From assembly GCA_015233015.1 (NCBI GenBank), contig JADFYO010000002.1, forward strand, positions 1 through 64,000: a stretch of DNA of 64,000 nucleotides, read 5' to 3'. The translations under genes and the position numbers were made by a program. The notes beneath the pieces are model-generated. The model searched no databases. It saw only the letters and a program-made list of their open reading frames with translations, and was not told the DNA's origin. The DNA is from Nitrospirota bacterium (lineage in GTDB: Bacteria > Nitrospirota > Thermodesulfovibrionia > Thermodesulfovibrionales > Magnetobacteriaceae). Within the stretch, counting starts at the first letter, position 1. Every line of letters starts with the position of its first letter. Below, one piece after another: positions 1-64,000 of this stretch.

Positions 1-177
1 AAACATACATCATTAAAAAAATCTAGACTATATATATGTATATACTCCCGCTGCGCGAAAAATATTTCTTACTCCCTCTCTTTTCCCCCTTCCTTACTTG
101 CATTTTTACTTCACCGAGAATTGCTGAATTGAAATAATTCCTGAAGGGGATACGGCCATTGCCTGAGGAAAGACTTT

Positions 178-197
178 GGGGACGGCGAACCGTCCCC
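178..197 (-). terminator. Stem-loop with UUCG tetraloop after flagellin
   Basis: An 8-bp perfect stem (GGGGACGG / CCGTCCCC) closes a TTCG loop when read on the minus strand. It lies 8 nt beyond the flagellin stop codon. No good U-run follows, so it may be a terminator, a 3' mRNA stabiliser, or both. Confidence 0.5.
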
Positions 198-205
198 TGC
201 CAGAT

Positions 206-1225
206 TTACTGAAGTAGTTTTAAGACGTTCTGCGGCAGAGAGTTTGCCTGTGACAGTACAGAGATTCCAGCCTGCTGTAATATATTGTACTTTGTCATGT
301 TTGCCGTTTCCGTAGCGAAGTCGGCATCCATTATCCTTGACCGTGACGATAATGTGGCCTCGTTTACGGCGTCAATGCTGGTGATAACAGCGTTAAACTC
401 GTTACTCTTAGCGCCCATGCTTGACTTTGACGCGATAACAATGTTTAATGCCCCATCGACGATGGCTATCGTGTTTGACGCCTGTGATTTATATCCGGTC
501 AGAGAAGTCGGGTCGCCTACCTGAAGTGAAGCAAGCCCTGTGTAAGTAATAGCGGCCTTCGAGGTATCGCTGTACGCGTAAGGCGCAGGGGTCTCATTAG
601 GCACGAACAAGGCATTAGCTACGCTGGCCGTAAGTGTCGTACCAGCCGCCGTATGGACATCTTTCAGATACATTACCGGCCCAAATTTCCCCTGGGCGTT
701 GAACGTGCTTCCACCCATTGCGTCGGTGTTCATTGACGTGAGCGCTAAGCTGATAGATGTGTCCGATGCCGAGTAACTCGTGAATATTCGCGAAGTAAAG
801 GTGCCCGAAAGAAGTTTGTTGTCATTGAACTTGGTCTGTTGGGAGATGCTCCCTATCTGTTCAATCAGGGCATCCACTTCCATTTGCATGTTTGAGATAT
901 CGGTAACGCCGTATTGTCCGCTCATCGCCTGAACGGCCAACTCCCTTATTCTCTGAAGGTCATTGGTCATCTCATCCATGCCGCTTTCGGCTGTCTGCGC
1001 TATCGACAAACCATCTGCCGCGTTCCTCGAGGCTACGGTAAGCCCCCTCGTCTGAGCGTCCATTCTTGTCGCTATCGCCAGACCTGCCGCATCGTCCGCC
1101 GCCGAATTTATTCGAAGACCGGACGACAGGCGCTGCATCGATTTTGCCTGAGGCACCTGTGTAGCTCTCAAGTTCCTTTGGGCGTCGATTGACATTATGT
1201 TCGTATTAATTGTAAAACCAGCCAT
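206..1225 (-). CDS. fliC: Flagellin
   Basis: Structural subunit of the flagellar filament, 339 aa. The N-terminal D0/D1 region (MAGFTINTN..., then RLSSGLRINSAADDAAGLAI) and the C-terminal coiled region ending in QANSLPQNVLKLLQ are both typical of bacterial flagellins. The central D2/D3 part is short and variable, so the filament subunit is small. There is no signal peptide, as expected for a type III flagellar export substrate. It is monocistronic and read from a sigma-54 promoter about 110 nt upstream, with a stem-loop just past the stop. Start chosen at the conserved MAGF. Confidence 0.96.
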   Translation of the reverse strand: MAGFTINTNIMSIDAQRNLRATQVPQAKSMQRLSSGLRINSAADDAAGLAIATRMDAQTRGLTVASRNAADGLSIAQTAESGMDEMTNDLQRIRELAVQAMSGQYGVTDISNMQMEVDALIEQIGSISQQTKFNDNKLLSGTFTSRIFTSYSASDTSISLALTSMNTDAMGGSTFNAQGKFGPVMYLKDVHTAAGTTLTASVANALFVPNETPAPYAYSDTSKAAITYTGLASLQVGDPTSLTGYKSQASNTIAIVDGALNIVIASKSSMGAKSNEFNAVITSIDAVNEATLSSRSRIMDADFATETANMTKYNILQQAGISVLSQANSLPQNVLKLLQ

Positions 1226-1334
1226 TGTGCACCTCCATGCCCTGATTGAATAGTTTAATTAATCGTTTAATTAATCCTATTTTAAGCTGTTTATCATTCT
1301 ATATCTCTTTTATCTATCCACTGGACATTGTAGT

Positions 1335-1349
1335 GCAACTATCGTGCCA
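1335..1349 (-). promoter_or_regulatory. Sigma-54 promoter of flagellin
   Basis: Read on the minus strand this is TGGCACGATAGTTGC, a full match to the -24/-12 consensus TGGCAC-N5-TTGC. It faces the flagellin gene with about 110 nt to the ATG. Late flagellar genes in many bacteria use sigma-54 with an enhancer-binding protein; no such activator gene is in the window. Confidence 0.88.
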
Positions 1350-1528
1350 ACCCTTATTTACAAGGGAATACGCCTTTTGGGAGTTGTTTATTGAACTATT
1401 TGCGCTCTGCATGTCCTCCCTGTGCGATTAAAATTTTCCTAGCGGGAAATTTTTTCCCGTTTTCTAGCGGGGATAAGTCCTGCCGCTGCACGCCCATTAA
1501 AATTACCATACAAAAATGGAATTGATTA

Positions 1529-1537
1529 TGTTATAAT
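1529..1537 (+). promoter_or_regulatory. Extended -10 promoter of the kinase operon
   Basis: The sequence TGTTATAAT matches an extended -10 element (TGnTATAAT). No good -35 box lies 17 bp upstream, which extended -10 promoters can tolerate. The predicted start site is about 35 nt before the ATG at 1581. The same 9-mer occurs upstream of cooS. Confidence 0.5.
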
Positions 1538-1580
1538 AGCGGCAATAACAGGGGTATCAGGGCGGAGGCTCTGCCTGTTA

Positions 1581-2834
1581 ATGGAAAATGGATTATCGAG
1601 GAAAATGTCTAAAGCAAGGATATTAATTGTAGAGGACGAATGGATAATAGCGGCGAACCTGCGCTCTACGCTCGAAGGTTTGGGATACGAGGTTACGTCG
1701 GTAGTTCTCTCCGGTGAGGACGCTATAATACATGCCGAAGCGGAAAATCCCGGCATAGTCCTTATGGATATCAAACTGCGCGGCGATATGGATGGCGTGG
1801 AGGCGGCTGACACGATAAAGGCGCTTTATGATATCCCTGTCGTGTATCTTACATCAAACACTGACGACGCCACATTCGAGCGCGCGGTGGATACCGACTC
1901 TTTTGGGTATCTCGTTAAACCGTTTGAAAAGATGGAACTAAAATATGCGATAGAAATGGCCTTATATAAACATAAGACTGAAAATGTGATAAAGGAAAAG
2001 ACGCGGCAGCTCGAGGAGCTGAATAATAATCTCGAGATGCGGGTAAAGGAGGAAATCGCAAAGGGTTTGCAGAAGGAACACCTGCTTATCCATCAGTCAA
2101 AGCTCGTGTCGATGGGCGAAATGATGGTTGCTATATCGCACCAGTGGAGGCAGCCGCTTAATGTAATAGGGCTGCTGGTGCAGGACCTCGAGGAAGCCTA
2201 TGAATTTGGCGAAATCTCCAGAGACTACGTTACGGACATGACACGCGATTCCATGGCACAGCTCAATCTTATGTCAAAGACGATAACTGATTTCAGAGAC
2301 TTTTTTAAGCCCTCCGGTGACAGAAGCCATTTCAGCGTAAAAGCTGCGATAGAAGAGTGTATTTCGCTTATTAAACTCCAGTATGAAAACAACCAGATAT
2401 ACGTAGAGTTCGTCGCACAAAACGTAAATGTCGGCGCACGCGCCCTCAGCGATTCCCCGCGTATGTCCGAGATAACGATATTCGGCTATCCGGAGGAATA
2501 CAAGCAGGTAGTCTTAAACTTAATAACCAACGCCAGAGACGCCATAAGAGAAAAAAGGCGGAGGGACTTTTTCAGCCAGGGCTACAGGGGGGAAATCCTA
2601 ATCACCCTTGCCGACCTGAAAAACAGCGTGATTGTCAGCGTGAAAGACAACGGCACAGGTATTCCCGCAGGCGTTATTGACAGGATATTCGAGCCGTATT
2701 TTACGACAAAGGAAGACGGCATAGGAATTGGTCTTTATATGTCAAAGATAATAGTAGAAAATCACATGGGTGGTAAACTCTATGTGGACAGCTCGGAAAA
2801 CGGAGTAAGGTTTACCGTTGAGATAATGAAATAA
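1581..2834 (+). CDS. Hybrid response-regulator / histidine kinase
   Basis: Signal-transduction protein, 417 aa. An N-terminal receiver domain (about residues 12-125: ILIVEDE, phospho-acceptor Asp in LMDIK, Lys in LVKPFEK) is joined by a coiled coil (about 130-170) to a histidine kinase core. The H-box is ISHQWRQPLN, the N-box NLITNARDAI, and the ATP-lid motifs are DNGTGIP and GIGIGLYMSK. There is no membrane segment or signal peptide, so it is a cytoplasmic relay kinase driven by phosphotransfer rather than a transmembrane sensor. The ATG at 1605 (MSKARIL) is an alternative start. The next gene, 22 nt downstream, encodes a single receiver and is the likely partner. Confidence 0.9.
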   Translation: MENGLSRKMSKARILIVEDEWIIAANLRSTLEGLGYEVTSVVLSGEDAIIHAEAENPGIVLMDIKLRGDMDGVEAADTIKALYDIPVVYLTSNTDDATFERAVDTDSFGYLVKPFEKMELKYAIEMALYKHKTENVIKEKTRQLEELNNNLEMRVKEEIAKGLQKEHLLIHQSKLVSMGEMMVAISHQWRQPLNVIGLLVQDLEEAYEFGEISRDYVTDMTRDSMAQLNLMSKTITDFRDFFKPSGDRSHFSVKAAIEECISLIKLQYENNQIYVEFVAQNVNVGARALSDSPRMSEITIFGYPEEYKQVVLNLITNARDAIREKRRRDFFSQGYRGEILITLADLKNSVIVSVKDNGTGIPAGVIDRIFEPYFTTKEDGIGIGLYMSKIIVENHMGGKLYVDSSENGVRFTVEIMK

Positions 2835-2856
2835 TCCCTATTGGGAGGTGTTAAGT

Positions 2857-3252
2857 ATGAAGGCATTGGTGGTGGAAGATGAGTTTAAAAGCAGGACACT
2901 CCTGCAGCGCATATTGTCAAGATATGGCGAGTGTGACGTAGCCGTAAACGGCGAAGAGGCAATAGGCGCGTTTGTACAGTCATGGAAAGAGGGAGAACCA
3001 TACGACCTGATCTGCATGGACATAATGATGCCCGAAATGGACGGCCAGCAGGCTCTTAAGGATATCAGAGAGATGGAGAAAAAGGCCGGCGTCGAGGACA
3101 AGTATAAGGTGAAGGTTATTATGACAACGGCCTATGATTTGCAAGAGGAGAAAGACGAGGCGTTTGAATGGGGCTGCACGGAGTACCTCGTGAAGCCGAT
3201 AGATAAGAACAAACTCCTTGACCAGTTAAAAAAATATGGCTTTGTCGATTGA
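2857..3252 (+). CDS. Single-domain response regulator (CheY-like)
   Basis: 131-aa stand-alone receiver. Acidic pocket (VVEDE), phospho-acceptor Asp in CMDIMMPEMDG, Thr in MTTAYD and Lys in LVKPIDKN are all present. No output domain follows, so it acts by protein contact, as a phosphate sink, or in a relay with the hybrid kinase just upstream. Start placed at ATG 2857, 8 nt after the GGGAGG ribosome site at 2843-2848; a GTG nine bases upstream overlaps that site and is less likely. Confidence 0.9.
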   Translation: MKALVVEDEFKSRTLLQRILSRYGECDVAVNGEEAIGAFVQSWKEGEPYDLICMDIMMPEMDGQQALKDIREMEKKAGVEDKYKVKVIMTTAYDLQEEKDEAFEWGCTEYLVKPIDKNKLLDQLKKYGFVD

Positions 3253-3349
3253 TGTGGCAGCCGATGGGGCGGTCTGAGCGGGCCCTCCATAATTTGGGCG
3301 CTGATTTGCCCGGCTGTGGTTTGCACATCTGCGCGTCAGCGTCAATCCA

Positions 3350-4480
3350 ATGAGATTAAATCCATTTGACGGGCTGTTATATCTTTCGATGAAGCTTCTC
3401 AGGCACTTTGATAAAAGGGACGGGAGCGAGAGCAGTTTCTCTCCCGGAAGCGCCTCAAGCGTAAGAAAGATTTTAGTAATATCCTCAACCGCCCTTGGCG
3501 ATACGTTAATGTCAACCCCTGCTATAAAGGCCGTTAGAACAAGGTACCCGGAGGCTCATATCACCGCGTGTTTCAACATAAAGCACGCCGAACTCTTTGC
3601 CGGTAATCCTCACATAGACGCCGTTATACCTTATTACGGGGGATATAGCAGATTCCTGCGTACGGCTCAAGCCTTACGCCGAACTAACCCTGACCTTGCC
3701 CTTATTTTCCACGGCAACGAGCCGCAGGCAACACCGCTTGCCTACCTTAGCGGGGCGCGGTTTATTTTTAAAATACCAATTTCGAGGCAGTACGGGTTTC
3801 TCCTGAGCAATAAATCAAACGGGTTCGACGACCCGTGGAGCCATCATGCCATAGACGTAAGACTAAAGACCGCCTCCTTTGCGCACTGTAGCGAGGGAGA
3901 CAGGTCGATGGTGCTCACAGCCGACGAGAAAGACATAACATATATAAAGGCCGCCCTTTCGGCACATGGGTTGAGCGGCTCTAATCCCATTATAGGATTT
4001 CAACCCGGCGCAGCCCAGCTCTACAAGGCGTGGCCAAAGGGACATTTTATTGAACTGGGCAGACGCCTGCTCAGCCTCTACCCGGAGGCCGGCATTGTCA
4101 TAACCGGCTCAAAGGGCGAAGTCCGCCTGTGCGGCGATATAGCCGCGGCAATAGGCAGGGGCGCAGCTTCGCTTGCCGGGGCGCTGTCTCTGAAGCAGCT
4201 TGCCGCCCTTGTTAAGTGCCTCTCTGTCCTTGTCACAAACGACACCGGCACTATGCACATCGCAATAGCCCTCGGCACAAGAACAGTATCCCTGTTTTGT
4301 CCCTCAAATTACAAGGGGACCGGGGCAGCTACAGAGCCGCACCTGCACAGGATTATCGGCGCTCTGCGTCCATGCAGCCCATGCGTTACGAAAAAATGCA
4401 AAACGCCGCATTGTATGGACGCCATCAGTGTGGAAGAGGTCTTACCGGCGGTAACCGGGTCGGTCAACCCCGGCAGTTAA
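3350..4480 (+). CDS. Glycosyltransferase family 9 (heptosyltransferase-like)
   Basis: 376-aa GT-B enzyme of the ADP-heptose:LPS heptosyltransferase family. The N-terminal signature (ISSTALGDTLMSTPAIKAVR) and the C-terminal sugar-nucleotide motif (NDTGTMHIAIALGTRTVSLF) are clear. It presumably adds a heptose or similar residue to lipid-A core or another surface glycan on the cytoplasmic face. It opens a plus-strand run of glycan genes; the next start is 6 nt past its stop, so translation is probably coupled. Residues 1-38 precede the first conserved strand and are of uncertain use, so a later start is possible. Confidence 0.88.
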   Translation: MRLNPFDGLLYLSMKLLRHFDKRDGSESSFSPGSASSVRKILVISSTALGDTLMSTPAIKAVRTRYPEAHITACFNIKHAELFAGNPHIDAVIPYYGGYSRFLRTAQALRRTNPDLALIFHGNEPQATPLAYLSGARFIFKIPISRQYGFLLSNKSNGFDDPWSHHAIDVRLKTASFAHCSEGDRSMVLTADEKDITYIKAALSAHGLSGSNPIIGFQPGAAQLYKAWPKGHFIELGRRLLSLYPEAGIVITGSKGEVRLCGDIAAAIGRGAASLAGALSLKQLAALVKCLSVLVTNDTGTMHIAIALGTRTVSLFCPSNYKGTGAATEPHLHRIIGALRPCSPCVTKKCKTPHCMDAISVEEVLPAVTGSVNPGS

Positions 4481-4485
4481 AATCG

Positions 4486-5595
4486 ATGAAAATCGCTATT
4501 TATAATCTAACGGCAACCACAAAGGCCGGCGGCGTTGAGTCCTTTACGCTTGGCATTGCCGCAGCCCTTGTCAAAAGAGGACACATCGTCCATATATATG
4601 GCGGCAAGGGTAGTCTCATCGATATGCCCGGCGGTGTAGCGGTGTTCACATATCCATATCTGAACCGGAGACATGTCCCAAACTTTGGCTCAAGATTCAG
4701 AAAACTTGTCGAGCGTCTCTCGCTGATGGTCTTTGCCCTTGTCCCTCTGATACGCGGCAGATACGATTATTTATACATTCACAAGCCGTATGATTTACCG
4801 GCGGCACTTTTGGTCTCGGCATTGTCGGGTGCAAAGGCGGTGTTCAGCTCACATGGGGCAGAGTTTTTCCCGGGCTACCGTCCGATGGTTAAAAGGCTTT
4901 TCAGGTTGTTCTCGTGCAGTCTCTATAACGCCCTCGATGTAGAGCGCAACGCCTCTGTAAGGCCAATCGTCTTATATAACGGCATTGACACGGACAAATT
5001 CAGGCCAATGCCAAAGAGCGTCGAACTAATTAACAGACACTCGCCGAAGGATGAACGCATTGTTCTGAGCATATGCCGCCTTGTGGGATGGAAGGGGCTT
5101 CAGTATGCGATTTCCGCACTTGTCCACATCGATAAGTCACTATCGGTAAAATATCTTATCGGTGGCGAGGGGCCTTATGAAAATACACTCAGGAAACTGG
5201 CGAGCGACTTACACGTCGAAGATAAGGTAGTGTTTCTTGGCAGGCTTTCCAGTGCCGAAATCCCCTCGTACTACTCCATCGCCCATGCCGCAATATATCC
5301 CAGCGTGGCCGACGAGACCTTCGGCATATCTATAGCCGAGGCAATGTCGTGCGGTGTGCCGGTAGTTGCCGCCAATGTCGGAGGTATCCCCGAGGTTGTC
5401 ACAGAGGATACAGGATTTTTAATCCCTCCGGGAGACGCTCAGGCAATCGCCGCGGCAGTCAATACCCTGGTCATGGACGAGGAACTGAGACAAAGGCTTG
5501 GCCATGCCGCCCGCCACCGCGTACTGGGCAACTTTAGCTGGAGCGTGATAGCCAATAGGTTTGAAAAAGGAATCGGGGTTATAACCGATGCCTGA
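4486..5595 (+). CDS. Glycosyltransferase family 4
   Basis: 369-aa GT-B retaining glycosyltransferase. Seen are an N-terminal acceptor domain (MKIAIYNL, GGVESFTLGIAAAL), a phosphate-binding region (LYNGIDTDKFRP, ICRLVGWKGLQYAI), and the donor site motif DETFGISIAEAMSCGVPVVA with the EX7E pattern. The frame is open for another 90 codons upstream, but that part lies inside the GT9 gene, so the ATG at 4486 just after the GT9 stop is the sensible start. It overlaps the next GT4 gene by 8 nt. It is likely cytosolic or peripheral, acting on a lipid-linked glycan; the sugar donor cannot be told from sequence. Confidence 0.9.
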   Translation: MKIAIYNLTATTKAGGVESFTLGIAAALVKRGHIVHIYGGKGSLIDMPGGVAVFTYPYLNRRHVPNFGSRFRKLVERLSLMVFALVPLIRGRYDYLYIHKPYDLPAALLVSALSGAKAVFSSHGAEFFPGYRPMVKRLFRLFSCSLYNALDVERNASVRPIVLYNGIDTDKFRPMPKSVELINRHSPKDERIVLSICRLVGWKGLQYAISALVHIDKSLSVKYLIGGEGPYENTLRKLASDLHVEDKVVFLGRLSSAEIPSYYSIAHAAIYPSVADETFGISIAEAMSCGVPVVAANVGGIPEVVTEDTGFLIPPGDAQAIAAAVNTLVMDEELRQRLGHAARHRVLGNFSWSVIANRFEKGIGVITDA

Positions 5596-6748
5596 AAGGA
5601 TATTAATGGCAGCCGCCCCGGTGCACCCCGTACCTCCGTTGAAGGGGGCGGCCGTTGAGATGTGGATTTACGAAGTCTCAAGGAGGCTTGTCGGGTACGA
5701 GCCGCATGTCGTATGTCTTGCCGATGAGTTTCACCCTGAACATGAATATAAAGACGGCATTTTTTTCCACAGGATCCGGTTTGGACGGTCTTACAGGCGG
5801 CTGTTTCAAAAAATCACGAGGCTTGACCCGTATTCTTATAACGATAGAATCCTCAGATTAATCAGGGAAATCTCCCCTGAAATCCTTCACATGCACAACT
5901 CGATAAAACACTTTACCCCGCTGATTAGGGCAGTTAGAAAAAGCGGGATAACGCGTACGATGCTCCACTTTCAGAACGAATTCCCTGTAAATGAGCCGCT
6001 TGCACTGGACGCCTTCGCCGGCTGCAGCCAGTACATAATGCGCCACTACGCAGGGAAACCTGTTGCCGCGTCCCATAAGTTTTGTATTTATAACGGCGTC
6101 GACCTTGACAGGTTCAGGGATTTCAGGGACGTACCCGAGCTAAGGGACTCCATTCGGGGGCGTTTTGGCATAAAGAAAGACGACTTCGTAGTAATTTTCG
6201 TTGGCCGGGTATCGCCTGAAAAAGGGGTCGTGCATTTTATCGAAAGCGCCTCGATTATTAATAAAAGAAAAGGCTGTGAAGGCATAAAATTTTTCGTTGC
6301 CGGCGAGATCCAAAAGGGAAGCGGCGACAGGGCGGCATATGCCCGTAAGATAATGGAGATGGCCGCGGGGCTTCCCGTTACGTTTACAGATGTCTTTACG
6401 CCGTCAAGGATGCACCTGATTTATTTACTCGGCGACGTATTTGTCCTGCCTTCGAACTTTGACGACCCGTTTCCTTTTGTCGCCCTCGAGGCAATGGCAA
6501 CGGGCCTGCCGCTTGTTGCCAGAAGAAAGGGCGGCCTGATGGACTACATAATAGACGGCGAAAACGGCCTGTTCGTGGAAGAGGGCAACCCCGCGGAAGG
6601 CATTGCCCAAAAAGTTGAACTCCTTGCAAACGATGAAGCACTGAGAACCTCTATCGGCAAGGCCGCAAGACGGACAGTTGTGGAGCGCTTCTCATGGGAT
6701 AAGATTGCGGAGGAAGTGGAAAGCGCGTACAGAACATTATTGCTATAG
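5588..6748 (+). CDS. Glycosyltransferase family 4
   Basis: 386-aa GT-B glycosyltransferase. N-terminal MPERILMAAAPVHPVPPLKGAAVE is the substrate loop seen in CotSA-like enzymes. IYNGVDLDRFRD, IFVGRVSPEKGVVHFIE and the donor motif DPFPFVALEAMATGLPLVA follow. It starts inside the end of the upstream GT4 gene (8-nt overlap), so both are made from one message and probably work in sequence on the same glycan. A gap and a probable remnant gene follow, so this ends the tightly packed three-gene transferase cluster. Confidence 0.9.
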   Translation: MPERILMAAAPVHPVPPLKGAAVEMWIYEVSRRLVGYEPHVVCLADEFHPEHEYKDGIFFHRIRFGRSYRRLFQKITRLDPYSYNDRILRLIREISPEILHMHNSIKHFTPLIRAVRKSGITRTMLHFQNEFPVNEPLALDAFAGCSQYIMRHYAGKPVAASHKFCIYNGVDLDRFRDFRDVPELRDSIRGRFGIKKDDFVVIFVGRVSPEKGVVHFIESASIINKRKGCEGIKFFVAGEIQKGSGDRAAYARKIMEMAAGLPVTFTDVFTPSRMHLIYLLGDVFVLPSNFDDPFPFVALEAMATGLPLVARRKGGLMDYIIDGENGLFVEEGNPAEGIAQKVELLANDEALRTSIGKAARRTVVERFSWDKIAEEVESAYRTLLL

Positions 6749-6799
6749 TGTTCCTGTTTTTATACTTTTATCCAGTATTTTTGTTATAATGAGATTGAA

Positions 6800-7144
6800 A
6801 TGGTGACTATCGATACAATAAAGATCATTGAGCGCCTGAGAAGGACGGGGCTTAGCGATGAGGCAGCCAGAGAGATAGCCGAAATCTTTAAAGAAGCGGC
6901 AGAAGGCACTCTGGCAACAATACCTGCCCCCAGCGAATCCGCAATATTGACTGAACACAGATTAGCGTCGGCAAACGAAAAGTCACAACAAGTATTAAAA
7001 CAGGAAATAGAGGGTTCAATGAGGGAACTCGAACAAAAAATAGAAGAAGTAAGAGCAGAACTCGAAATAAAAATAGAAGTAATGAAGGCCAGGCTTGAAA
7101 AGTCCAAATCAGATATAATTAAATGGGTAACCGCTATATATTGA
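6800..7144 (+). CDS. Short coiled-coil protein, DUF1640-like, tail missing
   Basis: 114 aa. The N-terminus (MVTIDTIKIIERLRRTGLSDEAAREI) and a long charged coiled coil (about residues 55-105) resemble small DUF1640/CCDC90-type proteins. From memory of that family these end in a transmembrane helix after a KWV motif. Here the reading stops at IIKWVTAIY, just where the helix would begin, and about 50 bases later a palindromic repeat starts. It may be a gene shortened by repeat insertion, or a soluble variant. Confidence 0.5.
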   Translation: MVTIDTIKIIERLRRTGLSDEAAREIAEIFKEAAEGTLATIPAPSESAILTEHRLASANEKSQQVLKQEIEGSMRELEQKIEEVRAELEIKIEVMKARLEKSKSDIIKWVTAIY

Positions 7145-7195
7145 GCCGCCTGCTATAATGAATAAATCTGTTCGGTTTATGGTCGTTCTGAAAGA

Positions 7196-7294
7196 CTGGA
7201 TTCCTGCTTCCGCAGGAATGACAACCTTCTTTGTGGCATCTGGAATGACAAATCAATCCCCTGCCTGTCATTCCCGTGAAAACGGGAATCCAGA
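7196..7294. repeat. Palindromic dispersed repeat
   Basis: Two inverted arms: CTGGATTCCTGC...GCAGGAATGACA at about 7196-7222 and TGTCATTCCCGTGAAAAC followed by GGGAATCCAG at about 7266-7293. They enclose a further TCTGGAATGACA copy. Each arm is itself a small hairpin. This is the common CATTCC...GGAATG type of bacterial palindromic unit. A GTG at 7276 that could open the next gene lies inside this repeat, which argues for the later ATG. Confidence 0.7.
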
Positions 7295-7329
7295 AGGTTA
7301 TCGATGGGGCCGGTGGTCGTATAAATCAA

Positions 7330-8919
7330 ATGAATAATTCAGGGACGATACATTCCGGCAGGCTCTCTTACGGCACATTGCTCATCGGTGCGCTGTCGCT
7401 GATAAGCCTGTTCAGGGTGTTTTATATCCTATGGGGCCCGCTGGATTTAAGCCCCGACGAGGCGCTTTACTGGGACTGCACAAGAAGGCCGGAGTTGAGT
7501 TATTACACAAAAGGCCCGCTCATCGTATATCTTATGCTCCTTTCGACGCATGTGTTTGGGACGAATGTGTTTGGCGTGCGCATTCTGGCTGTGGTCTTCG
7601 CTGCCTTGTCAAGCGTTTATCTCTATAAACTTTGTGTATCCATGTTCTCAGATACAGAAAAGGGGCGGCTTACGGGATTTGCCGCCGCGATGTTGTTTCA
7701 GATTATACCGCTTTATGCCGCCTACGGGGTAATCTTTACGATTGACTCGCCGTTTGTATTTCTCTGGATAGCGTCGCTGTATATTTTTTGGAAAATCATC
7801 GCCGAAGAGGAAAGAGATAAGCAGTCCTGCTATGTTTTGTGGATTGTGCTTGGGGTCTTAACCGGCATTGGGTTTATGGCAAAGTATATTATGGCGTTGT
7901 TTTATATATGCGCGTTTTTGTTTCTTCTTTTGACCGAAAACCGCCGCCTGTTAAAGACTCCTAAACCGTATGTCTCCTTTATTGCGGGGATATTGGCCTT
8001 AAGTCCGGTTATAATCTGGAACGCGGCCCACGGCTGGGCTACATTAAGGCACACGGCAGGCCATGCCCATGTGGCCGATGGATTTAAGATATTGCCGCTT
8101 AGTTTCCTTGAGTTCACCGGTTCGCAGCTAGGCGTCGTTACCCCTGTAGTGTTGGTTTTAATTCTGATTGCCCTGTTTCGGCTGCGAGGCTCTTTAACGG
8201 GCAATTTTATGTTTTGGTTTTCCATTCCCGTGCTTTTATTTTTTACCGTGAAGAGCATTCAGGGAAAGGTTCAGGCAAATTGGCCGATGACGGGCTATAT
8301 TACGGGGATTGCCGCGGCTTCGTGGGTGTATTATACGAAAGACGCCTTTAAGGAGATGTCCATTCACGCCAAAAGGACGATAGTTATAGGGACTGCCGCA
8401 GCGGCATTAGTAACGGCTGTCGGGCATTTTCCCGTAGTCTTACATCTCAACCCGGACAATGACCCTGCCGCAAGGCTCAGGGGCTGGAGGGAATTCGGCA
8501 CTGCTATAACCGCCCTCTACGGCGAATTAAAACAGGAGGGCAAGGCATACGCATACGGCACGGAGGTCTTTCTCTTTTCCGACAAATACCAGGTTACGGC
8601 AGAGATGGCCTTTTACGCTAAAGGAAATCCACTGGTTTACTGTATAAATCTTGGCCGTCGGACAAACGAATACGACATGTGGCCTGGGATAAACGAAAAC
8701 GCCCTGAATATAAAAAGGGCCGCACCACAGCGCCGCATAGACGCGATATTCGCAACCGACGGACGGGATTCGCTTCATCCCATGGTGGCGTCCGCATTTG
8801 ACAGGTGCGACAAAACCCCACTGACGGTAAATGAAAATGGACAAATTTTAAGAGAATATACTATATTCAAATGCTATAATTTCAAAGGTATGGTGGAGGT
8901 AAAACCAACAACTTACTGA
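7330..8919 (+). CDS. Family 39 membrane glycosyltransferase (ArnT/PMT-like)
   Basis: About 529 aa, with roughly ten or more hydrophobic segments from residue 15 to 380 and a soluble C-terminal part. The first periplasmic loop carries LDLSPDEALYWDC, the DE motif of GT39/GT83 enzymes that use lipid-phosphate sugar donors. SYYTKGPLIVYLM is also typical. It probably moves a sugar from undecaprenyl phosphate to lipid A, core or a glycan on the periplasmic side. Start set at ATG 7330 because upstream in-frame codons lie in a palindromic repeat. The C-terminus (about 430-529) is divergent. Confidence 0.85.
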   Translation: MNNSGTIHSGRLSYGTLLIGALSLISLFRVFYILWGPLDLSPDEALYWDCTRRPELSYYTKGPLIVYLMLLSTHVFGTNVFGVRILAVVFAALSSVYLYKLCVSMFSDTEKGRLTGFAAAMLFQIIPLYAAYGVIFTIDSPFVFLWIASLYIFWKIIAEEERDKQSCYVLWIVLGVLTGIGFMAKYIMALFYICAFLFLLLTENRRLLKTPKPYVSFIAGILALSPVIIWNAAHGWATLRHTAGHAHVADGFKILPLSFLEFTGSQLGVVTPVVLVLILIALFRLRGSLTGNFMFWFSIPVLLFFTVKSIQGKVQANWPMTGYITGIAAASWVYYTKDAFKEMSIHAKRTIVIGTAAAALVTAVGHFPVVLHLNPDNDPAARLRGWREFGTAITALYGELKQEGKAYAYGTEVFLFSDKYQVTAEMAFYAKGNPLVYCINLGRRTNEYDMWPGINENALNIKRAAPQRRIDAIFATDGRDSLHPMVASAFDRCDKTPLTVNENGQILREYTIFKCYNFKGMVEVKPTTY

Positions 8920-8950
8920 AAAAAAGGGGAATAGCGATGGAGGACAACAA

Positions 8951-10252
8951 ATGGATATATGCGTAATAGGAACGGGCTATGTGGGGCTTGTAACTGGTGC
9001 GTGTTTTGCGGAATTTGGCGTTATGGTAACGTGTGTAGATAAGGATGCGGGGAAAATTGAGGCACTGAAAAGAGGGGAAATACCATTTTATGAGCCTGGC
9101 CTTAGTGACCTTGTGGCGAAGGGCGTGCGTGAGGGGCGGCTGGTTTTTACGTCGGCGCTCGCTGAAGGGGTTAGAAAATCACTCGTAATATTCATTGCCG
9201 TAGGCACACCGCCTAAAGAGGACGGGAGCGCCGACATGAGTTATGTCGAGGCTGCGGCCATAGATATTGCCAAACATATTGACAGTTACAAGATTATTGT
9301 GACCAAGAGCACCGTTCCTGTGGGGACAGGGAAACACCTGAAAGAACTCTTTCACAGAGAAATCAAAAAGGGGATAGATTTTGATGTGGTATCTAATCCT
9401 GAGTTTTTAAGGGAAGGCGCCGCGGTAGATGACTTTATGCGGCCAAACAGGGTTGTCGTCGGGGTAGAAGGCTCGAGATCACTTACGATAATGAAGGAGC
9501 TATACAGGCCGTTATATCTGGTTGAGACCCCGTTTATTATAACGAATATCGAGACGTCCGAGCTTATCAAATACGCAGCCAACGCGTTTTTAGCCACAAA
9601 GATTTCATTCATCAACGAAATTGCAAATCTATGCGAACATGTCGGCGCCGATGTACACGATGTGGCGCGCGCAATGGGACTTGACGGCAGGATTGGAAAG
9701 AAATTTCTCCACCCCGGCCCGGGCTTCGGAGGCTCATGTTTTCCAAAAGACACGCACGCACTCCTGGCCCTTGCTGAGCAGACAGGCGTTACACTAAACG
9801 TAGTTAGCGGGACAATAAAGACCAATGACTCCCAAAAACAACTCATGCTCGATAAAATACTCCGGGCAGCCGGCGATATAAAAGGAAAGACCGCCGCATT
9901 TCTGGGGTTGTCCTTTAAACCAAACACGGACGACATCAGAGAAGCGCCGTCTCTGTTTTTAATCGGCGAGTTACTGAAAAGGGGGGCGAAGGTCAATGCC
10001 TTTGACCCTGTAGCGTCGGACAATGCCGCGAAACTCTTCCCATCTGTGCGCTACTGCTCATCGATTGACGAGACATTCACAGATGCGGACCTCGCCGTCA
10101 TGGTGACGGAATGGAACCAATTCAGAAGTCTCGACTTTTTACGAATACTTAAAATTATGAAGTACCCCCTGTTTTTCGACCTGCGAAACGTCTATGACCC
10201 GGTGAAAATGAGAGGCCTGGGCTTCGAGTATTACTCGGTAGGCAGACTTTAG
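8951..10252 (+). CDS. ugd: UDP-glucose 6-dehydrogenase
   Basis: 433-aa NAD-dependent enzyme that oxidises UDP-glucose to UDP-glucuronate. The Rossmann start CVIGTGYVGLVTGACFAEFG, the catalytic cysteine in GPGFGGSCFPKD, and the C-terminal NAD/UDP domain (GLSFKPNTDDIREAPS) are all intact, and length is normal. A GGAGG ribosome site sits just upstream. It ends the polysaccharide block and would supply glucuronate for the glycan made there. Confidence 0.95.
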   Translation: MDICVIGTGYVGLVTGACFAEFGVMVTCVDKDAGKIEALKRGEIPFYEPGLSDLVAKGVREGRLVFTSALAEGVRKSLVIFIAVGTPPKEDGSADMSYVEAAAIDIAKHIDSYKIIVTKSTVPVGTGKHLKELFHREIKKGIDFDVVSNPEFLREGAAVDDFMRPNRVVVGVEGSRSLTIMKELYRPLYLVETPFIITNIETSELIKYAANAFLATKISFINEIANLCEHVGADVHDVARAMGLDGRIGKKFLHPGPGFGGSCFPKDTHALLALAEQTGVTLNVVSGTIKTNDSQKQLMLDKILRAAGDIKGKTAAFLGLSFKPNTDDIREAPSLFLIGELLKRGAKVNAFDPVASDNAAKLFPSVRYCSSIDETFTDADLAVMVTEWNQFRSLDFLRILKIMKYPLFFDLRNVYDPVKMRGLGFEYYSVGRL

Positions 10253-10263
10253 GCGGAGATAAC

Positions 10264-10428
10264 ATGGGCAGAGTAAAATTACAGGAGAGAATAGCCGCCG
10301 CTATCTCAGAGTTCGATAACGATAATATAGAGCTGTCAACTGGCGGCTTAGAACATTCAGACAAAGAACAGGAGATTAAAGAAACCTGCATTCCCAAAAA
10401 AGCAGAACAGCGGGAAGATGATAAATGA
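10264..10428 (+). CDS. Small hypothetical protein coupled to a diguanylate cyclase
   Basis: 54 aa, MGRVKLQERIAAAISEFD at the start, very acidic in the middle and basic/acidic at the end, with no membrane segment. I do not recognise a family. It has a GGCGGAG ribosome site 8-9 nt upstream and its stop overlaps the next start as ATGA, so it is translationally coupled to the GGDEF protein. A single Cys at residue 42 is the only notable residue. Possible small partner or regulator of the cyclase; that is inference. Confidence 0.6.
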   Translation: MGRVKLQERIAAAISEFDNDNIELSTGGLEHSDKEQEIKETCIPKKAEQREDDK

Positions 10429-11432
10429 GAGATGACGCAAGGAAGAAGGCCGATTTAATAGATGAACTCATAATTCTCAGACGCAGAGTGGCTGCTTTGG
10501 AGAACACGCTTCAGGCGTTTCTCAACTGTGAGGCGAATCTCAAAGAGAGCGAGAGCAGATTTCAAATGATGGCTGATTCGGCGCCCGTATTCATCTGGAT
10601 GGCGAACACTGACGGCATCCGGTGGTTTTTTAACAAGGTCTGGCTTGATTATACCGGCAGGACTGTAGATGAAGAGAAAGACGACAGGTGGATGGACAAC
10701 ATCCATCCTGAGGACATCGAAGGCTTTCGCGAGTCCTACGCTATGGCAACCGGCGTACAGAAACCGTTTAAACTCGACTACAGGTTGAGGCGCAAGGACG
10801 GGGTTTACAGATGGGTGCTGGATACCGGTACGCCGCGATTTACCGACGATGGTACGTTTGCAGGGTTCATCGGTTCATGTGTCGGCATCTCTGAAAGGAA
10901 GGAGGCAGAGGAGCAGCTTCAGCATATTGCGCATTTCGACCTTCTGACAGATTTGCCCAACAGATTTCTGTTTTTTGACCGCATGAACCAGGCCATAGAG
11001 CAGGCCAAACGGTATCATCACAGCATTGCCCTTTTGTTTTTAGACCTGAACCGGTTTAAATCGGTAAACGATACGCTTGGGCATCACGCAGGGGACGCAC
11101 TGCTGAAAGAAACCGCGAAGAGACTCTCCGGCTGCGTGCGGCATGTGGACACGGTTGCGCGAATGGGCGGGGACGAGTTCAACATCATCCTGTCGAAAAT
11201 ACACGAGCGGGCGGATGTCCAGTCGGTGGCAGAAAAGATAATAGACGCCCTGTCAGTGCCTTTTTATATAGAAGGCACCGAGTGCTCGATAGGCGTGAGC
11301 ATCGGCATAAGCATATTTCCCATAAATTCGGCCGAGACAGCCATGCTTATCCAGCAGGCAGACATGGCAATGTATAAGGCAAAGGCCGCGGGCGAGAGTT
11401 CCTATTGCTTCTGCCCCGATAAAAAAGAATAA
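10425..11432 (+). CDS. PAS-GGDEF diguanylate cyclase
   Basis: 335 aa. An N-terminal coiled coil (10-45), one PAS/PAC domain (about 45-160, PAC motif YRWVLDTGTPRF...GFIGSCVGISERK), then a GGDEF domain (about 165-333). The active site GGDEF (248-252) is intact and the inhibitory site RHVD (239-242) sits five residues before it, so it should make c-di-GMP with product inhibition. It is cytoplasmic, without membrane segments, so the PAS domain senses an internal signal. Starts in an ATGA overlap with the 54-aa gene. Confidence 0.93.
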   Translation: MRDDARKKADLIDELIILRRRVAALENTLQAFLNCEANLKESESRFQMMADSAPVFIWMANTDGIRWFFNKVWLDYTGRTVDEEKDDRWMDNIHPEDIEGFRESYAMATGVQKPFKLDYRLRRKDGVYRWVLDTGTPRFTDDGTFAGFIGSCVGISERKEAEEQLQHIAHFDLLTDLPNRFLFFDRMNQAIEQAKRYHHSIALLFLDLNRFKSVNDTLGHHAGDALLKETAKRLSGCVRHVDTVARMGGDEFNIILSKIHERADVQSVAEKIIDALSVPFYIEGTECSIGVSIGISIFPINSAETAMLIQQADMAMYKAKAAGESSYCFCPDKKE

Positions 11433-11647
11433 TAACAAGGCGTAGGGTTTGTCGTCGAGCAGCAGAGGGCGCAGTCAGAGTCCGCGGGAATGAGCGGTGA
11501 AGATATTAATAAACTGAAAGTTTCTACAGTTATTTAGTTTTTCTATATTGAGGCAACTTTTCTCTTTACTGTAGTTTTTTTCGTTCTGAATAACAAACAA
11601 CGTCCCCGGAAACGGCCTCAAGCATAAAAAATATTTTTTATCACCTA

Positions 11648-11677
11648 TTGACAAATCAAAAAATATCTGTTTATACT
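11648..11677 (+). promoter_or_regulatory. Sigma-70-type promoter P1 of the exported-protein gene
   Basis: TTGACA at 11648-11653, an 18-bp spacer, TATACT at 11672-11677. The spacer is very AT-rich. It points to the gene at 12034, about 350 nt away. Confidence 0.7.
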
Positions 11678-11811
11678 ATTTTCAGTGTAATGTTGAGAAT
11701 AAGAGGCGATATTAAGAGGAAGCGGAGAGAATTCCCGGTTAGGGGCTGTGCACGTGAGGTCATCCGGGATGCTGTGTGCAAAAAAAAGTTAGGAGAAGAG
11801 TTGATTTGCTA

Positions 11812-11841
11812 TTGACAAATGCTTTAAGTGGAGTGTACAAT
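11812..11841 (+). promoter_or_regulatory. Sigma-70-type promoter P2 of the exported-protein gene
   Basis: TTGACA at 11812-11817, an 18-bp spacer, TACAAT at 11836-11841. Predicted start site about 11848, giving a leader of about 185 nt. Confidence 0.75.
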
Positions 11842-11847
11842 AGTTTT

Positions 11848-12033
11848 GGTAGCGCTGGAACGCCGTTGTGGCGTGTGTCGGCGCGTAACGGAGATGCACA
11901 AAGATGGGTATGAAGATAATCTTTGAGAAAGGGAGGTGAACACAAGAGGGGTTCAACAAGCCTGCGTAGCAGGTGACAATTTGCTTACTTGTTAGGGAAA
12001 AAGTAGCTACACTAAGAATTTAGGAGGATTGTA
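11848..12033 (+). ncRNA. Structured 5' leader, family not recognised
   Basis: Several nested stems are visible: ACGCC/GGCGT (11860-11874) inside GCGC/GCGC; CAAAGAT/ATCTTTG (11899-11905 with 11919-11925); GAAC/GTTC at about 11938-11957; CCTGC-GTA-GCAGG inside AACAAG/CTTGTT (about 11958-11999). A clean AGGAGGAT ribosome site follows. It does not match the c-di-GMP, cobalamin, TPP, SAM or glycine riboswitch consensus as I know them. It could be a riboswitch, a protein-binding leader or an mRNA stabiliser. Confidence 0.5.
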
Positions 12034-12750
12034 ATGAAGAGAAGTTTAATTTATGTTTTAGTTTTAGCTGTTATGTTAACAGCTCTAGGTGTTTGGGGAA
12101 TCAATAGCGGCACAAGGTCAGCAGACGCAGCGGTACCAACGACTGTCCAGGGTGACACCGTAACCTACTGGCTGCCTTACTTAACAAGCGACACAACAGC
12201 ACCGATTTATTGTGTCGTATCGAACATGTCCACCCAGACCAACAACTTAAACGCCGGCGATGATAACGTAACCAGCTTCCAGTTCACAGTACTGGCAAAC
12301 GAAGCTGGAACCGCTTCCAGAACGGCAACTGGTCCTAGCAACTTTGTAAACATTAAGATGAAGAAGACCAGACTGATCCAGTTCCTGGGCCAGACCATCT
12401 ATCTTGACAGCATTGTAGCAATTGACCTCAGCGGTGATGTAGCCAGCAGCGGCGCCAAGTACGGCGGAAAGCTTGAGTTCTTTGCATCTGGCGCATTAGG
12501 TGCACCGGTTGCCTGGAACAGTTCCAGTGCCACCAGCGTCACTAACTACGCCACCAATAATGCACTTTATTCCGGTATGGTCCTTGGCGGAACTCTTCGT
12601 TCCACATTTAACTGCACATCGCTCGGTATGGCTTGTTACCAGGGCACTACTACTCCAAAACGTAACGTTGTAGGCTACCATTGTTCAGACTCAGGTCTGT
12701 ATACCAGTGGTGGTACCAACAATGTTATCGGTGGTATATACGCATACTAA
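12034..12750 (+). CDS. Exported protein of unknown function, probably abundant
   Basis: 238 aa. Signal peptide: KR, a hydrophobic stretch (LIYVLVLAVMLTALGVWGI), then a probable cut near TRSADAAVP. The mature part is rich in Thr, Ser, Asn, Gly and Ala with little charge, suggesting a beta-rich extracellular or cell-surface protein. Four Cys occur (in IYCVV, TFNCTS, MACYQ and YHCSD), which could form disulfides. I recognise no domain. Two strong promoters, a folded leader, an AGGAGGAT ribosome site and a strong terminator point to high, independently controlled expression as a single-gene unit. Confidence 0.85.
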   Translation: MKRSLIYVLVLAVMLTALGVWGINSGTRSADAAVPTTVQGDTVTYWLPYLTSDTTAPIYCVVSNMSTQTNNLNAGDDNVTSFQFTVLANEAGTASRTATGPSNFVNIKMKKTRLIQFLGQTIYLDSIVAIDLSGDVASSGAKYGGKLEFFASGALGAPVAWNSSSATSVTNYATNNALYSGMVLGGTLRSTFNCTSLGMACYQGTTTPKRNVVGYHCSDSGLYTSGGTNNVIGGIYAY

Positions 12751-12783
12751 TCGCGCAATAGCTTAACCGAACATAGCTGAAAA

Positions 12784-12813
12784 GGCAGGGCATTAAGCCC
12801 TGCCTTTTTTTTT
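12784..12813 (+). terminator. Rho-independent terminator
   Basis: GGCAGGGC-ATTAA-GCCCTGCC followed by nine T residues, 33 nt past the stop of the exported-protein gene. Confidence 0.95.
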
Positions 12814-12983
12814 GCTTATCGATTAAGGAAAAAGGGGACAAGCACAGGATGATTCTTTTGACAAGATGCTTGTTGCTCTTATGGCCGCAACTATTGGTAT
12901 TATTCCATTTCTAAATCATACGTATAATAATATATTTTATCTCACTCCACGACAATCAATTATCACGACCGTTCTTGTCTTGT

Positions 12984-13059
12984 CGTCATTCCGGCTTGTC
13001 TGGAATCTTATCCGGCTTGAGGAAGTGTAGAGACAGATTCCAGACAAGCCGGAATGACG
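12984..13059. repeat. Perfect 25-bp inverted repeat (palindromic unit)
   Basis: Left arm 12984-13008 begins CGTCATTCCGGCTTGTCTGG and right arm 13035-13059 is its exact reverse complement, with a 26-nt loop. It is the CATTCCGGCTTG...GGAATG class of dispersed palindromes, related in sequence to the element at 7196-7294. It sits between convergent genes. Confidence 0.85.
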
Positions 13060-13189
13060 GACTCAGATATTTCATAAATACGCTAAACATAAGCACTGAT
13101 TATTACTGCACTAATGAATTATAAATAGTATTACTCATTTGGCTGACACCCGGAATTAAATGTCGGAAGCGCCTGCCCGTCGCCCAATA

Positions 13190-13978
13190 CTATATTTGAA
13201 ACTCGACAATAAGGGGGGCGTGGTCAGAGGGTGTGGGTGTTTTCTTTCTTCGCGGCCAGAGGTCAACTCCGATACCTTTCGTTATATTGACTGCCTGCGC
13301 AGTTGCCAGAGCGTAGTCAATCCTCATACCCTGGTCCCTCCAAATGGCAGCCCCGTATGCCCACCATGTGAACTGCCTCCTGCCGGGGCAAAGGCGGCTG
13401 AAGACATCCGTAAAACCACTATCGATGACATTCTCAAAGGCGCGCCGCTCTTCGGGCATCGTTGCTATTGTGTCTTTTAGGGCAGCGGGGTCATATACGT
13501 CCTCGTCATATCGCGCCACATTAAAATCCCCGACAACGAAGGCCGTCTCATGCGCCATTGTGCTGAGATATTCCCGGAATTTCTCATACCACTGCAACTT
13601 ATAATTAAATTTCTCAGAAGCTCTTTCTCCGCCGTGAGGGGCGTATACGTTTACCACGGTAATTCCCCCGGCTGCCCCGCCAAGTCGCACCAGAATGACG
13701 CGCCTCTGTTTATCCCATTCACCGCCTGCATCAATCCCCTTTGTTACTGAGACAACCGGCAGCCGCGAGCATATCGCAACACCGTTGAAGGCCTTCTGAC
13801 CGTAGAGTTCACAGTGGTAGCCGAGCGCCTGAAATTCACTAAGGGGAAACCCCTCGTCCACAGTTTTGAGTTCCTGAAGACAGAGGACATCTATATCGTC
13901 ACCGCGGTGGCCGAGCCAATCTAACAACAGCGGGAGCCTTGCCCTGATTGAGTTAACATTAAATGAACAAATCTTCAA
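13190..13978 (-). CDS. xthA: Exodeoxyribonuclease III
   Basis: 262 aa, normal length. AP endonuclease / 3'-5' exonuclease of base-excision repair. N-terminal MKICSFNVNSIRARL, metal-binding Glu in LCLQELKT, active-site GDFNVA, and C-terminal SDHAPLIVEF are all present. The start codon is TTG; no ATG fits the conserved first strand. It lies 15 nt after the upstream nucleotide-sugar dehydrogenase gene on the same strand, so they may share a message although they are functionally unrelated. Confidence 0.95.
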   Translation of the reverse strand: MKICSFNVNSIRARLPLLLDWLGHRGDDIDVLCLQELKTVDEGFPLSEFQALGYHCELYGQKAFNGVAICSRLPVVSVTKGIDAGGEWDKQRRVILVRLGGAAGGITVVNVYAPHGGERASEKFNYKLQWYEKFREYLSTMAHETAFVVGDFNVARYDEDVYDPAALKDTIATMPEERRAFENVIDSGFTDVFSRLCPGRRQFTWWAYGAAIWRDQGMRIDYALATAQAVNITKGIGVDLWPRRKKTPTPSDHAPLIVEFQI

Positions 13979-13993
13979 TGCGGTATGCCTTGC

Positions 13994-15181
13994 CTAGAAC
14001 AGGCCGCCGTTGCCAAAGAAATTCCACACGTCAACCATAACCTTGTCTTTTGGTATATTTAAGGCGGCGTATTCTTTGTGCGGCGTACCAAGCACGATGA
14101 TATCCGCCCCGCTGATGAGTGTCTCCGCCGTAACAAAGCCGTCGTCGTTTATGTAAACGTCTGAGCACAGCACATGTTTTGCCTCGATTTCCATTATTTT
14201 TTTCACCTTGTATGAAAGAGATTCCCTCTTGTCGTCGTTATTTGCCTTAAACGCCATTCCAAGAATGCCGACCGTTTTGTCCTTAAGACAATGGCGGTCT
14301 TTTAGTGTGGAGACGATGAAATTCGGGAGCCCTTCGTTTATCAGCATTGCGGCATGGCCGAGGAAAAAACTGTTATTACTAAACGCGGCAAGCTGCATCG
14401 TATCCTTGAACAAACACGGCCCGGCGGCAAATCCAGCCGATGGAAATGACGATGCCCGTGGATATTTAAATTTAATCGCATCGAATATCTTATAAAAGTC
14501 GAGGTTATGCTGTTCCGCGATTTGATAGAATTGGTTGGATATCGAAAATTGAATATACCGCCATACATTTGTAAAGAGCTTAGCCAGTTCCGCTTCGATA
14601 GGCGCAAGATATAATATATCATCTGTCAGAGTCCCAAACAAACTGGCAGCTTCCTGCTCTGAGCCACTGTCGAAAGACGCCACAATCTGGGGCAGCGCGC
14701 GAAGCTCGACTACTGCCTTTCCCTCGGCAATGCGCTCCGGGCAAAACGAGACCCTGATTGACTTGCCCTTAGCGGCGAGATATTCTTTTATCTTTTCGGT
14801 TGTGCCAGGAAACACCGTGCTCCTCAGGATAATGTGCTGGCCGTCTCTAAGACAGTCCGACAGGTCGTCAAAGAACTGTTTGAAGATAGTAAACTGCGGG
14901 TTCAGGTGCTTGTCCACCGGTGTGCCTATGACGATAATAACGTAATGGCTTTCAGTTATCACACCCCTGTCGTTGGACACGAAGAGATTCTTATCTATAA
15001 CCTGACTGAGGATTTCCTCTGCCCCGTTTTCCAAAAAAGGCATCTTTCCTTTTGACACCATATCGATTGCCTCTGTGTTGATGTCGTACAGGACTACTCT
15101 CTTTCCGCCCCGGGCGAGCATAATTCCAAGCGGCAGCCCCACATGCCCTAAGCCGCCAACAACGCACACATCATATCCCAT
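13994..15181 (-). CDS. Nucleotide-sugar dehydrogenase (WecC/WbpA-like)
   Basis: 395-aa UDP-glucose/GDP-mannose dehydrogenase superfamily member. Rossmann motif VCVVGGLGHVGLPLG, dinucleotide loop VIGTPVD, and a C-terminal domain with GMAFKANNDDKRES are intact. The catalytic cysteine is in GPCLFKDT, where this subgroup departs from the GSCFPKD of the Ugd enzyme at 8951. The substrate is therefore probably a UDP-N-acetyl-hexosamine rather than UDP-glucose. It is a second uronic-acid-forming enzyme in the window, matching the abundant polysaccharide genes. Confidence 0.88.
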   Translation of the reverse strand: MGYDVCVVGGLGHVGLPLGIMLARGGKRVVLYDINTEAIDMVSKGKMPFLENGAEEILSQVIDKNLFVSNDRGVITESHYVIIVIGTPVDKHLNPQFTIFKQFFDDLSDCLRDGQHIILRSTVFPGTTEKIKEYLAAKGKSIRVSFCPERIAEGKAVVELRALPQIVASFDSGSEQEAASLFGTLTDDILYLAPIEAELAKLFTNVWRYIQFSISNQFYQIAEQHNLDFYKIFDAIKFKYPRASSFPSAGFAAGPCLFKDTMQLAAFSNNSFFLGHAAMLINEGLPNFIVSTLKDRHCLKDKTVGILGMAFKANNDDKRESLSYKVKKIMEIEAKHVLCSDVYINDDGFVTAETLISGADIIVLGTPHKEYAALNIPKDKVMVDVWNFFGNGGLF

Positions 15182-15217
15182 TGCCTTTCATCTCCTTTTA
15201 AAATTTTCCTGATGCCG

Positions 15218-16594
15218 TTAACTAATAACAGCGCTTGCCGGTGGAAATATCTTGCCCGGATTAAGTATGTTTTTGGCGTCGAAGAGTTTCTTTATACCCT
15301 GCATTATATCAATATTTACCGAATCCAGCTCCATATTGATGTATTTCGATTTTGTCAGGCCAATTCCATGTTCGCCCGAGATGGAGCCGCCGAGGTCGAG
15401 AGTTAATCTAAAGATTTTACGTACAAGTTTTTCAGCCTCGTCATATTTCTTCTTGTCGTTTTTGTCTGTCATGATGTTTACGTGAATATTGCCGTCGCCG
15501 GCGTGGCCGAAACATGCGATTGGAACTCCGGCCGCCTCGCCGATGGCCTGCAAGCCCATCAGAAGCTCAGGCACCTTTGTGACGGGAACAACTACATCCT
15601 CGTTTATCTTTGTCGGGCTTATCTTATAGAGAGCGGGGGATACAGCCCTCCTCGCCTCCCACAGGAGATCTCTGGAGGCAGTGTCTTCGGCAATTTTTAC
15701 CTTCCCCTGAAAGCCGCTGCAAATGTTGCCGACCTTGTCGGCGTCGGCTGCTATAGCTCTGCTGTTACCGTCGATTTCGATTAAAAGCAAGGCGTCGATG
15801 TCTTCGGGAAACCCGACAGTCTTATATTTGTTGACGGCCGCCAGAGTAATCCTGTCCATAAGTTCCATAGTTCGGGGTATTATACCGTCGGCAATTATAC
15901 GCGAGACGCTCTTGCCAGCTTGCTCGACAGAGCCAAAGGCAGCAAGAATCGTTATCACATTCTCCGGCCTCGGAAGGACTTTCAGTCTGATCTTTGTTAT
16001 TATGGCAAGCGTGCCCTCGGAGCCAACCAGGAGGCGTGTGAGGTCGTAGCCTACGACGCTTTTTTTTGTCTGCACGCCCGTGTGAATAATCCTGCCGTCG
16101 GGCAGGACGGCCTCCAGCTGCATGACGTAGTCTCTGGTAACGCCGTATTTCAGCGCCCGTGGGCCGCCGGCGTTTTCGGCCACATTGCCGCCGATTGTGC
16201 AAGTGTTGAGGCTGGCGGGATCAGGGGGATAGAAATAGCCCTGAGCCCCCAGGGTTCGCTGCAACTCACCGTTTATGACGCCAGGCTCTACCACTACATT
16301 TAAGTTGCGGGTATCGACCTCGACTATCTTGTTCATCTTTTCGAAGCTCACCAGAATGGAATCATTTGAAGGGACAGACCCTCCGGTCAGCCCGGTGCCC
16401 GCGCCGCGTGGTATTACCTTTATGTCATTTTGCCAGGCAAACTGCATTAATTTAGATATGTCGGCCGCGCTGTTTGGCCAAACAACGGCAGATGGAAGCA
16501 CATCTATGCCAGAGGCGTCATAGCCGTAACACAGCAGGTCTTCCTTTTCCATAGAATAAGTGCCGTCAACTAATATATCTTTTAAACTTTTCAT
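15218..16594 (-). CDS. glcD: FAD-linked oxidase, glycolate/D-lactate dehydrogenase subunit
   Basis: 458 aa. N-terminal PCMH-type FAD domain (PRGAGTGLTGGSVPSNDS, GGNVAENAGGPRALKYGVTR, GSEGTLAIIT) and a C-terminal cap with CFGHAGDGNIHVNI and SGEHGIGLTKSKY. It oxidises a 2-hydroxy acid, most likely glycolate or D-lactate, passing electrons to an Fe-S partner. No GlcE/GlcF-type partner is next to it, so the electron acceptor and exact substrate are unclear. Upstream is a dispersed repeat, so it is probably transcribed alone or with the genes after it. Confidence 0.9.
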   Translation of the reverse strand: MKSLKDILVDGTYSMEKEDLLCYGYDASGIDVLPSAVVWPNSAADISKLMQFAWQNDIKVIPRGAGTGLTGGSVPSNDSILVSFEKMNKIVEVDTRNLNVVVEPGVINGELQRTLGAQGYFYPPDPASLNTCTIGGNVAENAGGPRALKYGVTRDYVMQLEAVLPDGRIIHTGVQTKKSVVGYDLTRLLVGSEGTLAIITKIRLKVLPRPENVITILAAFGSVEQAGKSVSRIIADGIIPRTMELMDRITLAAVNKYKTVGFPEDIDALLLIEIDGNSRAIAADADKVGNICSGFQGKVKIAEDTASRDLLWEARRAVSPALYKISPTKINEDVVVPVTKVPELLMGLQAIGEAAGVPIACFGHAGDGNIHVNIMTDKNDKKKYDEAEKLVRKIFRLTLDLGGSISGEHGIGLTKSKYINMELDSVNIDIMQGIKKLFDAKNILNPGKIFPPASAVIS

Positions 16595-16676
16595 CCCACC
16601 GCCTTTCCGTCAGACTATTATATATAATAGTGGACGATCTGTGCAACCTGCGCGGCAATTGCCCGCCGGAGTACCG

Positions 16677-16778
16677 AAGCCGCCAACGGGCGGCAGCCCA
16701 AACTCTATGATAAAGCATGTGCGAGAACAGGGGTGAAGGGGGATTATCCCCCTTCGTCGTTAATCCTTAGGCTATTAT
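16677..16778. repeat. Dispersed repeat, copy 1
   Basis: About 100 bp, present again in inverted orientation at 45662-45786. Shared blocks are AAGCCGCCAACGGGCGGCAG plus 9 more bases, and a longer block from CATGTGC to GGCTATTAT with only a few mismatches. The core is a palindrome, AAGGGGGATTATCCCCCTT. The end of this copy touches the 3' end of hemA (stop at 16775) and may serve as its terminator. Confidence 0.8.
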
Positions 16779-18037
16779 TTCCCATTAAGGCCGTAGAGTT
16801 TTCTTACCGCGTAGATGAGGACATCCTTCTCTTCGTCGTTTCCTTTCAGCGCCGTAGTCGGCTGATGGAGCATTTTGTTTATCATGGAGTTCATGGCCTG
16901 TTCTATCACCTGTTTGTCTTTTTCGTCTAATCCGCCTAATTTGTGGTAGAGTTTCGCAAGTTCTTCGTTTTTAATGCCTTCGGCAGCCCTTCTCAGCGCC
17001 ACTATCGTTGGGACTGCGTCAAGGGACTGCATCCAATCGAAAAATACATCTATCTCCTGGTCGATTATCTCCTCCGCCTTCAGGGATTCCTTCAACCGCT
17101 CGTTCAGGTTGGCATCGACAACCCCCTGCAGGTCGTCTATGTCATAGAGATAGACATTGTCCAAATCGTTTATCTTAGGGTCAATATTTCGCGGGACTGA
17201 TATATCGATAATAAATACAGGGCGCTGCCTTCTTGTTTTCATTATCTTTTCCATTTCGGCGAAGTCTAAGACATAAGAGCGTGCGCCGGTCGAACAAATT
17301 ACTATATCCGAGTGCTCAAGCTCTTTTTTGAATGTGTCAAACTCTATCGCCTTGCCGGAAAACTCCACCGCCAGTGCCAGGCCCCTTTCATACGTCCTGT
17401 TGGCCACTATTACCTCTTTTACCCCGCTTCCGGTTAAATGCCTTGCCGCCAGTTCCGCCATCTCACCGGCACCAAGGAGCATAAATACCTTATCGCCCAA
17501 ATCGCCGAATATCTTCTTTGCCAGCTCCACCGCCGCATATCCGATAGAGACCGCGTTTTCGGCTATCTTCGTCTCCGTTCTGACGCGTTTTGCCACTGAG
17601 ATGGCCTTTTTCATCAGCTTGTTAAGTATAATGCCCGAGGATTGCTCTTTAAGCCCGATGTCATAGGAGGCCTTTAACTGTCCCAGTATCTGCGGCTCGC
17701 CAACGACCATAGAATCCAAAGACGAGGCAACCCGAAACAGATGCCTCACGCCATCCACGCCGCCATGTGCATAGAGGGCGCCTTCCAGAACTTCCACAGG
17801 AATTCCATGAAACTCCGAGATGTATTTTTTTATTCGCTCTACCATATTTGCGTCGCTCTCCGCGTGCAAGTATAGCTCGACGCGGTTGCATGTGGAGAGG
17901 ATTATTGCCTCCCTGACGCCTTGCAGACTTCGCAGGCCGGTCAGGCCTTTTCTTATTTTTTCGCTGTCAAAGGCAATACTCTCCCTTACCTCTACATCCG
18001 CCGTCTTGTGATTAAGTCCAACTACCAGAACAGTCAT
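16775..18037 (-). CDS. hemA: Glutamyl-tRNA reductase
   Basis: 420 aa. First step of C5 tetrapyrrole synthesis: NADPH reduction of Glu-tRNA to glutamate-1-semialdehyde. MTVLVVGLNHKTADVEVRE, the catalytic Cys50 in STCNRVE, SLDSMVVGEPQILGQ, and the NADPH-binding GAGEMAELAARHL are intact, followed by the C-terminal dimerisation helix. The frame is open 50 codons further upstream, but that part lies in the preceding gene. The ATG at 18037 forms an ATGA overlap with it, so that start is preferred. Last gene of the argG-to-hemA operon. Confidence 0.95.
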   Translation of the reverse strand: MTVLVVGLNHKTADVEVRESIAFDSEKIRKGLTGLRSLQGVREAIILSTCNRVELYLHAESDANMVERIKKYISEFHGIPVEVLEGALYAHGGVDGVRHLFRVASSLDSMVVGEPQILGQLKASYDIGLKEQSSGIILNKLMKKAISVAKRVRTETKIAENAVSIGYAAVELAKKIFGDLGDKVFMLLGAGEMAELAARHLTGSGVKEVIVANRTYERGLALAVEFSGKAIEFDTFKKELEHSDIVICSTGARSYVLDFAEMEKIMKTRRQRPVFIIDISVPRNIDPKINDLDNVYLYDIDDLQGVVDANLNERLKESLKAEEIIDQEIDVFFDWMQSLDAVPTIVALRRAAEGIKNEELAKLYHKLGGLDEKDKQVIEQAMNSMINKMLHQPTTALKGNDEEKDVLIYAVRKLYGLNGK

Positions 18038-18846
18038 ACGAATCCATGAAACGACTTTAATAGTAAATTCACCCCAAAAAAGGTGAACAGTATGGCAATA
18101 AATCCGGCGACCGAAAGAATGGCGGTGCGTCTGCCGTGCCAGCCCGCCGTCAGCCGCGCGTGAAGCACTATGGCATAAAACAACCACGTTATCAATGACC
18201 AGACCTCCTTAGGGTCCCATCTCCAGTACGTGCCCCATATGGCTTCAGACCACAAGGCGCCCGTGATTATCGCCAGCGTCAATAGTGGAAATCCAATTGT
18301 TATCAGGCGGTAATTGATGTCGTCAAGCACCATCAGGCTTGGCAGACGGTGAAACAACCCGTCCAGTTTTTTTGACTTTACGTGCCGTTCCTGTATCAGA
18401 TACATTATGCCGGCCCCGCAGGCTACCGTAAGGGCGGCCTCCCCCACAAAAGCCAATATCGTGTGAAACCAGAGCCATGAATTCTGTAATATCACAGGCA
18501 GAGGCCTTATTTGGCGCGGCAGCACCGAGGAGGACAACATGAGAATAAACACCACCGGCAATACAAAAGACCCCATCAATCCCACTTCATACCTGTACTC
18601 AATTATAAAAAAAACCAACACAATGCTCCATGTGAAAAAAGATGCCGCCTCGTGTAAACTCGCCGTCGGCATGTGCCCGGAGATAAGCAGCCGGAGAATA
18701 ATATTTACTGTGTGAATTATAAAACCGGCAATGGCAAACACGGTCATACCTCTGGAGGTTGCCTTGCTTCCCTTTATCAGGTCGAGTACCGCTAAAATCG
18801 TAGCGATAAAATATGATGTCAGCGCAAGCTCAAACGTCAAAATCAA
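18034..18846 (-). CDS. Cytochrome c assembly protein, CcsA/HemX-like
   Basis: 270 aa with about eight hydrophobic segments. The C-terminal half has the tryptophan-rich haem-handling region (WGTYWRWDPKEVWSLITWL) of the CcsA/CcmC superfamily, with conserved His in WFHTILAF and VLHARL. These proteins move haem to system II cytochrome c assembly. Members beside hemA are often called HemX and may also influence HemA levels. Its stop overlaps the hemA start by 4 nt, so they are co-translated. No ResB/Ccs1 partner is in the window. Confidence 0.88.
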   Translation of the reverse strand: MILTFELALTSYFIATILAVLDLIKGSKATSRGMTVFAIAGFIIHTVNIILRLLISGHMPTASLHEAASFFTWSIVLVFFIIEYRYEVGLMGSFVLPVVFILMLSSSVLPRQIRPLPVILQNSWLWFHTILAFVGEAALTVACGAGIMYLIQERHVKSKKLDGLFHRLPSLMVLDDINYRLITIGFPLLTLAIITGALWSEAIWGTYWRWDPKEVWSLITWLFYAIVLHARLTAGWHGRRTAILSVAGFIAILFTFFGVNLLLKSFHGFV

Positions 18847-19644
18847 TTAAAAACACCCCAGTTCGCAGGACGTTATCCTGATGTTCAGCAAATTGGCCGT
18901 CTCCCCCACCTTGTCATACGAAACACCCAGCGCCTCAGCGGCCTTTCTTGCCTGCGCGCATGAAATCCTGCCGTCTTGTGACAGCCCTGTGAGGGTATTT
19001 TCTATCTCTTTTCTGATAATCTCGTCCATTACTACCTCCGCACAGCTATCCCAGTCAACCTTGTTCTCGCCTGAAGCACAACAGGCGTCCCATTGCTCAC
19101 TATACGCCGCGATATTGCAGGTTTTCACCCCGCACGACAATGGCACATAGGGCATATGGTTTAAGTCCGGCGGGAATGCCCTCAATATCAGCACCGACGC
19201 CTTCTCAAGCGCCCTCTTAGCGCTGTCTTTAATCTTCATCGGGTCTTCCCCAAATACAAAGGCAACAACGTCAAAGTCAATATGCTCGGCGGGGCTGTTT
19301 CCCTCTACCAGTATGCCGTCCATTTCCCAGAACTTATTAATGGCAATACTGAGAATTTCCTCGAGGTCGTGCCTGGGGGATTGAATCCATTGAGCACTGC
19401 TGGCCCCGGCGCTGAGCAGCCTTGTCGTGTCCTTATCGCTCTGGTTTATGGTGTCAGCCGCGTCAGACAATGACGTATAAAAGGCAGTCTGCGTATATTT
19501 TATAGCGCCCCATGAGCCATTCTTTCTCCCTGTCAGACGCTTCAGCAGGCACTCGGCCAGCGTAGTCTTCCCGCAGCTGCTGTGTGCGCCCCCTATGCAC
19601 ACCAACAAGGGCTTATGATTGAGTTCTGGAATATTTACACTCAT
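18847..19644 (-). CDS. MobB-like P-loop GTPase with small C-terminal domain
   Basis: About 265 aa. Walker A is GAHSSCGKTT near residue 20, and the fold resembles MobB of molybdopterin-guanine-dinucleotide synthesis (GAIKYTQTAF, ILVEGNSPAEH). Cys are frequent in the second half (CGVKTCNIAAY, ACCAS). The last 60 residues form a helix-turn-helix-like segment ending SCELGCF, a module I have seen on stand-alone and fused proteins in anaerobes but cannot name. ATG 19644 lies inside the 3' end of topA (32-nt overlap); a few later TTG or GTG starts are possible. It could support the molybdoenzyme at 55282, but that is inference. Confidence 0.65.
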   Translation of the reverse strand: MSVNIPELNHKPLLVCIGGAHSSCGKTTLAECLLKRLTGRKNGSWGAIKYTQTAFYTSLSDAADTINQSDKDTTRLLSAGASSAQWIQSPRHDLEEILSIAINKFWEMDGILVEGNSPAEHIDFDVVAFVFGEDPMKIKDSAKRALEKASVLILRAFPPDLNHMPYVPLSCGVKTCNIAAYSEQWDACCASGENKVDWDSCAEVVMDEIIRKEIENTLTGLSQDGRISCAQARKAAEALGVSYDKVGETANLLNIRITSCELGCF

Positions 19645-22051
19645 TGTTTTGGCAAAAAATCGTCTTATCGCCGGATTTCGCAATTTTTTCGTAAAGCAGA
19701 GTAGCGCCGCAATTGGGGCACACCTCTCCCACAGGCTTGTAGGACGATATATACTTACAGTCGGGATAGTTGCCGCAGGAATAAAACAGCTTGCCCTTGA
19801 ACTTACTCTTTGTTGCCCGCCGTTCAATTATGTCGCCTCCATCCAGAGGACATTTCAGCCCCATAGATATGGGCTTCATATTTTTACACGTAGGATAGTT
19901 CGAGCAGCCGAGGAATTTGCCAAATCTGCCCGTTTTGATAACCATCGGGTTTGAGCATTTATCACAGATTTCGCCGGACAGCTCTACAGGCACCTCCTGC
20001 TGAATCTGTCCGGTTACCGGGTCAATCGGGCGCGTAGTCTTACACTCGGGATAACCTGAGCAGGCAAGGAACGTCCCGAATCTGCCCGCCTTCATAACCA
20101 TCGGCTTGCCGCACTTCTCACATACCTCATTCGTAGGGATAAATACCTTTTCCTCACTCTTTGACGCCTTTTCGATGTCTTTGTTAAATGGCAGGTAGAA
20201 ATCCCCGATAACATCCTTCCAGGGGATTTCGCCGGTCTCTATCCGGTCAAGGTCGTCTTCCATCTTGGCCGTAAACGTTATATCTATTAAGTCATGAAAC
20301 CGTTTGACGAGAAAATCGTTTACCAGAGTTCCAAGTCCAGAGGGTTTGAACTTGCCGTCTTCTTTCACCACGTACTTTCTGTCCTCGATGGTGGAAAGGG
20401 TGGCGGCATAGGTGCTTGGCCTGCCTATGCCCTTGTCCTCGAGGGTCTTGACAAGTGTTGCCTCCGTAAATCTTGGCGGCGGCTGGGTAAAGTGCTGCTG
20501 CGGCCGAATATCCAGGAGTTTCAGTGCGTCGTTCTCTTTTAAGTCGGGGAGCAGGGTTGAGGCGTCCGATTCCTCTGTGTCCGGCGTCTCGGAATAGAGG
20601 GCAAGGAATCCCCTGAACTTGATAACCGTCCCCGTTGCCCTGAAATGGGCGTCTTTAGCGTCAGTATCGTCAAAGATGTCGAATGTCGTAAGCTCCATCA
20701 GGGCCGCGGCCATCTGACTGGCAATAAAACGTTTCCATATGAGTTCATACAGGGCATACTGGTCGTGCGGGAGATATTGCTCGACCACCTCAGGGGGATA
20801 CTCCATGTATGTCGGCCTTATGGCCTCATGTGCCTCTTGTGCCTGTGCCTTCACCTTGTAATGGTGAGGGGTTTGCGGGAGGTATTCCTTGCCGAAGGTT
20901 TTTTCTATATACTCACGGGACCACTGAACGGCCTCAGGGGCTATTCTGGTAGAATCGGTTCGCATGTATGTAATAAGACCTACCGCACCCTTTTTACCAA
21001 TCGCCACACCCTCATAAAGGCGTTGGGCGGTTGACATGGTCTTTTTTGCGGTGAATCTTAATTTTCTCGAGGCCTCCTGCTGAAGCGTACTGGTTATAAA
21101 TGGAGGATAAGGTGTGCGTCTTTTTTCTTTCCTGTCTATGTTGACCAGGGAATAGTTTCTCTGTAGAAGGCTCTCCTTAATAAGCTCCGCGTCTTTTCCC
21201 GAGGTTATCAGGAATTTATTTTCTTTGCGTGCGGCGTCGCCGGAGTTCTTAAGGGCGCGTTCTATGACGGTATCTCCCTTGTATTTAAACAGCCGGGCCG
21301 GGAACTCCGGCTCAACGGCCCCGGCAAACTTCGCGGTTATAGACCAATACTCCTCCTGATTAAACGCCTCTATCTCCCTCTCCCTTTCAACCACTATGCG
21401 AACGGCCACAGACTGTACCCTTCCGGCACTGAGACCGTAGCTTACCTTTTTCCACAACAGGGGGCTTAGTGTGTAGCCGACCAGCCTGTCAAGCACACGG
21501 CGCGCCTGCTGGGCGTTGACCTTATTGGTGTCTATGAGGGTTGGGGACTTCATGGCCTCTCTCACGGCGCGTTCGGTTATCTCGTTAAACGTGACGCGAT
21601 ATACGTTGGACAAGGCGGCCTCAGCGGTAATAGTCTCCGCTATATGCCATGCTATTGCCTCCCCTTCGCGGTCAGGGTCGGGGGCGAGGTAGATGTTCGA
21701 CGCCTTTTTGGCTGCCGCCCTAAGGTCGCTGATGACCTTTTCCTTTCCTGGTATGGTTATGTATTTTGGCGTAAAGCCGTTTGCGGTATCGACGCCAAGT
21801 TCCTTTTTAGGCAGGTCGAGGATGTGCCCGACAGAGGCCTTTACTGAAAATCCCTTGCCGAGTATCTTCTCTATTGTCTTGGCCTTCGCCGGGGACTCAA
21901 CGATTACCAGCCCGCCGGGGACGTTATTCGTCTCATCGGGGGTGGCGGGGTTATCCGGCTTATTTTTCTTTACTGGCTTATTTCTCTTTACCGGCGTTAC
22001 CGGGACGGCGCCGGTAGTAATGGTGTCTTCCTTAGTTTTCTTTAGTGCCAT
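19613..22051 (-). CDS. topA: DNA topoisomerase I
   Basis: 812 aa. Type IA enzyme that relaxes negative supercoils. A Lys-rich linker (1-40), the Toprim domain (VIVESPAKAKTIEKIL, APDPDREGEAIAWH), the active-site Tyr in YMRTDSTRI, and four C-terminal zinc ribbons (two near-identical C-x2-C...GRFG...C-x5-C units, then two more divergent ones) are all present. ATG 22051 (MALKK) has a 10-nt overlap with the upstream 94-aa gene; the frame is open 19 codons further but that part is inside the neighbour. Confidence 0.97.
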   Translation of the reverse strand: MALKKTKEDTITTGAVPVTPVKRNKPVKKNKPDNPATPDETNNVPGGLVIVESPAKAKTIEKILGKGFSVKASVGHILDLPKKELGVDTANGFTPKYITIPGKEKVISDLRAAAKKASNIYLAPDPDREGEAIAWHIAETITAEAALSNVYRVTFNEITERAVREAMKSPTLIDTNKVNAQQARRVLDRLVGYTLSPLLWKKVSYGLSAGRVQSVAVRIVVEREREIEAFNQEEYWSITAKFAGAVEPEFPARLFKYKGDTVIERALKNSGDAARKENKFLITSGKDAELIKESLLQRNYSLVNIDRKEKRRTPYPPFITSTLQQEASRKLRFTAKKTMSTAQRLYEGVAIGKKGAVGLITYMRTDSTRIAPEAVQWSREYIEKTFGKEYLPQTPHHYKVKAQAQEAHEAIRPTYMEYPPEVVEQYLPHDQYALYELIWKRFIASQMAAALMELTTFDIFDDTDAKDAHFRATGTVIKFRGFLALYSETPDTEESDASTLLPDLKENDALKLLDIRPQQHFTQPPPRFTEATLVKTLEDKGIGRPSTYAATLSTIEDRKYVVKEDGKFKPSGLGTLVNDFLVKRFHDLIDITFTAKMEDDLDRIETGEIPWKDVIGDFYLPFNKDIEKASKSEEKVFIPTNEVCEKCGKPMVMKAGRFGTFLACSGYPECKTTRPIDPVTGQIQQEVPVELSGEICDKCSNPMVIKTGRFGKFLGCSNYPTCKNMKPISMGLKCPLDGGDIIERRATKSKFKGKLFYSCGNYPDCKYISSYKPVGEVCPNCGATLLYEKIAKSGDKTIFCQNNECKYSRTQS

Positions 22052-22326
22052 GATATCCTTTTGCCATTGCCAAATATCAGCGAATAGACGTCGTCTCTGT
22101 CCATACACGTATCTTTTGAGACGACATACGCCAGAAACGCCTTCAGCGTATCGATGTCCTCATCGCTCATGAGGTCAAGCCCTTCGAGGTTCGACAGGTC
22201 CTCGTATAAGTCCGTAATATCAAAATCGTTAATGGCTATTTTTATCTTTGATTCGTCAAAGTTCATATCGCTGCTGATTATCTCGTTAGCGATTATCCTT
22301 AGCAGCGTCATAAATCTCTTATACAT
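22042..22326 (-). CDS. Small acidic protein between dprA and topA
   Basis: 94 aa, all-alpha by appearance, acidic, with no membrane segment or signal peptide. It lies exactly where Smg (DUF494) lies in the dprA-smg-topA order of other bacteria, but I cannot see a convincing Smg match, so I leave it unnamed. Its end overlaps topA by 10 nt and it starts 58 nt after dprA, so it belongs to the operon. Confidence 0.75.
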   Translation of the reverse strand: MYKRFMTLLRIIANEIISSDMNFDESKIKIAINDFDITDLYEDLSNLEGLDLMSDEDIDTLKAFLAYVVSKDTCMDRDDVYSLIFGNGKRISWH

Positions 22327-22384
22327 TTACCCTCCTGCATATCTGTTACAGACCATTATAAAGCAACGGTAACATTTTTCGCCA

Positions 22385-23482
22385 TTAAACAAGCTGAAAC
22401 TTCTTTCCATCTATTTGCCTGACCACTCCTTTTATTTCAAGCCCTAATAATAATGTAAGCGCCTCGCTCGAAGCAACACCGCTGTTACGAATTATTTCAT
22501 CGATGTGAACGGGTTCATGGGAGATTTGACAGCAGAGCCGCTTTTCCTCCGCGTCCAGTGCAATTTCAACCTTTTTATTAGATTTTACAAAACCCTTGAG
22601 GATATGCCTTAGTTCTTCTACAATGTCGTCGGCGCTTTGGACGAGTTTTGCCCCCTTTTGAATCAAACTGTGCGTACCGGCAAACGATGACGACATAACA
22701 TTGCCGGGTACGGCAAACACCTCCCTGCCCTGCTCGAGGGCAAACTCCGCCGTAATCAGCGCCCCGCTCCTCTGTGACGCCTCAACGACGAGCACCCCAA
22801 GCGAAAGGCCGCTTATCAGCCTGTTCCTGACGGGGAAGTTCTCCCTTAGGGGTTTAGTGCCCGGCAGGAACTCCGACACAACCGCCCCCTCTTCGACTAT
22901 CCTCCGGTATAGCCACGCGCTCTCAGGGGGATATATGACGTCAACCCCTGAGCCAAGCACGGCTATCGTGCTGCCATTGTTCTGTATAGCCTTTCTATGC
23001 GCCGCAGTGTCAATGCCCCGTGCCATGCCGCTTACAATCGTAAACCCCATCGAGGACAGCTCCGACGTAAATCTCTCCGTAACGCTTATCCCATAGTGCG
23101 AGGCCTTTCTCGTCCCAACTATGGCAATGGCATAACGGTCTTCTTCCCTGATTTGCCCCTTCATAAACAGGACTAACGGGTGGTCGGGGATTTCCTTAAG
23201 CAGAACGGGATAATCGGCGTCTTTATAATACAGTATTCGAATTCCGGCCTTTTCACATTTCCCGATGACCTTGTCCGTCTCGCCCCATGCCTTGAAGTTT
23301 GCTATCCCTTCTGCCCTCCCCTTGCCCACACCTTCGACTTGCAGAAGCTCCTTCATCGGGGCGCGAAAGATGTTTTCGGGTGTTCCAAAGGCGTTTAACA
23401 GTTTTCTGGTAGTCCCCGGTCCAATAACCGGTATAGACGAAAGGGCAAGCAGGTATCTTAGTTCATCCTGCACTTTTACCAT
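22385..23482 (-). CDS. dprA: DNA processing protein DprA/Smf
   Basis: 365 aa. N-terminal helix-hairpin-helix region ([29 protein letters not shown]), then the Rossmann-like core ([68 protein letters not shown]) and a C-terminal winged-helix domain (about 310-365). It binds single-stranded DNA and loads RecA in natural transformation and recombination. Its start lies 20 nt inside the end of argG, so translation is coupled. Confidence 0.95.
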
Positions 23483-24674
23483 GTCCTGACTTAGTAATCC
23501 TGGCGTTTTTTAATCTCAATGCGTTGAGTTTTATAAATCCGGCGGCGTCCGTCTGGTCATATACATCCTCCTCTTCAAACGTGGCAAGGCCGGCGTCATA
23601 AAGCGACACGGGAGACTTCCTTCCCACAACTATGCAGCCGCCCTTGTAGAGTTTCAGGCGCGCCGTTCCTGTAACACCCTTCTGTGTCTCATCGATAAAT
23701 TTTTGAAGGGCCAGACGTTCCGGTGAAAACCAGTACCCGTAGTAAACCATCTCGGCGTATTTCGGGATTAATGAATCCCTGAGATGCAGCACCTCTCTGT
23801 CCATCGTTATCGACTCCACCGCCCTGTGCGCCGCATGGAGGACTGTGCCTCCGGGGGTTTCATACACCCCTCTGGATTTAATGCCCACGTAGCGGTTTTC
23901 TACTATGTCTATTCTGCCCACACCGTTTTCCCCGGCGACTTCGTTCATCTTATCGAGCAGCTGGTATGGCGTCATAGAAACCCCGTCAACGCTGACGGGA
24001 TTGCCGTTTTCGTAAGTGACTTCGACGTACCGGGGTTTATTGGGCGCCTTCTCGGGCGGGGTCATAAGCGTCCACATGTCGCCGGTTGGTTCAGCCCACG
24101 GGTCCTCTAATATGCCTCCCTCGTAGCTTATGTGCAGGGCATTTCTGTCTGTGCTGTAAGGCTTGTCCTTTGTGGCGGTGACGGGGATGCCGTGTTTTAG
24201 CGAGTATTCGATGAGGGACTGGCGCGACTTAAACGGCCACTCACGCCACGGGGCGATGATTTTAATGTCAGGCTTCAGGGCGTAGCAGCCAAGTTCAAAG
24301 CGAACCTGGTCGTTGCCCTTGCCGGTTGCACCGTGGGCCACGAACTCAGCGCCTTCCTTTAAAACTATCTCAATCTGTTTTTTTGCGATTAGAGGCCGCG
24401 CTATGGAAGTCCCCAGCAGGTAATTATTTTCATAGAAGGCATTGGCCCTGAACATGGGGAACACGTAGTCTCTTACGAATTCCTCCCTGACATCTTCCAC
24501 ATACACCTTTGAAGCGCCTGTTGCAAGCGCCTTTTCCCGCACGTTATCAAGCTCCGCGCCCTGTCCAAGGTCGGCGCAAAACGCTATTACTTCTAAGTCA
24601 TAAGTATCTTTTATCCACTTAATGGCAACCGACGTATCGAGGCCGCCGGAGTACGCCAATACAACCTTTCTCAT
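23463..24674 (-). CDS. argG: Argininosuccinate synthase
   Basis: 403 aa. Joins citrulline and aspartate with ATP in arginine synthesis. ATP-binding signature [14 protein letters not shown] at the N-terminus, [10 protein letters not shown], and C-terminal [14 protein letters not shown] are intact. ATG 24674 ([11 protein letters not shown]) is the conserved start; upstream in-frame codons have no family similarity. First gene of the minus-strand run to hemA. Confidence 0.97.
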
Positions 24675-24770
24675 ACCATGCTCCCAAAAATTATTTTTGC
24701 CAAAGAGAAGGCTAAGCAGCCCCCCCACGCGTAAAAGTAGCATTATACGATGAAAAATGTAAACATAATT

Positions 24771-24830
24771 TTCACGGGCGACCTACGGCCTCGTAATTGC
24801 CTGATAATCACAGGGCAAACGCACGGCGTA
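24771..24830. repeat. Imperfect repeat, left border of accessory island
   Basis: The stretch TTCACGGGCGACCTACGGCC, then TCGTAATTGCC, TAATCACAGGGCA and GCAC, recurs with mismatches at 27560-27615. The two copies are in the same orientation and bracket the Uma2 remnant, the 401-aa gene, RelE/antitoxin and HicAB. It resembles dispersed genome repeats more than a site-specific att site. Confidence 0.55.
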
Positions 24831-24923
24831 TTTCTTTATCGGTCATTGCAAGACCAGACCTCAATGACCAACAATTCGCGATACGCATAGACAAAACCTC
24901 ATGTATGGTGATACAATACCTTC

Positions 24924-25091
24924 ATGGAAGCTATCGTAAGGGATTTAGATTTAACGGAAATCATTAACGGCGAGGAAATTATGGGGCATAGTCCATTTGG
25001 AAGGCATCAGGACATGGCAGCCAACTTATTTGTCGTTATGCGTCAGCATGTCAGGAAAAATCATTTGGGGAAGCTATTGTTTTCACTATAG
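24924..25091 (+). pseudogene. Uma2-family endonuclease remnant (N-terminal fragment)
   Basis: A 55-codon frame: MEAIVRDLDLTEIINGEEIM, then GHSPFGRHQDMAANLFVVMR, then a short tail ending in LLFSL and a stop. The E-I-I-N-G-E-E-I pattern followed by a SP..RHQ helix and NHLGK is the start of Uma2 (DUF820) restriction-like proteins. The rest of the roughly 190-residue domain is gone; the AT-rich unknown gene begins 8 nt later. It looks like a gene cut by the arrival of the next segment. Confidence 0.7.
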
Positions 25092-25099
25092 ATGGTGTT

Positions 25100-26305
25100 A
25101 TGGATCATATAACAATTCCCTTCCAAGAAATTGTCTCAAATTATGGAGGAGCCTTAATAGATATAAGCTCATTGAGTGAAATGTCTAAACATGGTAGTTC
25201 TATCGTTTCTAATTTAAACAATGGATTAATGCAGCTTTTTCTATCGGAGGCACAATCTGATAAATACGGTCTGCCGACAATACCTCCAATATTAGAACGT
25301 TTTATAGTACATGATTTTCTTGTTTGTGATATTGTTGCACTTGATAGTATACAAGGAATGGCTATAGCAGTCAAATATAGGAGAGAAAAACCAAAAGAAC
25401 GTTTTAATAAAAAAGACTATAATTCATTAAGTGGTTATTCAAATCTACTTCTTAATAGAGAAGAAAGCAAGAATTCTAAAAATGTAAACTTTATAATTGA
25501 ACTGGCCAACAAGTTACCACTTAAATTTACATATATTCCTAATGAACTTTACAATTACTGTGATAAGCTTATTAGGAATACATCCAACTCTATTAAAAAT
25601 ATTGATGTGAATACTCCATGGAATAATTACGGTTTTGGTGGAGAGAAATCGTATCAGGACAACAGAAGTAATTTTTTAGATTGTGACAACCACATTTGTC
25701 GATCTAATTTAGGTGTAGAGCGTACAATATTTTACTATGAAATTGCGGCGGCGGCGCGTGTTCCAATTGTTTTACATCCAGCTCGTAACGTGGAAATGAT
25801 GAATATTAATAGAGCTATAATAGACGCATACAAAACGATTAAACAAAGACTTAAAGAGAAATTTGAGAATCCTATTAACCATTTGTTTTCTAACATAAAT
25901 ATAGATATTTCGTTGCAATATCCAGCACTATCAATGTACATGCTTAAACTATCCGCGAAACGAGGGCAATCTCTTCTTCAAACTGTGCTTGAAATTCGAG
26001 AGACAAAAGAAGCTAAAGCATTTAGAAATTGGCTAAAAAATATTCAGTATGGATTGGTAGATGATTCCTACAAAGAAAAGTTCAACGCTCTTAAATTATT
26101 AAATGAAATAGATAAGATTACAAAAGTGTGGATTGATGAGCTTAATACATCTGCTGGTATTTCATACAAGCCGAGAAGTATTACTTTGTCTAAATTACCT
26201 CGTATAGGTTTAATCTCGAGTTTATTAGATGATATATCATTTCCGGATCCAATACTTGTAAATACTAAATCATACCTAACATTTATATCACAATGGTACG
26301 CTTGA
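25100..26305 (+). CDS. Unknown 401-aa protein, AT-rich, likely transferred
   Basis: 401 aa, no signal peptide or membrane segment. No domain recognised. Visible traits: an N-terminal segment MDHITIPFQEIVSNYGGALIDI, a central segment with FYYEIAAAARVPIVLHPAR, Asn-rich linkers, and a helical C-terminal half. Base composition is clearly AT-richer than the flanking housekeeping genes, with codons such as AAT, ATA and AAA favoured. It begins directly after the truncated Uma2 frame, and a toxin-antitoxin pair follows 29 nt later, so it is probably cargo of the island. A defence or toxin role is only a guess from location. Confidence 0.75.
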   Translation: MDHITIPFQEIVSNYGGALIDISSLSEMSKHGSSIVSNLNNGLMQLFLSEAQSDKYGLPTIPPILERFIVHDFLVCDIVALDSIQGMAIAVKYRREKPKERFNKKDYNSLSGYSNLLLNREESKNSKNVNFIIELANKLPLKFTYIPNELYNYCDKLIRNTSNSIKNIDVNTPWNNYGFGGEKSYQDNRSNFLDCDNHICRSNLGVERTIFYYEIAAAARVPIVLHPARNVEMMNINRAIIDAYKTIKQRLKEKFENPINHLFSNINIDISLQYPALSMYMLKLSAKRGQSLLQTVLEIRETKEAKAFRNWLKNIQYGLVDDSYKEKFNALKLLNEIDKITKVWIDELNTSAGISYKPRSITLSKLPRIGLISSLLDDISFPDPILVNTKSYLTFISQWYA

Positions 26306-26334
26306 TAGGTTGAGAATACATTTAAAATAAGCAA

Positions 26335-26595
26335 ATGGAGATTAAATATTCAGAAAAATCAGTAAAAGAATTAACAAGACTACTTAAGGGCAATAGGAAA
26401 AGTGCAGAGAACATAATTAAAACAATTGAGTCTTATGCTGAAGACCCATCAATAAATTATGATGTGAAGATACTTAAAGGGACATTAGGAGATTTTAAGA
26501 GACTTCGCATAAGAGATTATAGAATTATATTCGGGGATGACGGAACTACGATGCTTATTTATGAGATAAAACACAGAAAGGAGGCATATAGATGA
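26335..26595 (+). CDS. RelE/ParE-family toxin
   Basis: 86 aa. Compact basic protein with the RelE/ParE pattern: N-terminal helices (SEKSVKELTRLLKG), a central VKILKGTLGDFKRLRIRDYRI strand region, and C-terminal IYEIKHRKEAYR. The GDFKRLRI...YRIIF strands and the basic, Tyr-ending tail fit mRNA-cleaving RelE members. It lies first in the pair, before the antitoxin (reverse of the usual order), with an ATGA overlap. Confidence 0.88.
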   Translation: MEIKYSEKSVKELTRLLKGNRKSAENIIKTIESYAEDPSINYDVKILKGTLGDFKRLRIRDYRIIFGDDGTTMLIYEIKHRKEAYR

Positions 26596-26777
26596 TAAAA
26601 ACACAAGTAATAGAAGAAAACGGTAAGCCCTTTGCCGTAATAATGGACTACAATGAATACCTGAAATATAAAGAGATCGAAGAAGACAGAGATGACTATT
26701 ATTCTGCAGTTGAAACTAAGTTAAAGAACAAGAAGTGGGTAACTCATAAGGATTTAAAAAATAAGTTAGGTATATAG
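26592..26777 (+). CDS. Phd/YefM-like antitoxin
   Basis: 61 aa. The N-terminus (MIKTQVIEENGKPFAVIMDY) is like the short DNA-binding half of Phd/YefM-type antitoxins, followed by a charged helix (YKEIEEDRDDYYSAVETKL) and a basic tail that would wrap the toxin. It overlaps the toxin stop by 4 nt and is therefore co-made. It probably represses the pair's own promoter. Confidence 0.8.
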   Translation: MIKTQVIEENGKPFAVIMDYNEYLKYKEIEEDRDDYYSAVETKLKNKKWVTHKDLKNKLGI

Positions 26778-27028
26778 TGACATGGATTTATAGATTAGCG
26801 TCAATGTAACCCCACGAACTATACTATGATGATTATTAGGTTGGGAGACAGCATCCTTTACAGAGTCATAATGGGGTCGGGTGCAATGACATAAACGATA
26901 ATGCTCTACTGACATCAATATGGCACGCCTGTCCAGATTAGAATTTCCCGGTACTATCTGCCGCATCAACTCAGTGAGCACTGCCCCCCTATCCTTACCT
27001 TCAATCATCTTGACCCCTTAATATTCGG

Positions 27029-27253
27029 TCAGGCTGATGCCGCCTGATAGATAACCGGCTTATATTCTGGCGATGGGATAGGCTTTCCCGCAGCTCGCGC
27101 AGCCTCAAGCCATAGTTTTTTGGCCTGTTGAACTTCATGCAGCGCCTCATCAGGTGTCTCACCAAATGCGGAGCACGCCTCAAGGTCGGGGATGTCGGCG
27201 ATGTAACCGTCGTCATCCTCCGAATAGAAAATATTTATATGATAATCGCGCAT
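27029..27253 (-). CDS. hicB: HicB-family antitoxin
   Basis: 74 aa. Typical HicB fold: MRDYHINIFYSEDDDGYIADIPDLEACSAFG (in order, residues 1-31), then GETPDEALHEVQQAKKLWLEAARAAG and a short tail. No C-terminal DNA-binding extension is present, as in the short HicB type. It follows a hicA gene that is frameshifted (27262-27505), so the antitoxin is an orphan if the toxin is dead. Start at ATG 27253. Confidence 0.88.
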   Translation of the reverse strand: MRDYHINIFYSEDDDGYIADIPDLEACSAFGETPDEALHEVQQAKKLWLEAARAAGKPIPSPEYKPVIYQAASA

Positions 27254-27261
27254 TACTCATC

Positions 27262-27505
27262 CTATAGTTTCAGGTTATGTTTCTCAACCAGCTTCAGGAG
27301 CTGGCGTATTTGATACGGTTTTGCCTGGCCTTTGACATTCTGAAGGTTCACGAGTTCAGGAATATCAGGACAGAAGAATATGTGGTGGCTGCCTTCGGTT
27401 CTTGACAGCACAAAACCGAAACCTCTGACAAGATTTACCTCAATCTGAGAATCTTATATTTTTAGAACTAACAATTATTTCTTTAAGCAATTTCCGTCTG
27501 TTCAT
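27262..27505 (-). pseudogene. hicA: HicA-family toxin, frameshifted
   Basis: The first part reads MNRRKLLKEIIVSSKNIRFSD, then a TGA. One base over, the frame continues EVNLVRGFGFVLSRTEGSHH, IFFCPDIPELVNLQNVKGQA, KPYQIRQLLKLVEKHNLKL and a stop. The catalytic His of HicA (in GSHHIF) lies in the second part. Total length is 244 bases, one more than a multiple of three, so a single extra base (or sequencing error) breaks it. Order hicA-hicB matches intact loci. Confidence 0.8.
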
Positions 27506-27559
27506 ATTTCATATCTTACTGGTCGAACCAGTTACTTGTCAACAATGATGGGGCAGGGT

Positions 27560-27615
27560 TTCACGGGCGGCCTGCTGCCTCGTAATTTCCAGACAAAATC
27601 ACAGGGCAGCCACAC
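27560..27615. repeat. Imperfect repeat, second copy
   Basis: Direct-orientation partner of 24771-24830: TTCACGGGCGGCCTGCTGCC, TCGTAATTTCC, AAATCACAGGGCA. It closes the first segment of the accessory island, after the hicA remnant and before the promoter at 27694. Confidence 0.55.
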
Positions 27616-27693
27616 TACACATTTCCGCCATTGCCACCTGCAAGACGGCATAACACAATTATAATAATATATTCATTATCAATAAAATAATTC

Positions 27694-27722
27694 TTGACGT
27701 ATAATTCTTTAAGTGTTATTAT
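27694..27722 (+). promoter_or_regulatory. Sigma-70-type promoter of the split DPBB gene
   Basis: TTGACG at 27694-27699, 17-bp spacer, TATTAT at 27717-27722. It points to the ATG at 27788, with a strong AAAGGAGG ribosome site just before it. Confidence 0.7.
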
Positions 27723-27787
27723 AGTTTTTGAGCTGCTATGTTCATAGCAGAATATCTTGTTTTAATACCCACTTAAAGGAGGTAGTT

Positions 27788-28033
27788 ATGTCAGATGCTT
27801 GTTACATTCAAGACCAAAAGACGGGCAGATTTATGGGGAGAAGGCCGGGATGTTCGAACAGTAAGGGCGAGGCGTCAGAGAAGCTGCTTCAGAAGGTTGA
27901 AAAGGAAAAAGGCGTTATAGTGCGCAGGGTTGACGCTGCGGCAGCCGCAGGAACACTGCAACGTCAGGATAGCCCGGCAAAGGACAAGGCAGAGGAATTA
28001 GCGCGTGCGGTTAACAGCGGGAAGCTACCCTGA
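27788..28033 (+). CDS. N-terminal part of split DPBB protein
   Basis: 81 aa in this frame, ending at TGA 28031-28033. Start MSDACYIQDQKTGRFMGRRP with a GGAGG site 5 nt before it. The rest is helical and Ala/Glu/Lys-rich; no signal peptide. The end, AVNSGKLP-stop, reads straight on in the +1 frame as EALYELTKDSR if one base at CCC-TGA-G is skipped. I therefore think this and the next frame are one gene of about 369 codons, joined by programmed +1 frameshifting or broken by a one-base change. Two Cys (5 and 22); no known domain. Confidence 0.7.
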   Translation: MSDACYIQDQKTGRFMGRRPGCSNSKGEASEKLLQKVEKEKGVIVRRVDAAAAAGTLQRQDSPAKDKAEELARAVNSGKLP

Positions 28034-28898
28034 GGCGCTATACGAGTTGACAAAGGACAGCCGCTCATCGGGCCGTTACGCTAAGGCGATTGACCTTTTA
28101 GACCGGGACGCCAGTTATTGGAATGGCATAAGATCAAAAACCGGTTCAGACGAGGTTGATACGCTGATAGGCAGTTACGCCGGCGCACCAGTACCGGGCG
28201 CTGCAGACTTCGCGTTGAATCTCGCTGGCGGCAAGTCGGGGATGCAAAATGTGAGTGATGAGAAGCCTCTTGACTTACCATCAGGTGCAACTAAGAAGCA
28301 GGTTGAGAATGAACTTAAGGAGAGGCTTGATAATATCAAGAAAAAAGCCTATGATTTTAATAAGACGAATACCAAAGAAGGTAGATTTGATAAGGACAAG
28401 TTTACAAAGTACAGCGGCAATACGATGGAGACAAACGCTACTTATTATAATTTAGACTCGCCAACATCGAGCGGTGAGAAATACGATAAGTATGCAATTA
28501 CTGGAGCAATGCAGCCAATCGACGTGGGCGATCTTCGTGGAGGTAAATGTGAATACGCCAAGGTTACTAACACCGTGAATGGGAAGAGTGTTATAATCAA
28601 AATCAACGATAGGGGGCCTAAGACACCAATTGTGATCGGCAAAAAGCCTGATATAAATGGAAAGCTCGAGGATGTAAAACAGAAAATGCTGGATCCAACA
28701 AAAGCCCTTGACCTCTCGGTAGCAGCATATGCTGCAATTACGCATAAGGATGGTGCAGGTAAATTACATGTCAAGATTGAGTTCTTGTCTAAATCAGCAG
28801 GAGAGACTCAATATAATACTCAGAGGAGGAATACTGACCAAAGTGCTCTTAAGAAACATGTAGATGAAATAGCACCGTCTAACAAGAAAAAGATATAG
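28005..28898 (+). CDS. RlpA-like double-psi beta-barrel protein (C-terminal part)
   Basis: 297 codons if started at GTG 28005, but the likely natural entry is by frameshift at 28031. Residues about 1-130 are helical and unrecognised. Residues about 143-262 form a double-psi beta-barrel of the RlpA type: ATYYNLDSPTSSGEKYD, AKVTNTVNGKSVIIKINDRG (Asp in NDRGP retained), then LDLSVAAYAAI. RlpA enzymes cleave naked peptidoglycan glycan strands. The His that often follows the first strand (in AHRTLPFG) is not seen here; AITGAMQ stands there. No signal peptide or lipobox, unlike RlpA, so it would need another export route or act inside. Confidence 0.75.
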   Translation: MRLTAGSYPEALYELTKDSRSSGRYAKAIDLLDRDASYWNGIRSKTGSDEVDTLIGSYAGAPVPGAADFALNLAGGKSGMQNVSDEKPLDLPSGATKKQVENELKERLDNIKKKAYDFNKTNTKEGRFDKDKFTKYSGNTMETNATYYNLDSPTSSGEKYDKYAITGAMQPIDVGDLRGGKCEYAKVTNTVNGKSVIIKINDRGPKTPIVIGKKPDINGKLEDVKQKMLDPTKALDLSVAAYAAITHKDGAGKLHVKIEFLSKSAGETQYNTQRRNTDQSALKKHVDEIAPSNKKKI

Positions 28899-28922
28899 GC
28901 GTTTAGATAGCATTTTACTTAC

Positions 28923-28966
28923 AAAAATGAGAGGAGCATAGACACACTCCTCTCATTTTTTATTTT
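28923..28966 (+). terminator. Rho-independent terminator
   Basis: AATGAGAGGAG pairs with CTCCTCTCATT across a 10-nt loop, followed by a T-rich run (TTTTTTATTTT). It lies 25-60 nt past the DPBB stop and separates that gene from the exported paralogues. Confidence 0.92.
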
Positions 28967-28980
28967 ATTAAAAAAATTGC

Positions 28981-29010
28981 TTGACAACCGAATATACGTA
29001 TGTTTAACAT
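28981..29010 (+). promoter_or_regulatory. Promoter of the exported paralogue cluster
   Basis: TTGACA at 28981-28986, 18-bp spacer, TAACAT at 29005-29010. The predicted start site is about 29017, 35 nt before the ATG at 29052. A perfect 17-bp palindrome overlaps the -10 box, so a repressor is likely. Confidence 0.75.
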
Positions 29011-29013
29011 ACG
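28997..29013. promoter_or_regulatory. Palindromic operator over the -10 box
   Basis: CGTATGTTTAACATACG, arms of 7 bp around TTA, covers the -10 hexamer of the promoter at 28981-29010. Position and symmetry are those of a dimeric repressor site. No transcription-factor gene is adjacent. Confidence 0.65.
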
Positions 29014-29051
29014 GGAGATGAACAATTTAAGTCAACGCTGGAGTTAAACAT

Positions 29052-29519
29052 ATGTCATTGTGTTTGAGAGTAGCGGTTTTGTTGGTTGTCTCGTTGGCGG
29101 CGTTCTCACCGGAGGCTGGATTCGCGGCAAAATGTGAGGATAAGTTTTATATTATCTCATTGAAAGACTCATACCTTAATAAGAAATATAAAGTTAGGGC
29201 ATTCTTTGGATATCCAGGCAATTATACCTATGGCATACCCAGAATGCCGAAAGGCTGGTTCTACGACTTTCCTGATGAACATGGAACGGACTCATTAATA
29301 ATTGGCAAGGCTGACTCAGACAAAGAAGCCATTGATATTGAATTTTTTAAAGAATTTCTTACTATTATTATCAAGACAAAATATGATCTGAATAAAAAAC
29401 CAGATTTTAGCATGACACTGATTTGCAATAAACCAGATGGAACCCCTAAAATATTAGATTTACAAACCAAAGACTTTAAAATTAAAAGAATTCACAAATG
29501 CCTGAAGTGGTATTATTAA
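29052..29519 (+). CDS. Exported small protein, tandem paralogue 1
   Basis: 155 aa. Signal peptide (LRVAVLLVVSLAAFSPEAGFAA, cut before KCEDKF). The mature chain has a Cys near its start and another near its end (RIHKCL), which could pair. The pattern shared with the next two genes is: C..KFY.ISL, then a basic stretch, P..P.GW.YDF, ADSD...I....F, and F.IKRI..C. I do not recognise a known family. Expected location periplasm or outside. It opens a three-gene cluster under its own promoter. Confidence 0.8.
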   Translation: MSLCLRVAVLLVVSLAAFSPEAGFAAKCEDKFYIISLKDSYLNKKYKVRAFFGYPGNYTYGIPRMPKGWFYDFPDEHGTDSLIIGKADSDKEAIDIEFFKEFLTIIIKTKYDLNKKPDFSMTLICNKPDGTPKILDLQTKDFKIKRIHKCLKWYY

Positions 29520-29522
29520 TCA

Positions 29523-30062
29523 ATGACTGAAATGATTGTTTTATACCGTCTAACATTGAATATTAAAAGCAAACTGTCGGTTTTACAGATGGTGGCGGCG
29601 GCGCTTTTTATAATTAGCAGTGTTCCCGCCACCAGCGATGCGGCTGAATGCAAATACAGGTATTATTCTGTTTCGTTTGATCATCAAAATTATTACAACG
29701 ATCAAAGAATCAGAGCATTAGAGATGAGGATTTTCGATGCTTATATCTATGACCTTCCAAAATTACCATCGTCATGGGTGTATGAAATTGGTAATAATTA
29801 CGCCCCTCATGGGAGAGTTGCTTTTATGTACGCCACGGCAAAGTCAGACAATCATACCATCGAATATAAAGATTTAGAGAATTTTCTTATTCTGCGGCAG
29901 CCTAAAAATAAACCGGAAGAAGAGAAAATCTACATGCGATTGATTATATTATATATAGGTAAGAAAGGCGGTACCGGCATAGATATTGAAGAGGCCGATG
30001 ACGATGCGTTTACCGTTAAAAGGATTGACGAATGTTTACCGGAAAAGCCAAAGAAACATTAA
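29523..30062 (+). CDS. Exported small protein, tandem paralogue 2
   Basis: 179 aa. Longer N-terminal lead, hydrophobic core (VLQMVAAALFIISSV), probable cut near TSDAAEC. Mature part aligns by eye with paralogue 1: ECKYRYYSVSF, YIYDLPKLPSSWVYEI, ATAKSDNHTIEYKDLENFLI and FTVKRIDECL. Cys near both ends of the mature chain again. The gene begins 3 nt after paralogue 1 and overlaps paralogue 3 by 31 nt. An alternative internal start near residue 23 would still leave a hydrophobic stretch. Confidence 0.78.
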   Translation: MTEMIVLYRLTLNIKSKLSVLQMVAAALFIISSVPATSDAAECKYRYYSVSFDHQNYYNDQRIRALEMRIFDAYIYDLPKLPSSWVYEIGNNYAPHGRVAFMYATAKSDNHTIEYKDLENFLILRQPKNKPEEEKIYMRLIILYIGKKGGTGIDIEEADDDAFTVKRIDECLPEKPKKH

Positions 30063-30520
30063 TAATACTGATACTTGTATTGTTGCCCTTCTCAGCTGCC
30101 GGCGGGGATGAACTCTACTGCGTGTCATTAAAAAAAGATTTTAAGATTAGCGACAAAATTTATTATGGTATAACGGACGCTGATTTTGAAGTAACGAACG
30201 CTGAGATATACGGTATTCTTCACAAACCCATCGGATGGGTCATGTCCGTGTGGAAAGACATCGGCGGTGACGGAGGCTTTAGCGGTGGCGCTTTAGTGGG
30301 TGCCGGCAGCATAAGAAAATTGAGCTTTTTCTATGACGATTTCGTGATAATAAAGATAAAACAAGAGGTTAAATTAAACGATATCAAGTTAACGTTAAAA
30401 TTAGAAACAGATGAGGGACTTAGAGACGGCACGTATGATAAAGACTATAACGGCGATAAAACGTATAATTTTACAAATAAAGATTTTAACATTCGCAGAT
30501 GCAAAAGTAAGCAGTACTAA
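30032..30520 (+). CDS. Exported small protein, tandem paralogue 3
   Basis: 162 aa. Signal peptide LIILILVLLPFSAAGG. The mature chain starts DELYCVSLKK and ends FNIRRCKSKQY, keeping the two end cysteines and the FY/YC-x-SL start of its neighbours. The middle is more divergent (PIGWVMSVWKDIGG replaces the P..P.GW element; Gly-rich loop after it). It starts inside the 3' end of paralogue 2 and ends the cluster; a stretch of about 110 nt with no clear gene separates it from the convergent HEPN gene. Confidence 0.75.
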   Translation: MFTGKAKETLIILILVLLPFSAAGGDELYCVSLKKDFKISDKIYYGITDADFEVTNAEIYGILHKPIGWVMSVWKDIGGDGGFSGGALVGAGSIRKLSFFYDDFVIIKIKQEVKLNDIKLTLKLETDEGLRDGTYDKDYNGDKTYNFTNKDFNIRRCKSKQY

Positions 30521-30632
30521 GACAGCCACTCCGATCAGGGATAAAGATTGCCCAAACCCGCCGAAAGGTATAGACAACTATCACGAAGACCCGACAAGTG
30601 CCATAGACCTCTCGCCTGCGCCAAGTGCAAGT

Positions 30633-31280
30633 TTATGTTGTTGGGGATGTGGCGAAGTCTGCGATAATTTCGAGTCCGTCTATCCACTCAAAAATAGCAT
30701 CACTTCGAGACGTGGGATATGAGCGCCAAATTAACTCAAAGGGATGATTTATTGCGAATCCTATATAAAAAGGAAGTAAGTCGGTCACATTTTTGAAAGT
30801 TTCCGCATTAAGATGAAGACAAGCGTTGCGGACAATTTGAAGATGCTTGGGTGCCTGTAGGTTACAACCAAAAGCATTAGTTAATGTAACTTCATTAGAG
30901 ATACCCAAAGAAGGAATCACAGAGAGGAACTTGTTTATATCCCCCCAAGTAGGTTGCTTCCACATGGAATTAATGCGACCAGTGGATTTGAGCGGTTTAC
31001 CTGGTGCATACTCTTTAAACTCATAAGCAATTCGTTGCCAGGTATTATCTCCCGAACGTCCCGCTACTAGAGATCCATCCCTGTTAAGCGTACCACTACA
31101 GGACAATATAATTATTTCACGGCAGAATTTGCACCAGACCTGCCATAGCTCCGAGATTAAACTGACTGAAGCATATTTAAATCTCCAATCACGATGATGT
31201 TTAGGTGCATCTATTATTTGGACGGCCAGATTACGCAAATCAGCCGTTTCGTTAGTAAACCGCTTATACAATTGTGTCAT
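30633..31280 (-). CDS. HEPN-like partner of a DUF262 protein
   Basis: 215 aa, all-helical. Near the C-terminus RNACLH (Arg151, His156) matches the R-x4-6-H motif of HEPN RNases, followed by a long hydrophobic helix region (TDLLPFYIGFAINHPFELIW). N-terminal half: helices with WRFKYASVSLISELWQVWCKF. It lies 2 nt after the DUF262 gene on the same strand, so the two are surely co-made. The HEPN call rests on one motif and helical character; moderate confidence. Confidence 0.65.
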   Translation of the reverse strand: MTQLYKRFTNETADLRNLAVQIIDAPKHHRDWRFKYASVSLISELWQVWCKFCREIIILSCSGTLNRDGSLVAGRSGDNTWQRIAYEFKEYAPGKPLKSTGRINSMWKQPTWGDINKFLSVIPSLGISNEVTLTNAFGCNLQAPKHLQIVRNACLHLNAETFKNVTDLLPFYIGFAINHPFELIWRSYPTSRSDAIFEWIDGLEIIADFATSPTT

Positions 31281-31282
31281 TA

Positions 31283-32323
31283 CTATCTAATAATCTGCGC
31301 TATTGTTCTTGTTCTGGTCCTACGCTGAGCGGCCTTAGTTGTTGTGCTTGTGGCGGCATCAACATATTCTCTAAACTCGCCTTTTAAATCTTTTATTTCG
31401 TGAGCATATGATAACGCCAACATCTGTTCGATAGTTTTCTTATCATATTTTATGTCGCCCATGGGTGAGGAAAAACCAACAGCATTCTCACCATCAGGAA
31501 TTCCATATTTAATATACGCAAAAGCACAAAAAAACGAATGTACAGCATATGTTTTCATAAGATAGGTGTTGCGTAGTTCGCTAAAGTTGAGGGCAAGAGT
31601 ATCGAAGAAAGATGTGATAATATCGCGGTAACGATCTTCGTTCTCAAAATCCTTTTCATATTTTTTATAAATATCATCCGTAGATTTTGATGACTTACTA
31701 ACTATTCCCTCATCAAGAACTATGGCAAGATCTGCAATAAATTCCACATCGGCCATTCTCATAATTTGCTTTGATGATAGTATCCCAAATTGCTCTATTA
31801 CAACACCTATTTTATCTGCAAGCTGGGCAGCAAACCATTTGAATTTGCCTTGATACTTTGCATGTCTCTGCTCCGCTGGGTTCAGAGGTGCAGTATAGGC
31901 ATTCATCCTCCGAAACATTTCAAGAATTTCATACTTTTCGGCTGACAGTATTTTATCAACTTGAATGATGACCGTACGGAAAGCGTCTTGAGTTTCATCA
32001 GGCAAGTCTTTAAAATAACAGCCGCTATATTTTTGCGATGCCTTTGATAGGCGCAACTCATTATTCAAAAAATCAATAATTGTATGTATACGTTGTTGCC
32101 CGTCCACGATTTCCCACATGGGCTTCTTTTTGGACTTATCATATATCTGGTGAAAATAAAGTTTTGGAAATGGATAGCCTTCCAAAATCGTATCAATAAA
32201 ATAGACTCTTGCAGTATCCGGCCATATTCCATCACTCCTCTGATAATCACGATTAATTTTGATATCTTTATCGAATCCCTCTACTATTTCAGAGATTGTA
32301 TGCTCTGAGCGACTTATTTGCAT
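31283..32323 (-). CDS. DUF262 (GmrSD N-terminal-like, ParB/Srx fold) protein
   Basis: 346 aa. The N-terminal DUF262 domain (about 8-220) has the INRDYQRSDGIW start, and DGQQRIHTIIDFL (Asp74-Arg78), the nucleotide-binding motif of this family. A helical C-terminal half follows (about 220-330) with a basic tail (TTTKAAQRRTRTRT). In GmrSD-type type IV restriction this domain hydrolyses nucleotide and controls a nuclease half; here the usual HNH (DUF1524) half is absent and a HEPN-like gene follows instead. Start ATG 32323, promoter at 32419-32447. Confidence 0.88.
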   Translation of the reverse strand: MQISRSEHTISEIVEGFDKDIKINRDYQRSDGIWPDTARVYFIDTILEGYPFPKLYFHQIYDKSKKKPMWEIVDGQQRIHTIIDFLNNELRLSKASQKYSGCYFKDLPDETQDAFRTVIIQVDKILSAEKYEILEMFRRMNAYTAPLNPAEQRHAKYQGKFKWFAAQLADKIGVVIEQFGILSSKQIMRMADVEFIADLAIVLDEGIVSKSSKSTDDIYKKYEKDFENEDRYRDIITSFFDTLALNFSELRNTYLMKTYAVHSFFCAFAYIKYGIPDGENAVGFSSPMGDIKYDKKTIEQMLALSYAHEIKDLKGEFREYVDAATSTTTKAAQRRTRTRTIAQIIR

Positions 32324-32689
32324 CTTAACCTCCTGTCTGGCAACTCATTCCCATCTAATGCAGAACACCCTTTCTTCATGCAAAAACAGAGCTTTGCTAC
32401 TCTTCAGATTTATAAAAAAGTTTATCACAATTCGGTGCTGTTGTCAAGCTAAACATTCATTAATAAGACAAGGGTATGGGTCAGGTCTTGCTGTAACTAG
32501 ACCCGTGCAATATTTTGTCTTGACAAAGCCTCTCACTATAGAGATAGAATACTTACCTCTGCGATCAGTGCTGAGATGACTGTACGGGATGAGACTTCGC
32601 ATTTTCCCGAAGTGCTGAAACATGCCGTTTAATAGCGGAAACTGCGGTTTTTATGTGTTGCTTAGGATTACAGTTGGAGATCGACGTTT
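32324..32689. other. Divergent intergenic region
   Basis: 366 bases between the DUF262 operon and the export operon. It holds the minus-strand promoter at 32419-32447. A TTGACA at 32519-32524 faces the export operon, but its best -10 (TAGAAT) is 19 bp away, so that promoter is weak or regulated. No frame looks coding. Confidence 0.55.
32419..32447 (-). promoter_or_regulatory. Sigma-70-type promoter of the DUF262-HEPN operon
   Basis: On the minus strand: TTGACA (32447-32442), 17-bp spacer, TAAACT (32424-32419). Predicted start about 32412, giving a leader of about 90 nt. Confidence 0.75.
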
Positions 32690-33583
32690 ATGCCGGATGC
32701 CGGGCTTAGTCAACTAAAAATAGATAAAACATCTTTCGTTAAACGAAAGCAGCCCAGAAAGCTTGTTTATCTGATTATCATAGTATCGATAATAATCGCG
32801 GCTGCTGGGTTTTACGCCAGGGTGGTGAGGGTTTTAACGGTTGACGCCTCGGTAGTGTCGCTTATGTATCCGTCAGAGACTGTAACAGTGTTAAACGCAA
32901 GCGGATACGTGGTTGCCGAGCGTAAAGCCGCTGTTTCTTCTAAAATCACGGGACGGCTGGTTTCTATTAACGTTGAGGAAGGAAGCCGGATAAAAAAAGG
33001 CGATATCCTTGCAAGGCTTGAAAACGACGATGTGATTGCGGCAATAGACCACGCCGAAAGCGGCACGATACGAGTAGGCGGCGTGGATATTACGTCATTA
33101 AACGACAGGGAATTGTCCCGCTGGCGGGCAACTCATGTGGGGTTCATTTTTCAGTTTTATAATCTTATCCCTGTCCTTAGCGCACAAGAAAACGTGGAAC
33201 TTCCGCTTATTCTTACAAACCTTAGTAAAAAAGAACGCCTTCAGCACGCTACGGAGGCACTGCGCGTAGTTAATCTTCTCGATAGAGCCAGGCACTACCC
33301 GTCTCAGCTTTCAGGGGGTCAGCAGCAGCGGGTTGCCATAGCGCGCGCCATAGTTACCGACCCCACAATAATTGTCGCAGATGAGCCTACGGGAGACCTT
33401 GACCGCCACAGCGCCAAAGATATTTTAGAGCTTATGACAATACTAAACGCCCAACACGGCAAGACCATCATTATGGTAACTCACGACCCCAGGGCGGCAG
33501 AAAAGGCCCATATCGTCAGAAACTTTGACAAGGGCGTCCTTACCGAATGTATAGAAAACCCCAACGCCGCCAGGAAAACATAA
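32690..33583 (+). CDS. MacA-like / MacB-ATPase in-frame fusion lacking Walker A
   Basis: 297 aa. Residues 1-120 are the start of a membrane-fusion protein: a membrane anchor ([19 protein letters not shown]), then [20 protein letters not shown] and the biotinyl-lipoyl-like [19 protein letters not shown]. At about residue 121-124 (DHAESG) it switches to a MacB/LolD-type ABC ATPase from just after Walker [18 protein letters not shown]-loop Gln155, signature LSGGQQQR (207-214), Walker B IIVADEP, H-loop His265. Both halves keep frame but the adaptor C-terminus and the ATPase P-loop are missing. As it stands it cannot be a working ATPase. A deletion (or misassembly) joining two adjacent genes is likely. 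Confidence 0.85.
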
Positions 33584-34744
33584 TTGTTCCTTTTAAAACT
33601 GATACTCAGAAACTCATTCCGGCATAAGCTGCGCACGGCGCTTACGATGCTTGCGGTAGCGGTAGCGGTCTTAGCGTTTGGGATGCTGCAGAGCATGGTA
33701 GATGCGTGGTATGCCGGGGTTGACGCAGCCTCGTCAAACCGCCTCATTGCACGTAATGCCATTTCATTGAATTTCTTTTTGCCGCTTTCATATAAGGAAA
33801 AGATCAGGCAGGTTGAGGGCGTCTCCGGCGTGGCATTCGGGAATTGGTTTGGCGGCATATATATAGACGAAAAGAATTTTTTTGCCAATTTTGCTATGGA
33901 TATGAAATCGTTTCTGGAGATTTATCCTGAGTTTTTGATTGACGACCAGCAGAGAAAAGCACTGCTTACCGATAGGAAAGGGGCCGTTATCGGCGCAAAA
34001 CTGGCCAGAAGGTTTGGCTGGAAGATTGGCGACGTCGTTACGCTGCGTGGTACGATTTTCCCCGGAAACTGGGATTTCACAATACGGGCTATCTATAAGG
34101 GACACGATAAAAACATCGACGAGACACAGTTTATCTTTCACTGGGACTACCTTAACGAAAAGTTGAAAACTATGAACATTGCAAAAGGAACGGACTCCAT
34201 AGGGTGGTACGTTATCGGCGTATCTAAACCTGAGCTTGCCGCCGAGGTATCTCAACGAGTAGATAAACTATTTAAAAACTCGATGGCTGAGACCCTTACC
34301 GAGACAGAAAAGGCGTTTCAGATGAGTTTTGTCTCTATGACGGAGACCATACTGACCGCGGTTCAATTGGTCTCATTCCTTGTGATATTTATAATACTGG
34401 CCGTGGTGGCAAACACGATGGCAATGACTGCGCGTGAGCGAATACGTGAGTACTCGGTGTTTCGAAGCCTTGGATTTGAACCTTTATATATATTTATGAT
34501 GATAGCCGGAGAGTCGGTGTTTATAACCATAGTGGGCGGGAGTGTGGCGATATTGTGTACATTTCCGGCAGTCAAGGGATTTGGCGATTATATGTCGGCG
34601 TATTTGCCGGTTTTCAATGTGTCTTCGGAGACGATAGCGTTGGATGCCGTTATTTCACTGGCTGTGGGACTTTTGGCATGTATCATACCACTTTGGTATT
34701 CGCTGAAGATACGCATAGCGGATGGGCTGAGGGCTATTGCATGA
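33584..34744 (+). CDS. MacB/FtsX-type ABC transporter permease 1
   Basis: 386 aa. N-terminal membrane helix (LRTALTMLAVAVAVLAFGML), a large periplasmic MacB-type domain (about 45-255), then three C-terminal helices (about 265-385) with NTMAMTARERIREYSVFRSLGF, typical of FtsX-fold permeases. The start is TTG directly after the upstream stop; it is translationally coupled. It pairs with the next permease to form a heterodimeric exporter of the mechanotransmission type. Confidence 0.88.
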   Translation: MFLLKLILRNSFRHKLRTALTMLAVAVAVLAFGMLQSMVDAWYAGVDAASSNRLIARNAISLNFFLPLSYKEKIRQVEGVSGVAFGNWFGGIYIDEKNFFANFAMDMKSFLEIYPEFLIDDQQRKALLTDRKGAVIGAKLARRFGWKIGDVVTLRGTIFPGNWDFTIRAIYKGHDKNIDETQFIFHWDYLNEKLKTMNIAKGTDSIGWYVIGVSKPELAAEVSQRVDKLFKNSMAETLTETEKAFQMSFVSMTETILTAVQLVSFLVIFIILAVVANTMAMTARERIREYSVFRSLGFEPLYIFMMIAGESVFITIVGGSVAILCTFPAVKGFGDYMSAYLPVFNVSSETIALDAVISLAVGLLACIIPLWYSLKIRIADGLRAIA

Positions 34745-35913
34745 CAGGGCTGTTGTTGCAGTATTCTCTGAGAAACCTTCTCAGACGGAGGCTTACCACC
34801 GCACTGACCGGCTTAGGTATGGGCCTCGTGGTGTTTGTGTTTGCGGCGGTGCTGATGCTTTCAAATGGATTTGTCAGGACGCTTGTTACAACCGGCTCAC
34901 CGGATAACGTCGTAGTGTTGAGGAAATCGGCGGGGGTGGAGGTGCAAAGCCTGATAACCCACGAGGATGCAGACATTATAGAAAGCCACTCTAATGCAAA
35001 AACAGACGTTGACGGGCGCAAACTCTCTGCACGTGAAATCGTAATACTTGTAAGCCTTCCCAAGAAAATAACCGGTAAACCGGCTAATGTGGCAATTCGC
35101 GGCGTAACGGATAAGTCTTACAAACTGAGGCCGTCGGTTAAACTAATCGAGGGCAGGTTTCCTCGTGCCGGTTCAACGGAGATTGCCATAGGAAAGAGCA
35201 TCGCAAAGGGATTTAAGGGAACGGAAATCAGGCAGAGCCTTCGGTTTGCCATGCAGGACTGGGTGGTGGTGGGCATATTTGATGCCGAAAACAGAGGGTT
35301 CAGCTCTGAAATATGGGGTGATGTAAATGTGATTTCACAGTTTTTTAAAAGAAAAAACGTGTATTCCTCGGTTATATTTAAACTAAATGGCGGCAATATG
35401 TTTGATGCCACAAAGGAGAGAGTTCTGCGCGACCCGCGCCTTAAAGTTGACGTTAAGCGTGAAAACCTCTACTACGAGGAACAGTCTGAGATGATGTCAA
35501 AGTTTCTTACGATACTGGGGATATCCCTGACCCTGATATTTTCCCTTGGGGCGATAATCGGGGCTATGATAACGATGTACACGGCAACCGCAACGAGGAC
35601 TGCCGAAATTGGAACGCTCAGGGCGCTGGGATTCAGTCGTTTCGGCATACTGATGGCATTTATCTCGGAATCACTGTTTTTAGGGGGTATTGGAGGAATT
35701 GCAGGGATATTTCTTGCGTCATTTTTGCAGTTTTTTACCGTATCCACTATGAATTGGCAGACATTTTCGGAGCTGGCCTTTACGTTTTCCATAAACTTCG
35801 AGATAATCCTGTGGGGGTTTGCATTTTCCCTGATAATGGGTTTTGCCGGAGGCGTTCTCCCCGCCATAAAAGCAGCCCGAATGAATATCGTGGACTCCCT
35901 AAGGAACGCATAA
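34741..35913 (+). CDS. MacB/FtsX-type ABC transporter permease 2
   Basis: 390 aa. Same architecture as its neighbour: first helix in MGLVVFVFAAVLML, periplasmic domain, then three helices with YTATATRTAEIGTLRALGFS and a C-terminal ALKAARMN-like end (PAIKAARMNIVDSLRNA). ATG 34741 overlaps the previous stop as ATGA; the frame is open 62 codons further upstream but that lies in the neighbour. Substrate unknown; such exporters move lipoproteins, peptides or siderophores. Confidence 0.88.
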   Translation: MTGLLLQYSLRNLLRRRLTTALTGLGMGLVVFVFAAVLMLSNGFVRTLVTTGSPDNVVVLRKSAGVEVQSLITHEDADIIESHSNAKTDVDGRKLSAREIVILVSLPKKITGKPANVAIRGVTDKSYKLRPSVKLIEGRFPRAGSTEIAIGKSIAKGFKGTEIRQSLRFAMQDWVVVGIFDAENRGFSSEIWGDVNVISQFFKRKNVYSSVIFKLNGGNMFDATKERVLRDPRLKVDVKRENLYYEEQSEMMSKFLTILGISLTLIFSLGAIIGAMITMYTATATRTAEIGTLRALGFSRFGILMAFISESLFLGGIGGIAGIFLASFLQFFTVSTMNWQTFSELAFTFSINFEIILWGFAFSLIMGFAGGVLPAIKAARMNIVDSLRNA

Positions 35914-35948
35914 TCGACAGCCCCATCCTCCGATACATTCCCACGGCT

Positions 35949-35991
35949 ATGATATGTATCATATCTTACTATCAATTTATAATGTTATAAT
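35949..35991 (+). promoter_or_regulatory. cooS promoter with CRP/FNR-like site
   Basis: An extended -10 (TG-T-TATAAT, 35983-35991) predicts a start near 35998. The palindrome ATGATATGTATCAT (35949-35962) contains TGAT-N4-ATCA, the CRP/FNR half-site arrangement, centred about -42, which is the class II activator position. A CooA, FNR or related CRP-family protein could act here; no such gene is in the window. Confidence 0.6.
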
Positions 35992-36033
35992 TGATTGTTA
36001 ATAAATTACAACGTGTGAAAATCTGGAGGGAAA

Positions 36034-37908
36034 ATGGAAAATGTAAGTCTTCACGGAAGCATAAACGAACTTCATGGGAAAGTTAAGAAAGACGGCATGT
36101 CAAGTATGCTGGAGCGTTTCGATGCTCAGGAGAAAACTCGCTGCACTTACTGCACTAAGGGTGTAAGCTGCCAATTGTGCAGCCAGGGACCATGCAGGAT
36201 AACAAAATATGCCGACAGAGGTGTGTGCGGCATAGACGCAAACGGCATGGTGATGAGAAATTTGGTGCATATAAATATTTTTGGCACCGCCGCGTATTCA
36301 TATCACGCAAAAACAGCTTTTAAGACCTTAAAGGCTGTGGGCGAGGGGAAGGCTTCTTTTGAGATAAAAAATGAAGAGATGCTCAATAGTGTTGCCGTTA
36401 CGCTTGGAGTAGGAAAACAGAAGAGCGTAAAGGAAACTGCCCTGAAGGTAGCCGAATTTTTCATGAATGAATTTCATCGTGACTCTGACGAGGAATCAAA
36501 GCTCGTTGAGATATTTGCGCCTGAGTCGCGTAAAAAAATCTGGAGGGATATGGGGATTTTCCCGGGCGGTCCACTTCATGAAATCATGGACACGGAAACC
36601 AGGTGCATGACCAACATTGACTCTGACTATGTATCTTTAGCGAAAATGGCCTTGAGAATGGGTATCTCCATGGCTTACTGTTCCCAGATTCCACTCGAGA
36701 TTGTCCAGGACATCCTTTTTGGTACCCCTACGCCTCATGAGACTTTTGTAGATGTCGGCATTATAGACAAAGACTATGTAAACATTCTTCCAAACGGCCA
36801 TGAGCCATTTGTCGGGGCAGCTATCATAAAGCTTGCCCATCGTGACGATGTTCAAAAACTTGCCCGTGACAAGGGCGCTAAGGGTATCAGGGTTGTGGGT
36901 TCTATCGAGACCGGACAGGAGTTGATTCAGAGATTTCCAACTGATGATGTTTTTGTAGGACTTACCGGCAACTGGATAAACCAGGAATATGTAATGGCAA
37001 CCGGCGCTATAGACCTTTTTGCGGTTGACATGAACTGTTCTGTGCCGACTTTAGGCCTTTACGCGGACAAATATAACTCAACCGTAGCAAGCGTATCAAA
37101 GCTTGTCAGAATACCGGGCGTAAACATTAACTTTGATTACACCGCTGAAAAAGTAGAGGAAATCGCTGGGAAGCTGATAACCATAGCAATAGATAACTTT
37201 GAAAAAAGGAAGGGTAAAGAAACACTTATTCCTCAGAAAAAACAAAGCGCAATAGTAGGGTTTTCAACCGAATCCGTGCTTAGAGCACTGGGTGGAACCC
37301 TGACCCCGCTTCTCGACGCGGTAAAGGCGGGTTCTATAAAAGGCATAACTGCCCTGGTCAGCTGCTCAACCCTGGCAAACGGACCGCAGGACGCCCTGAC
37401 CGTAGCAGTTGCTAAAGAGCTGATAAAGAGAGACATCCTTGTACTCAGCGCAGGTTGTGGAAATGCGGCCTTGCAGGTGGCAGGACTGCAAAGCCTCGAT
37501 GCCATAGCGTTAGCAGGCCCTGGACTTCAGGGCGTATGCAAGGCGCTGGGAGTTCCGCCGGCACTGAGTTTTGGCACTTGTACCGATACGGGAAGACTTG
37601 CTAATCTGGTAACAGCCGTTGCCGGGGCGCTTGGCGTTGACGTGTCACAGCTGCCTGTAGCCGTAACAGCTCCTGAATTCATGGAACAAAAAGCGACGAT
37701 TGACGCCATGTTTGCCGTAGCTTTTGGTCTCTATACACATGTTTCGCCGGTACCTGCCGTAACGGGAGCACCGGATGTAGTTAAACTCCTGACTGAAGAC
37801 ATCGAGAATCTCACCGGAGGGAAAATTGCCGTTGGCGATGACCCTGTTCAAATTGTAAACGGCATCGAAGACCACATTATGAAAAAGAGAAAGGCCCTGG
37901 GCATATAA
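36034..37908 (+). CDS. cooS: CooS-type CO dehydrogenase catalytic subunit, divergent
   Basis: 624 aa, full length. Homologue of Ni-Fe CO dehydrogenases. B/D-cluster cysteines: Cys37, Cys40, Cys46, Cys49, Cys54, Cys65 (CTYCTKGVSCQLCSQGPCRI region). C-cluster ligands by alignment from memory: His256 (NGHEPF), Cys335 (DMNCSVP), Cys444 (VSCSTL), Cys475 (AGCGN), Cys516 (FGTCTD), and the proton-shuttle Lys553 (EQKATI). The ligand that should be Cys in VGICCTGNE is replaced: here VGSIETGQE, so no Cys there. Activity may be altered or absent. No cooC, cooF, hydrogenase or acetyl-CoA synthase gene lies nearby. Own promoter; a GGAGGG ribosome site precedes the ATG. Confidence 0.9.
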   Translation: MENVSLHGSINELHGKVKKDGMSSMLERFDAQEKTRCTYCTKGVSCQLCSQGPCRITKYADRGVCGIDANGMVMRNLVHINIFGTAAYSYHAKTAFKTLKAVGEGKASFEIKNEEMLNSVAVTLGVGKQKSVKETALKVAEFFMNEFHRDSDEESKLVEIFAPESRKKIWRDMGIFPGGPLHEIMDTETRCMTNIDSDYVSLAKMALRMGISMAYCSQIPLEIVQDILFGTPTPHETFVDVGIIDKDYVNILPNGHEPFVGAAIIKLAHRDDVQKLARDKGAKGIRVVGSIETGQELIQRFPTDDVFVGLTGNWINQEYVMATGAIDLFAVDMNCSVPTLGLYADKYNSTVASVSKLVRIPGVNINFDYTAEKVEEIAGKLITIAIDNFEKRKGKETLIPQKKQSAIVGFSTESVLRALGGTLTPLLDAVKAGSIKGITALVSCSTLANGPQDALTVAVAKELIKRDILVLSAGCGNAALQVAGLQSLDAIALAGPGLQGVCKALGVPPALSFGTCTDTGRLANLVTAVAGALGVDVSQLPVAVTAPEFMEQKATIDAMFAVAFGLYTHVSPVPAVTGAPDVVKLLTEDIENLTGGKIAVGDDPVQIVNGIEDHIMKKRKALGI

Positions 37909-37950
37909 TACAGGGCAGAAGCTTTTTAAATCGAAGAGGTGGAGTGACTA

Positions 37951-37977
37951 TGAGGGGGAGAGACTATCTTCCCCTCT
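37951..37977 (+). terminator. Possible hairpin after cooS
   Basis: GAGGGGGAGAGACTATCTTC then CCCTCTC can fold into a GGGGA/TCCCC stem about 45 nt past the cooS stop. A second G/C stem (GGGGCAGCCCCC) follows at about 37981-37992. No U-run, so termination is uncertain. Confidence 0.35.
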
Positions 37978-38004
37978 CTTTGGGGCAGCCCCCAACACTC
38001 CAGA

Positions 38005-38646
38005 CTAAAGGGGTTGGCGTGTCTTCATCAATTTAACTAACACGGCTTTTGTGAATTTACCATCTTTGCCGAAATCGAAGGCAATTCGGGCGTATCCGGC
38101 TGCATCGCATTCGTTGCAGCCGTCTTTAAGGATAAAGAGAAACAAATACCTAAGCGTGTCCGCCTCAACTGTCTGGACTTTTTCAAACTCGACCCCGGTC
38201 ATAGAAAGAGCTATCCTGGGGTTTACATTTACAAACCTGGAGTATTTCGGGTCGTCTTTGATATTGATTATGGCAATGGCCGTCTTCTCTACAGGGATTG
38301 CCGCGGGGGTGCCGTTTACCAGGACATGTTCGACCGTGCCGTTGTCAGTTCCGTCGGCGGGTGGATATGATACGGTTATGAGGTCAACGATGCCCAGCTC
38401 AGAAAAAGATGTAACCACTGCCTTTCCGCCATCGAGTTCAACGGTGGTATTGACGTCGCCCGGGCCGATTTTCTTTACTTCGGAAACAGGAGCGGGAGCA
38501 GGGGCGGCAACGGGGTCAGGGAACTCCTCAGCCGCAGAAACACGGACAAAGATTGCCGCGGCACATAAAAACATCGACAAAACAAACGATCCCGATAGAA
38601 ATCTCAACCGCTCTCTTCGTCCGGCACTCCGGTATAGACCATACAT
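38005..38646 (-). CDS. Exported protein of unknown function with a CxxC
   Basis: 213 aa. Signal peptide (LRFLSGSFVLSMFLCAAAIFV, cut near VSAAEE), then a Pro/Ala-rich linker (DPVAAPAPAPVSEVKK) and a globular part with beta-strand character. GCNEC (about residue 185) may bind a metal or form a disulfide. I recognise no family. Proline-rich linkers after a signal peptide suggest a periplasmic protein that spans some distance or binds the wall. Convergent with cooS and downstream of the GT2 gene on the same strand. Confidence 0.75.
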   Translation of the reverse strand: MYGLYRSAGRRERLRFLSGSFVLSMFLCAAAIFVRVSAAEEFPDPVAAPAPAPVSEVKKIGPGDVNTTVELDGGKAVVTSFSELGIVDLITVSYPPADGTDNGTVEHVLVNGTPAAIPVEKTAIAIINIKDDPKYSRFVNVNPRIALSMTGVEFEKVQTVEADTLRYLFLFILKDGCNECDAAGYARIAFDFGKDGKFTKAVLVKLMKTRQPL

Positions 38647-38693
38647 TTCCGACCTCCCGATGATTTAATGTACCGTTACATTTAACACTGTCA

Positions 38694-39632
38694 TCATTCG
38701 TCAAAATTAATCTGGTCTTTAACAATATACAAAGGTCTTCTGGTAACCTCAGAGTGGATATTGCCTATGTATAAGGCTATGAACCCAAGGCATATCAGCA
38801 CTATTCCGATAAGAAACGTATTACTGACAAGCACTATCGTAATAGGATAAAAATATCGCGGGTTATAGAAAATAGATGTAATCAACATTATGAACAATAA
38901 CGCCGCGCTTGATAATGTAATAATAATGCCGAGATACCCTGCAATTTTAAGAGGAAATAAGGAAAATGCGGTTATGCTGTTTATTGCCAGATTAAGTAAT
39001 TTTCTATATGTAAACGATGTTTTCCCTTCTGCTCTTTCCACTGCACTGAATTCCACATAATCTCTTTCCAATCCAATCCAATCGATAACTCCCCTATAGA
39101 TTCTGTTCTTCTCCTGTATGGAAGAAAAGATATCTGCAACCTTTCTGTCTATTAATCTGAAATCGGTACTGCTGGATATGGATTCCACATTTGAAATCTT
39201 ACTCATGAGTTTATAGTACATCCAGGAACCCAACCTTCTGAACATCGGCTGCTTTTCGATGCTCTTTCGAATTGCTACAACCACGTTTTTCCCATGGTTC
39301 CACTTTTCAATCATCAGAGGAATAAGCTCGTGGGGATGCTGCAAGTCGGCGTCCATGGTTATAACCGCGTCACCTGAGGCCGCCACTACCCCTGCACTTA
39401 AGGCTATCTCTTTACCAAAATTCCTTGAGAAGTTTATCACCTTAACCTTCTTATCGGTTGCGGCCAATTTCTTTAACTCATCATATGATCCGTCAGTACT
39501 CCCGTCATTAACAAAGATATACTCCCACCTGTAATCCTCAAGTTTTTCCCTGATGTTTTCAAGATTGCCATACATTACGGCTATATTTTTCTCTTCACAG
39601 TACATGGGAATCACTATGGATATTAGTTTCAT
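38694..39632 (-). CDS. Family 2 glycosyltransferase, GtrB/DPM1-like
   Basis: 312 aa. Cytosolic GT-A domain (ISIVIPMYCEEKNIAVMYGN, FVNDGSTDGSYDEL, DxD in TMDADLQHPHELIP, and WIGLERDYV), then two C-terminal membrane helices (about 230-260 and 265-300). The family transfers sugar from a nucleotide donor to undecaprenyl or dolichyl phosphate, making lipid-linked donors for membrane GTs such as the GT39 protein at 7330. The GXGX and second-helix pattern is that of GtrB/ArnC-like proteins. Confidence 0.9.
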   Translation of the reverse strand: MKLISIVIPMYCEEKNIAVMYGNLENIREKLEDYRWEYIFVNDGSTDGSYDELKKLAATDKKVKVINFSRNFGKEIALSAGVVAASGDAVITMDADLQHPHELIPLMIEKWNHGKNVVVAIRKSIEKQPMFRRLGSWMYYKLMSKISNVESISSSTDFRLIDRKVADIFSSIQEKNRIYRGVIDWIGLERDYVEFSAVERAEGKTSFTYRKLLNLAINSITAFSLFPLKIAGYLGIIITLSSAALLFIMLITSIFYNPRYFYPITIVLVSNTFLIGIVLICLGFIALYIGNIHSEVTRRPLYIVKDQINFDE

Positions 39633-39792
39633 AAGGTTTCGCTGCTCTCATCGTTCATAAGTCTGTTAAAGTAAAAGTCTGAGTCTTTCAATAACTGTAC
39701 CTTCCTCCCTTACTTTACTTACATATCCCACGCAGGAACTGTAAGCCAAACGGCATCCTTTATGCTCAATTCAAAAATCCTGCCTGAACTCT

Positions 39793-40311
39793 CTAAACAG
39801 CTTCTACGTCGGAAGCATCTATTTCAACAGACACTCCCTGCTGTAACATATCGATCAAAACGACCAGTTTGTGCAGGCCTTTCTTTTTAATAAGTAGCCC
39901 GTCAACTCCGGCAAAAGGCCCCTTCTTTACCCTTACCTGATGTCCTTCCCTTAGAAATGGATAAGGGTTCACGGGTTCATTGCTTTCTATTATTTTCATC
40001 AGAGAAGCTATCTGCTCATCAGGTACGGAGCAGTATCTGCCGCTATTGGTACCAACAAAGCATACAACTCCCTGTGTTTGCAACACAACGCGTTTATCTT
40101 CAGAACTGGATAGTGTACGTACAAACAAATAATTCGGGAAGAGAGGAAATTCAACCAGTTTTTTCCTGTCCTTCCACTTGCTTAACCTTTGTACAGAGGG
40201 CAGAAAAGCCTCTTTTTGAGCTTTCAGCAGCCTTTCCAGAACCTTGAACTCGTGCCTGGGCCTGACATAAATGCAATACCATAAGAGATCTACTCCACTT
40301 GAGGCGTACAC
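39793..40311 (-). CDS. NusG paralogue, RfaH/UpxY-like antiterminator
   Basis: 172 aa. NGN domain (WYCIYVRPRHEFKVLERLLKA, FPLFPNYLFVR, VVCFVGTNSGRYCSVPDEQI) and a C-terminal KOW domain (LREGHQVRVKKGPFAGVDGLL). It is not the housekeeping NusG: it is shorter at the N-terminus and lies alone at the head of a glycan region, as UpxY/RfaH/LoaP-type factors do. These let RNA polymerase read through long polysaccharide operons. It has a strong promoter and likely acts on the minus-strand genes below (GT2 and beyond). Confidence 0.88.
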   Translation of the reverse strand: MYASSGVDLLWYCIYVRPRHEFKVLERLLKAQKEAFLPSVQRLSKWKDRKKLVEFPLFPNYLFVRTLSSSEDKRVVLQTQGVVCFVGTNSGRYCSVPDEQIASLMKIIESNEPVNPYPFLREGHQVRVKKGPFAGVDGLLIKKKGLHKLVVLIDMLQQGVSVEIDASDVEAV

Positions 40312-40380
40312 ACCATCTCTCCGGTATTGTTAATCAAGACATTGCCTTTAGAGAAAACCGTCTCAAGCATCATGACAGTT

Positions 40381-40410
40381 ATTATACATGGCGCGGAAAT
40401 GATATGTCAA
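40381..40410 (-). promoter_or_regulatory. Strong sigma-70-type promoter of the NusG paralogue
   Basis: On the minus strand: TTGACA (40410-40405), 18-bp spacer, TATAAT (40386-40381). Both boxes are exact consensus. Leader of about 60 nt before the ATG at 40311. Confidence 0.85.
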
Positions 40411-40576
40411 GCCGGTCAACGACCCCGTTTTTTAGCCCTGGACAAAGTGTGTCACTTTATCTGATAAATACCTTATGAAGGGCTGTAATCCCTCTCTGTG
40501 GTCAATGCCACTTGTTAAAACGCCGGAGCTGTTACGCCGTTGGACAGAAATAGGCGATTTATGTTAAAATTATCCC

Positions 40577-40891
40577 ATGAAAACAGCTGATCCGATCCTT
40601 ACTCAGTTTCGTGCGGCACTTGTAGGGATTTACGGTGACCGCCTCGACCGCGTGGTGTTGTTCGGCTCGCGTGCGCGCGGCGATGAGCGCGAAGACTCTG
40701 ATTATGACGTTGCCGTATTTTTGAAATCGCTTTCGGACAGGTGGGCTGAACTGGATAGGTTGGCAGAGCTTCGTGTCAGTTTCATTGATGATACAGGGGC
40801 TTTCTTTGATGTTAAACCCTATTCAGCCGCGGCTTATCAGGAACGCTCACCGCTCATGCACGAGATCAGAGAGGAAGGGCTTGACCTGTGA
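40577..40891 (+). CDS. MNT-domain nucleotidyltransferase antitoxin
   Basis: 104 aa. Minimal nucleotidyltransferase: VVLFGSRARGDEREDSDYDV with GS at 30-31 and catalytic Asp42 and Asp44, then a third carboxylate in FFDVKPYS. In HEPN/MNT toxin-antitoxin pairs this protein AMPylates and silences the HEPN RNase. It overlaps the HEPN gene by 4 nt (GTGA). Start ATG 40577; the -10-like TAAAAT is about 15 nt before it. Confidence 0.9.
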   Translation: MKTADPILTQFRAALVGIYGDRLDRVVLFGSRARGDEREDSDYDVAVFLKSLSDRWAELDRLAELRVSFIDDTGAFFDVKPYSAAAYQERSPLMHEIREEGLDL

Positions 40892-41274
40892 CACCGGAGG
40901 CTGCGAGTTTTCTCGAAAAGGCACGACAGCTTCTTGCACATGCCGATACCATGCTCGGCGTCGGCCTTAAAGATGACGCCGGGCGTACCGCCTATCTTGC
41001 CGGATTCCATGCGGCACAAGCCCTTATCTTCGAGCGTATGGGAAAGACATTCAAAACCCATAAAGGGGTTCAAATGGAGTTTTTGCGTTTGACCAGGGAT
41101 GATCCCCGCATTACAGCCGATCTTCGGATTTTTTTGTCTCAGGCATACAACCTCAAGGCCATTGCCGATTACGAGACCGGTACAGGTTCCGGGGTTTCTT
41201 TGGAACGGGCAGCCGCCGCCGTTGAAACAGGTAAGCAGTTTGTGGCTCACATTGCCGGTTCGATAACAGCTTGA
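40888..41274 (+). CDS. HEPN-domain toxin
   Basis: 128 aa, all-helical. RTAYLAGFHAAQALIFERMG is the HEPN core helix with the Arg and His of the RNase site; KTHKGVQMEF follows as in other members. It starts with GTG at 40888 overlapping the MNT stop. Expected role: RNA cleavage that slows growth or limits phage when the partner is lost. Confidence 0.88.
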   Translation: MTPEAASFLEKARQLLAHADTMLGVGLKDDAGRTAYLAGFHAAQALIFERMGKTFKTHKGVQMEFLRLTRDDPRITADLRIFLSQAYNLKAIADYETGTGSGVSLERAAAAVETGKQFVAHIAGSITA

Positions 41275-41280
41275 ATTGTC

Positions 41281-41859
41281 ATGGCAACCCCATCGAATCA
41301 AAATCCTTTGGAACTTACAGAGGGACAAGTGAAAGAGCTTTTAAGGCTCTGGCGCTTTTATCAGAAAGAAGCACATCGTTGCACAGAGAATAAGGCGTAT
41401 CTGGCTGGTTGCATTATGGCCGGTTCTGTAATGGAGACCCAGCTTATCTTGATGGTGGATATGTATCCTGACGAGGCTGCCGCGACCAATAAACTTCCAA
41501 CTCGCAAAAAAGTAGTAGAGCCGCTTCTCAAATGGAAATTGGCGGAACTGCTTCCAGTAGCAAAAGCCGCTGGCTGGCTTCCATCAGGGTTGAATTTGTC
41601 TGACGAGTGGTGCAATCTCAAAGCAAAAGTAGGCGATTATGCAGAGGTTACGCGGCAGTTGCGTAATCTCTTACACCCTTCCCGCTATTTGGAGGATCAC
41701 TACAGGAAGCGAGTTACCGCAAAGCATGCCCATATGGTTTTTGATACAATGGACGCTGTAAACGATTTTTTACTTGCAACGCTTAATAAATCACTTTTGA
41801 AGTCCTACGAACAAGAGCAGTTGAACAAGACCAACACTGGACAAGATGATAATGACTAA
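41281..41859 (+). CDS. Helical protein, HEPN/DUF4145-like, third gene of the MNT-HEPN locus
   Basis: 192 aa, all-helical, no membrane segment. RQLRNLLHPSRYLED (Arg and His six apart) resembles the R-x4-6-H region of DUF4145/HEPN-like proteins. It starts 6 nt after the HEPN stop, so it is almost certainly part of the operon. Asp/Asn-rich tail (KTNTGQDDND). A defence-accessory role is inference from position. Function unknown. Confidence 0.7.
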   Translation: MATPSNQNPLELTEGQVKELLRLWRFYQKEAHRCTENKAYLAGCIMAGSVMETQLILMVDMYPDEAAATNKLPTRKKVVEPLLKWKLAELLPVAKAAGWLPSGLNLSDEWCNLKAKVGDYAEVTRQLRNLLHPSRYLEDHYRKRVTAKHAHMVFDTMDAVNDFLLATLNKSLLKSYEQEQLNKTNTGQDDND

Positions 41860-41884
41860 AAATACATAACAAGGTTTTTCTTAG

Positions 41885-43018
41885 CTAACCCCTCACGAGT
41901 TTTATCAACGCTGCCCCTGTCTTTACCGCCATCTGCCTGACGCTGAAGTGTTCTTCAATCCTGTTGCGCGCCATGCTGCCCATTTCAGCCGTTTTTGCCG
42001 CCGGCCAGTTCAACATTATATTCCATGCCTCCGCCATTGCCGCCGGGTACTTCTTTGCGACTGCAATGCCGGTGCTTCCCACAATCAACCCCGAGTCCCC
42101 GACATCGGTAACAACACACGGCACGCGGCAGGCCATTGCCTCGCAGATTACATTGGACAGCCCCTCGCTTATCGACGCGGACGTTACTATGTCCATCGCA
42201 TTGTATGCCGCGACTATGTCCGCTACCCAGCCGGCCCAGATGACCTTGCCGTCAAGGCCGCCCTCTCTGGCCTCTGTTTTCAGTCCATCAGCGAATTCCC
42301 CCGCACCGGTTCCCACACATACGAATCTGACGTCGGGGCGCTTCAAGACCAGGATTGCTGCCGCCTCCAGAAAAGTCCGGTGGTCTTTTATCGGGTCGAG
42401 CCTGCCGAATATTCCAATTAGTTTCACGCCTTCGGGTACTTGCCACTGATGCCTTTGCGCCTCTTTCGCGCCCTCTACCGGCCTGAAGCGTCCAGCATCT
42501 ATTCCGTTATGAATTACTATCATGCGCCTGCCGCTGTAGCCGCATGAGATATGATGCCTCATGCCGGCCTCAGAATTGGCTATTATCAAATCAGGGATTC
42601 TTGAGAGCATTGCACCTATCTTAAACATAAAGCCCGATACCCAGTGATAGAGCGACAAGTCCATGTCCGACGACAACAGCCCCCATACCACCTTCGCCCC
42701 AACCGCCCTGCCAACCACGGCGGCGGTCTCGTTTGCTACCCCCATGAAACCATAAACTATGTCCGGCCTTATCCTGCTTGCCTCTCTCAATATGTGGACA
42801 ACCGGTACGAGGTCCCATCTGCCCTTCTGGCCGAAGGTTATGACACGTACGCCTTCGACACCTTCAAGCTCATCCCTAAACGCCCCGCCGTCGTAAAACG
42901 CCCCCACGGTTACTGAAAACTCATCCTTATCCAGTGCCTTTACCAGCTCTATCAGCTGCCTTTCAGCACCGCCTGTGTCAAGGGTCTGGATGAGAAAAAA
43001 TACCCTTATCTTTTCCAT
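41885..43018 (-). CDS. Family 4 glycosyltransferase
   Basis: 377 aa GT-B enzyme. N-terminal FFLIQTLDTGGAERQLIELV, donor domain IHNGIDAGRFRP, IFGRLDPIKDHRTFLEAA and the EX7E-type motif SISEGLSNVICEAMACRVPC. It is the last gene of a four-gene minus-strand operon with two sugar-nucleotide epimerase/dehydratases and a nucleotidyltransferase, so it probably uses the sugar they make. Overlaps the upstream gene by 13 nt. Confidence 0.9.
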   Translation of the reverse strand: MEKIRVFFLIQTLDTGGAERQLIELVKALDKDEFSVTVGAFYDGGAFRDELEGVEGVRVITFGQKGRWDLVPVVHILREASRIRPDIVYGFMGVANETAAVVGRAVGAKVVWGLLSSDMDLSLYHWVSGFMFKIGAMLSRIPDLIIANSEAGMRHHISCGYSGRRMIVIHNGIDAGRFRPVEGAKEAQRHQWQVPEGVKLIGIFGRLDPIKDHRTFLEAAAILVLKRPDVRFVCVGTGAGEFADGLKTEAREGGLDGKVIWAGWVADIVAAYNAMDIVTSASISEGLSNVICEAMACRVPCVVTDVGDSGLIVGSTGIAVAKKYPAAMAEAWNIMLNWPAAKTAEMGSMARNRIEEHFSVRQMAVKTGAALIKLVRG

Positions 43019-43893
43019 GGCGCACCGAAGTGAGAGACCGTCAGCCTTAGCCCTTCGTCTATATCATATTTCGGGTTCCAGCCGAATGTCTTTATTATCT
43101 TACCAGCATTTGCAACGCAATCTGGGATCTCGTTTTTCCTCCGTTGTCCTTCAGATATTATTTTTTTATCAGTTGACGCGATGGCCTGAAGTTTATTTAT
43201 TATCTCTTCGACAGAGTAACTTCTCCCCAAGCCTATATTAAATATCTCCGGACTGGTACAGTTATAATCTAAAATGGCATACACATACGCCTCTGTCACG
43301 TCGTCTATGTAAATATAGTCGCGCCGTGGCAACAGGTCTTTCACTACGATTGTATCTGAGTCCGAGAGGCATTGCCTTATTAACGAAGGAATGAGAAAGT
43401 TCCTTCCCTGACCGGGGCCATAGATATTAAACGGCCTGAAGATAACCGGCACTATGCCGTAGTCCTCGTAGTACCCTTTACAGAGAGCCTCGCCGATGAG
43501 TTTACTCCGTCCATAGGGGTTTTGTATGCCGGTAGTGTGATTTTCGTCAATAGGCAGCCGCTCCGGCCTTCCATAGACGTAGGAACTTGCGTAAACTATT
43601 TTCTTTATCGAATTCACGCGGCAATACTCAAGCACGTTTAACGTGCCGCCTATGTTTTCGCGATACACGGGCGCGGGGTTTTCAAAGGCGTCGGGGACGA
43701 ATGTCCTTGCCGCGAGGTGTAGGACGGCGTCAACCTTTCTAATGCTCGCAAATGATTTAAAATCCGCCGCGTCTTTGCCCTTTGTTATGTCAAACTCCTC
43801 GACGGCCACGCCCTTGTCTCTGAGTTTTTTTACGAGATGCCGCCCAATAAAACCATCGCTTCCGGTTACCAGTACGCTTGTTATGCCTTCCAT
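43006..43893 (-). CDS. NAD-dependent epimerase/dehydratase (extended SDR)
   Basis: 295 aa. Rossmann motif VTGSDGFIGRHLVKKL, catalytic Tyr/Lys in NPYGRSKLIGE, Ser/Thr in YASSYVYG, and the substrate-binding NIYGPGQGRNFLIP. Acts on a nucleotide-linked hexose (4-epimerase or 4-reductase); the exact substrate cannot be told. It overlaps both neighbours (13 nt each), so the operon is tightly coupled. Confidence 0.88.
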   Translation of the reverse strand: MEGITSVLVTGSDGFIGRHLVKKLRDKGVAVEEFDITKGKDAADFKSFASIRKVDAVLHLAARTFVPDAFENPAPVYRENIGGTLNVLEYCRVNSIKKIVYASSYVYGRPERLPIDENHTTGIQNPYGRSKLIGEALCKGYYEDYGIVPVIFRPFNIYGPGQGRNFLIPSLIRQCLSDSDTIVVKDLLPRRDYIYIDDVTEAYVYAILDYNCTSPEIFNIGLGRSYSVEEIINKLQAIASTDKKIISEGQRRKNEIPDCVANAGKIIKTFGWNPKYDIDEGLRLTVSHFGAPWKR

Positions 43894-44603
43894 TGGTTTA
43901 TCAGCTCGACTGCCTTTTCGTAGTCTGTGATGCGGCCTATGTCAAGCCATCGCTCCCCAATATCATAGACGAAGATACGGCCATCTGCCTTTTTCAGCAA
44001 GTCTATCAATGCCGGCATGTCAAGAGGTTGGCCTTCCGGTATATGTCTGAACACTGACTGGCTTAATATATATATCCCCGCGTTTATAAAAAACCCGTAT
44101 GAGGGTTTTTCTGTTATTGAGTCTAACCGGCCATCGCCGTCTTTATCGATAACGGCATAGGGTATAGTGAATTGATAACTCTTTATGCCGATAGTGATGT
44201 CAGCCTCTGTTTCTACGTGGCGCTGGTACATGTTATCGAGCGGGACATTCATTATCAAATCGCCGTTTACGACACAAAACGGCTCTGTAAGCCGCTCTCT
44301 GATTAGACCAAGTGAGCCGGCCGTGCCCATTTTTTGTGGCTCTTTAAAAAGATGCACCGTTACGCCGTCTGCCTTGCGACTCTCTATCCATCCCTCAAAT
44401 TCCTTTGACTTGTAATTAACCGAGACATAGACATCGCCGAAGCCGGAGGTTTTAAGGCAATCGATAATGTGGTCTAAGACAGTAGTATCTCCAACGGGCA
44501 AGAGGGGTTTGGGCAGAATGAATGTGTATGGCCTTAGCCGCACACCCTCCCCACCCGCCATTATTACGGCCTTTTTTCGAGGGGCAGTGGAGGGATTAGA
44601 CAT
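43881..44603 (-). CDS. Sugar-1-phosphate nucleotidyltransferase
   Basis: 240 aa. Nucleotidyltransferase signature AGGEGVRLRPYTFILPKPLL, Asp in CVVNGDLIM, and Gly-rich GFFINAGIYIL. Makes an NDP-sugar from NTP and sugar-1-phosphate. Given its place next to a LegB-like dehydratase, a GDP- or UDP-HexNAc product is plausible, since the PtmE-type enzyme of the GDP-legionaminate pathway has this fold. That link is inference. Overlaps the dehydratase gene by 8 nt. Confidence 0.88.
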   Translation of the reverse strand: MSNPSTAPRKKAVIMAGGEGVRLRPYTFILPKPLLPVGDTTVLDHIIDCLKTSGFGDVYVSVNYKSKEFEGWIESRKADGVTVHLFKEPQKMGTAGSLGLIRERLTEPFCVVNGDLIMNVPLDNMYQRHVETEADITIGIKSYQFTIPYAVIDKDGDGRLDSITEKPSYGFFINAGIYILSQSVFRHIPEGQPLDMPALIDLLKKADGRIFVYDIGERWLDIGRITDYEKAVELINQWKA

Positions 44604-45585
44604 TATATATGCCGGCCTTGTACTTATCTATGTTTTTTCTTATCCACGCAATGGTCTCATTAAGCCCGTTGTCAAGTGAATAAGCGGGCTGCCATCCCGT
44701 CATGGCAAGCCGCGTTGTGTCGGCCCACAGCCTTTCCACTTCGCTGTTTGACGGCCTGGCCCGTTTTTCGTCAAACTCAATGGCCAGGTTCGCACCCATC
44801 AGTTCCATAATTTTTGAGGTGAGGCCGCCTATGCTTATCTCGAAATTCGAGCCGATGTTTGTTACCGTGCCGATTGCGCTTTCGGTCTCGGCAAGGCGTA
44901 TCATGGCGGAGACGGTGTCCTTTACAAACGTAAAGTCCCTTGTGGGGTGTTGAGAGCCTAAACTAATTTTCTTCGCGCCGGCCTCTATCTGTGTAATAAT
45001 AGTTGGTATTATGGCGCGGGCAGACTGCCTCGGGCCGTATGTATTAAATGGACGTACAATGGTAACTGGCAGAGCAAATGCCTTATGAAAACTTTCAGCA
45101 ATGGCGTCGGCACCGATTTTTGTCGCCGAATAAGGAGATTGCCCCTGAAGCGGATGCCCCTCGTCTATGGGGACGTATCTGGCTGTGCCATATACCTCGG
45201 ACGTAGATGTGTGAATAATGCGCTGGGTCTTAAAATCCTTCGCGGCCTGAACGATATTCAGCGTCCCCTCTATATTTGTCTTTACGTATGACGCGGGGGC
45301 GATATAGGAATATGGGATGGCGATTAACGCGGCAAGGTGAAAGACGATGTCCATGCCTTCGAGGGCGTCCCTGACATTATAGGCGTCTCTGATGTCGCCG
45401 CAGTAAATGTCTATTTTGCTTTTCAGCTCATCGTCAAACGAATCTATCCAGCCCCATGTGTTGAAGGAGTTATAATAGGTAAACGCGCGTACAGATGCCC
45501 CCAGCTTGACGAGGGCCTCAACCAGATGGCTGCCGATGAAGCCGCAGGCACCTGTAACGATGACTTTTTTGCCTTTCCAATCCAT
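44596..45585 (-). CDS. NDP-sugar 4,6-dehydratase, LegB-like
   Basis: 329 aa extended SDR. VTGACGFIGSHLVEALVKLG, GDIRDAYNVRDAL, HLAALIAIPYSYIAPASYV, HTSTSEVYGTARYVPIDEGH and QSPYSATKIGADAIAESF closely follow the LegB dehydratase of legionaminate synthesis as I remember it. It would make a 4-keto-6-deoxy sugar nucleotide. No other leg/neu genes (aminotransferase, synthase, CMP-transferase) are in the window, so the final sugar is unknown. First gene of the four-gene operon. Confidence 0.88.
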   Translation of the reverse strand: MDWKGKKVIVTGACGFIGSHLVEALVKLGASVRAFTYYNSFNTWGWIDSFDDELKSKIDIYCGDIRDAYNVRDALEGMDIVFHLAALIAIPYSYIAPASYVKTNIEGTLNIVQAAKDFKTQRIIHTSTSEVYGTARYVPIDEGHPLQGQSPYSATKIGADAIAESFHKAFALPVTIVRPFNTYGPRQSARAIIPTIITQIEAGAKKISLGSQHPTRDFTFVKDTVSAMIRLAETESAIGTVTNIGSNFEISIGGLTSKIMELMGANLAIEFDEKRARPSNSEVERLWADTTRLAMTGWQPAYSLDNGLNETIAWIRKNIDKYKAGIYNV

Positions 45586-45661
45586 GTTGTTCTTCTAAGC
45601 CCAAGTTGCAGCCAAATGAGCGACATTAATAAATCTGTCATTCCTGCGAACAGACTGTGTC

Positions 45662-45786
45662 ATAATAGCCTAAGGATTAAAGACGAAGGGGGATAATCCC
45701 CCTTCACCCCTGTTTTTGCACATGTTTGATCATCGCCAAGACGGGGGATTATCCCCTGAGTTTGGGCTGCCGCCCGTTGGCGGCTT
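45662..45786. repeat. Dispersed repeat, copy 2 (inverted)
   Basis: Inverted copy of 16677-16778. It has about 25-30 extra bases in the middle, including a second GGGGGATTATCCCC-like palindrome. It lies between the LegB-like gene and ilvH. The end near 45786 matches the AAGCCGCCAACGGGCGG end of copy 1. Confidence 0.8.
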
Positions 45787-45822
45787 TGGAAATCTCTTTA
45801 CTTTTACGATTACATTTTGGCA

Positions 45823-46308
45823 TCAGCTCTTGGTTTTTTCCCGCGCTATGGCAATCTTTCCCGAGCGGACGAACTCTTTGACGCCCATCGGTTTGACGAG
45901 TTCAAGGAATGCCTCTATTTTTTTCTCATCCCCGGTTATCTCTATCGTATAGGTCTTGAGGCTTGAGTCCACGACCCTGCCTCTGAATATCTCGGCAAGC
46001 CTCAGCACTTCGGCCTTTTGTTCCTGTGGCGGCGCGATCTTTACCAAGACCATTTCTCTTTCGACATGGTCAACATCGAACAGGTCCTGAACCTTTATCA
46101 CGTCTATTAGTTTGTTCAACTGTTTATTGATTTGCTCGACGATCTGGTTTTCACCACTTGTAACGATAGTCATTACAGAGATCTTTGGGTCGATGGTCTC
46201 CCCTACGGAGATACTCTCGATATTGTAGCCGCGGCCACTGAAAAGCCCGGCAACCCTTGAAAGTACGCCGAATTTATTTTCTACCTGCACAGATATTGTA
46301 TGTCTCAT
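45823..46308 (-). CDS. ilvH: Acetolactate synthase small (regulatory) subunit
   Basis: 161 aa. ACT domain (RHTISVQVENKFGVLSRVAG, FSGRGYNIESISVG) for valine feedback, and the C-terminal ALS_ss_C domain (VLVKIAPPQEQKAEVL). ATG 46308, with a GAGGAG ribosome site, is the conserved start. The open frame runs 21 codons upstream into ilvB but with no family similarity. It follows ilvB after 10 nt. Confidence 0.96.
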   Translation of the reverse strand: MRHTISVQVENKFGVLSRVAGLFSGRGYNIESISVGETIDPKISVMTIVTSGENQIVEQINKQLNKLIDVIKVQDLFDVDHVEREMVLVKIAPPQEQKAEVLRLAEIFRGRVVDSSLKTYTIEITGDEKKIEAFLELVKPMGVKEFVRSGKIAIAREKTKS

Positions 46309-46318
46309 AGCAGCTCCT

Positions 46319-48058
46319 CTATTTAATGGCCTTAAGTTTCTTCGTTTCTTTTTTAGGTACTTCCTCATCATCGAACATCATCTGGTCAATCGCCGCACCT
46401 GCGGGAACCATCGGAAACACCTTCTCTTTCCAATCTATGACGAAGTCCATGAAGACCGTTTTATTAGTCTTCAGCGCCTCTCTGATTACCGGTTCGACCT
46501 CTGATGGCTTCTCCGCGCGCAGACCTACGGCAGAGTATGCCTCGGCGACCTTGACAAAGTCCGGCACTGTGTTCAGATGGCTGTGCGAGTATCTCTCCTT
46601 AAAGAACAACTCCTGCCACTGCCTGACCATACCGAGGTAGCGGTTATTGAGGATTGCCACCTTAACCGGGAGTTCATAGATTACGGCCGTGGCAAGCTCC
46701 TGGATGTTCATCTGAATGCTGCCGTCGCCGGCTATGTCGATAACTGTCTTACCGGGGTTTGCTACCTGAGCGCCTATTGCCGCGGGAAACCCATAGCCCA
46801 TCGTGCCAAGCCCTCCAGAGGACAGAAAGGTACGCGGCTTGTCGAATTTGAAAAATTGTGCCGCCCACATCTGGTTTTGTCCTACCTCGGTGGTTATGAT
46901 TGCGTCTCCGCCTGTGGCCTCGTAGAGCTTTTCTATTACGTACTGGGGCTTGATAACCGTATCTGAGTATTTATAGCACAATGGCCGCAGCTCCTTCCAG
47001 TCGTCTAGCTGCTTAAGCCATGACTTTCTTATCTCCGTCCACTGGGGCTGTTTCCCTGCTTTAACAATCTGGTTCAATGTTTTAAGGACATTCTTACAGT
47101 CCCCTACGATAGGGACATCGACATGCACATTTTTTCTTATCGAAGTGGGGTCAATGTCTATGTGTACGATAGTGGCATTGGGGGCAAAAGCCGAAATCTT
47201 GCCCGTCACCCTGTCGTCAAACCTCATGCCTATGGCTACGATAAGGTCGGAGTTCTGAATTGCCATATTAGCGTAATAGGTGCCGTGCATTCCTGGCATT
47301 CCTAAAGACAGATGATGAGTTGAGGGGAAACTGCCTATCCCCATAAGGGTGGTTGTGACGGGTACTTGCGTGAACTCTGCAAGCTCTTTTAGCTCTTCGG
47401 ACGCGCCGGAGAGGATTACGCCGCCGCCGGCTATGATTACCGGCTTTTTCGACTTAGAGATTTCCTCGACGGCCTTTTCTATCATCTTCCTGTTACCCTC
47501 TACGGTTGGATTATAGCTGCGTATCTGAACTTTCTCCGGCCAGTTAAAATTCGCCATGCCGGAAGAAATATCCCTGGGCAAGTCGATAAGCACCGGCCCC
47601 GGCCTTCCCGTAGAGGCAATATGAAAGGCCTCCCTGATAGTGTCGGCAAGGTCGTCTATGTTTTTCACAAGATAATTGTACTTTGTACACGGGCGTGTAA
47701 TCCCTACGATGTCCGCCTCCTGAAAGGCGTCGTTACCAATAAGCATAGTGGGAACCTGCCCTGTCAGGACTACGATGGGGATGGAGTCCATTGCGGCCGT
47801 GGCGATGCCCGTAACGGTGTTTGTAGCGCCCGGGCCGGAGGTGACAAGTGCCACGCCTACCCTGCCGGTTGAGCGGGCATAGCCGTCCGCCATGTGCGTT
47901 GCACCCTGTTCGTGCCGCGTAAGTAAGAGCTTAATATCTTTTGCGTCATAGAGGTAATCGAAGAGATTTAGGACAACACCGCCGGGATACCCGAATATGT
48001 GCGTGACCCCCTCTTTTTTTAACGACTCTACGACAATCTCAGCGCCGCTAACTTTCAT
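46319..48058 (-). CDS. ilvB: Acetolactate synthase large (catalytic) subunit
   Basis: 579 aa, full length. Thiamine-diphosphate enzyme of branched-chain amino acid synthesis. Catalytic Glu in HEQGATHMADGYAR, FAD-binding middle, and ThDP motif GDGSIQMNIQELATA...NNRYLGMVRQWQ. The C-terminal Lys-rich tail (KKETKKLKAIK) is a small extension. It forms an operon with ilvH. A short leader ORF may precede it (48062-48127). Confidence 0.96.
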   Translation of the reverse strand: MKVSGAEIVVESLKKEGVTHIFGYPGGVVLNLFDYLYDAKDIKLLLTRHEQGATHMADGYARSTGRVGVALVTSGPGATNTVTGIATAAMDSIPIVVLTGQVPTMLIGNDAFQEADIVGITRPCTKYNYLVKNIDDLADTIREAFHIASTGRPGPVLIDLPRDISSGMANFNWPEKVQIRSYNPTVEGNRKMIEKAVEEISKSKKPVIIAGGGVILSGASEELKELAEFTQVPVTTTLMGIGSFPSTHHLSLGMPGMHGTYYANMAIQNSDLIVAIGMRFDDRVTGKISAFAPNATIVHIDIDPTSIRKNVHVDVPIVGDCKNVLKTLNQIVKAGKQPQWTEIRKSWLKQLDDWKELRPLCYKYSDTVIKPQYVIEKLYEATGGDAIITTEVGQNQMWAAQFFKFDKPRTFLSSGGLGTMGYGFPAAIGAQVANPGKTVIDIAGDGSIQMNIQELATAVIYELPVKVAILNNRYLGMVRQWQELFFKERYSHSHLNTVPDFVKVAEAYSAVGLRAEKPSEVEPVIREALKTNKTVFMDFVIDWKEKVFPMVPAGAAIDQMMFDDEEVPKKETKKLKAIK

Positions 48059-48061
48059 AGT

Positions 48062-48127
48062 TCATGCTCCTTGACGCGTGGCAGCCCCGCTAACCCGTCT
48101 GCCGTGCGCAATATATATTTTTTTCAT
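48062..48127 (-). CDS. Possible upstream leader peptide of ilvB
   Basis: A 21-codon frame, MKKIYIAHGRRVSGAATRQG then A and stop, ends 3 nt before the ilvB ATG. A -10-like TATATT and -35-like TTTACT (18-bp spacer) lie just before it, so it might be nearly leaderless. It is not rich in Ile, Leu or Val, so a classic attenuator peptide is not supported. Low confidence that it is translated. Confidence 0.25.
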   Translation of the reverse strand: MKKIYIAHGRRVSGAATRQGA

Positions 48128-48211
48128 AAGCGATAATATAACATATTTATGGCTATATAGTAAACACCTCCAAAAACCGGTAGTGGGTCAATTTGAAATT
48201 CTTTCCCCTTT

Positions 48212-48355
48212 ATGTGCTACAACTTTGCAAGGATTCACAAGACTTTACGGGTAATGCCAGCAATGGAAGCGGGAATATCTAATCATGTATGGGGTATTGA
48301 AGAAATCAAAGGATTACTGGTACAATGTCACAGATATGGAAGTACAGGAAAATAA
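48212..48355 (+). pseudogene. IS transposase C-terminal remnant
   Basis: A 47-codon frame: MCYNFARIHKTLRVMPAMEA, then GISNHVWGIEEIKGLL and a degenerate tail. The pattern YNF.R.HKTLR.TPAM.AGI..HVW..EE..GLL is the C-terminus of IS1-like transposases as I know them. The rest of the IS is absent. It lies directly before the restriction-modification genes, as debris of the element that may have brought them. Confidence 0.65.
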
Positions 48356-48364
48356 AAGAAATTA

Positions 48365-49216
48365 TTGGATATTGAATATGAGCGTCTTTGTGAGTGTAAA
48401 AAAACTAATATTAATTGCCTTACTGCTAAGGAATGGCTTAAAAACCAGATAGGAGTCTGGCAATTTACATATGAGAAACGGGATGTTAGAGATAAAAGTA
48501 CACATCCGGCCACATTCCCGATTTCTCTTTGTAGAAAGGTAATTGAACTATTTACCCACGCAGGCGAACTTATTATAGACCCATTCGTAGGAAGTGGGAC
48601 AACGCTTGTGGCGGCAAGGGACACCAATAGAAACGCCGCAGGGTTCGATTTGCAGTCAAACTACATAGAACTTTGCAATGCCCGTCTTTCTAATGGACAT
48701 CTTCTTAATCAGTCTAAACAGATTCCTATTCAAGATGACGCAAGAAATATCCATGAATATTTTAAAGAAGAAACTATATCTCTTATATGGACATCCCCAC
48801 CATATGCCAATCTTTTGAATCGCCAGAGGAAAAACAAGTCAAGGCGCGACAGAAAAAACGAACAACTTAATAAAGTAGAGCAATATTCTCAGGATATCAG
48901 AGATTTGGGGACAATGTCATTGGAAGACTATTCATTAGTTATGGGTGATATTTTTGAATCTCTATTACCGCTCTTAAAACCTAAGGCTCATTGTGTTATC
49001 AATGTGCCTGATATGTGGTGGGAAAACGAAAGGATTACCATACATATTTCTTTGGTAGAGGAACTAAGACGCAGGGGATATGAACTTAGGAATATTATTA
49101 TATGGGACAGGACAAACATTGTAAATAAAATTGGTATTTTTGGCTGGCCAAGCAACTATATCACTATGGGAGTAACCTTTGAGTACCTTCTGGATTTCTG
49201 GAGACCACCAAAATGA
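48365..49216 (+). CDS. DNA methyltransferase (N4-cytosine or N6-adenine) of the R-M locus
   Basis: 283 aa. SAM-binding motif DPFVGSGTT (72-80) comes first, and the catalytic TSPPY (143-147) after it. TSPPY is more common in N4-cytosine enzymes. The start is TTG at 48365; an in-frame TAA lies 12 bases upstream and no ATG is available, so either TTG is used or the N-terminus is shortened. The gene overlaps the endonuclease start as ATGA. Together they look like an MvaI/BcnI-type system. Confidence 0.85.
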   Translation: MDIEYERLCECKKTNINCLTAKEWLKNQIGVWQFTYEKRDVRDKSTHPATFPISLCRKVIELFTHAGELIIDPFVGSGTTLVAARDTNRNAAGFDLQSNYIELCNARLSNGHLLNQSKQIPIQDDARNIHEYFKEETISLIWTSPPYANLLNRQRKNKSRRDRKNEQLNKVEQYSQDIRDLGTMSLEDYSLVMGDIFESLLPLLKPKAHCVINVPDMWWENERITIHISLVEELRRRGYELRNIIIWDRTNIVNKIGIFGWPSNYITMGVTFEYLLDFWRPPK

Positions 49217-50019
49217 AATTATATTCCAAAGAAGAGATGATTTCCTCCATTAAGCAGATTATTGAAACAGGTTGGCATAAAAGTGTTAAGAAAACAGTTG
49301 ATAAACGAAACGATGGGGCAGTTGGAAACACACTTGAATCATTACTCGGAATAGAAGAAAACAACTTGCCTATTCCAAACACACGGGAATGGGAACTCAA
49401 AGGACAGAGAAAGCATACATCGTCTCTTATAACTTTAAAACATATAGAACCTTCACCGACAGGAGCTAAAATTGTTTCAACTATTCTCTTGCCTAAGTAT
49501 GGCTGGAAGCATAAAGAGGCTGGTAGAAAATATCCTAAAGAAGAAATGTCATTTCGCTCTACTACGAGCGCAACTTCATATACAAAGAGAGGATTTAAGG
49601 TAATAGTTGATAGGATACAACGAAAACTTATTTTTGATTTTAATTCGTCTATGGTTGATATAACAGATTCTGACGTATCCTTATGGTATGGAAGTGTTAA
49701 AGAACGAATAGGAACTGGGAAAATAAACCCTGAGCCTTACTGGGGCTTTGATGACCTGAAATATGCTATCGGGTCTAAACTTATGAATTGTTTTTATGTC
49801 ATAGCTGACACAAAAATAGAAGACGGACATTAGCATTTTAAATATGAAAAACTACTTATCTTATCAAGTTTTTCTTTCGATAAGTTCATTGATTGTGTGG
49901 AGCAAGGACACTTATATATTGATTTTGACGCAAGAACGGGACATAATCATGGGACTAAGTTTCGGCTTTCACAAGATAAACTGCCTGAGCTTTATGATTC
50001 AGCTACTTATATCTCGTAA
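49213..50019 (+). pseudogene. MvaI/BcnI-type restriction endonuclease with in-frame amber stop
   Basis: Reads MKLYSKEEMISSIKQIIETG, then GAVGNTLESLLGIEENNLPI and PNTREWELKGQR, to TAG at 49831-49833. The same frame continues with HFKYEKLLILSSFSFDKF, IDCVEQGHLYIDFDARTG, HNHGTKFRLSQDKLPELYD and a TAA at 50017. The C-terminal part matches the family end, so the only lesion is one TAG. E-x-K (Glu61, Lys63) is present, but the position that would be catalytic Asp in a PD-x4-ExK arrangement is Asn56, so activity is doubtful even if read through. The first part alone is 206 aa. Confidence 0.82.
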
Positions 50020-50074
50020 TTTTTCAAGCTGAGACACTACCCAAAAACCAGTGTTGTGATGCCCTTCCATAAAG

Positions 50075-50836
50075 TCAGCCCTGCCGGGGCTTGTCAGAGT
50101 TGTCAAATATTGGGTAGCTGGCGATTCCTTTTTTTTGGAGGATATACTTAATCGACGCCGAAATGACGCCAAGTCCATACTTCACGCTTCTTGTAAAGTT
50201 AATAGAGGATGCCTCGTCAAAGTACTTGGTTGGACAGCTTATCTCGCCGATTTTAAAGCCGAAGTGAAGCGTCTGAACAATGATTTCATTGTCGAAGATG
50301 AAGTCGTCGGAGTTCTTCTCAAACGGGATTGTCTCAAGCAGCTGCCGGCTGAACGCGCGAAAGCCCGTGTGGTATTCGGAGAGTTTTATCCCAAGCAGCC
50401 AGTTCTCAAACATCGTCAGAAACCTGTTGGATATGTACTTGTAAATCGGCATCCCGCCCTTAATGGCAGTGCCGCCAAGTATCCTCGAGCCAAGCACAAG
50501 GTCATAGTGCCCCGAGACAATCATAGAAGCAATCGCCGTGACCAGCCGCGGCGAATACTGGTAATCGGGATGGAGCATTACGACAATATCGGCGCCGCCT
50601 TGCAGGGCACTCTGGTAACACGTCTTTTGATTCCCGCCATACCCCTTATTTTTCTCATGAACGATTGTCTTAAGCCCAAGGCTTCTGGCAACGTCGGACG
50701 TATCGTCGCGCGAGGCGTCATCGACAACGATAACCTCATCGACATAGTCGTGCGGCACTTCGTCATATGTCATCTGAAGCGTCTTCCCGGCATTATATGC
50801 CGGCATTACTACGGCTATTTTCTTATTTAGTATCAT
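50075..50836 (-). CDS. Family 2 glycosyltransferase, DPM1-like
   Basis: 253 aa GT-A domain without membrane helices. IAVVMPAYNAGKTLQMTYDE, IVVDDASRDDT, HPDYQYSPRL (DxD-type site), GFRAFSRQLLE. Members make polyprenyl-phosphate sugars. Overlaps the upstream methyltransferase by 14 nt, so the pair is co-made. The sequence contains a mid-chain MPIYKYISNRFLTMFENWLL segment typical of the soluble DPM1-like group. Confidence 0.88.
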   Translation of the reverse strand: MILNKKIAVVMPAYNAGKTLQMTYDEVPHDYVDEVIVVDDASRDDTSDVARSLGLKTIVHEKNKGYGGNQKTCYQSALQGGADIVVMLHPDYQYSPRLVTAIASMIVSGHYDLVLGSRILGGTAIKGGMPIYKYISNRFLTMFENWLLGIKLSEYHTGFRAFSRQLLETIPFEKNSDDFIFDNEIIVQTLHFGFKIGEISCPTKYFDEASSINFTRSVKYGLGVISASIKYILQKKGIASYPIFDNSDKPRQG

Positions 50837-51821
50837 CCTGTTCCTTTAACGCAAATACCTCCACTATGCCGCCGCGCATTACTGTGAAGGACTCCAATAG
50901 TGAAAACATCATAGATAGAGAAGTATAAAACGGTATGAGAAGCGCTGTCAAGACGAGGTCTTTTTTTCGTGCCGCAACAAGGGCGCCTTTCCACATTCTC
51001 GGTGCCTTCAGAAACTCATAAAGCATGTTTTTCTCCACGCCGCTAATATTCAGCAAGGTCTGAAGCCAGCCAAACGGGGAGTACTCAAGGTCAAAGTGTC
51101 TCTTTCTGACAATATTAAAAGATACCGCGTCCAATAAAGAGGATATCCCGGTGTCAGTGAAATGATATAAATGATAGGGCACGTCCAGATGAAACCAGTT
51201 TTTTCTACCGGCTTTGGACTGAATGCCGTCCAGATTAGGAACTGCTACAACCAGAAGCCCGCCGGCCTTTAAAAGCCTGTGGCAGGTCTGAATCAATTCC
51301 TTAGGATTTGGAATGTGCTCAAGCACATGATTTAATGTAATCACATCGAAGGACGCTTCCCCGAATTTCCATGTCGAAGGCTCCCCTGAGATAACATCTA
51401 TCCCATAGTAAGACGCGGCGTTAGACGCGGCGGCCTCGTCGAATTCCACTCCCGCCACTTCCCAGCCGGCGTCTTTCATTACGCTGAGAAAAAGCCCTCT
51501 GCCGCAGCCTATGTCCAGAATTCTGCCTGTCCTGACATATTTCTTTATCCTGTTTTTTCGCATATGCCTGAAAAAAAGGATAAACTTCTCCACAAATGGT
51601 ATAAAGCGTTTGCCGGTCTTCTCCCTGTAGCCGCCAATGGCATAGAGCCTTTTCATATCCGCGTTCGAAGGGACGGGCGAGGTAATGCCGACGCCACAGC
51701 TGCCGCAATAGAAAACGTCATAGGTATTAAACTCACCGGCGATCGATTTTATTATCAAATCGTCTGTCTCGCCGCCGCATATCTTACAAACCGTTTGTCT
51801 CTTATTCTTCACAGTGAGCAC
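50823..51821 (-). CDS. Class I SAM-dependent methyltransferase
   Basis: 332 aa. Zinc-ribbon-like start (CKICGGETDD ... YCGSCG), then a methyltransferase domain: ILDIGCGRGLFLSVMKDAG, VEFDEAAA, LNHVLEHIPNPKELI. A C-terminal hydrophobic stretch (LTALLIPFYTSLSMMFSLLE) may anchor it to the membrane. Such proteins sit in polysaccharide loci and methylate sugars or lipid-linked intermediates; the acceptor is unknown. It starts the two-gene unit with the GT2. Confidence 0.85.
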   Translation of the reverse strand: MLTVKNKRQTVCKICGGETDDLIIKSIAGEFNTYDVFYCGSCGVGITSPVPSNADMKRLYAIGGYREKTGKRFIPFVEKFILFFRHMRKNRIKKYVRTGRILDIGCGRGLFLSVMKDAGWEVAGVEFDEAAASNAASYYGIDVISGEPSTWKFGEASFDVITLNHVLEHIPNPKELIQTCHRLLKAGGLLVVAVPNLDGIQSKAGRKNWFHLDVPYHLYHFTDTGISSLLDAVSFNIVRKRHFDLEYSPFGWLQTLLNISGVEKNMLYEFLKAPRMWKGALVAARKKDLVLTALLIPFYTSLSMMFSLLESFTVMRGGIVEVFALKEQDDTK

Positions 51822-51849
51822 GTATTGTAATGAAGGGTGTACATGTGTG

Positions 51850-52131
51850 TCAATATGTGATGGAAAACGGGCCGGCAGTACCAGTGTATGCCTCCCATTT
51901 TATTGAAATATTAGTGACAAGACTGCCGGGCGGCCCTTTGTAGCAGTTGGCGACCACAATGCCCACCTCTTTCCTGTCACCTTCGAGGACTGCCTCTACG
52001 TCCCCGTTCGAGAGGTTTTTGACCCATCCCCTGACGTCAGACCTTCGGGCTATGTCCCTGACAAATGCCCTGAAACAAACCCCATGGACACGCCCTTCTA
52101 TAATCAGATGTGCCCTTATTTTCTCTTCCAT
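51850..52131 (-). CDS. acyP: Acylphosphatase
   Basis: 93 aa. The catalytic Arg (in VCFRAFV) and Asn (in VKNLSNG) are present; the family's GxGFR is GVCFR here. RVHGVCFRAFVRDIARR and VRGWVKNLSNGDVEAVLEGD are typical. Small cytosolic hydrolase of acyl phosphates. It lies alone between the methyltransferase and the Cache-PAS-GGDEF gene. Confidence 0.92.
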   Translation of the reverse strand: MEEKIRAHLIIEGRVHGVCFRAFVRDIARRSDVRGWVKNLSNGDVEAVLEGDRKEVGIVVANCYKGPPGSLVTNISIKWEAYTGTAGPFSITY

Positions 52132-52183
52132 GCCAAAAGAATATCATAAAATGCCCATCATGGGCAACCGCAGTTGACGCTAT

Positions 52184-54241
52184 TTACCCAACGCGCTGCT
52201 GCTTGCGCGATACCTTGTCGTCGTACATTCGTTTGTCGGCCTCTTTGAGGGCAGTGTCAATTTCTTCGGATGTCCTGGCCGTTGACATACCGAGAGATAT
52301 GGACACCGGCAGGCCGCCGTTGTTTTCGTTGTATTCAGTTTGGTGCATTCTTATGCGCTCTATTGATTTAACCGCCGATTCCTCATCGGTCATATTGAGT
52401 ATGATCAGAAATTCGTCGCCGCCCGTACGCGCCACTACATCGCTTCCCCGAAACGCCATATTAAGCACTGTGGCAGCCCCCTTAATAAGCCGGTCGCCCG
52501 CCTCGTGCCCGATTGAGTCATTCACCCGCTTAAGCCCATCCAAATCTGCCACAATAAAGCTGACCGGAAACTGCCGGCCATGGGCTATTCGCGCCAGCTC
52601 GGCGTCGAAATAGGCACGGTTATATAATCCTGTCATAGAGTCGTGCGTACTGCGGTATTTGAGTTTTTCCTCTTCCTTCCTCCGCTCGCTTATATCCCGC
52701 GATATTCCCACGAATTCCTTGATTTGCCCGCCATCTGTGGTTATCGCCGATATGACTACCTCAACAGGGATTATCCTCCCATCCTTGCATGTTTGTTCCA
52801 CTTCAATCCTCTCGGAAATACAGTCAATATCGCCGGACTCTTTAAAGCACGCAAGTTTCTGCGCCAGGATGTCCCGTGCATAGGCATAAGAGGCCGGCGT
52901 CAGGGCTTCTTTAAAGGGCTCATGAACAGCCTCATCGACGGTAAATCCACGCAGGGCGGCTATGGACGGGCTTACATACGTAAAACTGTCCATCGAGGCG
53001 TCAAGCGTCCAGATGACATCGCTGACACTCTCGGCAATTAACCGGAAACGCTCCTCGCTCTCTTTGAGCGTTGCCGTCATACGCTGAAGCTCAATCATGT
53101 CATCGTTCATGCGGCCATATGCCGCTTCAAGCTCAGTCTGGGATTCAATCAGCGTTTCGTTTGACATTTGCAGTTCACGGGTTCGCTCGGTTATCATTCG
53201 CTCAAGTTCTTTCCGCTGCTCAATAAATTTCTTTTTCATTTTCCTGACTTTTACCTTAATCAACACTAAGACCACAATAAATATCACGGCTATAACCGAG
53301 GCTGCAATTGCCCTGTTTACAAATATTTTTTTGTCTAATCCCACAATTTCGGAAAGCAGATACACATTCCAGCCGTTTTCCTGTGTGTAAACCATTTCCA
53401 TAACATACCTGACCTCGCGCTGTTCAGTAACGACAGACTGGCTCAGGGTTATTATTTTAGTGCCTTTGTGGATAACCTCGCTTTTAACGGGAAGCGGGAC
53501 AAGGTCAACACCTTCGTATTGTTTACTTTTTTTGATTTCTGACAAGACGGAATCAGGCAGCCTTCGCATAGTATAAAAGTTAAACAGATCGTCATTCGAC
53601 GCAAAAATGACATCGTTTTCATCGGCGATAAGGAGCGTCCCCTGTATTTCCTCTGTCCCGAGTTTTAAGCTGTCGAGTTTATTTTTAACCACGGCAACCC
53701 CTATGACCTTGCCGTCCTTTCTAACCGGATAAGACGCATAATAGCCCGGCTCTTTGGATACAAGCCCCATTGCAACATATCCTGACCGTACTCCTTTTAT
53801 TGTCTTTTTATAATATTGTCTAAAGGCATAGTCCTTACCTATAAACGATTCTTTGGAGTCCCAGTTGCTTGAAGCAATAGCAACACCGTCCTTATTGAGT
53901 ATGTACGAGACAGATGCCGCAATCGAGGAGTTGAATTGAGTGAGGAAACTATTAACTGCCCCTGCGTCTCCCTGATTGGCACAGAAATCGATAATTAAGG
54001 AGTTCTCAGCCAGGATTAATGGATAACCAGAAAAGTGCGCGATCTTTTCCGTGAGATACACATTGAATAGTTCGAGGTTTTGTCTGGTTTTTTTCTGAAT
54101 ATCTTCAATGGTCTTATCCTTTGTCAACGCCGCCGTCAACCAGAACCCAAAAGAGCCGGTCATCACCATAACTACAGTAATTACAATCGGCCAGAACTGA
54201 AACTTTGTCTTACCGGGCCCGGCAATCCTGCAATCACTCAT
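52184..54241 (-). CDS. Membrane Cache-PAS-GGDEF diguanylate cyclase
   Basis: 685 aa. Membrane helix (about 18-38), periplasmic double-Cache sensor (about 40-305; GKDYAFRQYYKKTIKG ... GYYASYPVRKDGKVIG), second helix (about 311-332), coiled coil, PAS/PAC (about 400-530), GGDEF domain (about 535-680). TGGDEF is intact, with the RGSD inhibitory site five residues before it, so it should make c-di-GMP in response to an external ligand, probably a small organic acid or amine by analogy to DctB/Cache folds. A palindrome, GTAACATAAGTTAC (54321-54334), lies upstream. Confidence 0.92.
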   Translation of the reverse strand: MSDCRIAGPGKTKFQFWPIVITVVMVMTGSFGFWLTAALTKDKTIEDIQKKTRQNLELFNVYLTEKIAHFSGYPLILAENSLIIDFCANQGDAGAVNSFLTQFNSSIAASVSYILNKDGVAIASSNWDSKESFIGKDYAFRQYYKKTIKGVRSGYVAMGLVSKEPGYYASYPVRKDGKVIGVAVVKNKLDSLKLGTEEIQGTLLIADENDVIFASNDDLFNFYTMRRLPDSVLSEIKKSKQYEGVDLVPLPVKSEVIHKGTKIITLSQSVVTEQREVRYVMEMVYTQENGWNVYLLSEIVGLDKKIFVNRAIAASVIAVIFIVVLVLIKVKVRKMKKKFIEQRKELERMITERTRELQMSNETLIESQTELEAAYGRMNDDMIELQRMTATLKESEERFRLIAESVSDVIWTLDASMDSFTYVSPSIAALRGFTVDEAVHEPFKEALTPASYAYARDILAQKLACFKESGDIDCISERIEVEQTCKDGRIIPVEVVISAITTDGGQIKEFVGISRDISERRKEEEKLKYRSTHDSMTGLYNRAYFDAELARIAHGRQFPVSFIVADLDGLKRVNDSIGHEAGDRLIKGAATVLNMAFRGSDVVARTGGDEFLIILNMTDEESAVKSIERIRMHQTEYNENNGGLPVSISLGMSTARTSEEIDTALKEADKRMYDDKVSRKQQRVG

Positions 54242-54320
54242 AAATATAGCCTGTCAAAAGAATCCACATCTCAATTGGGGAAACCCCTTTTCCTTACAGT
54301 AACCTAACAAGTGGCATATT

Positions 54321-54334
54321 GTAACATAAGTTAC
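54321..54334. promoter_or_regulatory. Palindrome upstream of the Cache-GGDEF gene
   Basis: GTAACATAAGTTAC, a 5+4+5 palindrome, flanked by outer TTGTAA/TTACAA similarity. It is placed 80 nt before the ATG of the minus-strand cyclase. A candidate regulator site; the binding protein is unknown. Confidence 0.4.
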
Positions 54335-54409
54335 ATATTACAACAATCGGGAATAGGGATTTTTTGTCTGATTGCCGATAAAAATTCAAACACCGCAACT
54401 CACCGCCGT

Positions 54410-54448
54410 AAAAAAATACAGGGGAAACGCCGTTGTCAGCGTTTCCCC
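54410..54448 (-). terminator. Rho-independent terminator of the EF-hand gene
   Basis: On the minus strand GGGGAAACGC pairs with GCGTTTCCCC across 8 nt, followed by TGTATTTTTTTA. It lies about 60 nt past the EF-hand stop. Confidence 0.9.
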
Positions 54449-54508
54449 TTATATCTTTCTCCCAACCCTGACGTCCCGATGCCGACGGACGCCGTCCCTA
54501 TGTGTTGG

Positions 54509-55060
54509 CTATGCTGTCAGGTCAAGCTGCACGCTGTTAGCGGCGCTTGTACTGTTTGTGAATATGTTTGCCGTGCCTGCATACTTTGCATAAAGAGAAT
54601 TCAGCGGGTCGGCGGCCATCAGTTCCTTCATTCCGACCGCACCAGTGCCGGCAGTGTCTATCGCCGAGAAATCGTCTGGAGACATGTTTAACTCGGACGC
54701 CGTCAATTTGCCGTCGCCGTTTGTGTCATAGGCCTTGATTAAATCCTGAGCCGACACGGTCATCGATTGTTTAACATATGCCGCGTTTAACTCATTTGTG
54801 TCCAGCTGGCCGTCGCCGTTTGTGTCTATTGCGGCGAACGCCTGCGAGGACATACCACTCTCCGAGGCGCTTAATGTACCGTCGCCGTTTGTGTCACGGG
54901 CCTTTATAAGGTCTGCTGTTTTTTGCTGCAGCTGCTTGTCAAATGACGCTGCATAATCGCTGCTGTTTGAGGAAGTGTCACTTTTTGCCGTTCCATTTGA
55001 TCCAAACATCGACGACATTGCCGACGAAAATAGTCCCGCCGCCACATCTATACCAATCAT
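54509..55060 (-). CDS. EF-hand calcium-binding protein
   Basis: 183 aa. Four EF-hand loops: 56-67, 79-90 and 112-123 are canonical (DTNGDGTLSASE type); 135-146 (DTAGTGAVGMKE) is degenerate. No signal peptide; Ser/Asn-rich start (MIGIDVAAGLFSSAMSSMFG) and a short hydrophobic end (SVQLDLTA). It is a single-gene unit with a sigma-54 promoter and a strong terminator. Sharing a sigma-54 promoter with flagellin suggests a role linked to motility or surface sensing of calcium, but that is inference. Confidence 0.92.
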   Translation of the reverse strand: MIGIDVAAGLFSSAMSSMFGSNGTAKSDTSSNSSDYAASFDKQLQQKTADLIKARDTNGDGTLSASESGMSSQAFAAIDTNGDGQLDTNELNAAYVKQSMTVSAQDLIKAYDTNGDGKLTASELNMSPDDFSAIDTAGTGAVGMKELMAADPLNSLYAKYAGTANIFTNSTSAANSVQLDLTA

Positions 55061-55158
55061 CGATACCTCCTTTCTCTATTATTTTTCGCCATTAAGTTAA
55101 TAATACTTTAATAAATATTTCTTAACCCGGCTGTTTATCATTGCCTGTTAAAATATTA

Positions 55159-55173
55159 GCAAATAACATGCCA
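55159..55173 (-). promoter_or_regulatory. Sigma-54 promoter of the EF-hand gene
   Basis: On the minus strand TGGCATGTTATTTGC: TGGCA, N6, TTGC with -24 GG and -12 GC correctly spaced. It is the second sigma-54-type site in the window, with about 90 nt to the ATG at 55060. Confidence 0.8.
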
Positions 55174-55281
55174 GTTGTTGCACCGATGACAATCGGCATT
55201 TATAGTTGACTCTGCGATAAAGGCGGCGGCACATGGCGGGTATTTTTTTCCTATAGTACGTTGAAAAAAAGAAAATACTGC

Positions 55282-57384
55282 CTATTGACGGTGTCTTCCG
55301 ATGTTACAGAGCAGCCCTCTGAGGCGGTAAGAGCCGAAGGCTGGGTCATAGGGCGGACAGTCGGCCGTCAGACAATTGGCATTGGACTCCCATAAACTTT
55401 CAGGCTCCATAGCCCTCTCAGGAAACCACCAGCCGTGCTCAACGCTTACAACCCGCGGGTGGATGTCCTCTGTAACGTGTGCCTTAAATTTTGCCTCGCC
55501 GCGTATGGTTGACACCACTGTCCAGTCACCCTCTTCAATGCCGGCGGCTTCGGCGGCCATTGGGTGCAGCTCGCAGTATGGGTAGGGGTGACGCCTGCGT
55601 AATGAGGCGACTTGCCGCTGCTCGCTGTGAAAAAACTCCACACTCCTGCTTCCCGTGATGAGGACATATGGATAATCGGCCAACAGCTCCGGTGAACCTG
55701 TCGGACCTTCCGGGGGTTCCGTATATTCCGGCAAAGGCGGGTAGCCCATGCGTTTTAACACTGAGCTGAATAGTTCCACTTTTTTAGATGGGGTACGAAA
55801 CCCATGTTCCAGATATTTTTTGTATTTATGGGGCGGCGTATGATAACCCTTCGCGGCAAGAGCGGCGTGTGTCAGCCCGGTTGGTGAGAGCTGGTGGGCG
55901 AAGATGTCCTTATACGACATATCTGACCCGGGGAGCGAGAGCCTCTTTGACAGCTCGTCTATTATCCACTCGTCCTGGCGGCACTCCGGTGTATGGGTAA
56001 TGGCCGTCTGCGCATAGGCATAGTTTTCGGCAACGAGGGGAAATCCCTGTACATGGTCTATTTCTGTCCAAAACGCAGCCGGAAGGACATAGTCTGCGCT
56101 CCGCGCCGTAGGGGTCATAAATAGATCCGTAACACACAGAAAATCGAGGGCGTTAAGCGCCTCATAGACCTTCATGGGATTAGCAACGGTAAGCAGCGGA
56201 TTGCCGCCAAATATCAGGAGAGACCTTATTTTATAAGGCACGCCGTCTGTCATCGCCCGAAAGAGGCCGGGTATGTGGGCAGAGGGTATATAGGCGCGCC
56301 AACCGGCGAGGAGTTTAAACTCCTCGCCGCCTATTCGTTTTTTTGACGCCTCAGGCGGCAGCTTGTCCTTTAGTATGGGGTATCCTTTTAATATATTCAT
56401 CCCCATGATGTCGCCTCCGGGTACGTCTAAGTTACCCGTAATCGCCCTCAATATTGCAACTGCCCTCACTGTTTGCAGGGAGTTTGAGTTTTGTTCAAGC
56501 CCCAGTCCCCAGTCCAGCACGGCCGGTTTTGAGAGGGCGTATGTACGGGCGGTTTTTATAATGTCTTCTGCCTTTATCCATGTAACTGCCTCCGCCCATT
56601 GAGGTGTATATCGGGCAACATGCGCCTGTAGTAAAGTAAGGCCTGTCGTATAGTCAGCCACGAATTCCTTGTCAAACAAGCCTTCTTCTATGATAACGTT
56701 TATCATCGCGAGGGCTAACGCGGCGTCGGTGGCCGGTCTTATTGCGAGCCAACTCCTGCACCTTTTAGCGGTCTTTGTCCTTCTTGGGTCAATGGCAATT
56801 GTGGCGCAGTCCTCAGTCATTGCCCGTCTTACCGCGGGGGCAAGTTCGCCGTCGGCGCATGTCACAAGGGGATTATGCCCCCAGAATACAATACACCTGG
56901 GTTTGATACTGCTATAGTAGTCCCCTGTGACGAAGCCGCCGTAAGTTAAGTGGCTTACGGTTACTCTTGGAATGAAGCACTGGGCAAGGCCGGGTTCGTA
57001 CCAGTTTGGTGTGCCGAGGGCGTTTGCAAATCTGACCACGTGCATGTAGTGGTGCCTGCCTGTGCCCTGCCCGACGGCTATTGTCTCCGGCCCGTGAGTT
57101 TTCCTTATATCGTCTATTCTGTTTGAAATTTCGTCGAGGGCCTCTTGCCATCCAATCTCTGTCCATCGGTTTTCGCCGCGCACTCCGGTACGCCTCAGCG
57201 GGTATTTTAGTCTGTCGGGATGATTTGCGATGTCAGGCGATTTAAGCCCCTTCACGCACATCCATCCCCGGCTGATGGGGCTTTCGGGGTCGCCTTTTAC
57301 CGTTATTACCCTGCCGTCTTCGACATGCACAAGCGCGCCGCAGCCACCGTGGCACACCCTGCATATACTCTTAAATACGGGCAT
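55282..57384 (-). CDS. Molybdopterin oxidoreductase, DMSO-reductase family
   Basis: 700 aa. N-terminal 4Fe-4S site: Cys8, Cys11, Cys15 (CRVCHGGC) and Cys43 (WMCVKG). Then domains II-IV; the Mo ligand is probably the Cys in AQCFIPRV. Substrate is not clear: it lacks the strong marks of Nap, Fdh or Psr in the motifs I can see. No TAT signal peptide, so it is cytosolic. No electron-transfer partner gene is adjacent. It starts on the stop of the Wza-like gene (TAATG, 1-nt overlap), a strange partner for a molybdoenzyme. Confidence 0.9.
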   Translation of the reverse strand: MPVFKSICRVCHGGCGALVHVEDGRVITVKGDPESPISRGWMCVKGLKSPDIANHPDRLKYPLRRTGVRGENRWTEIGWQEALDEISNRIDDIRKTHGPETIAVGQGTGRHHYMHVVRFANALGTPNWYEPGLAQCFIPRVTVSHLTYGGFVTGDYYSSIKPRCIVFWGHNPLVTCADGELAPAVRRAMTEDCATIAIDPRRTKTAKRCRSWLAIRPATDAALALAMINVIIEEGLFDKEFVADYTTGLTLLQAHVARYTPQWAEAVTWIKAEDIIKTARTYALSKPAVLDWGLGLEQNSNSLQTVRAVAILRAITGNLDVPGGDIMGMNILKGYPILKDKLPPEASKKRIGGEEFKLLAGWRAYIPSAHIPGLFRAMTDGVPYKIRSLLIFGGNPLLTVANPMKVYEALNALDFLCVTDLFMTPTARSADYVLPAAFWTEIDHVQGFPLVAENYAYAQTAITHTPECRQDEWIIDELSKRLSLPGSDMSYKDIFAHQLSPTGLTHAALAAKGYHTPPHKYKKYLEHGFRTPSKKVELFSSVLKRMGYPPLPEYTEPPEGPTGSPELLADYPYVLITGSRSVEFFHSEQRQVASLRRRHPYPYCELHPMAAEAAGIEEGDWTVVSTIRGEAKFKAHVTEDIHPRVVSVEHGWWFPERAMEPESLWESNANCLTADCPPYDPAFGSYRLRGLLCNIGRHRQ

Positions 57385-58184
57385 TACTTGGTTGGAATCG
57401 ACAATGTTGGCGTATTGCCGCCGGTACTCTTGTTTTCGAATATATCGGACACCTGTTTCGTCAGTATTATGCCGCTTTCAATGGAGATGAGAAATCCCAT
57501 AATTGTGCCGATTGCGGCGAAGTAGGTGCCGAGCGTACCAATCACGGTAGGTTGGACGTATATCGCGTCTCCGGCCATCAAAACAACATTTTGAGACTTG
57601 TCGCCCTTGAGCGCCCTGTTTAAGTCAACGGTATAGACCTGTCCACCCCGTATCAGCGACACCTCGGATGTCTTTGCGCTTGTCGAGACGCCGCCTGCCT
57701 TTGCAATTGCCTGAAGGAGGGTCATGTTCTCTTCCATCGTGATGACGGTTTGAGTTCCTACCTCGCCCAGGACAAATACCTTCTTGCTCGTTATCGTAAC
57801 GGCGTTTATGCTTACCCGTGGCTCAATGAAATAATAGGCCAATTTCTCCTCGAGTTTTTTCTCGGCGTCCTTAACCGGCATGTCTGTGACCTTAATTTCG
57901 CCTATCAGGGGAACAGATATCATGCCGTCCATTCTGATTTTCAGATTGCTGAGAGAAAGTTCATCGTGTCCGAATACCTTCATCATAATAATATCGCCTG
58001 AGCCGAGGGCAAAACTCTGGTCTCCCGCAGGTAGTGGATTTTCAGGGGTTACCGGTATTGGGGGCATGATGCCGGCTGAGGCGCACCCAAAGAAAAACAG
58101 AACCACGACGGCAACAAGCCTTCTAAGCAACACCCCTGCCGCTCTGGATTTATATTTACTGTTCAACATCGCTGTAATAAACAT
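57384..58184 (-). CDS. Polysaccharide export lipoprotein, Wza-like
   Basis: 266 aa. Lipoprotein signal (VLFFFGCASA, lipidated Cys), Poly_export domain (DQSFALGSGDIIMMKVFGHD, PLIGEIKVTDMPVKDAEKKL) and an SLBB domain (KVFVLGEVGTQTVITMEENM, LLQAIAKAGGV). Forms the outer-membrane exit channel for capsule or EPS. A hydrophobic stretch near the end (TVIGTLGTYFAAIGTIMGFL) could be the C-terminal Wza-type outer-membrane helix. It fits the many GTs in the window. No Wzc-like kinase is nearby. Confidence 0.9.
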   Translation of the reverse strand: MFITAMLNSKYKSRAAGVLLRRLVAVVVLFFFGCASAGIMPPIPVTPENPLPAGDQSFALGSGDIIMMKVFGHDELSLSNLKIRMDGMISVPLIGEIKVTDMPVKDAEKKLEEKLAYYFIEPRVSINAVTITSKKVFVLGEVGTQTVITMEENMTLLQAIAKAGGVSTSAKTSEVSLIRGGQVYTVDLNRALKGDKSQNVVLMAGDAIYVQPTVIGTLGTYFAAIGTIMGFLISIESGIILTKQVSDIFENKSTGGNTPTLSIPTK

Positions 58185-58296
58185 AACATAGTGTCAGTAT
58201 ATGTTTCAAGCTGCCGATTATTCTTAGCAGGGCAACTGCATTACCCATCGCAATAGTGTACAATAAAGACTGTTATCGCATTTGTAAGGGAGAACA

Positions 58297-58788
58297 ATGG
58301 CACTAATTGCAAGCGGCATATTCGCCGCCTTACTCATCGGCAGGCTTGTCCGGCTTGTCCTGGTCAGACTAAAGGTAATAAAGGGCGGCGCCAGTACGAT
58401 TAACGATATTGTGCTGACCTATTTAATTACGCTGGGTGTCCTTATGTTAATCGCCAGATGGCAGGCAAGGCTGTTTATTCCCGGTGTTGCGGTTATGATA
58501 CTTTACGACATTGCCCGGCTTAAAATATCCCCCCGGAGTTATGAAAACCAAAACGGCAGACGCCGCAACGGGAGGGCATATTCCCCGGGCGACCCTTATA
58601 CAATACTCGGCGTCCACAAACACGACTCGACAGAGAAAATAAGACAGGTATATAGAAAACTTCAGGAGACATACCACCCCGATAAACACGTCTCTGACTC
58701 TACGGAGGCGTCCATAGAGCAAAAGACCGAAAAGATAAAAGAAATCAACGCGGCCTTCGAGTGGATATTGAAAGACCGCGGCCTGTGA
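58297..58788 (+). CDS. Membrane-anchored DnaJ-domain protein
   Basis: 163 aa. Two N-terminal hydrophobic segments (about 2-25 and 35-70), then a basic linker and a C-terminal J domain (about 98-160) with the invariant HPD in ETYHPDKH. The J domain at the C-terminus after membrane helices resembles small DjlA-like co-chaperones. It would call DnaK to the inner membrane. Start ATG 58297 with a GGGAG site. Confidence 0.88.
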   Translation: MALIASGIFAALLIGRLVRLVLVRLKVIKGGASTINDIVLTYLITLGVLMLIARWQARLFIPGVAVMILYDIARLKISPRSYENQNGRRRNGRAYSPGDPYTILGVHKHDSTEKIRQVYRKLQETYHPDKHVSDSTEASIEQKTEKIKEINAAFEWILKDRGL

Positions 58789-59111
58789 CAGAACAACATA
58801 ATCACACCCTAAATCCACCATCACATTAAAGGGTATCCATGTGAAATCCCGTGGATACTGCCTCCAACCATCTCCAAACATTATTCCATCGTGAGAAAAA
58901 TATTTTCATTAATGTAAAAGTGTTATGTCTAAAAACCGTTGTATAATGATACGTTACACTCTTTTCCCATAATTTTGATGGTGGATTTAGGACACTGTGC
59001 TGTATTGAAAAATACACAAACTAAATATTATGATACGGTAACGACAGATAACCATAACGACAGATAACCGTAAATATTAAGTAATAGATAATTATCTTGA
59101 GGAGGTACTAT
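58789..59111. other. Intergenic region DnaJ-protein / acsA
   Basis: 323 bases with the MITE-like element, then a tandem direct repeat of 16 bp (ACGACAGATAACC[A/G]TA at 59041-59056 and 59057-59072) about 40 nt before the acsA start. Such paired sites can be activator or repressor binding sites. The ribosome site is GAGGAGG at about 59099-59105. Confidence 0.6.
58808..58991. mobile_element. MITE-like element
   Basis: 184 bp bounded by perfect 16-bp terminal inverted repeats, CCTAAATCCACCATCA and TGATGGTGGATTTAGG. Flanking ACAC on both sides (58804-58807 and 58992-58995) looks like a 4-bp target-site duplication. A sub-terminal hairpin (GTATCCA/TGGATAC, about 58832-58857) is inside. No coding frame. 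It lies in the acsA upstream region; a TATAAT inside (58942-58947) may contribute to acsA transcription. Confidence 0.72.
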
Positions 59112-61100
59112 ATGACGGAAGCCCGGAATATCGATGTACTAATGGAAGAGAACAGATTATTTCCACCGCCTGCGGAGTTTTCAGAAAAGGCCCATATAAA
59201 AAGCATCGGGGAGTACACGAAAATCTACCAACATTCCATAGAAGACCCTGAAGGATTCTGGGCCGGCATGGCTGAGAAGAATCTTCATTGGTATAAAAAA
59301 TGGGATAAAGTCCTCGATTATGATTTTAACAAACCTTACATCAAATGGTTTGAGGGCGGCAAGTTAAACGCCTCTTACAACTGCCTCGATAGATTTATTA
59401 ATACTCCGGCAAGGAACAAGGCTGCGATTATCTGGGAGTCCAACTTTGGAATAAACAACAAGACATACACGTATCAGCAGCTCTACTATGAGGTCAACCG
59501 GTTTGCCAATGTGCTGAAAAAACATGGAATAAAAAAAGGCGACAGGGTGACGATATACCTGCCGATGCTCCCTGAGACGGTTATTGCTTTGCTGGCGTGC
59601 GCCAGAGTAGGGGCAATTCACAGCGTCGTATTTGGCGGTTTCAGCTCCCAGGCATTAAAAGAGAGAATACAGGACTGCAAGTCAAAGCTGGTGATAACGG
59701 CAGACTACGGCGCCAGAGGCAGCAAGCTCGTCCCCCTCAAGACAAACGCGGACGCGGCAGTCGAGCACTGCCCTTCGGTCGAGAAAATGATAGTCGTCAA
59801 GGAACACTCCGCCACTTCAGACGGCATTGCAAATGTACCCGGCCGGGATTTCTGGTGGCACGACGAGATAAACGCCCCTGACATTAAATCCTACTGCGAA
59901 CCGGAGTGGATGGACGCCGAAGACCCGCTGTTTATACTTTATACCTCCGGCTCGACCGGCAAGCCCAAAGGGGTGCTGCACACGACGGGCGGCTATATGC
60001 TATACACAAACACCACGTTTAAATGGATATTTGACTACAGAGACGAAGACGTGTTCTTTTGCACGGCCGACATAGGCTGGATAACCGGACATAGTTACAT
60101 CGTATATGGCCCTCTTAGTAACGGCGCCACGGCTATTTTATTTGAGGGCGTTCCCACGTACCCCAATCCGGGGCGGTTCTGGGATATCGTCGAAAAACAC
60201 GGCGTGAATATATTTTACACCGCCCCGACGGCTATCAGGGCGCTCATGAAAGAGGGAGACCACTGGGTGAAGCAGCATGACTTGTCATCCCTGAGACTAA
60301 TTGCCACAGTCGGCGAGCCGATTAATCCAGAGGCGTGGATGTGGTACTACAATACGGTTGGAGGCGGGAAGCTGCCAATTGCAGACACGTGGTGGCAGAC
60401 AGAGACAGGAGGCATACTGATAACCCCGCTGCCCGGCGCTATGACCCTAAAACCAGGCTCTGCGTGCAGGCCATTTCCCGGCATTGTCCCCGTTATATTA
60501 AAAGAAGACGGCACACCCGCTAAGAAAAATGAAGGCGGCTACCTCGCAATAAAGAAACCCTGGCCGGGAATGCTCAGGGGGACATACGGCGACCCTGAGA
60601 ATAAGCGTATCAAAGAGGTATATTTTTCGAGATTCCCCGGCGTATATTTTTCCGGAGACGGCGCCAGATGCGACGAAGACGGCGACTACTGGCTGATGGG
60701 CAGAATAGACGACGTAATAAATATCTCAGGCCACAGGCTTGGCACCGCCGAAGTGGAATCCGCCCTGGTAAGCCATGAAGCGGTTGCCGAGGCGGCAGTT
60801 GTAGGATTTCCACACGACATTAAGGGCGAGGGGTTGTATGTGTATGTTACGTTAAAAGAAGGCTATGCAGATTCCGATGAGTTAAAACAGAAACTCATCG
60901 ACCATGTCAGGTCGGTAATCGGAGCCATCGCAACTCCAGACAAATTACAGTTCTCCCCCTCGCTCCCAAAGACCAGAAGCGGCAAAATCATGCGCAGAAT
61001 ACTCAGAAATATCGCCAGAGGCGACATAGAAAACCTTGGCGACACAAGCACCCTGGCCGACCCGCTTGTTGTGGACGACCTGGTCAATGGCAGGCAGTAG
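59112..61100 (+). CDS. acsA: Acetyl-CoA synthetase (AMP-forming)
   Basis: 662 aa, full length. Adenylates acetate and transfers it to CoA. ATP-binding [20 protein letters not shown], core [28 protein letters not shown], and C-terminal Lys in [15 protein letters not shown], the site of Pat/CobB-type acetylation. The ATG at 59112 follows a GGAGG; an upstream ATG at 59097 in the same frame lies in that ribosome site region and is less likely. Confidence 0.97.
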
Positions 61101-63135
61101 TGTACGCCACGCATCATTGCTTAACGTCTTGCTTCGTACGTCGAACTCGTTTCATTCGATAAAAGTCGAAGCAGCCGTTAAGTTAACGTCCTATGCAATT
61201 GCCCTGACCGGCGCTGTAAGCGTAGCCGCCTATGTGGAATACGCTTACAGCGCTATCTTCCTCGTTGTGGTTGTTCTCTCCGCATACCTTGATTATAAGA
61301 GAGGCGACGCTCTGCATAATAATGCCAAATGGTATTTGCCGCGTTGGGTTATCAATGTGTTGTCGGTTGCCGTTATAGTCTTGTCAGGGTTTCGGATGCA
61401 CAGCGAAGACTTTGTCGAGCCGGTCGTTGAGGCATTGTTAGTCCTGCTTTCGATTAAGTTTCTCGAGAACAGGAGCTTCAGAGACTACATGCAGATTTAT
61501 CTGATTTCGCTGTTTCTGCTGGCGGGTTCGGCGCTTTTGTCGATAGATCTGTCGTTTTTCCTTTACTTTATGATTTATTTCTTTCTTATCTCTCTGGCCA
61601 TAGTGCTGCTCACGTATTATTCACAGGCCCCGGCGCTCATTCTGCAGAGGACGGTATTCGTAAAAATAATTTTAAAGACGATGGTAATTCCGCTTTTTGC
61701 GATACCAATGGCCGCGGTTATCTTTCTGGTCCTGCCGCGGTCCGATTATCCTTTTTTCAGCTTTTTAAACCGCTCAGGCATTGGCAGGGCGGGCTTTACC
61801 GACAGCGTTAAATTAGGCGGCGTCTCCTCGATACAACAGGACCCAAGCGTCGTATTCAGGGCGGCTATGGAAAAAATTGACGATGAGGCACTCTACTGGC
61901 GGGGAATCCTGTTTGACATGTTCGACGGTACGTCATGGAAGTCCTCGTTGGCCGATGACCCGGCAGACATCCAGTCCGGCTACGCCATTCCCAAAGGCAG
62001 GCAAGTTCCACAGACTATATATCTTGAGCCATACGGAAATAAGTATCTGTTCGCCCTGGATAAGCCTGTATCCATATTCCTGAAACACGCCCGTTCCCCC
62101 GGTGGCTTCATATATCTTACAAAAGAACCAATAAAAGGCAAACTGCGTTACGACGCCGTCTCCGTGATAGAGGAAAAACGACAGGGTGCTGACAGTCCGC
62201 CCGATATGGAAAAATATCTGAAACTGCCGGATGACATCCCCAAGGGCATCGCCGCTCTGACCTCCACACTTGTAAAAGGGAAAAAACAGCGAGACGCCGT
62301 TAACGCCATATTAAAACATCTAAGAGACGGCAGCTACTCATATTCGCTTGACAACCTGCCCGCGTCTCAGTCGCCGCTTAGTGAATTCATTTTTGTAAAG
62401 AGGGCGGGAAACTGCGAATACTTTGCCTCGGCAATGGCCGTGATGCTTCGTGCCGCCGGCATCGCCGCAAACGTAATCGGGGGCTACCGTGGCGGGCAGT
62501 ATAACGCAATAGGCGGCTACTACATGGTCACACAGAAAAATGCCCATGTGTGGGTCGAGGCATATATCGACGGCGAGGGTTGGACACGCTATGACCCCAC
62601 GCCTGCCGCCGACTCCTCTTTAGAGAAAACAAGGGGGGCGTTCCTGCGCACACTGCAGACCGCCTTTGACGCGCTCAATTATTATTGGGGTGTATTCGTG
62701 ATAAACTACAATTTCGACAGGCAGTTGTCCATGTTCAAAAGGCTCAGGACGAACATCAGGATACCCGCGTTGAAATCGTCTCTGCCGCGGATTAAAGCTC
62801 AATTAAGCATATTGATAACAACATCTTCTGCTGTTACGGCATCCCTTGCAATATTATTATTAATAGCCGCGCTGAGGTTTATTTCTTTTAATAAAACCCC
62901 GGAAGAGAAGAGGCTTCTTGGCGGCTTTATTAAGAAACTCGGGCAATTCGGGTTTGTGAAGAGACAATCCGACGGCCTCGAGGAGTTCGTATCGTCTATA
63001 ACCGACGACAGCCTCAGGCGCGGGGCAGGTATGTTCGCCTCAGAGTTCGAAAAGATATATTACAGGGACGAGAGGTTTACAAAAGAGCATGTAAAACGCC
63101 TCAGGGCGATGCTCCGGTCGATGCGGCCATTGTAA
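61087..63135 (+). CDS. TgpA-like membrane transglutaminase
   Basis: About 682 aa. N-terminal membrane region (about 40-215, several helices, DUF3488-like), periplasmic transglutaminase core with Cys443 ([19 protein letters not shown]), His487 (NAHVWVE) and Asp in WTRYDPTPA, then another helix (about 575-600) and a cytosolic tail. Family members (TgpA/DUF4129) cross-link or hydrolyse periplasmic peptides and often sit beside a DUF58-MoxR pair, which is not seen here. ATG 61087 overlaps the acsA stop by 14 nt. The start is not certain. Confidence 0.85.
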
Positions 63136-63556
63136 AGGTGGGCAATAGGGAAAAAATGATGAACGTAGGGTATTCCTATTTTGGCTTGACAGAGAGCGGC
63201 TTGGTTTTTAAGATTTTGTGGGTCAAGGTTCAACATTAGACAAAAGAAGGCTTTTTGTCTAGTTTGCCATGTACCCACCGTCAATAAATAGGGATGTGTC
63301 CCTATAGCCTCCTACTTACGTGTTACCCTATGCGGAAATCAGTTACATTCGGGGACATGTGAAATTTAACGGTGTTCCGAATTCAGCCACTTTTCCTTTT
63401 GTTGTTGTGGTGTTCAGGCAGAGGTAAATTGGCAAACCATTCTGTCTAATGTTGTGAATTATATTTCTCTTGCTAAATTTATAACTTAGATATTATAATC
63501 CTTCCAATAAAAGGAAATGTAAATTATATTATTTTTTTTCTATAGAGGAGGATAAA
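63136..63556. other. Gene-free stretch with two small hairpins
   Basis: 421 bases. Inverted repeats: TAGACAAAA/TTTTGTCTA (63237-63261) and ATAGGGA-TGTG-TCCCTAT (63288-63305). The second, with the nearby GGGGACATGTG, looks like debris of dispersed repeats. No good frame. A GAGGAGG ribosome site precedes the next gene. Confidence 0.5.
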
Positions 63557-64000
63557 ATGCCTAACATAACAAGTTACGAACAATTTCGTCCAGGATTTAA
63601 ATTTGGCGACTTGCTTCAGTGGGGTGGGGTATCACTATTAAGTAAAGCGATAAAGCTGAAAACGGAGGACGATCGTCCAGATTATGAAAAACAACATTGG
63701 ATTAATGTGAATCACAGTTCCCTTTTGATCCGCTTTCCTCTTTATGAGGGACCAGAGGATAGGGTTTGGACAACCGAAGCCGTTGGCTCCGGCACCACTT
63801 TGCATCTCCTTTCCATTGACCTCCAGAATTATTCCGGCAAATTATGGTGGTATCCTTTAAAAGATGAAGTTGGAACGGATGACTACCGCAAAGAAATTGG
63901 CATAAGAGCCTTCAAGTATATCGGTATCCCTTATGCATACGACCAGTTGATGGAGCAACTTGTCGAAAAACCAATAGTGGACACAAAGCGATTATTCTGC
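63557..64000 (+). CDS. Permuted papain-like (NlpC/P60, YiiX-type) protein, partial
   Basis: 148 codons, running off the window. FKFGDLLQWGGVSLLSKAIK then VNHSSLLIRF holds the His of the permuted papain fold. A basic/aromatic middle follows, then IGIPYAYDQLMEQL, and the last codon visible is Cys (RLFC), just where the catalytic Cys of the permuted fold lies after the His. Members cleave or transfer acyl/amide groups. No signal peptide, so probably cytosolic. Function not known. Confidence 0.78.
   Translation, partial: MPNITSYEQFRPGFKFGDLLQWGGVSLLSKAIKLKTEDDRPDYEKQHWINVNHSSLLIRFPLYEGPEDRVWTTEAVGSGTTLHLLSIDLQNYSGKLWWYPLKDEVGTDDYRKEIGIRAFKYIGIPYAYDQLMEQLVEKPIVDTKRLFC

Follow-up and report, generated by a model that had tools for sequence, protein, structure and literature searches.

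The cassette at positions 27788-30520 of the window (the whole stretch of 64,000 nucleotides analysed) is, judging from sequence comparison, very probably one copy of a lineage-specific polymorphic toxin-immunity system, in which a putative toxin gene with a C-terminal double-psi beta-barrel (DPBB) is followed by a trio of genes for exported paralogues, A, B and C, predicted to provide immunity. The window belongs to contig C72 (our own-genome numbering) of a 3.78 Mb draft genome that is 99% complete. The nearest named records sharing its gene family are Candidatus Magnetominusculus sp. LBB02 and a Nitrospirae MAG, which places the host, a magnetotactic-type member of the Nitrospirota, in Candidatus Magnetominusculus or close to it. 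The literature searched contained no account of interbacterial toxins from magnetotactic Nitrospirota, and the system would add to these bacteria a polymorphic toxin family with an N-terminal tag of its own.

The original prediction had taken 27788-28898 to be one intact gene, but alignment of the DNA with five other copies from the same genome revealed a 5-nt deletion at 28022-28023 (forward strand, as for all features given here). Because these five nucleotides are missing after 28022, the frame from the real start at 27788 ends early at 28033, after 81 codons that encode the tag (SDACYIQDQKTGRFMGRRPGC...) and the first part of the toxin N-domain; the remaining N-domain and the DPBB toxin domain lie in a second open reading frame (28005-28898, with a PF03330 match at approximately 28428-28775). 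Intact toxin paralogues are 370-411 amino acids long and, by this alignment, the window toxin gene is a broken copy, with its trio genes intact. The deletion could in principle be an assembly error of the draft genome, as draft and metagenome assemblies may create false frameshifts as well as hide systems. Programmed frameshifting of the toxin genes was also considered, and was rejected as the window copy lacks five nucleotides that the five other copies contain. Downstream, the trio comprises protein A (29052-29519), protein B (29523-30062, with a true start perhaps further downstream) and protein C (30032-30520), all three exported by prediction.

Toxins of this family consist of an N-domain of ~160 amino acids, made up of a ~25-amino-acid tag of the CYIKDPKTGKFMGRKPGC type and a helical part, and then the DPBB C-terminus. 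The DPBB reading frame of the window matched PF03330 (E 1.2e-8, 35.6 bits; cut-off 28.8), and an AlphaFold model of the copy on contig C86 (pLDDT 79.4, pTM 0.55) comprised a hairpin at its N-terminus, a helical stretch and a DPBB, with the barrel aligning to the solved DPBB protein 4avr (TM 0.86 over the target, E 1.4e-6). A weak Pfam match of the toxin to DNA_pol3_a_NII (E 0.023) was below cut-off and was rejected. By hydropathy and sequence inspection, no intact toxin copy was found to carry a signal peptide; as the intact paralogues also lack one, the absence of Sec export stands, in agreement with the original prediction of an RlpA-like barrel without a signal peptide. The likeness to RlpA (PF03330, TIGR00413) extends to the fold and to the Asp of the [ND/ED]DxGP motif, while there is neither signal peptide nor lipobox and the toxin falls well short of the RlpA family cut-offs (39.4 bits vs 82.15). 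The active-site set of Pseudomonas aeruginosa RlpA we take to be a conserved Glu, His and Asp. The Asp was kept in 12 of 14 DPBB sequences, the two exceptions being broken genes, whereas the His position was occupied by Met wherever the site was readable (AAM/GAM) and the Glu position was variable. The catalytic geometry on which the original prediction depended was only partly retained and, with the Asp kept and the His replaced, RlpA-type catalysis by the DPBB toxins is at most putative; binding or cleavage of peptidoglycan is plausible from the fold. The tag and N-domain matched no profile searched. Scans of viral contigs gave no match to the N-domain and only generic RlpA-like barrels for the DPBB, as did tblastn with the DPBB in phages and plasmids, and a single-protein scan of genome contigs with the window DPBB found no relative.

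The trio proteins are mutually related and have strongly hydrophobic N-termini, with no lipobox visible in their sequences, which upholds the prediction of three adjacent, related and exported proteins. Their paired end cysteines also proved to be a property of the family: of 19 scorable A sequences, 14 have both terminal cysteines, 5 have neither and none has a single one (Fisher p 8.6e-5), and both are kept nearly always in B and C. Protein A was modelled as a beta-sandwich (mean pLDDT 84.7), for which Foldseek against the PDB returned only weak Ig-like neighbours (best E 6.7e-3, all above 0.001). Searches of the trio against plasmids, PADLOC, Pfam, PHROGs, NCBIfam and the PDB gave no significant match, and neither did scans of viral contigs; the search for known immunity or inhibitor families that had been proposed gave no significant match, in sequence or in fold. 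A weak Pfam match of protein C to DUF5020 (E 0.026) was below cut-off and was rejected.

Transcription signals were conserved on both sides of the toxin gene. Upstream, the toxin genes have in common a sigma-70-like block (27694-27722 in the window: TTGACG, 17 nt, TATTAT), which aligned and was conserved in five own-genome copies and is visible in most cassettes, and an 18-nt palindrome or stem-loop (CTGCTATGTTCATAGCAG, 27733-27750), which lies 47-62 nt before the ATG in 11 of the 12 DPBB toxin genes inspected. The genome contains six copies of this palindrome, exactly at its six DPBB cassettes, and a role as a regulon operator was dropped for this reason. Between toxin and trio there is a strong Rho-independent terminator (28923-28964; 14-bp stem, 10-nt loop and T run), missed by a pattern scan because of its 10-nt loop and found by folding, and then a second promoter-like block for the trio (28981-29010; TTGACA, 18 nt, TAACAT). 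Both elements, which the original prediction had described, were conserved in all ten intergenic regions compared, which suggests that the immunity genes are probably transcribed independently of the toxin.

The cassette recurs both within the genome and in its relatives, where the original prediction had proposed to look for it, and the arrangement is thus not a product of chance. Six DPBB genes were found in the own genome (contigs C72, C86, C56, C96, C70 and C125), five of which are followed by complete A-B-C trios. C56 carries two trios, the C125 cassette ends with its contig and contig C130 opens with a trio; the idea that C125 and C130 are halves of one split cassette was rejected, as the contigs show no overlap. 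The DPBB-trio cassette is also present in three sister genomes (G001, G004 and G006), where a toxin is followed by between one and three trios. Overall, the trio was present in 5 of 199 genomes, all of one genus (the own genome and four sister genomes), and in none of the remaining genomes of this set of relatives. Where trio loci could be read far enough upstream, a DPBB toxin gene preceded nearly all of them, the trios without one being a single intact orphan trio (G004, contig C33) and arrays cut by contig ends. As the trio is confined to the genus within this set and has a DPBB gene before nearly all of its readable copies, the pattern that was to count against an effector-immunity pair, trio homologues widespread without a DPBB neighbour, was not what we observed. 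At loci with broken toxin genes (C72 and copies in G004) the trio genes downstream are mostly intact, and the DPBB cassettes sit among chromosomal genes, outside prophages.

Sequence divergence within the cassette followed the division between N-domain and C-terminus. Relative to the C96 copy, the own-genome toxins are 89-96% identical in the N-domain and 36-64% identical in the C-terminus, and dN/dS was 0.08-0.18 for the N-domain, 0.33-0.39 for the toxin C-terminus and mostly ~0.2-0.4 for the trio genes, with one B pair at 0.82. Across 12 cassettes with some common history, identity of the toxin C-terminus correlated with identity of the first trio (Mantel r 0.85, p<=5e-5), with C tracking the toxin type most strongly (r 0.84), followed by B (r 0.72) and A (r 0.62), and the own genome alone gave a similar value (r 0.85, p 0.008). 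The N-domain correlated with neither the C-terminus (r 0.08) nor the first trio (r -0.02). Every extra trio tested resembled the first trio of some other cassette more closely than that of its own. This is what cognate immunity together with an array of orphan immunity would look like. Linkage of the adjacent C-terminus and trio explains part of the correlation, and the decoupling of the equally close N-domain is a stronger point than the correlation alone.

The tag is not restricted to DPBB proteins. A 35-position tag profile detected ten such genes in the own genome and numerous ones in both G004 and G006, with marginal matches only (E above 0.001) outside the family, and the tag was found on at least four toxin-like classes besides DPBB, followed by immunity-like genes. 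Class II is a candidate BECR-like nuclease followed by one to three ~200-amino-acid paralogues predicted to be cytosolic, the assignment to BECR/PBECR3 being weak (best E 0.051; 3 of 9 members). Class III has the whole N-domain in common with the DPBB toxins, with a different C-terminus, and is followed by an 830-amino-acid protein; class IV genes have up to four exported paralogues behind them; and class V, with weak similarity to serum amyloid A, is followed by N-terminally hydrophobic proteins. For the DPBB toxins and class II, the location of the immunity proteins can be read as matching the location of the target.

We propose that the constant N-domain, tag and helical part together, would direct delivery and that the variable DPBB C-terminus would act on the peptidoglycan of a rival cell. 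Having no signal peptide, the toxin should be harmless in the cytoplasm of its producer and act only once delivered. Proteins A, B and C would be exported by Sec to the periplasm, where they would fold as disulfide-closed beta-sandwiches and, singly or as a complex, may bind the barrel of toxins arriving from kin and block it, and the extra trios would match other toxin types and serve as an immunity array. Toxicity, the peptidoglycan target, direct binding and the delivery route are all steps that we infer. The effector-immunity reading of the original prediction thus gains from the genus-limited trio, its linkage to DPBB genes and the co-variation of the C-terminus, and is held back by the broken toxin copy, the partial catalytic geometry and the failure to find a known delivery system. 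On this last point the suggested link to secretion systems did not materialise: none of the seven genomes of the genus (three of them at least 90% complete) contained VipB of the type VI secretion system (T6SS; PF05943), VirB4 (PF03135) or VirB10 (PF03743) types of the type IV system (T4SS) or a contractile sheath (PF04984), in searches for which control genomes were positive.

That the cassettes might instead encode lineage-specific housekeeping proteins, with an RlpA-like protein remodelling the cell wall together with periplasmic partners, is suggested by the fold, RlpA proteins being normal septal enzymes, yet we regard this as highly improbable, given that the intact copies lack the signal peptide of RlpA, that copy number varies with some toxins broken beside an intact trio, that divergence of the C-terminus is matched in the trio but not in the homogenised N-domain, and that the tag is also attached to unrelated C-termini. 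More credit, albeit still as an unlikely account, is due to the idea that the toxins are cargo of a phage-derived particle, loaded beside the portal by the N-domain as proposed for MuF toxins, with the barrel opening the wall of the rival at entry. MuF toxin genes sit directly downstream (3') of portal genes (PMC5576092), and in three species the class V toxin gene likewise sits immediately behind an intact terminase-portal pair, the portals being 85-88% identical, while in a fourth it lies beside portal fragments. In addition, residues 90-152 of the N-domain matched part of two large polyvalent proteins of phages in other Nitrospirota (per-genome E 1.2e-6 and 3.4e-5). Against this, Pfam scans found no MuF domain (PF04233/PF06152) in the DPBB toxin, in class III, IV and V representatives or in nine BECR-like members, the complete SU10-like prophages examined carried no tag, the N-domain scans of viral contigs were empty, the DPBB cassettes are not in prophages and the window genome has no SU10-type portal, for which reason the phage link is only a lead on delivery.

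Release in the manner of a bacteriocin, by lysis of the producer and with the N-domain serving uptake into kin, would need no secretion machine and would fit both the absence of known secretion markers and the separate transcription of immunity; the cassettes showed no lysis gene, however, and a tag carried by many toxins with different targets would require one common uptake route, so that this account is about as doubtful as the phage cargo. Returning to the polymorphic toxin-immunity system, we can venture a combined proposal, one that probably does not hold in its entirety: that an undescribed delivery route, possibly using phage terminase-portal parts, takes the CYIKDPKTGKFMGRKPGC-type tag as its address label and lets this one genus of magnetotactic Nitrospirota send five or more classes of toxin into neighbouring cells without T6SS, T4SS or contractile particles, and that each DPBB toxin is blocked by a periplasmic complex of the three paralogues. 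The occurrence of one tag on several toxin classes gives a concrete starting point to the search for an unknown delivery system, and the terminase-portal-toxin elements offer a testable lead tying toxin delivery to phage packaging parts.

Of the known systems compared, T6SS peptidoglycan effectors pair a signal-peptide-free cytoplasmic toxin with exported immunity, as the DPBB cassettes appear to do, and differ in that the genus has no VipB. Polymorphic toxin systems (Zhang et al. 2012, PMC3482391) have a constant N-terminal trafficking region, a variable C-terminal toxin, downstream immunity, orphan toxin tails and poly-immunity loci, and lineage-specific N-terminal domains such as MafB-N and Microscilla-N are described in the same paper; its text, as searched, mentions neither DPBB nor double-psi nor RlpA. 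The DPBB cassettes resemble these systems in their constant N-terminal region and variable C-termini, in downstream immunity that, by co-variation, appears to pair with C-terminal type, and in the presence of orphan immunity genes and displaced toxin C-termini. They differ in that immunity is a repeated unit of three exported paralogues, which would be an unusual design; according to a published study, it is rare for one toxin to be countered by more than one immunity protein (PMC13392607). Bxa has two immunity proteins (PMC11699363). With MuF toxins and Bxa the family has in common short toxins without a signal peptide and an N-domain reused on many C-termini, and with MuF toxins also, for some tagged genes (class V), a position directly after a portal gene, but it has no MuF domain and the DPBB cassettes are not beside phage genes. 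By the tests run, the DPBB toxin is not a MuF toxin, a T6SS effector or an RlpA enzyme, and its novelty lies in the tag and N-domain, in an immunity unit of three paralogues and in the lack of any known machine for delivery.

Downstream of the trio, at 30535-30623, the window also contains a remnant of a second DPBB toxin C-terminus that had been missed in the original prediction, which over 68 nt is 88% identical in DNA sequence to the toxin gene of C96.

Class V toxin genes carrying the tag, the N-terminal segment of about 25 residues that they share with the DPBB toxins, were found directly 3' of terminase-portal pairs with an SU10-like portal in related genomes G006 (contig C54; locus L123, 2188-6668), G005 (C163; L137, 7262-11688) and G002 (C277; L138, 8296-11784). 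At these three loci the toxin gene is followed by N-terminally hydrophobic genes, no capsid genes were found downstream, and the chromosomal neighbours are unlike one another. A degenerate form was observed in G004 (C69; L125, 1-7000), with a class V toxin and immunity-like genes interspersed with three portal fragments. No tagged genes were found in the structural modules of the SU10-like prophages of G006, G003 and G002 (L136, L139, L140). Class V C-termini (L116-L119, L137, L138) showed a weak likeness to serum amyloid A by PDB profile (E 6e-4), with a Pfam match below the cut-off (E 3e-4).

The conserved 5' region of class II and III toxin genes, which differs from the DPBB type, contains two ATGCGAAT repeats, and was located 5' of the BECR-like class at L056-L066, L069 and L073, with L064 and L065 likewise. 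A single DPBB 5' palindrome with its ribosome-binding region, without a toxin gene downstream, was observed in G004 (C48; L177, 1490-1600) and is an apparent deletion scar. In G008, of the same family, a tag-like start (DNYIQDPKTGKFNGS) was carried by two short ORFs of 84 and 72 aa (L121, 3843, minus strand; L122, 3469, plus strand), each with a membrane protein of ~390 aa downstream.

In the window, a ParE toxin and a Phd/RelB-like antitoxin gene lie just 5' of the cassette (26335-26777), and 3' of it a gene on the minus strand (31283-32323) encodes a protein that matches the N-terminal domain of GmrSD (PF03235, E 6e-21).
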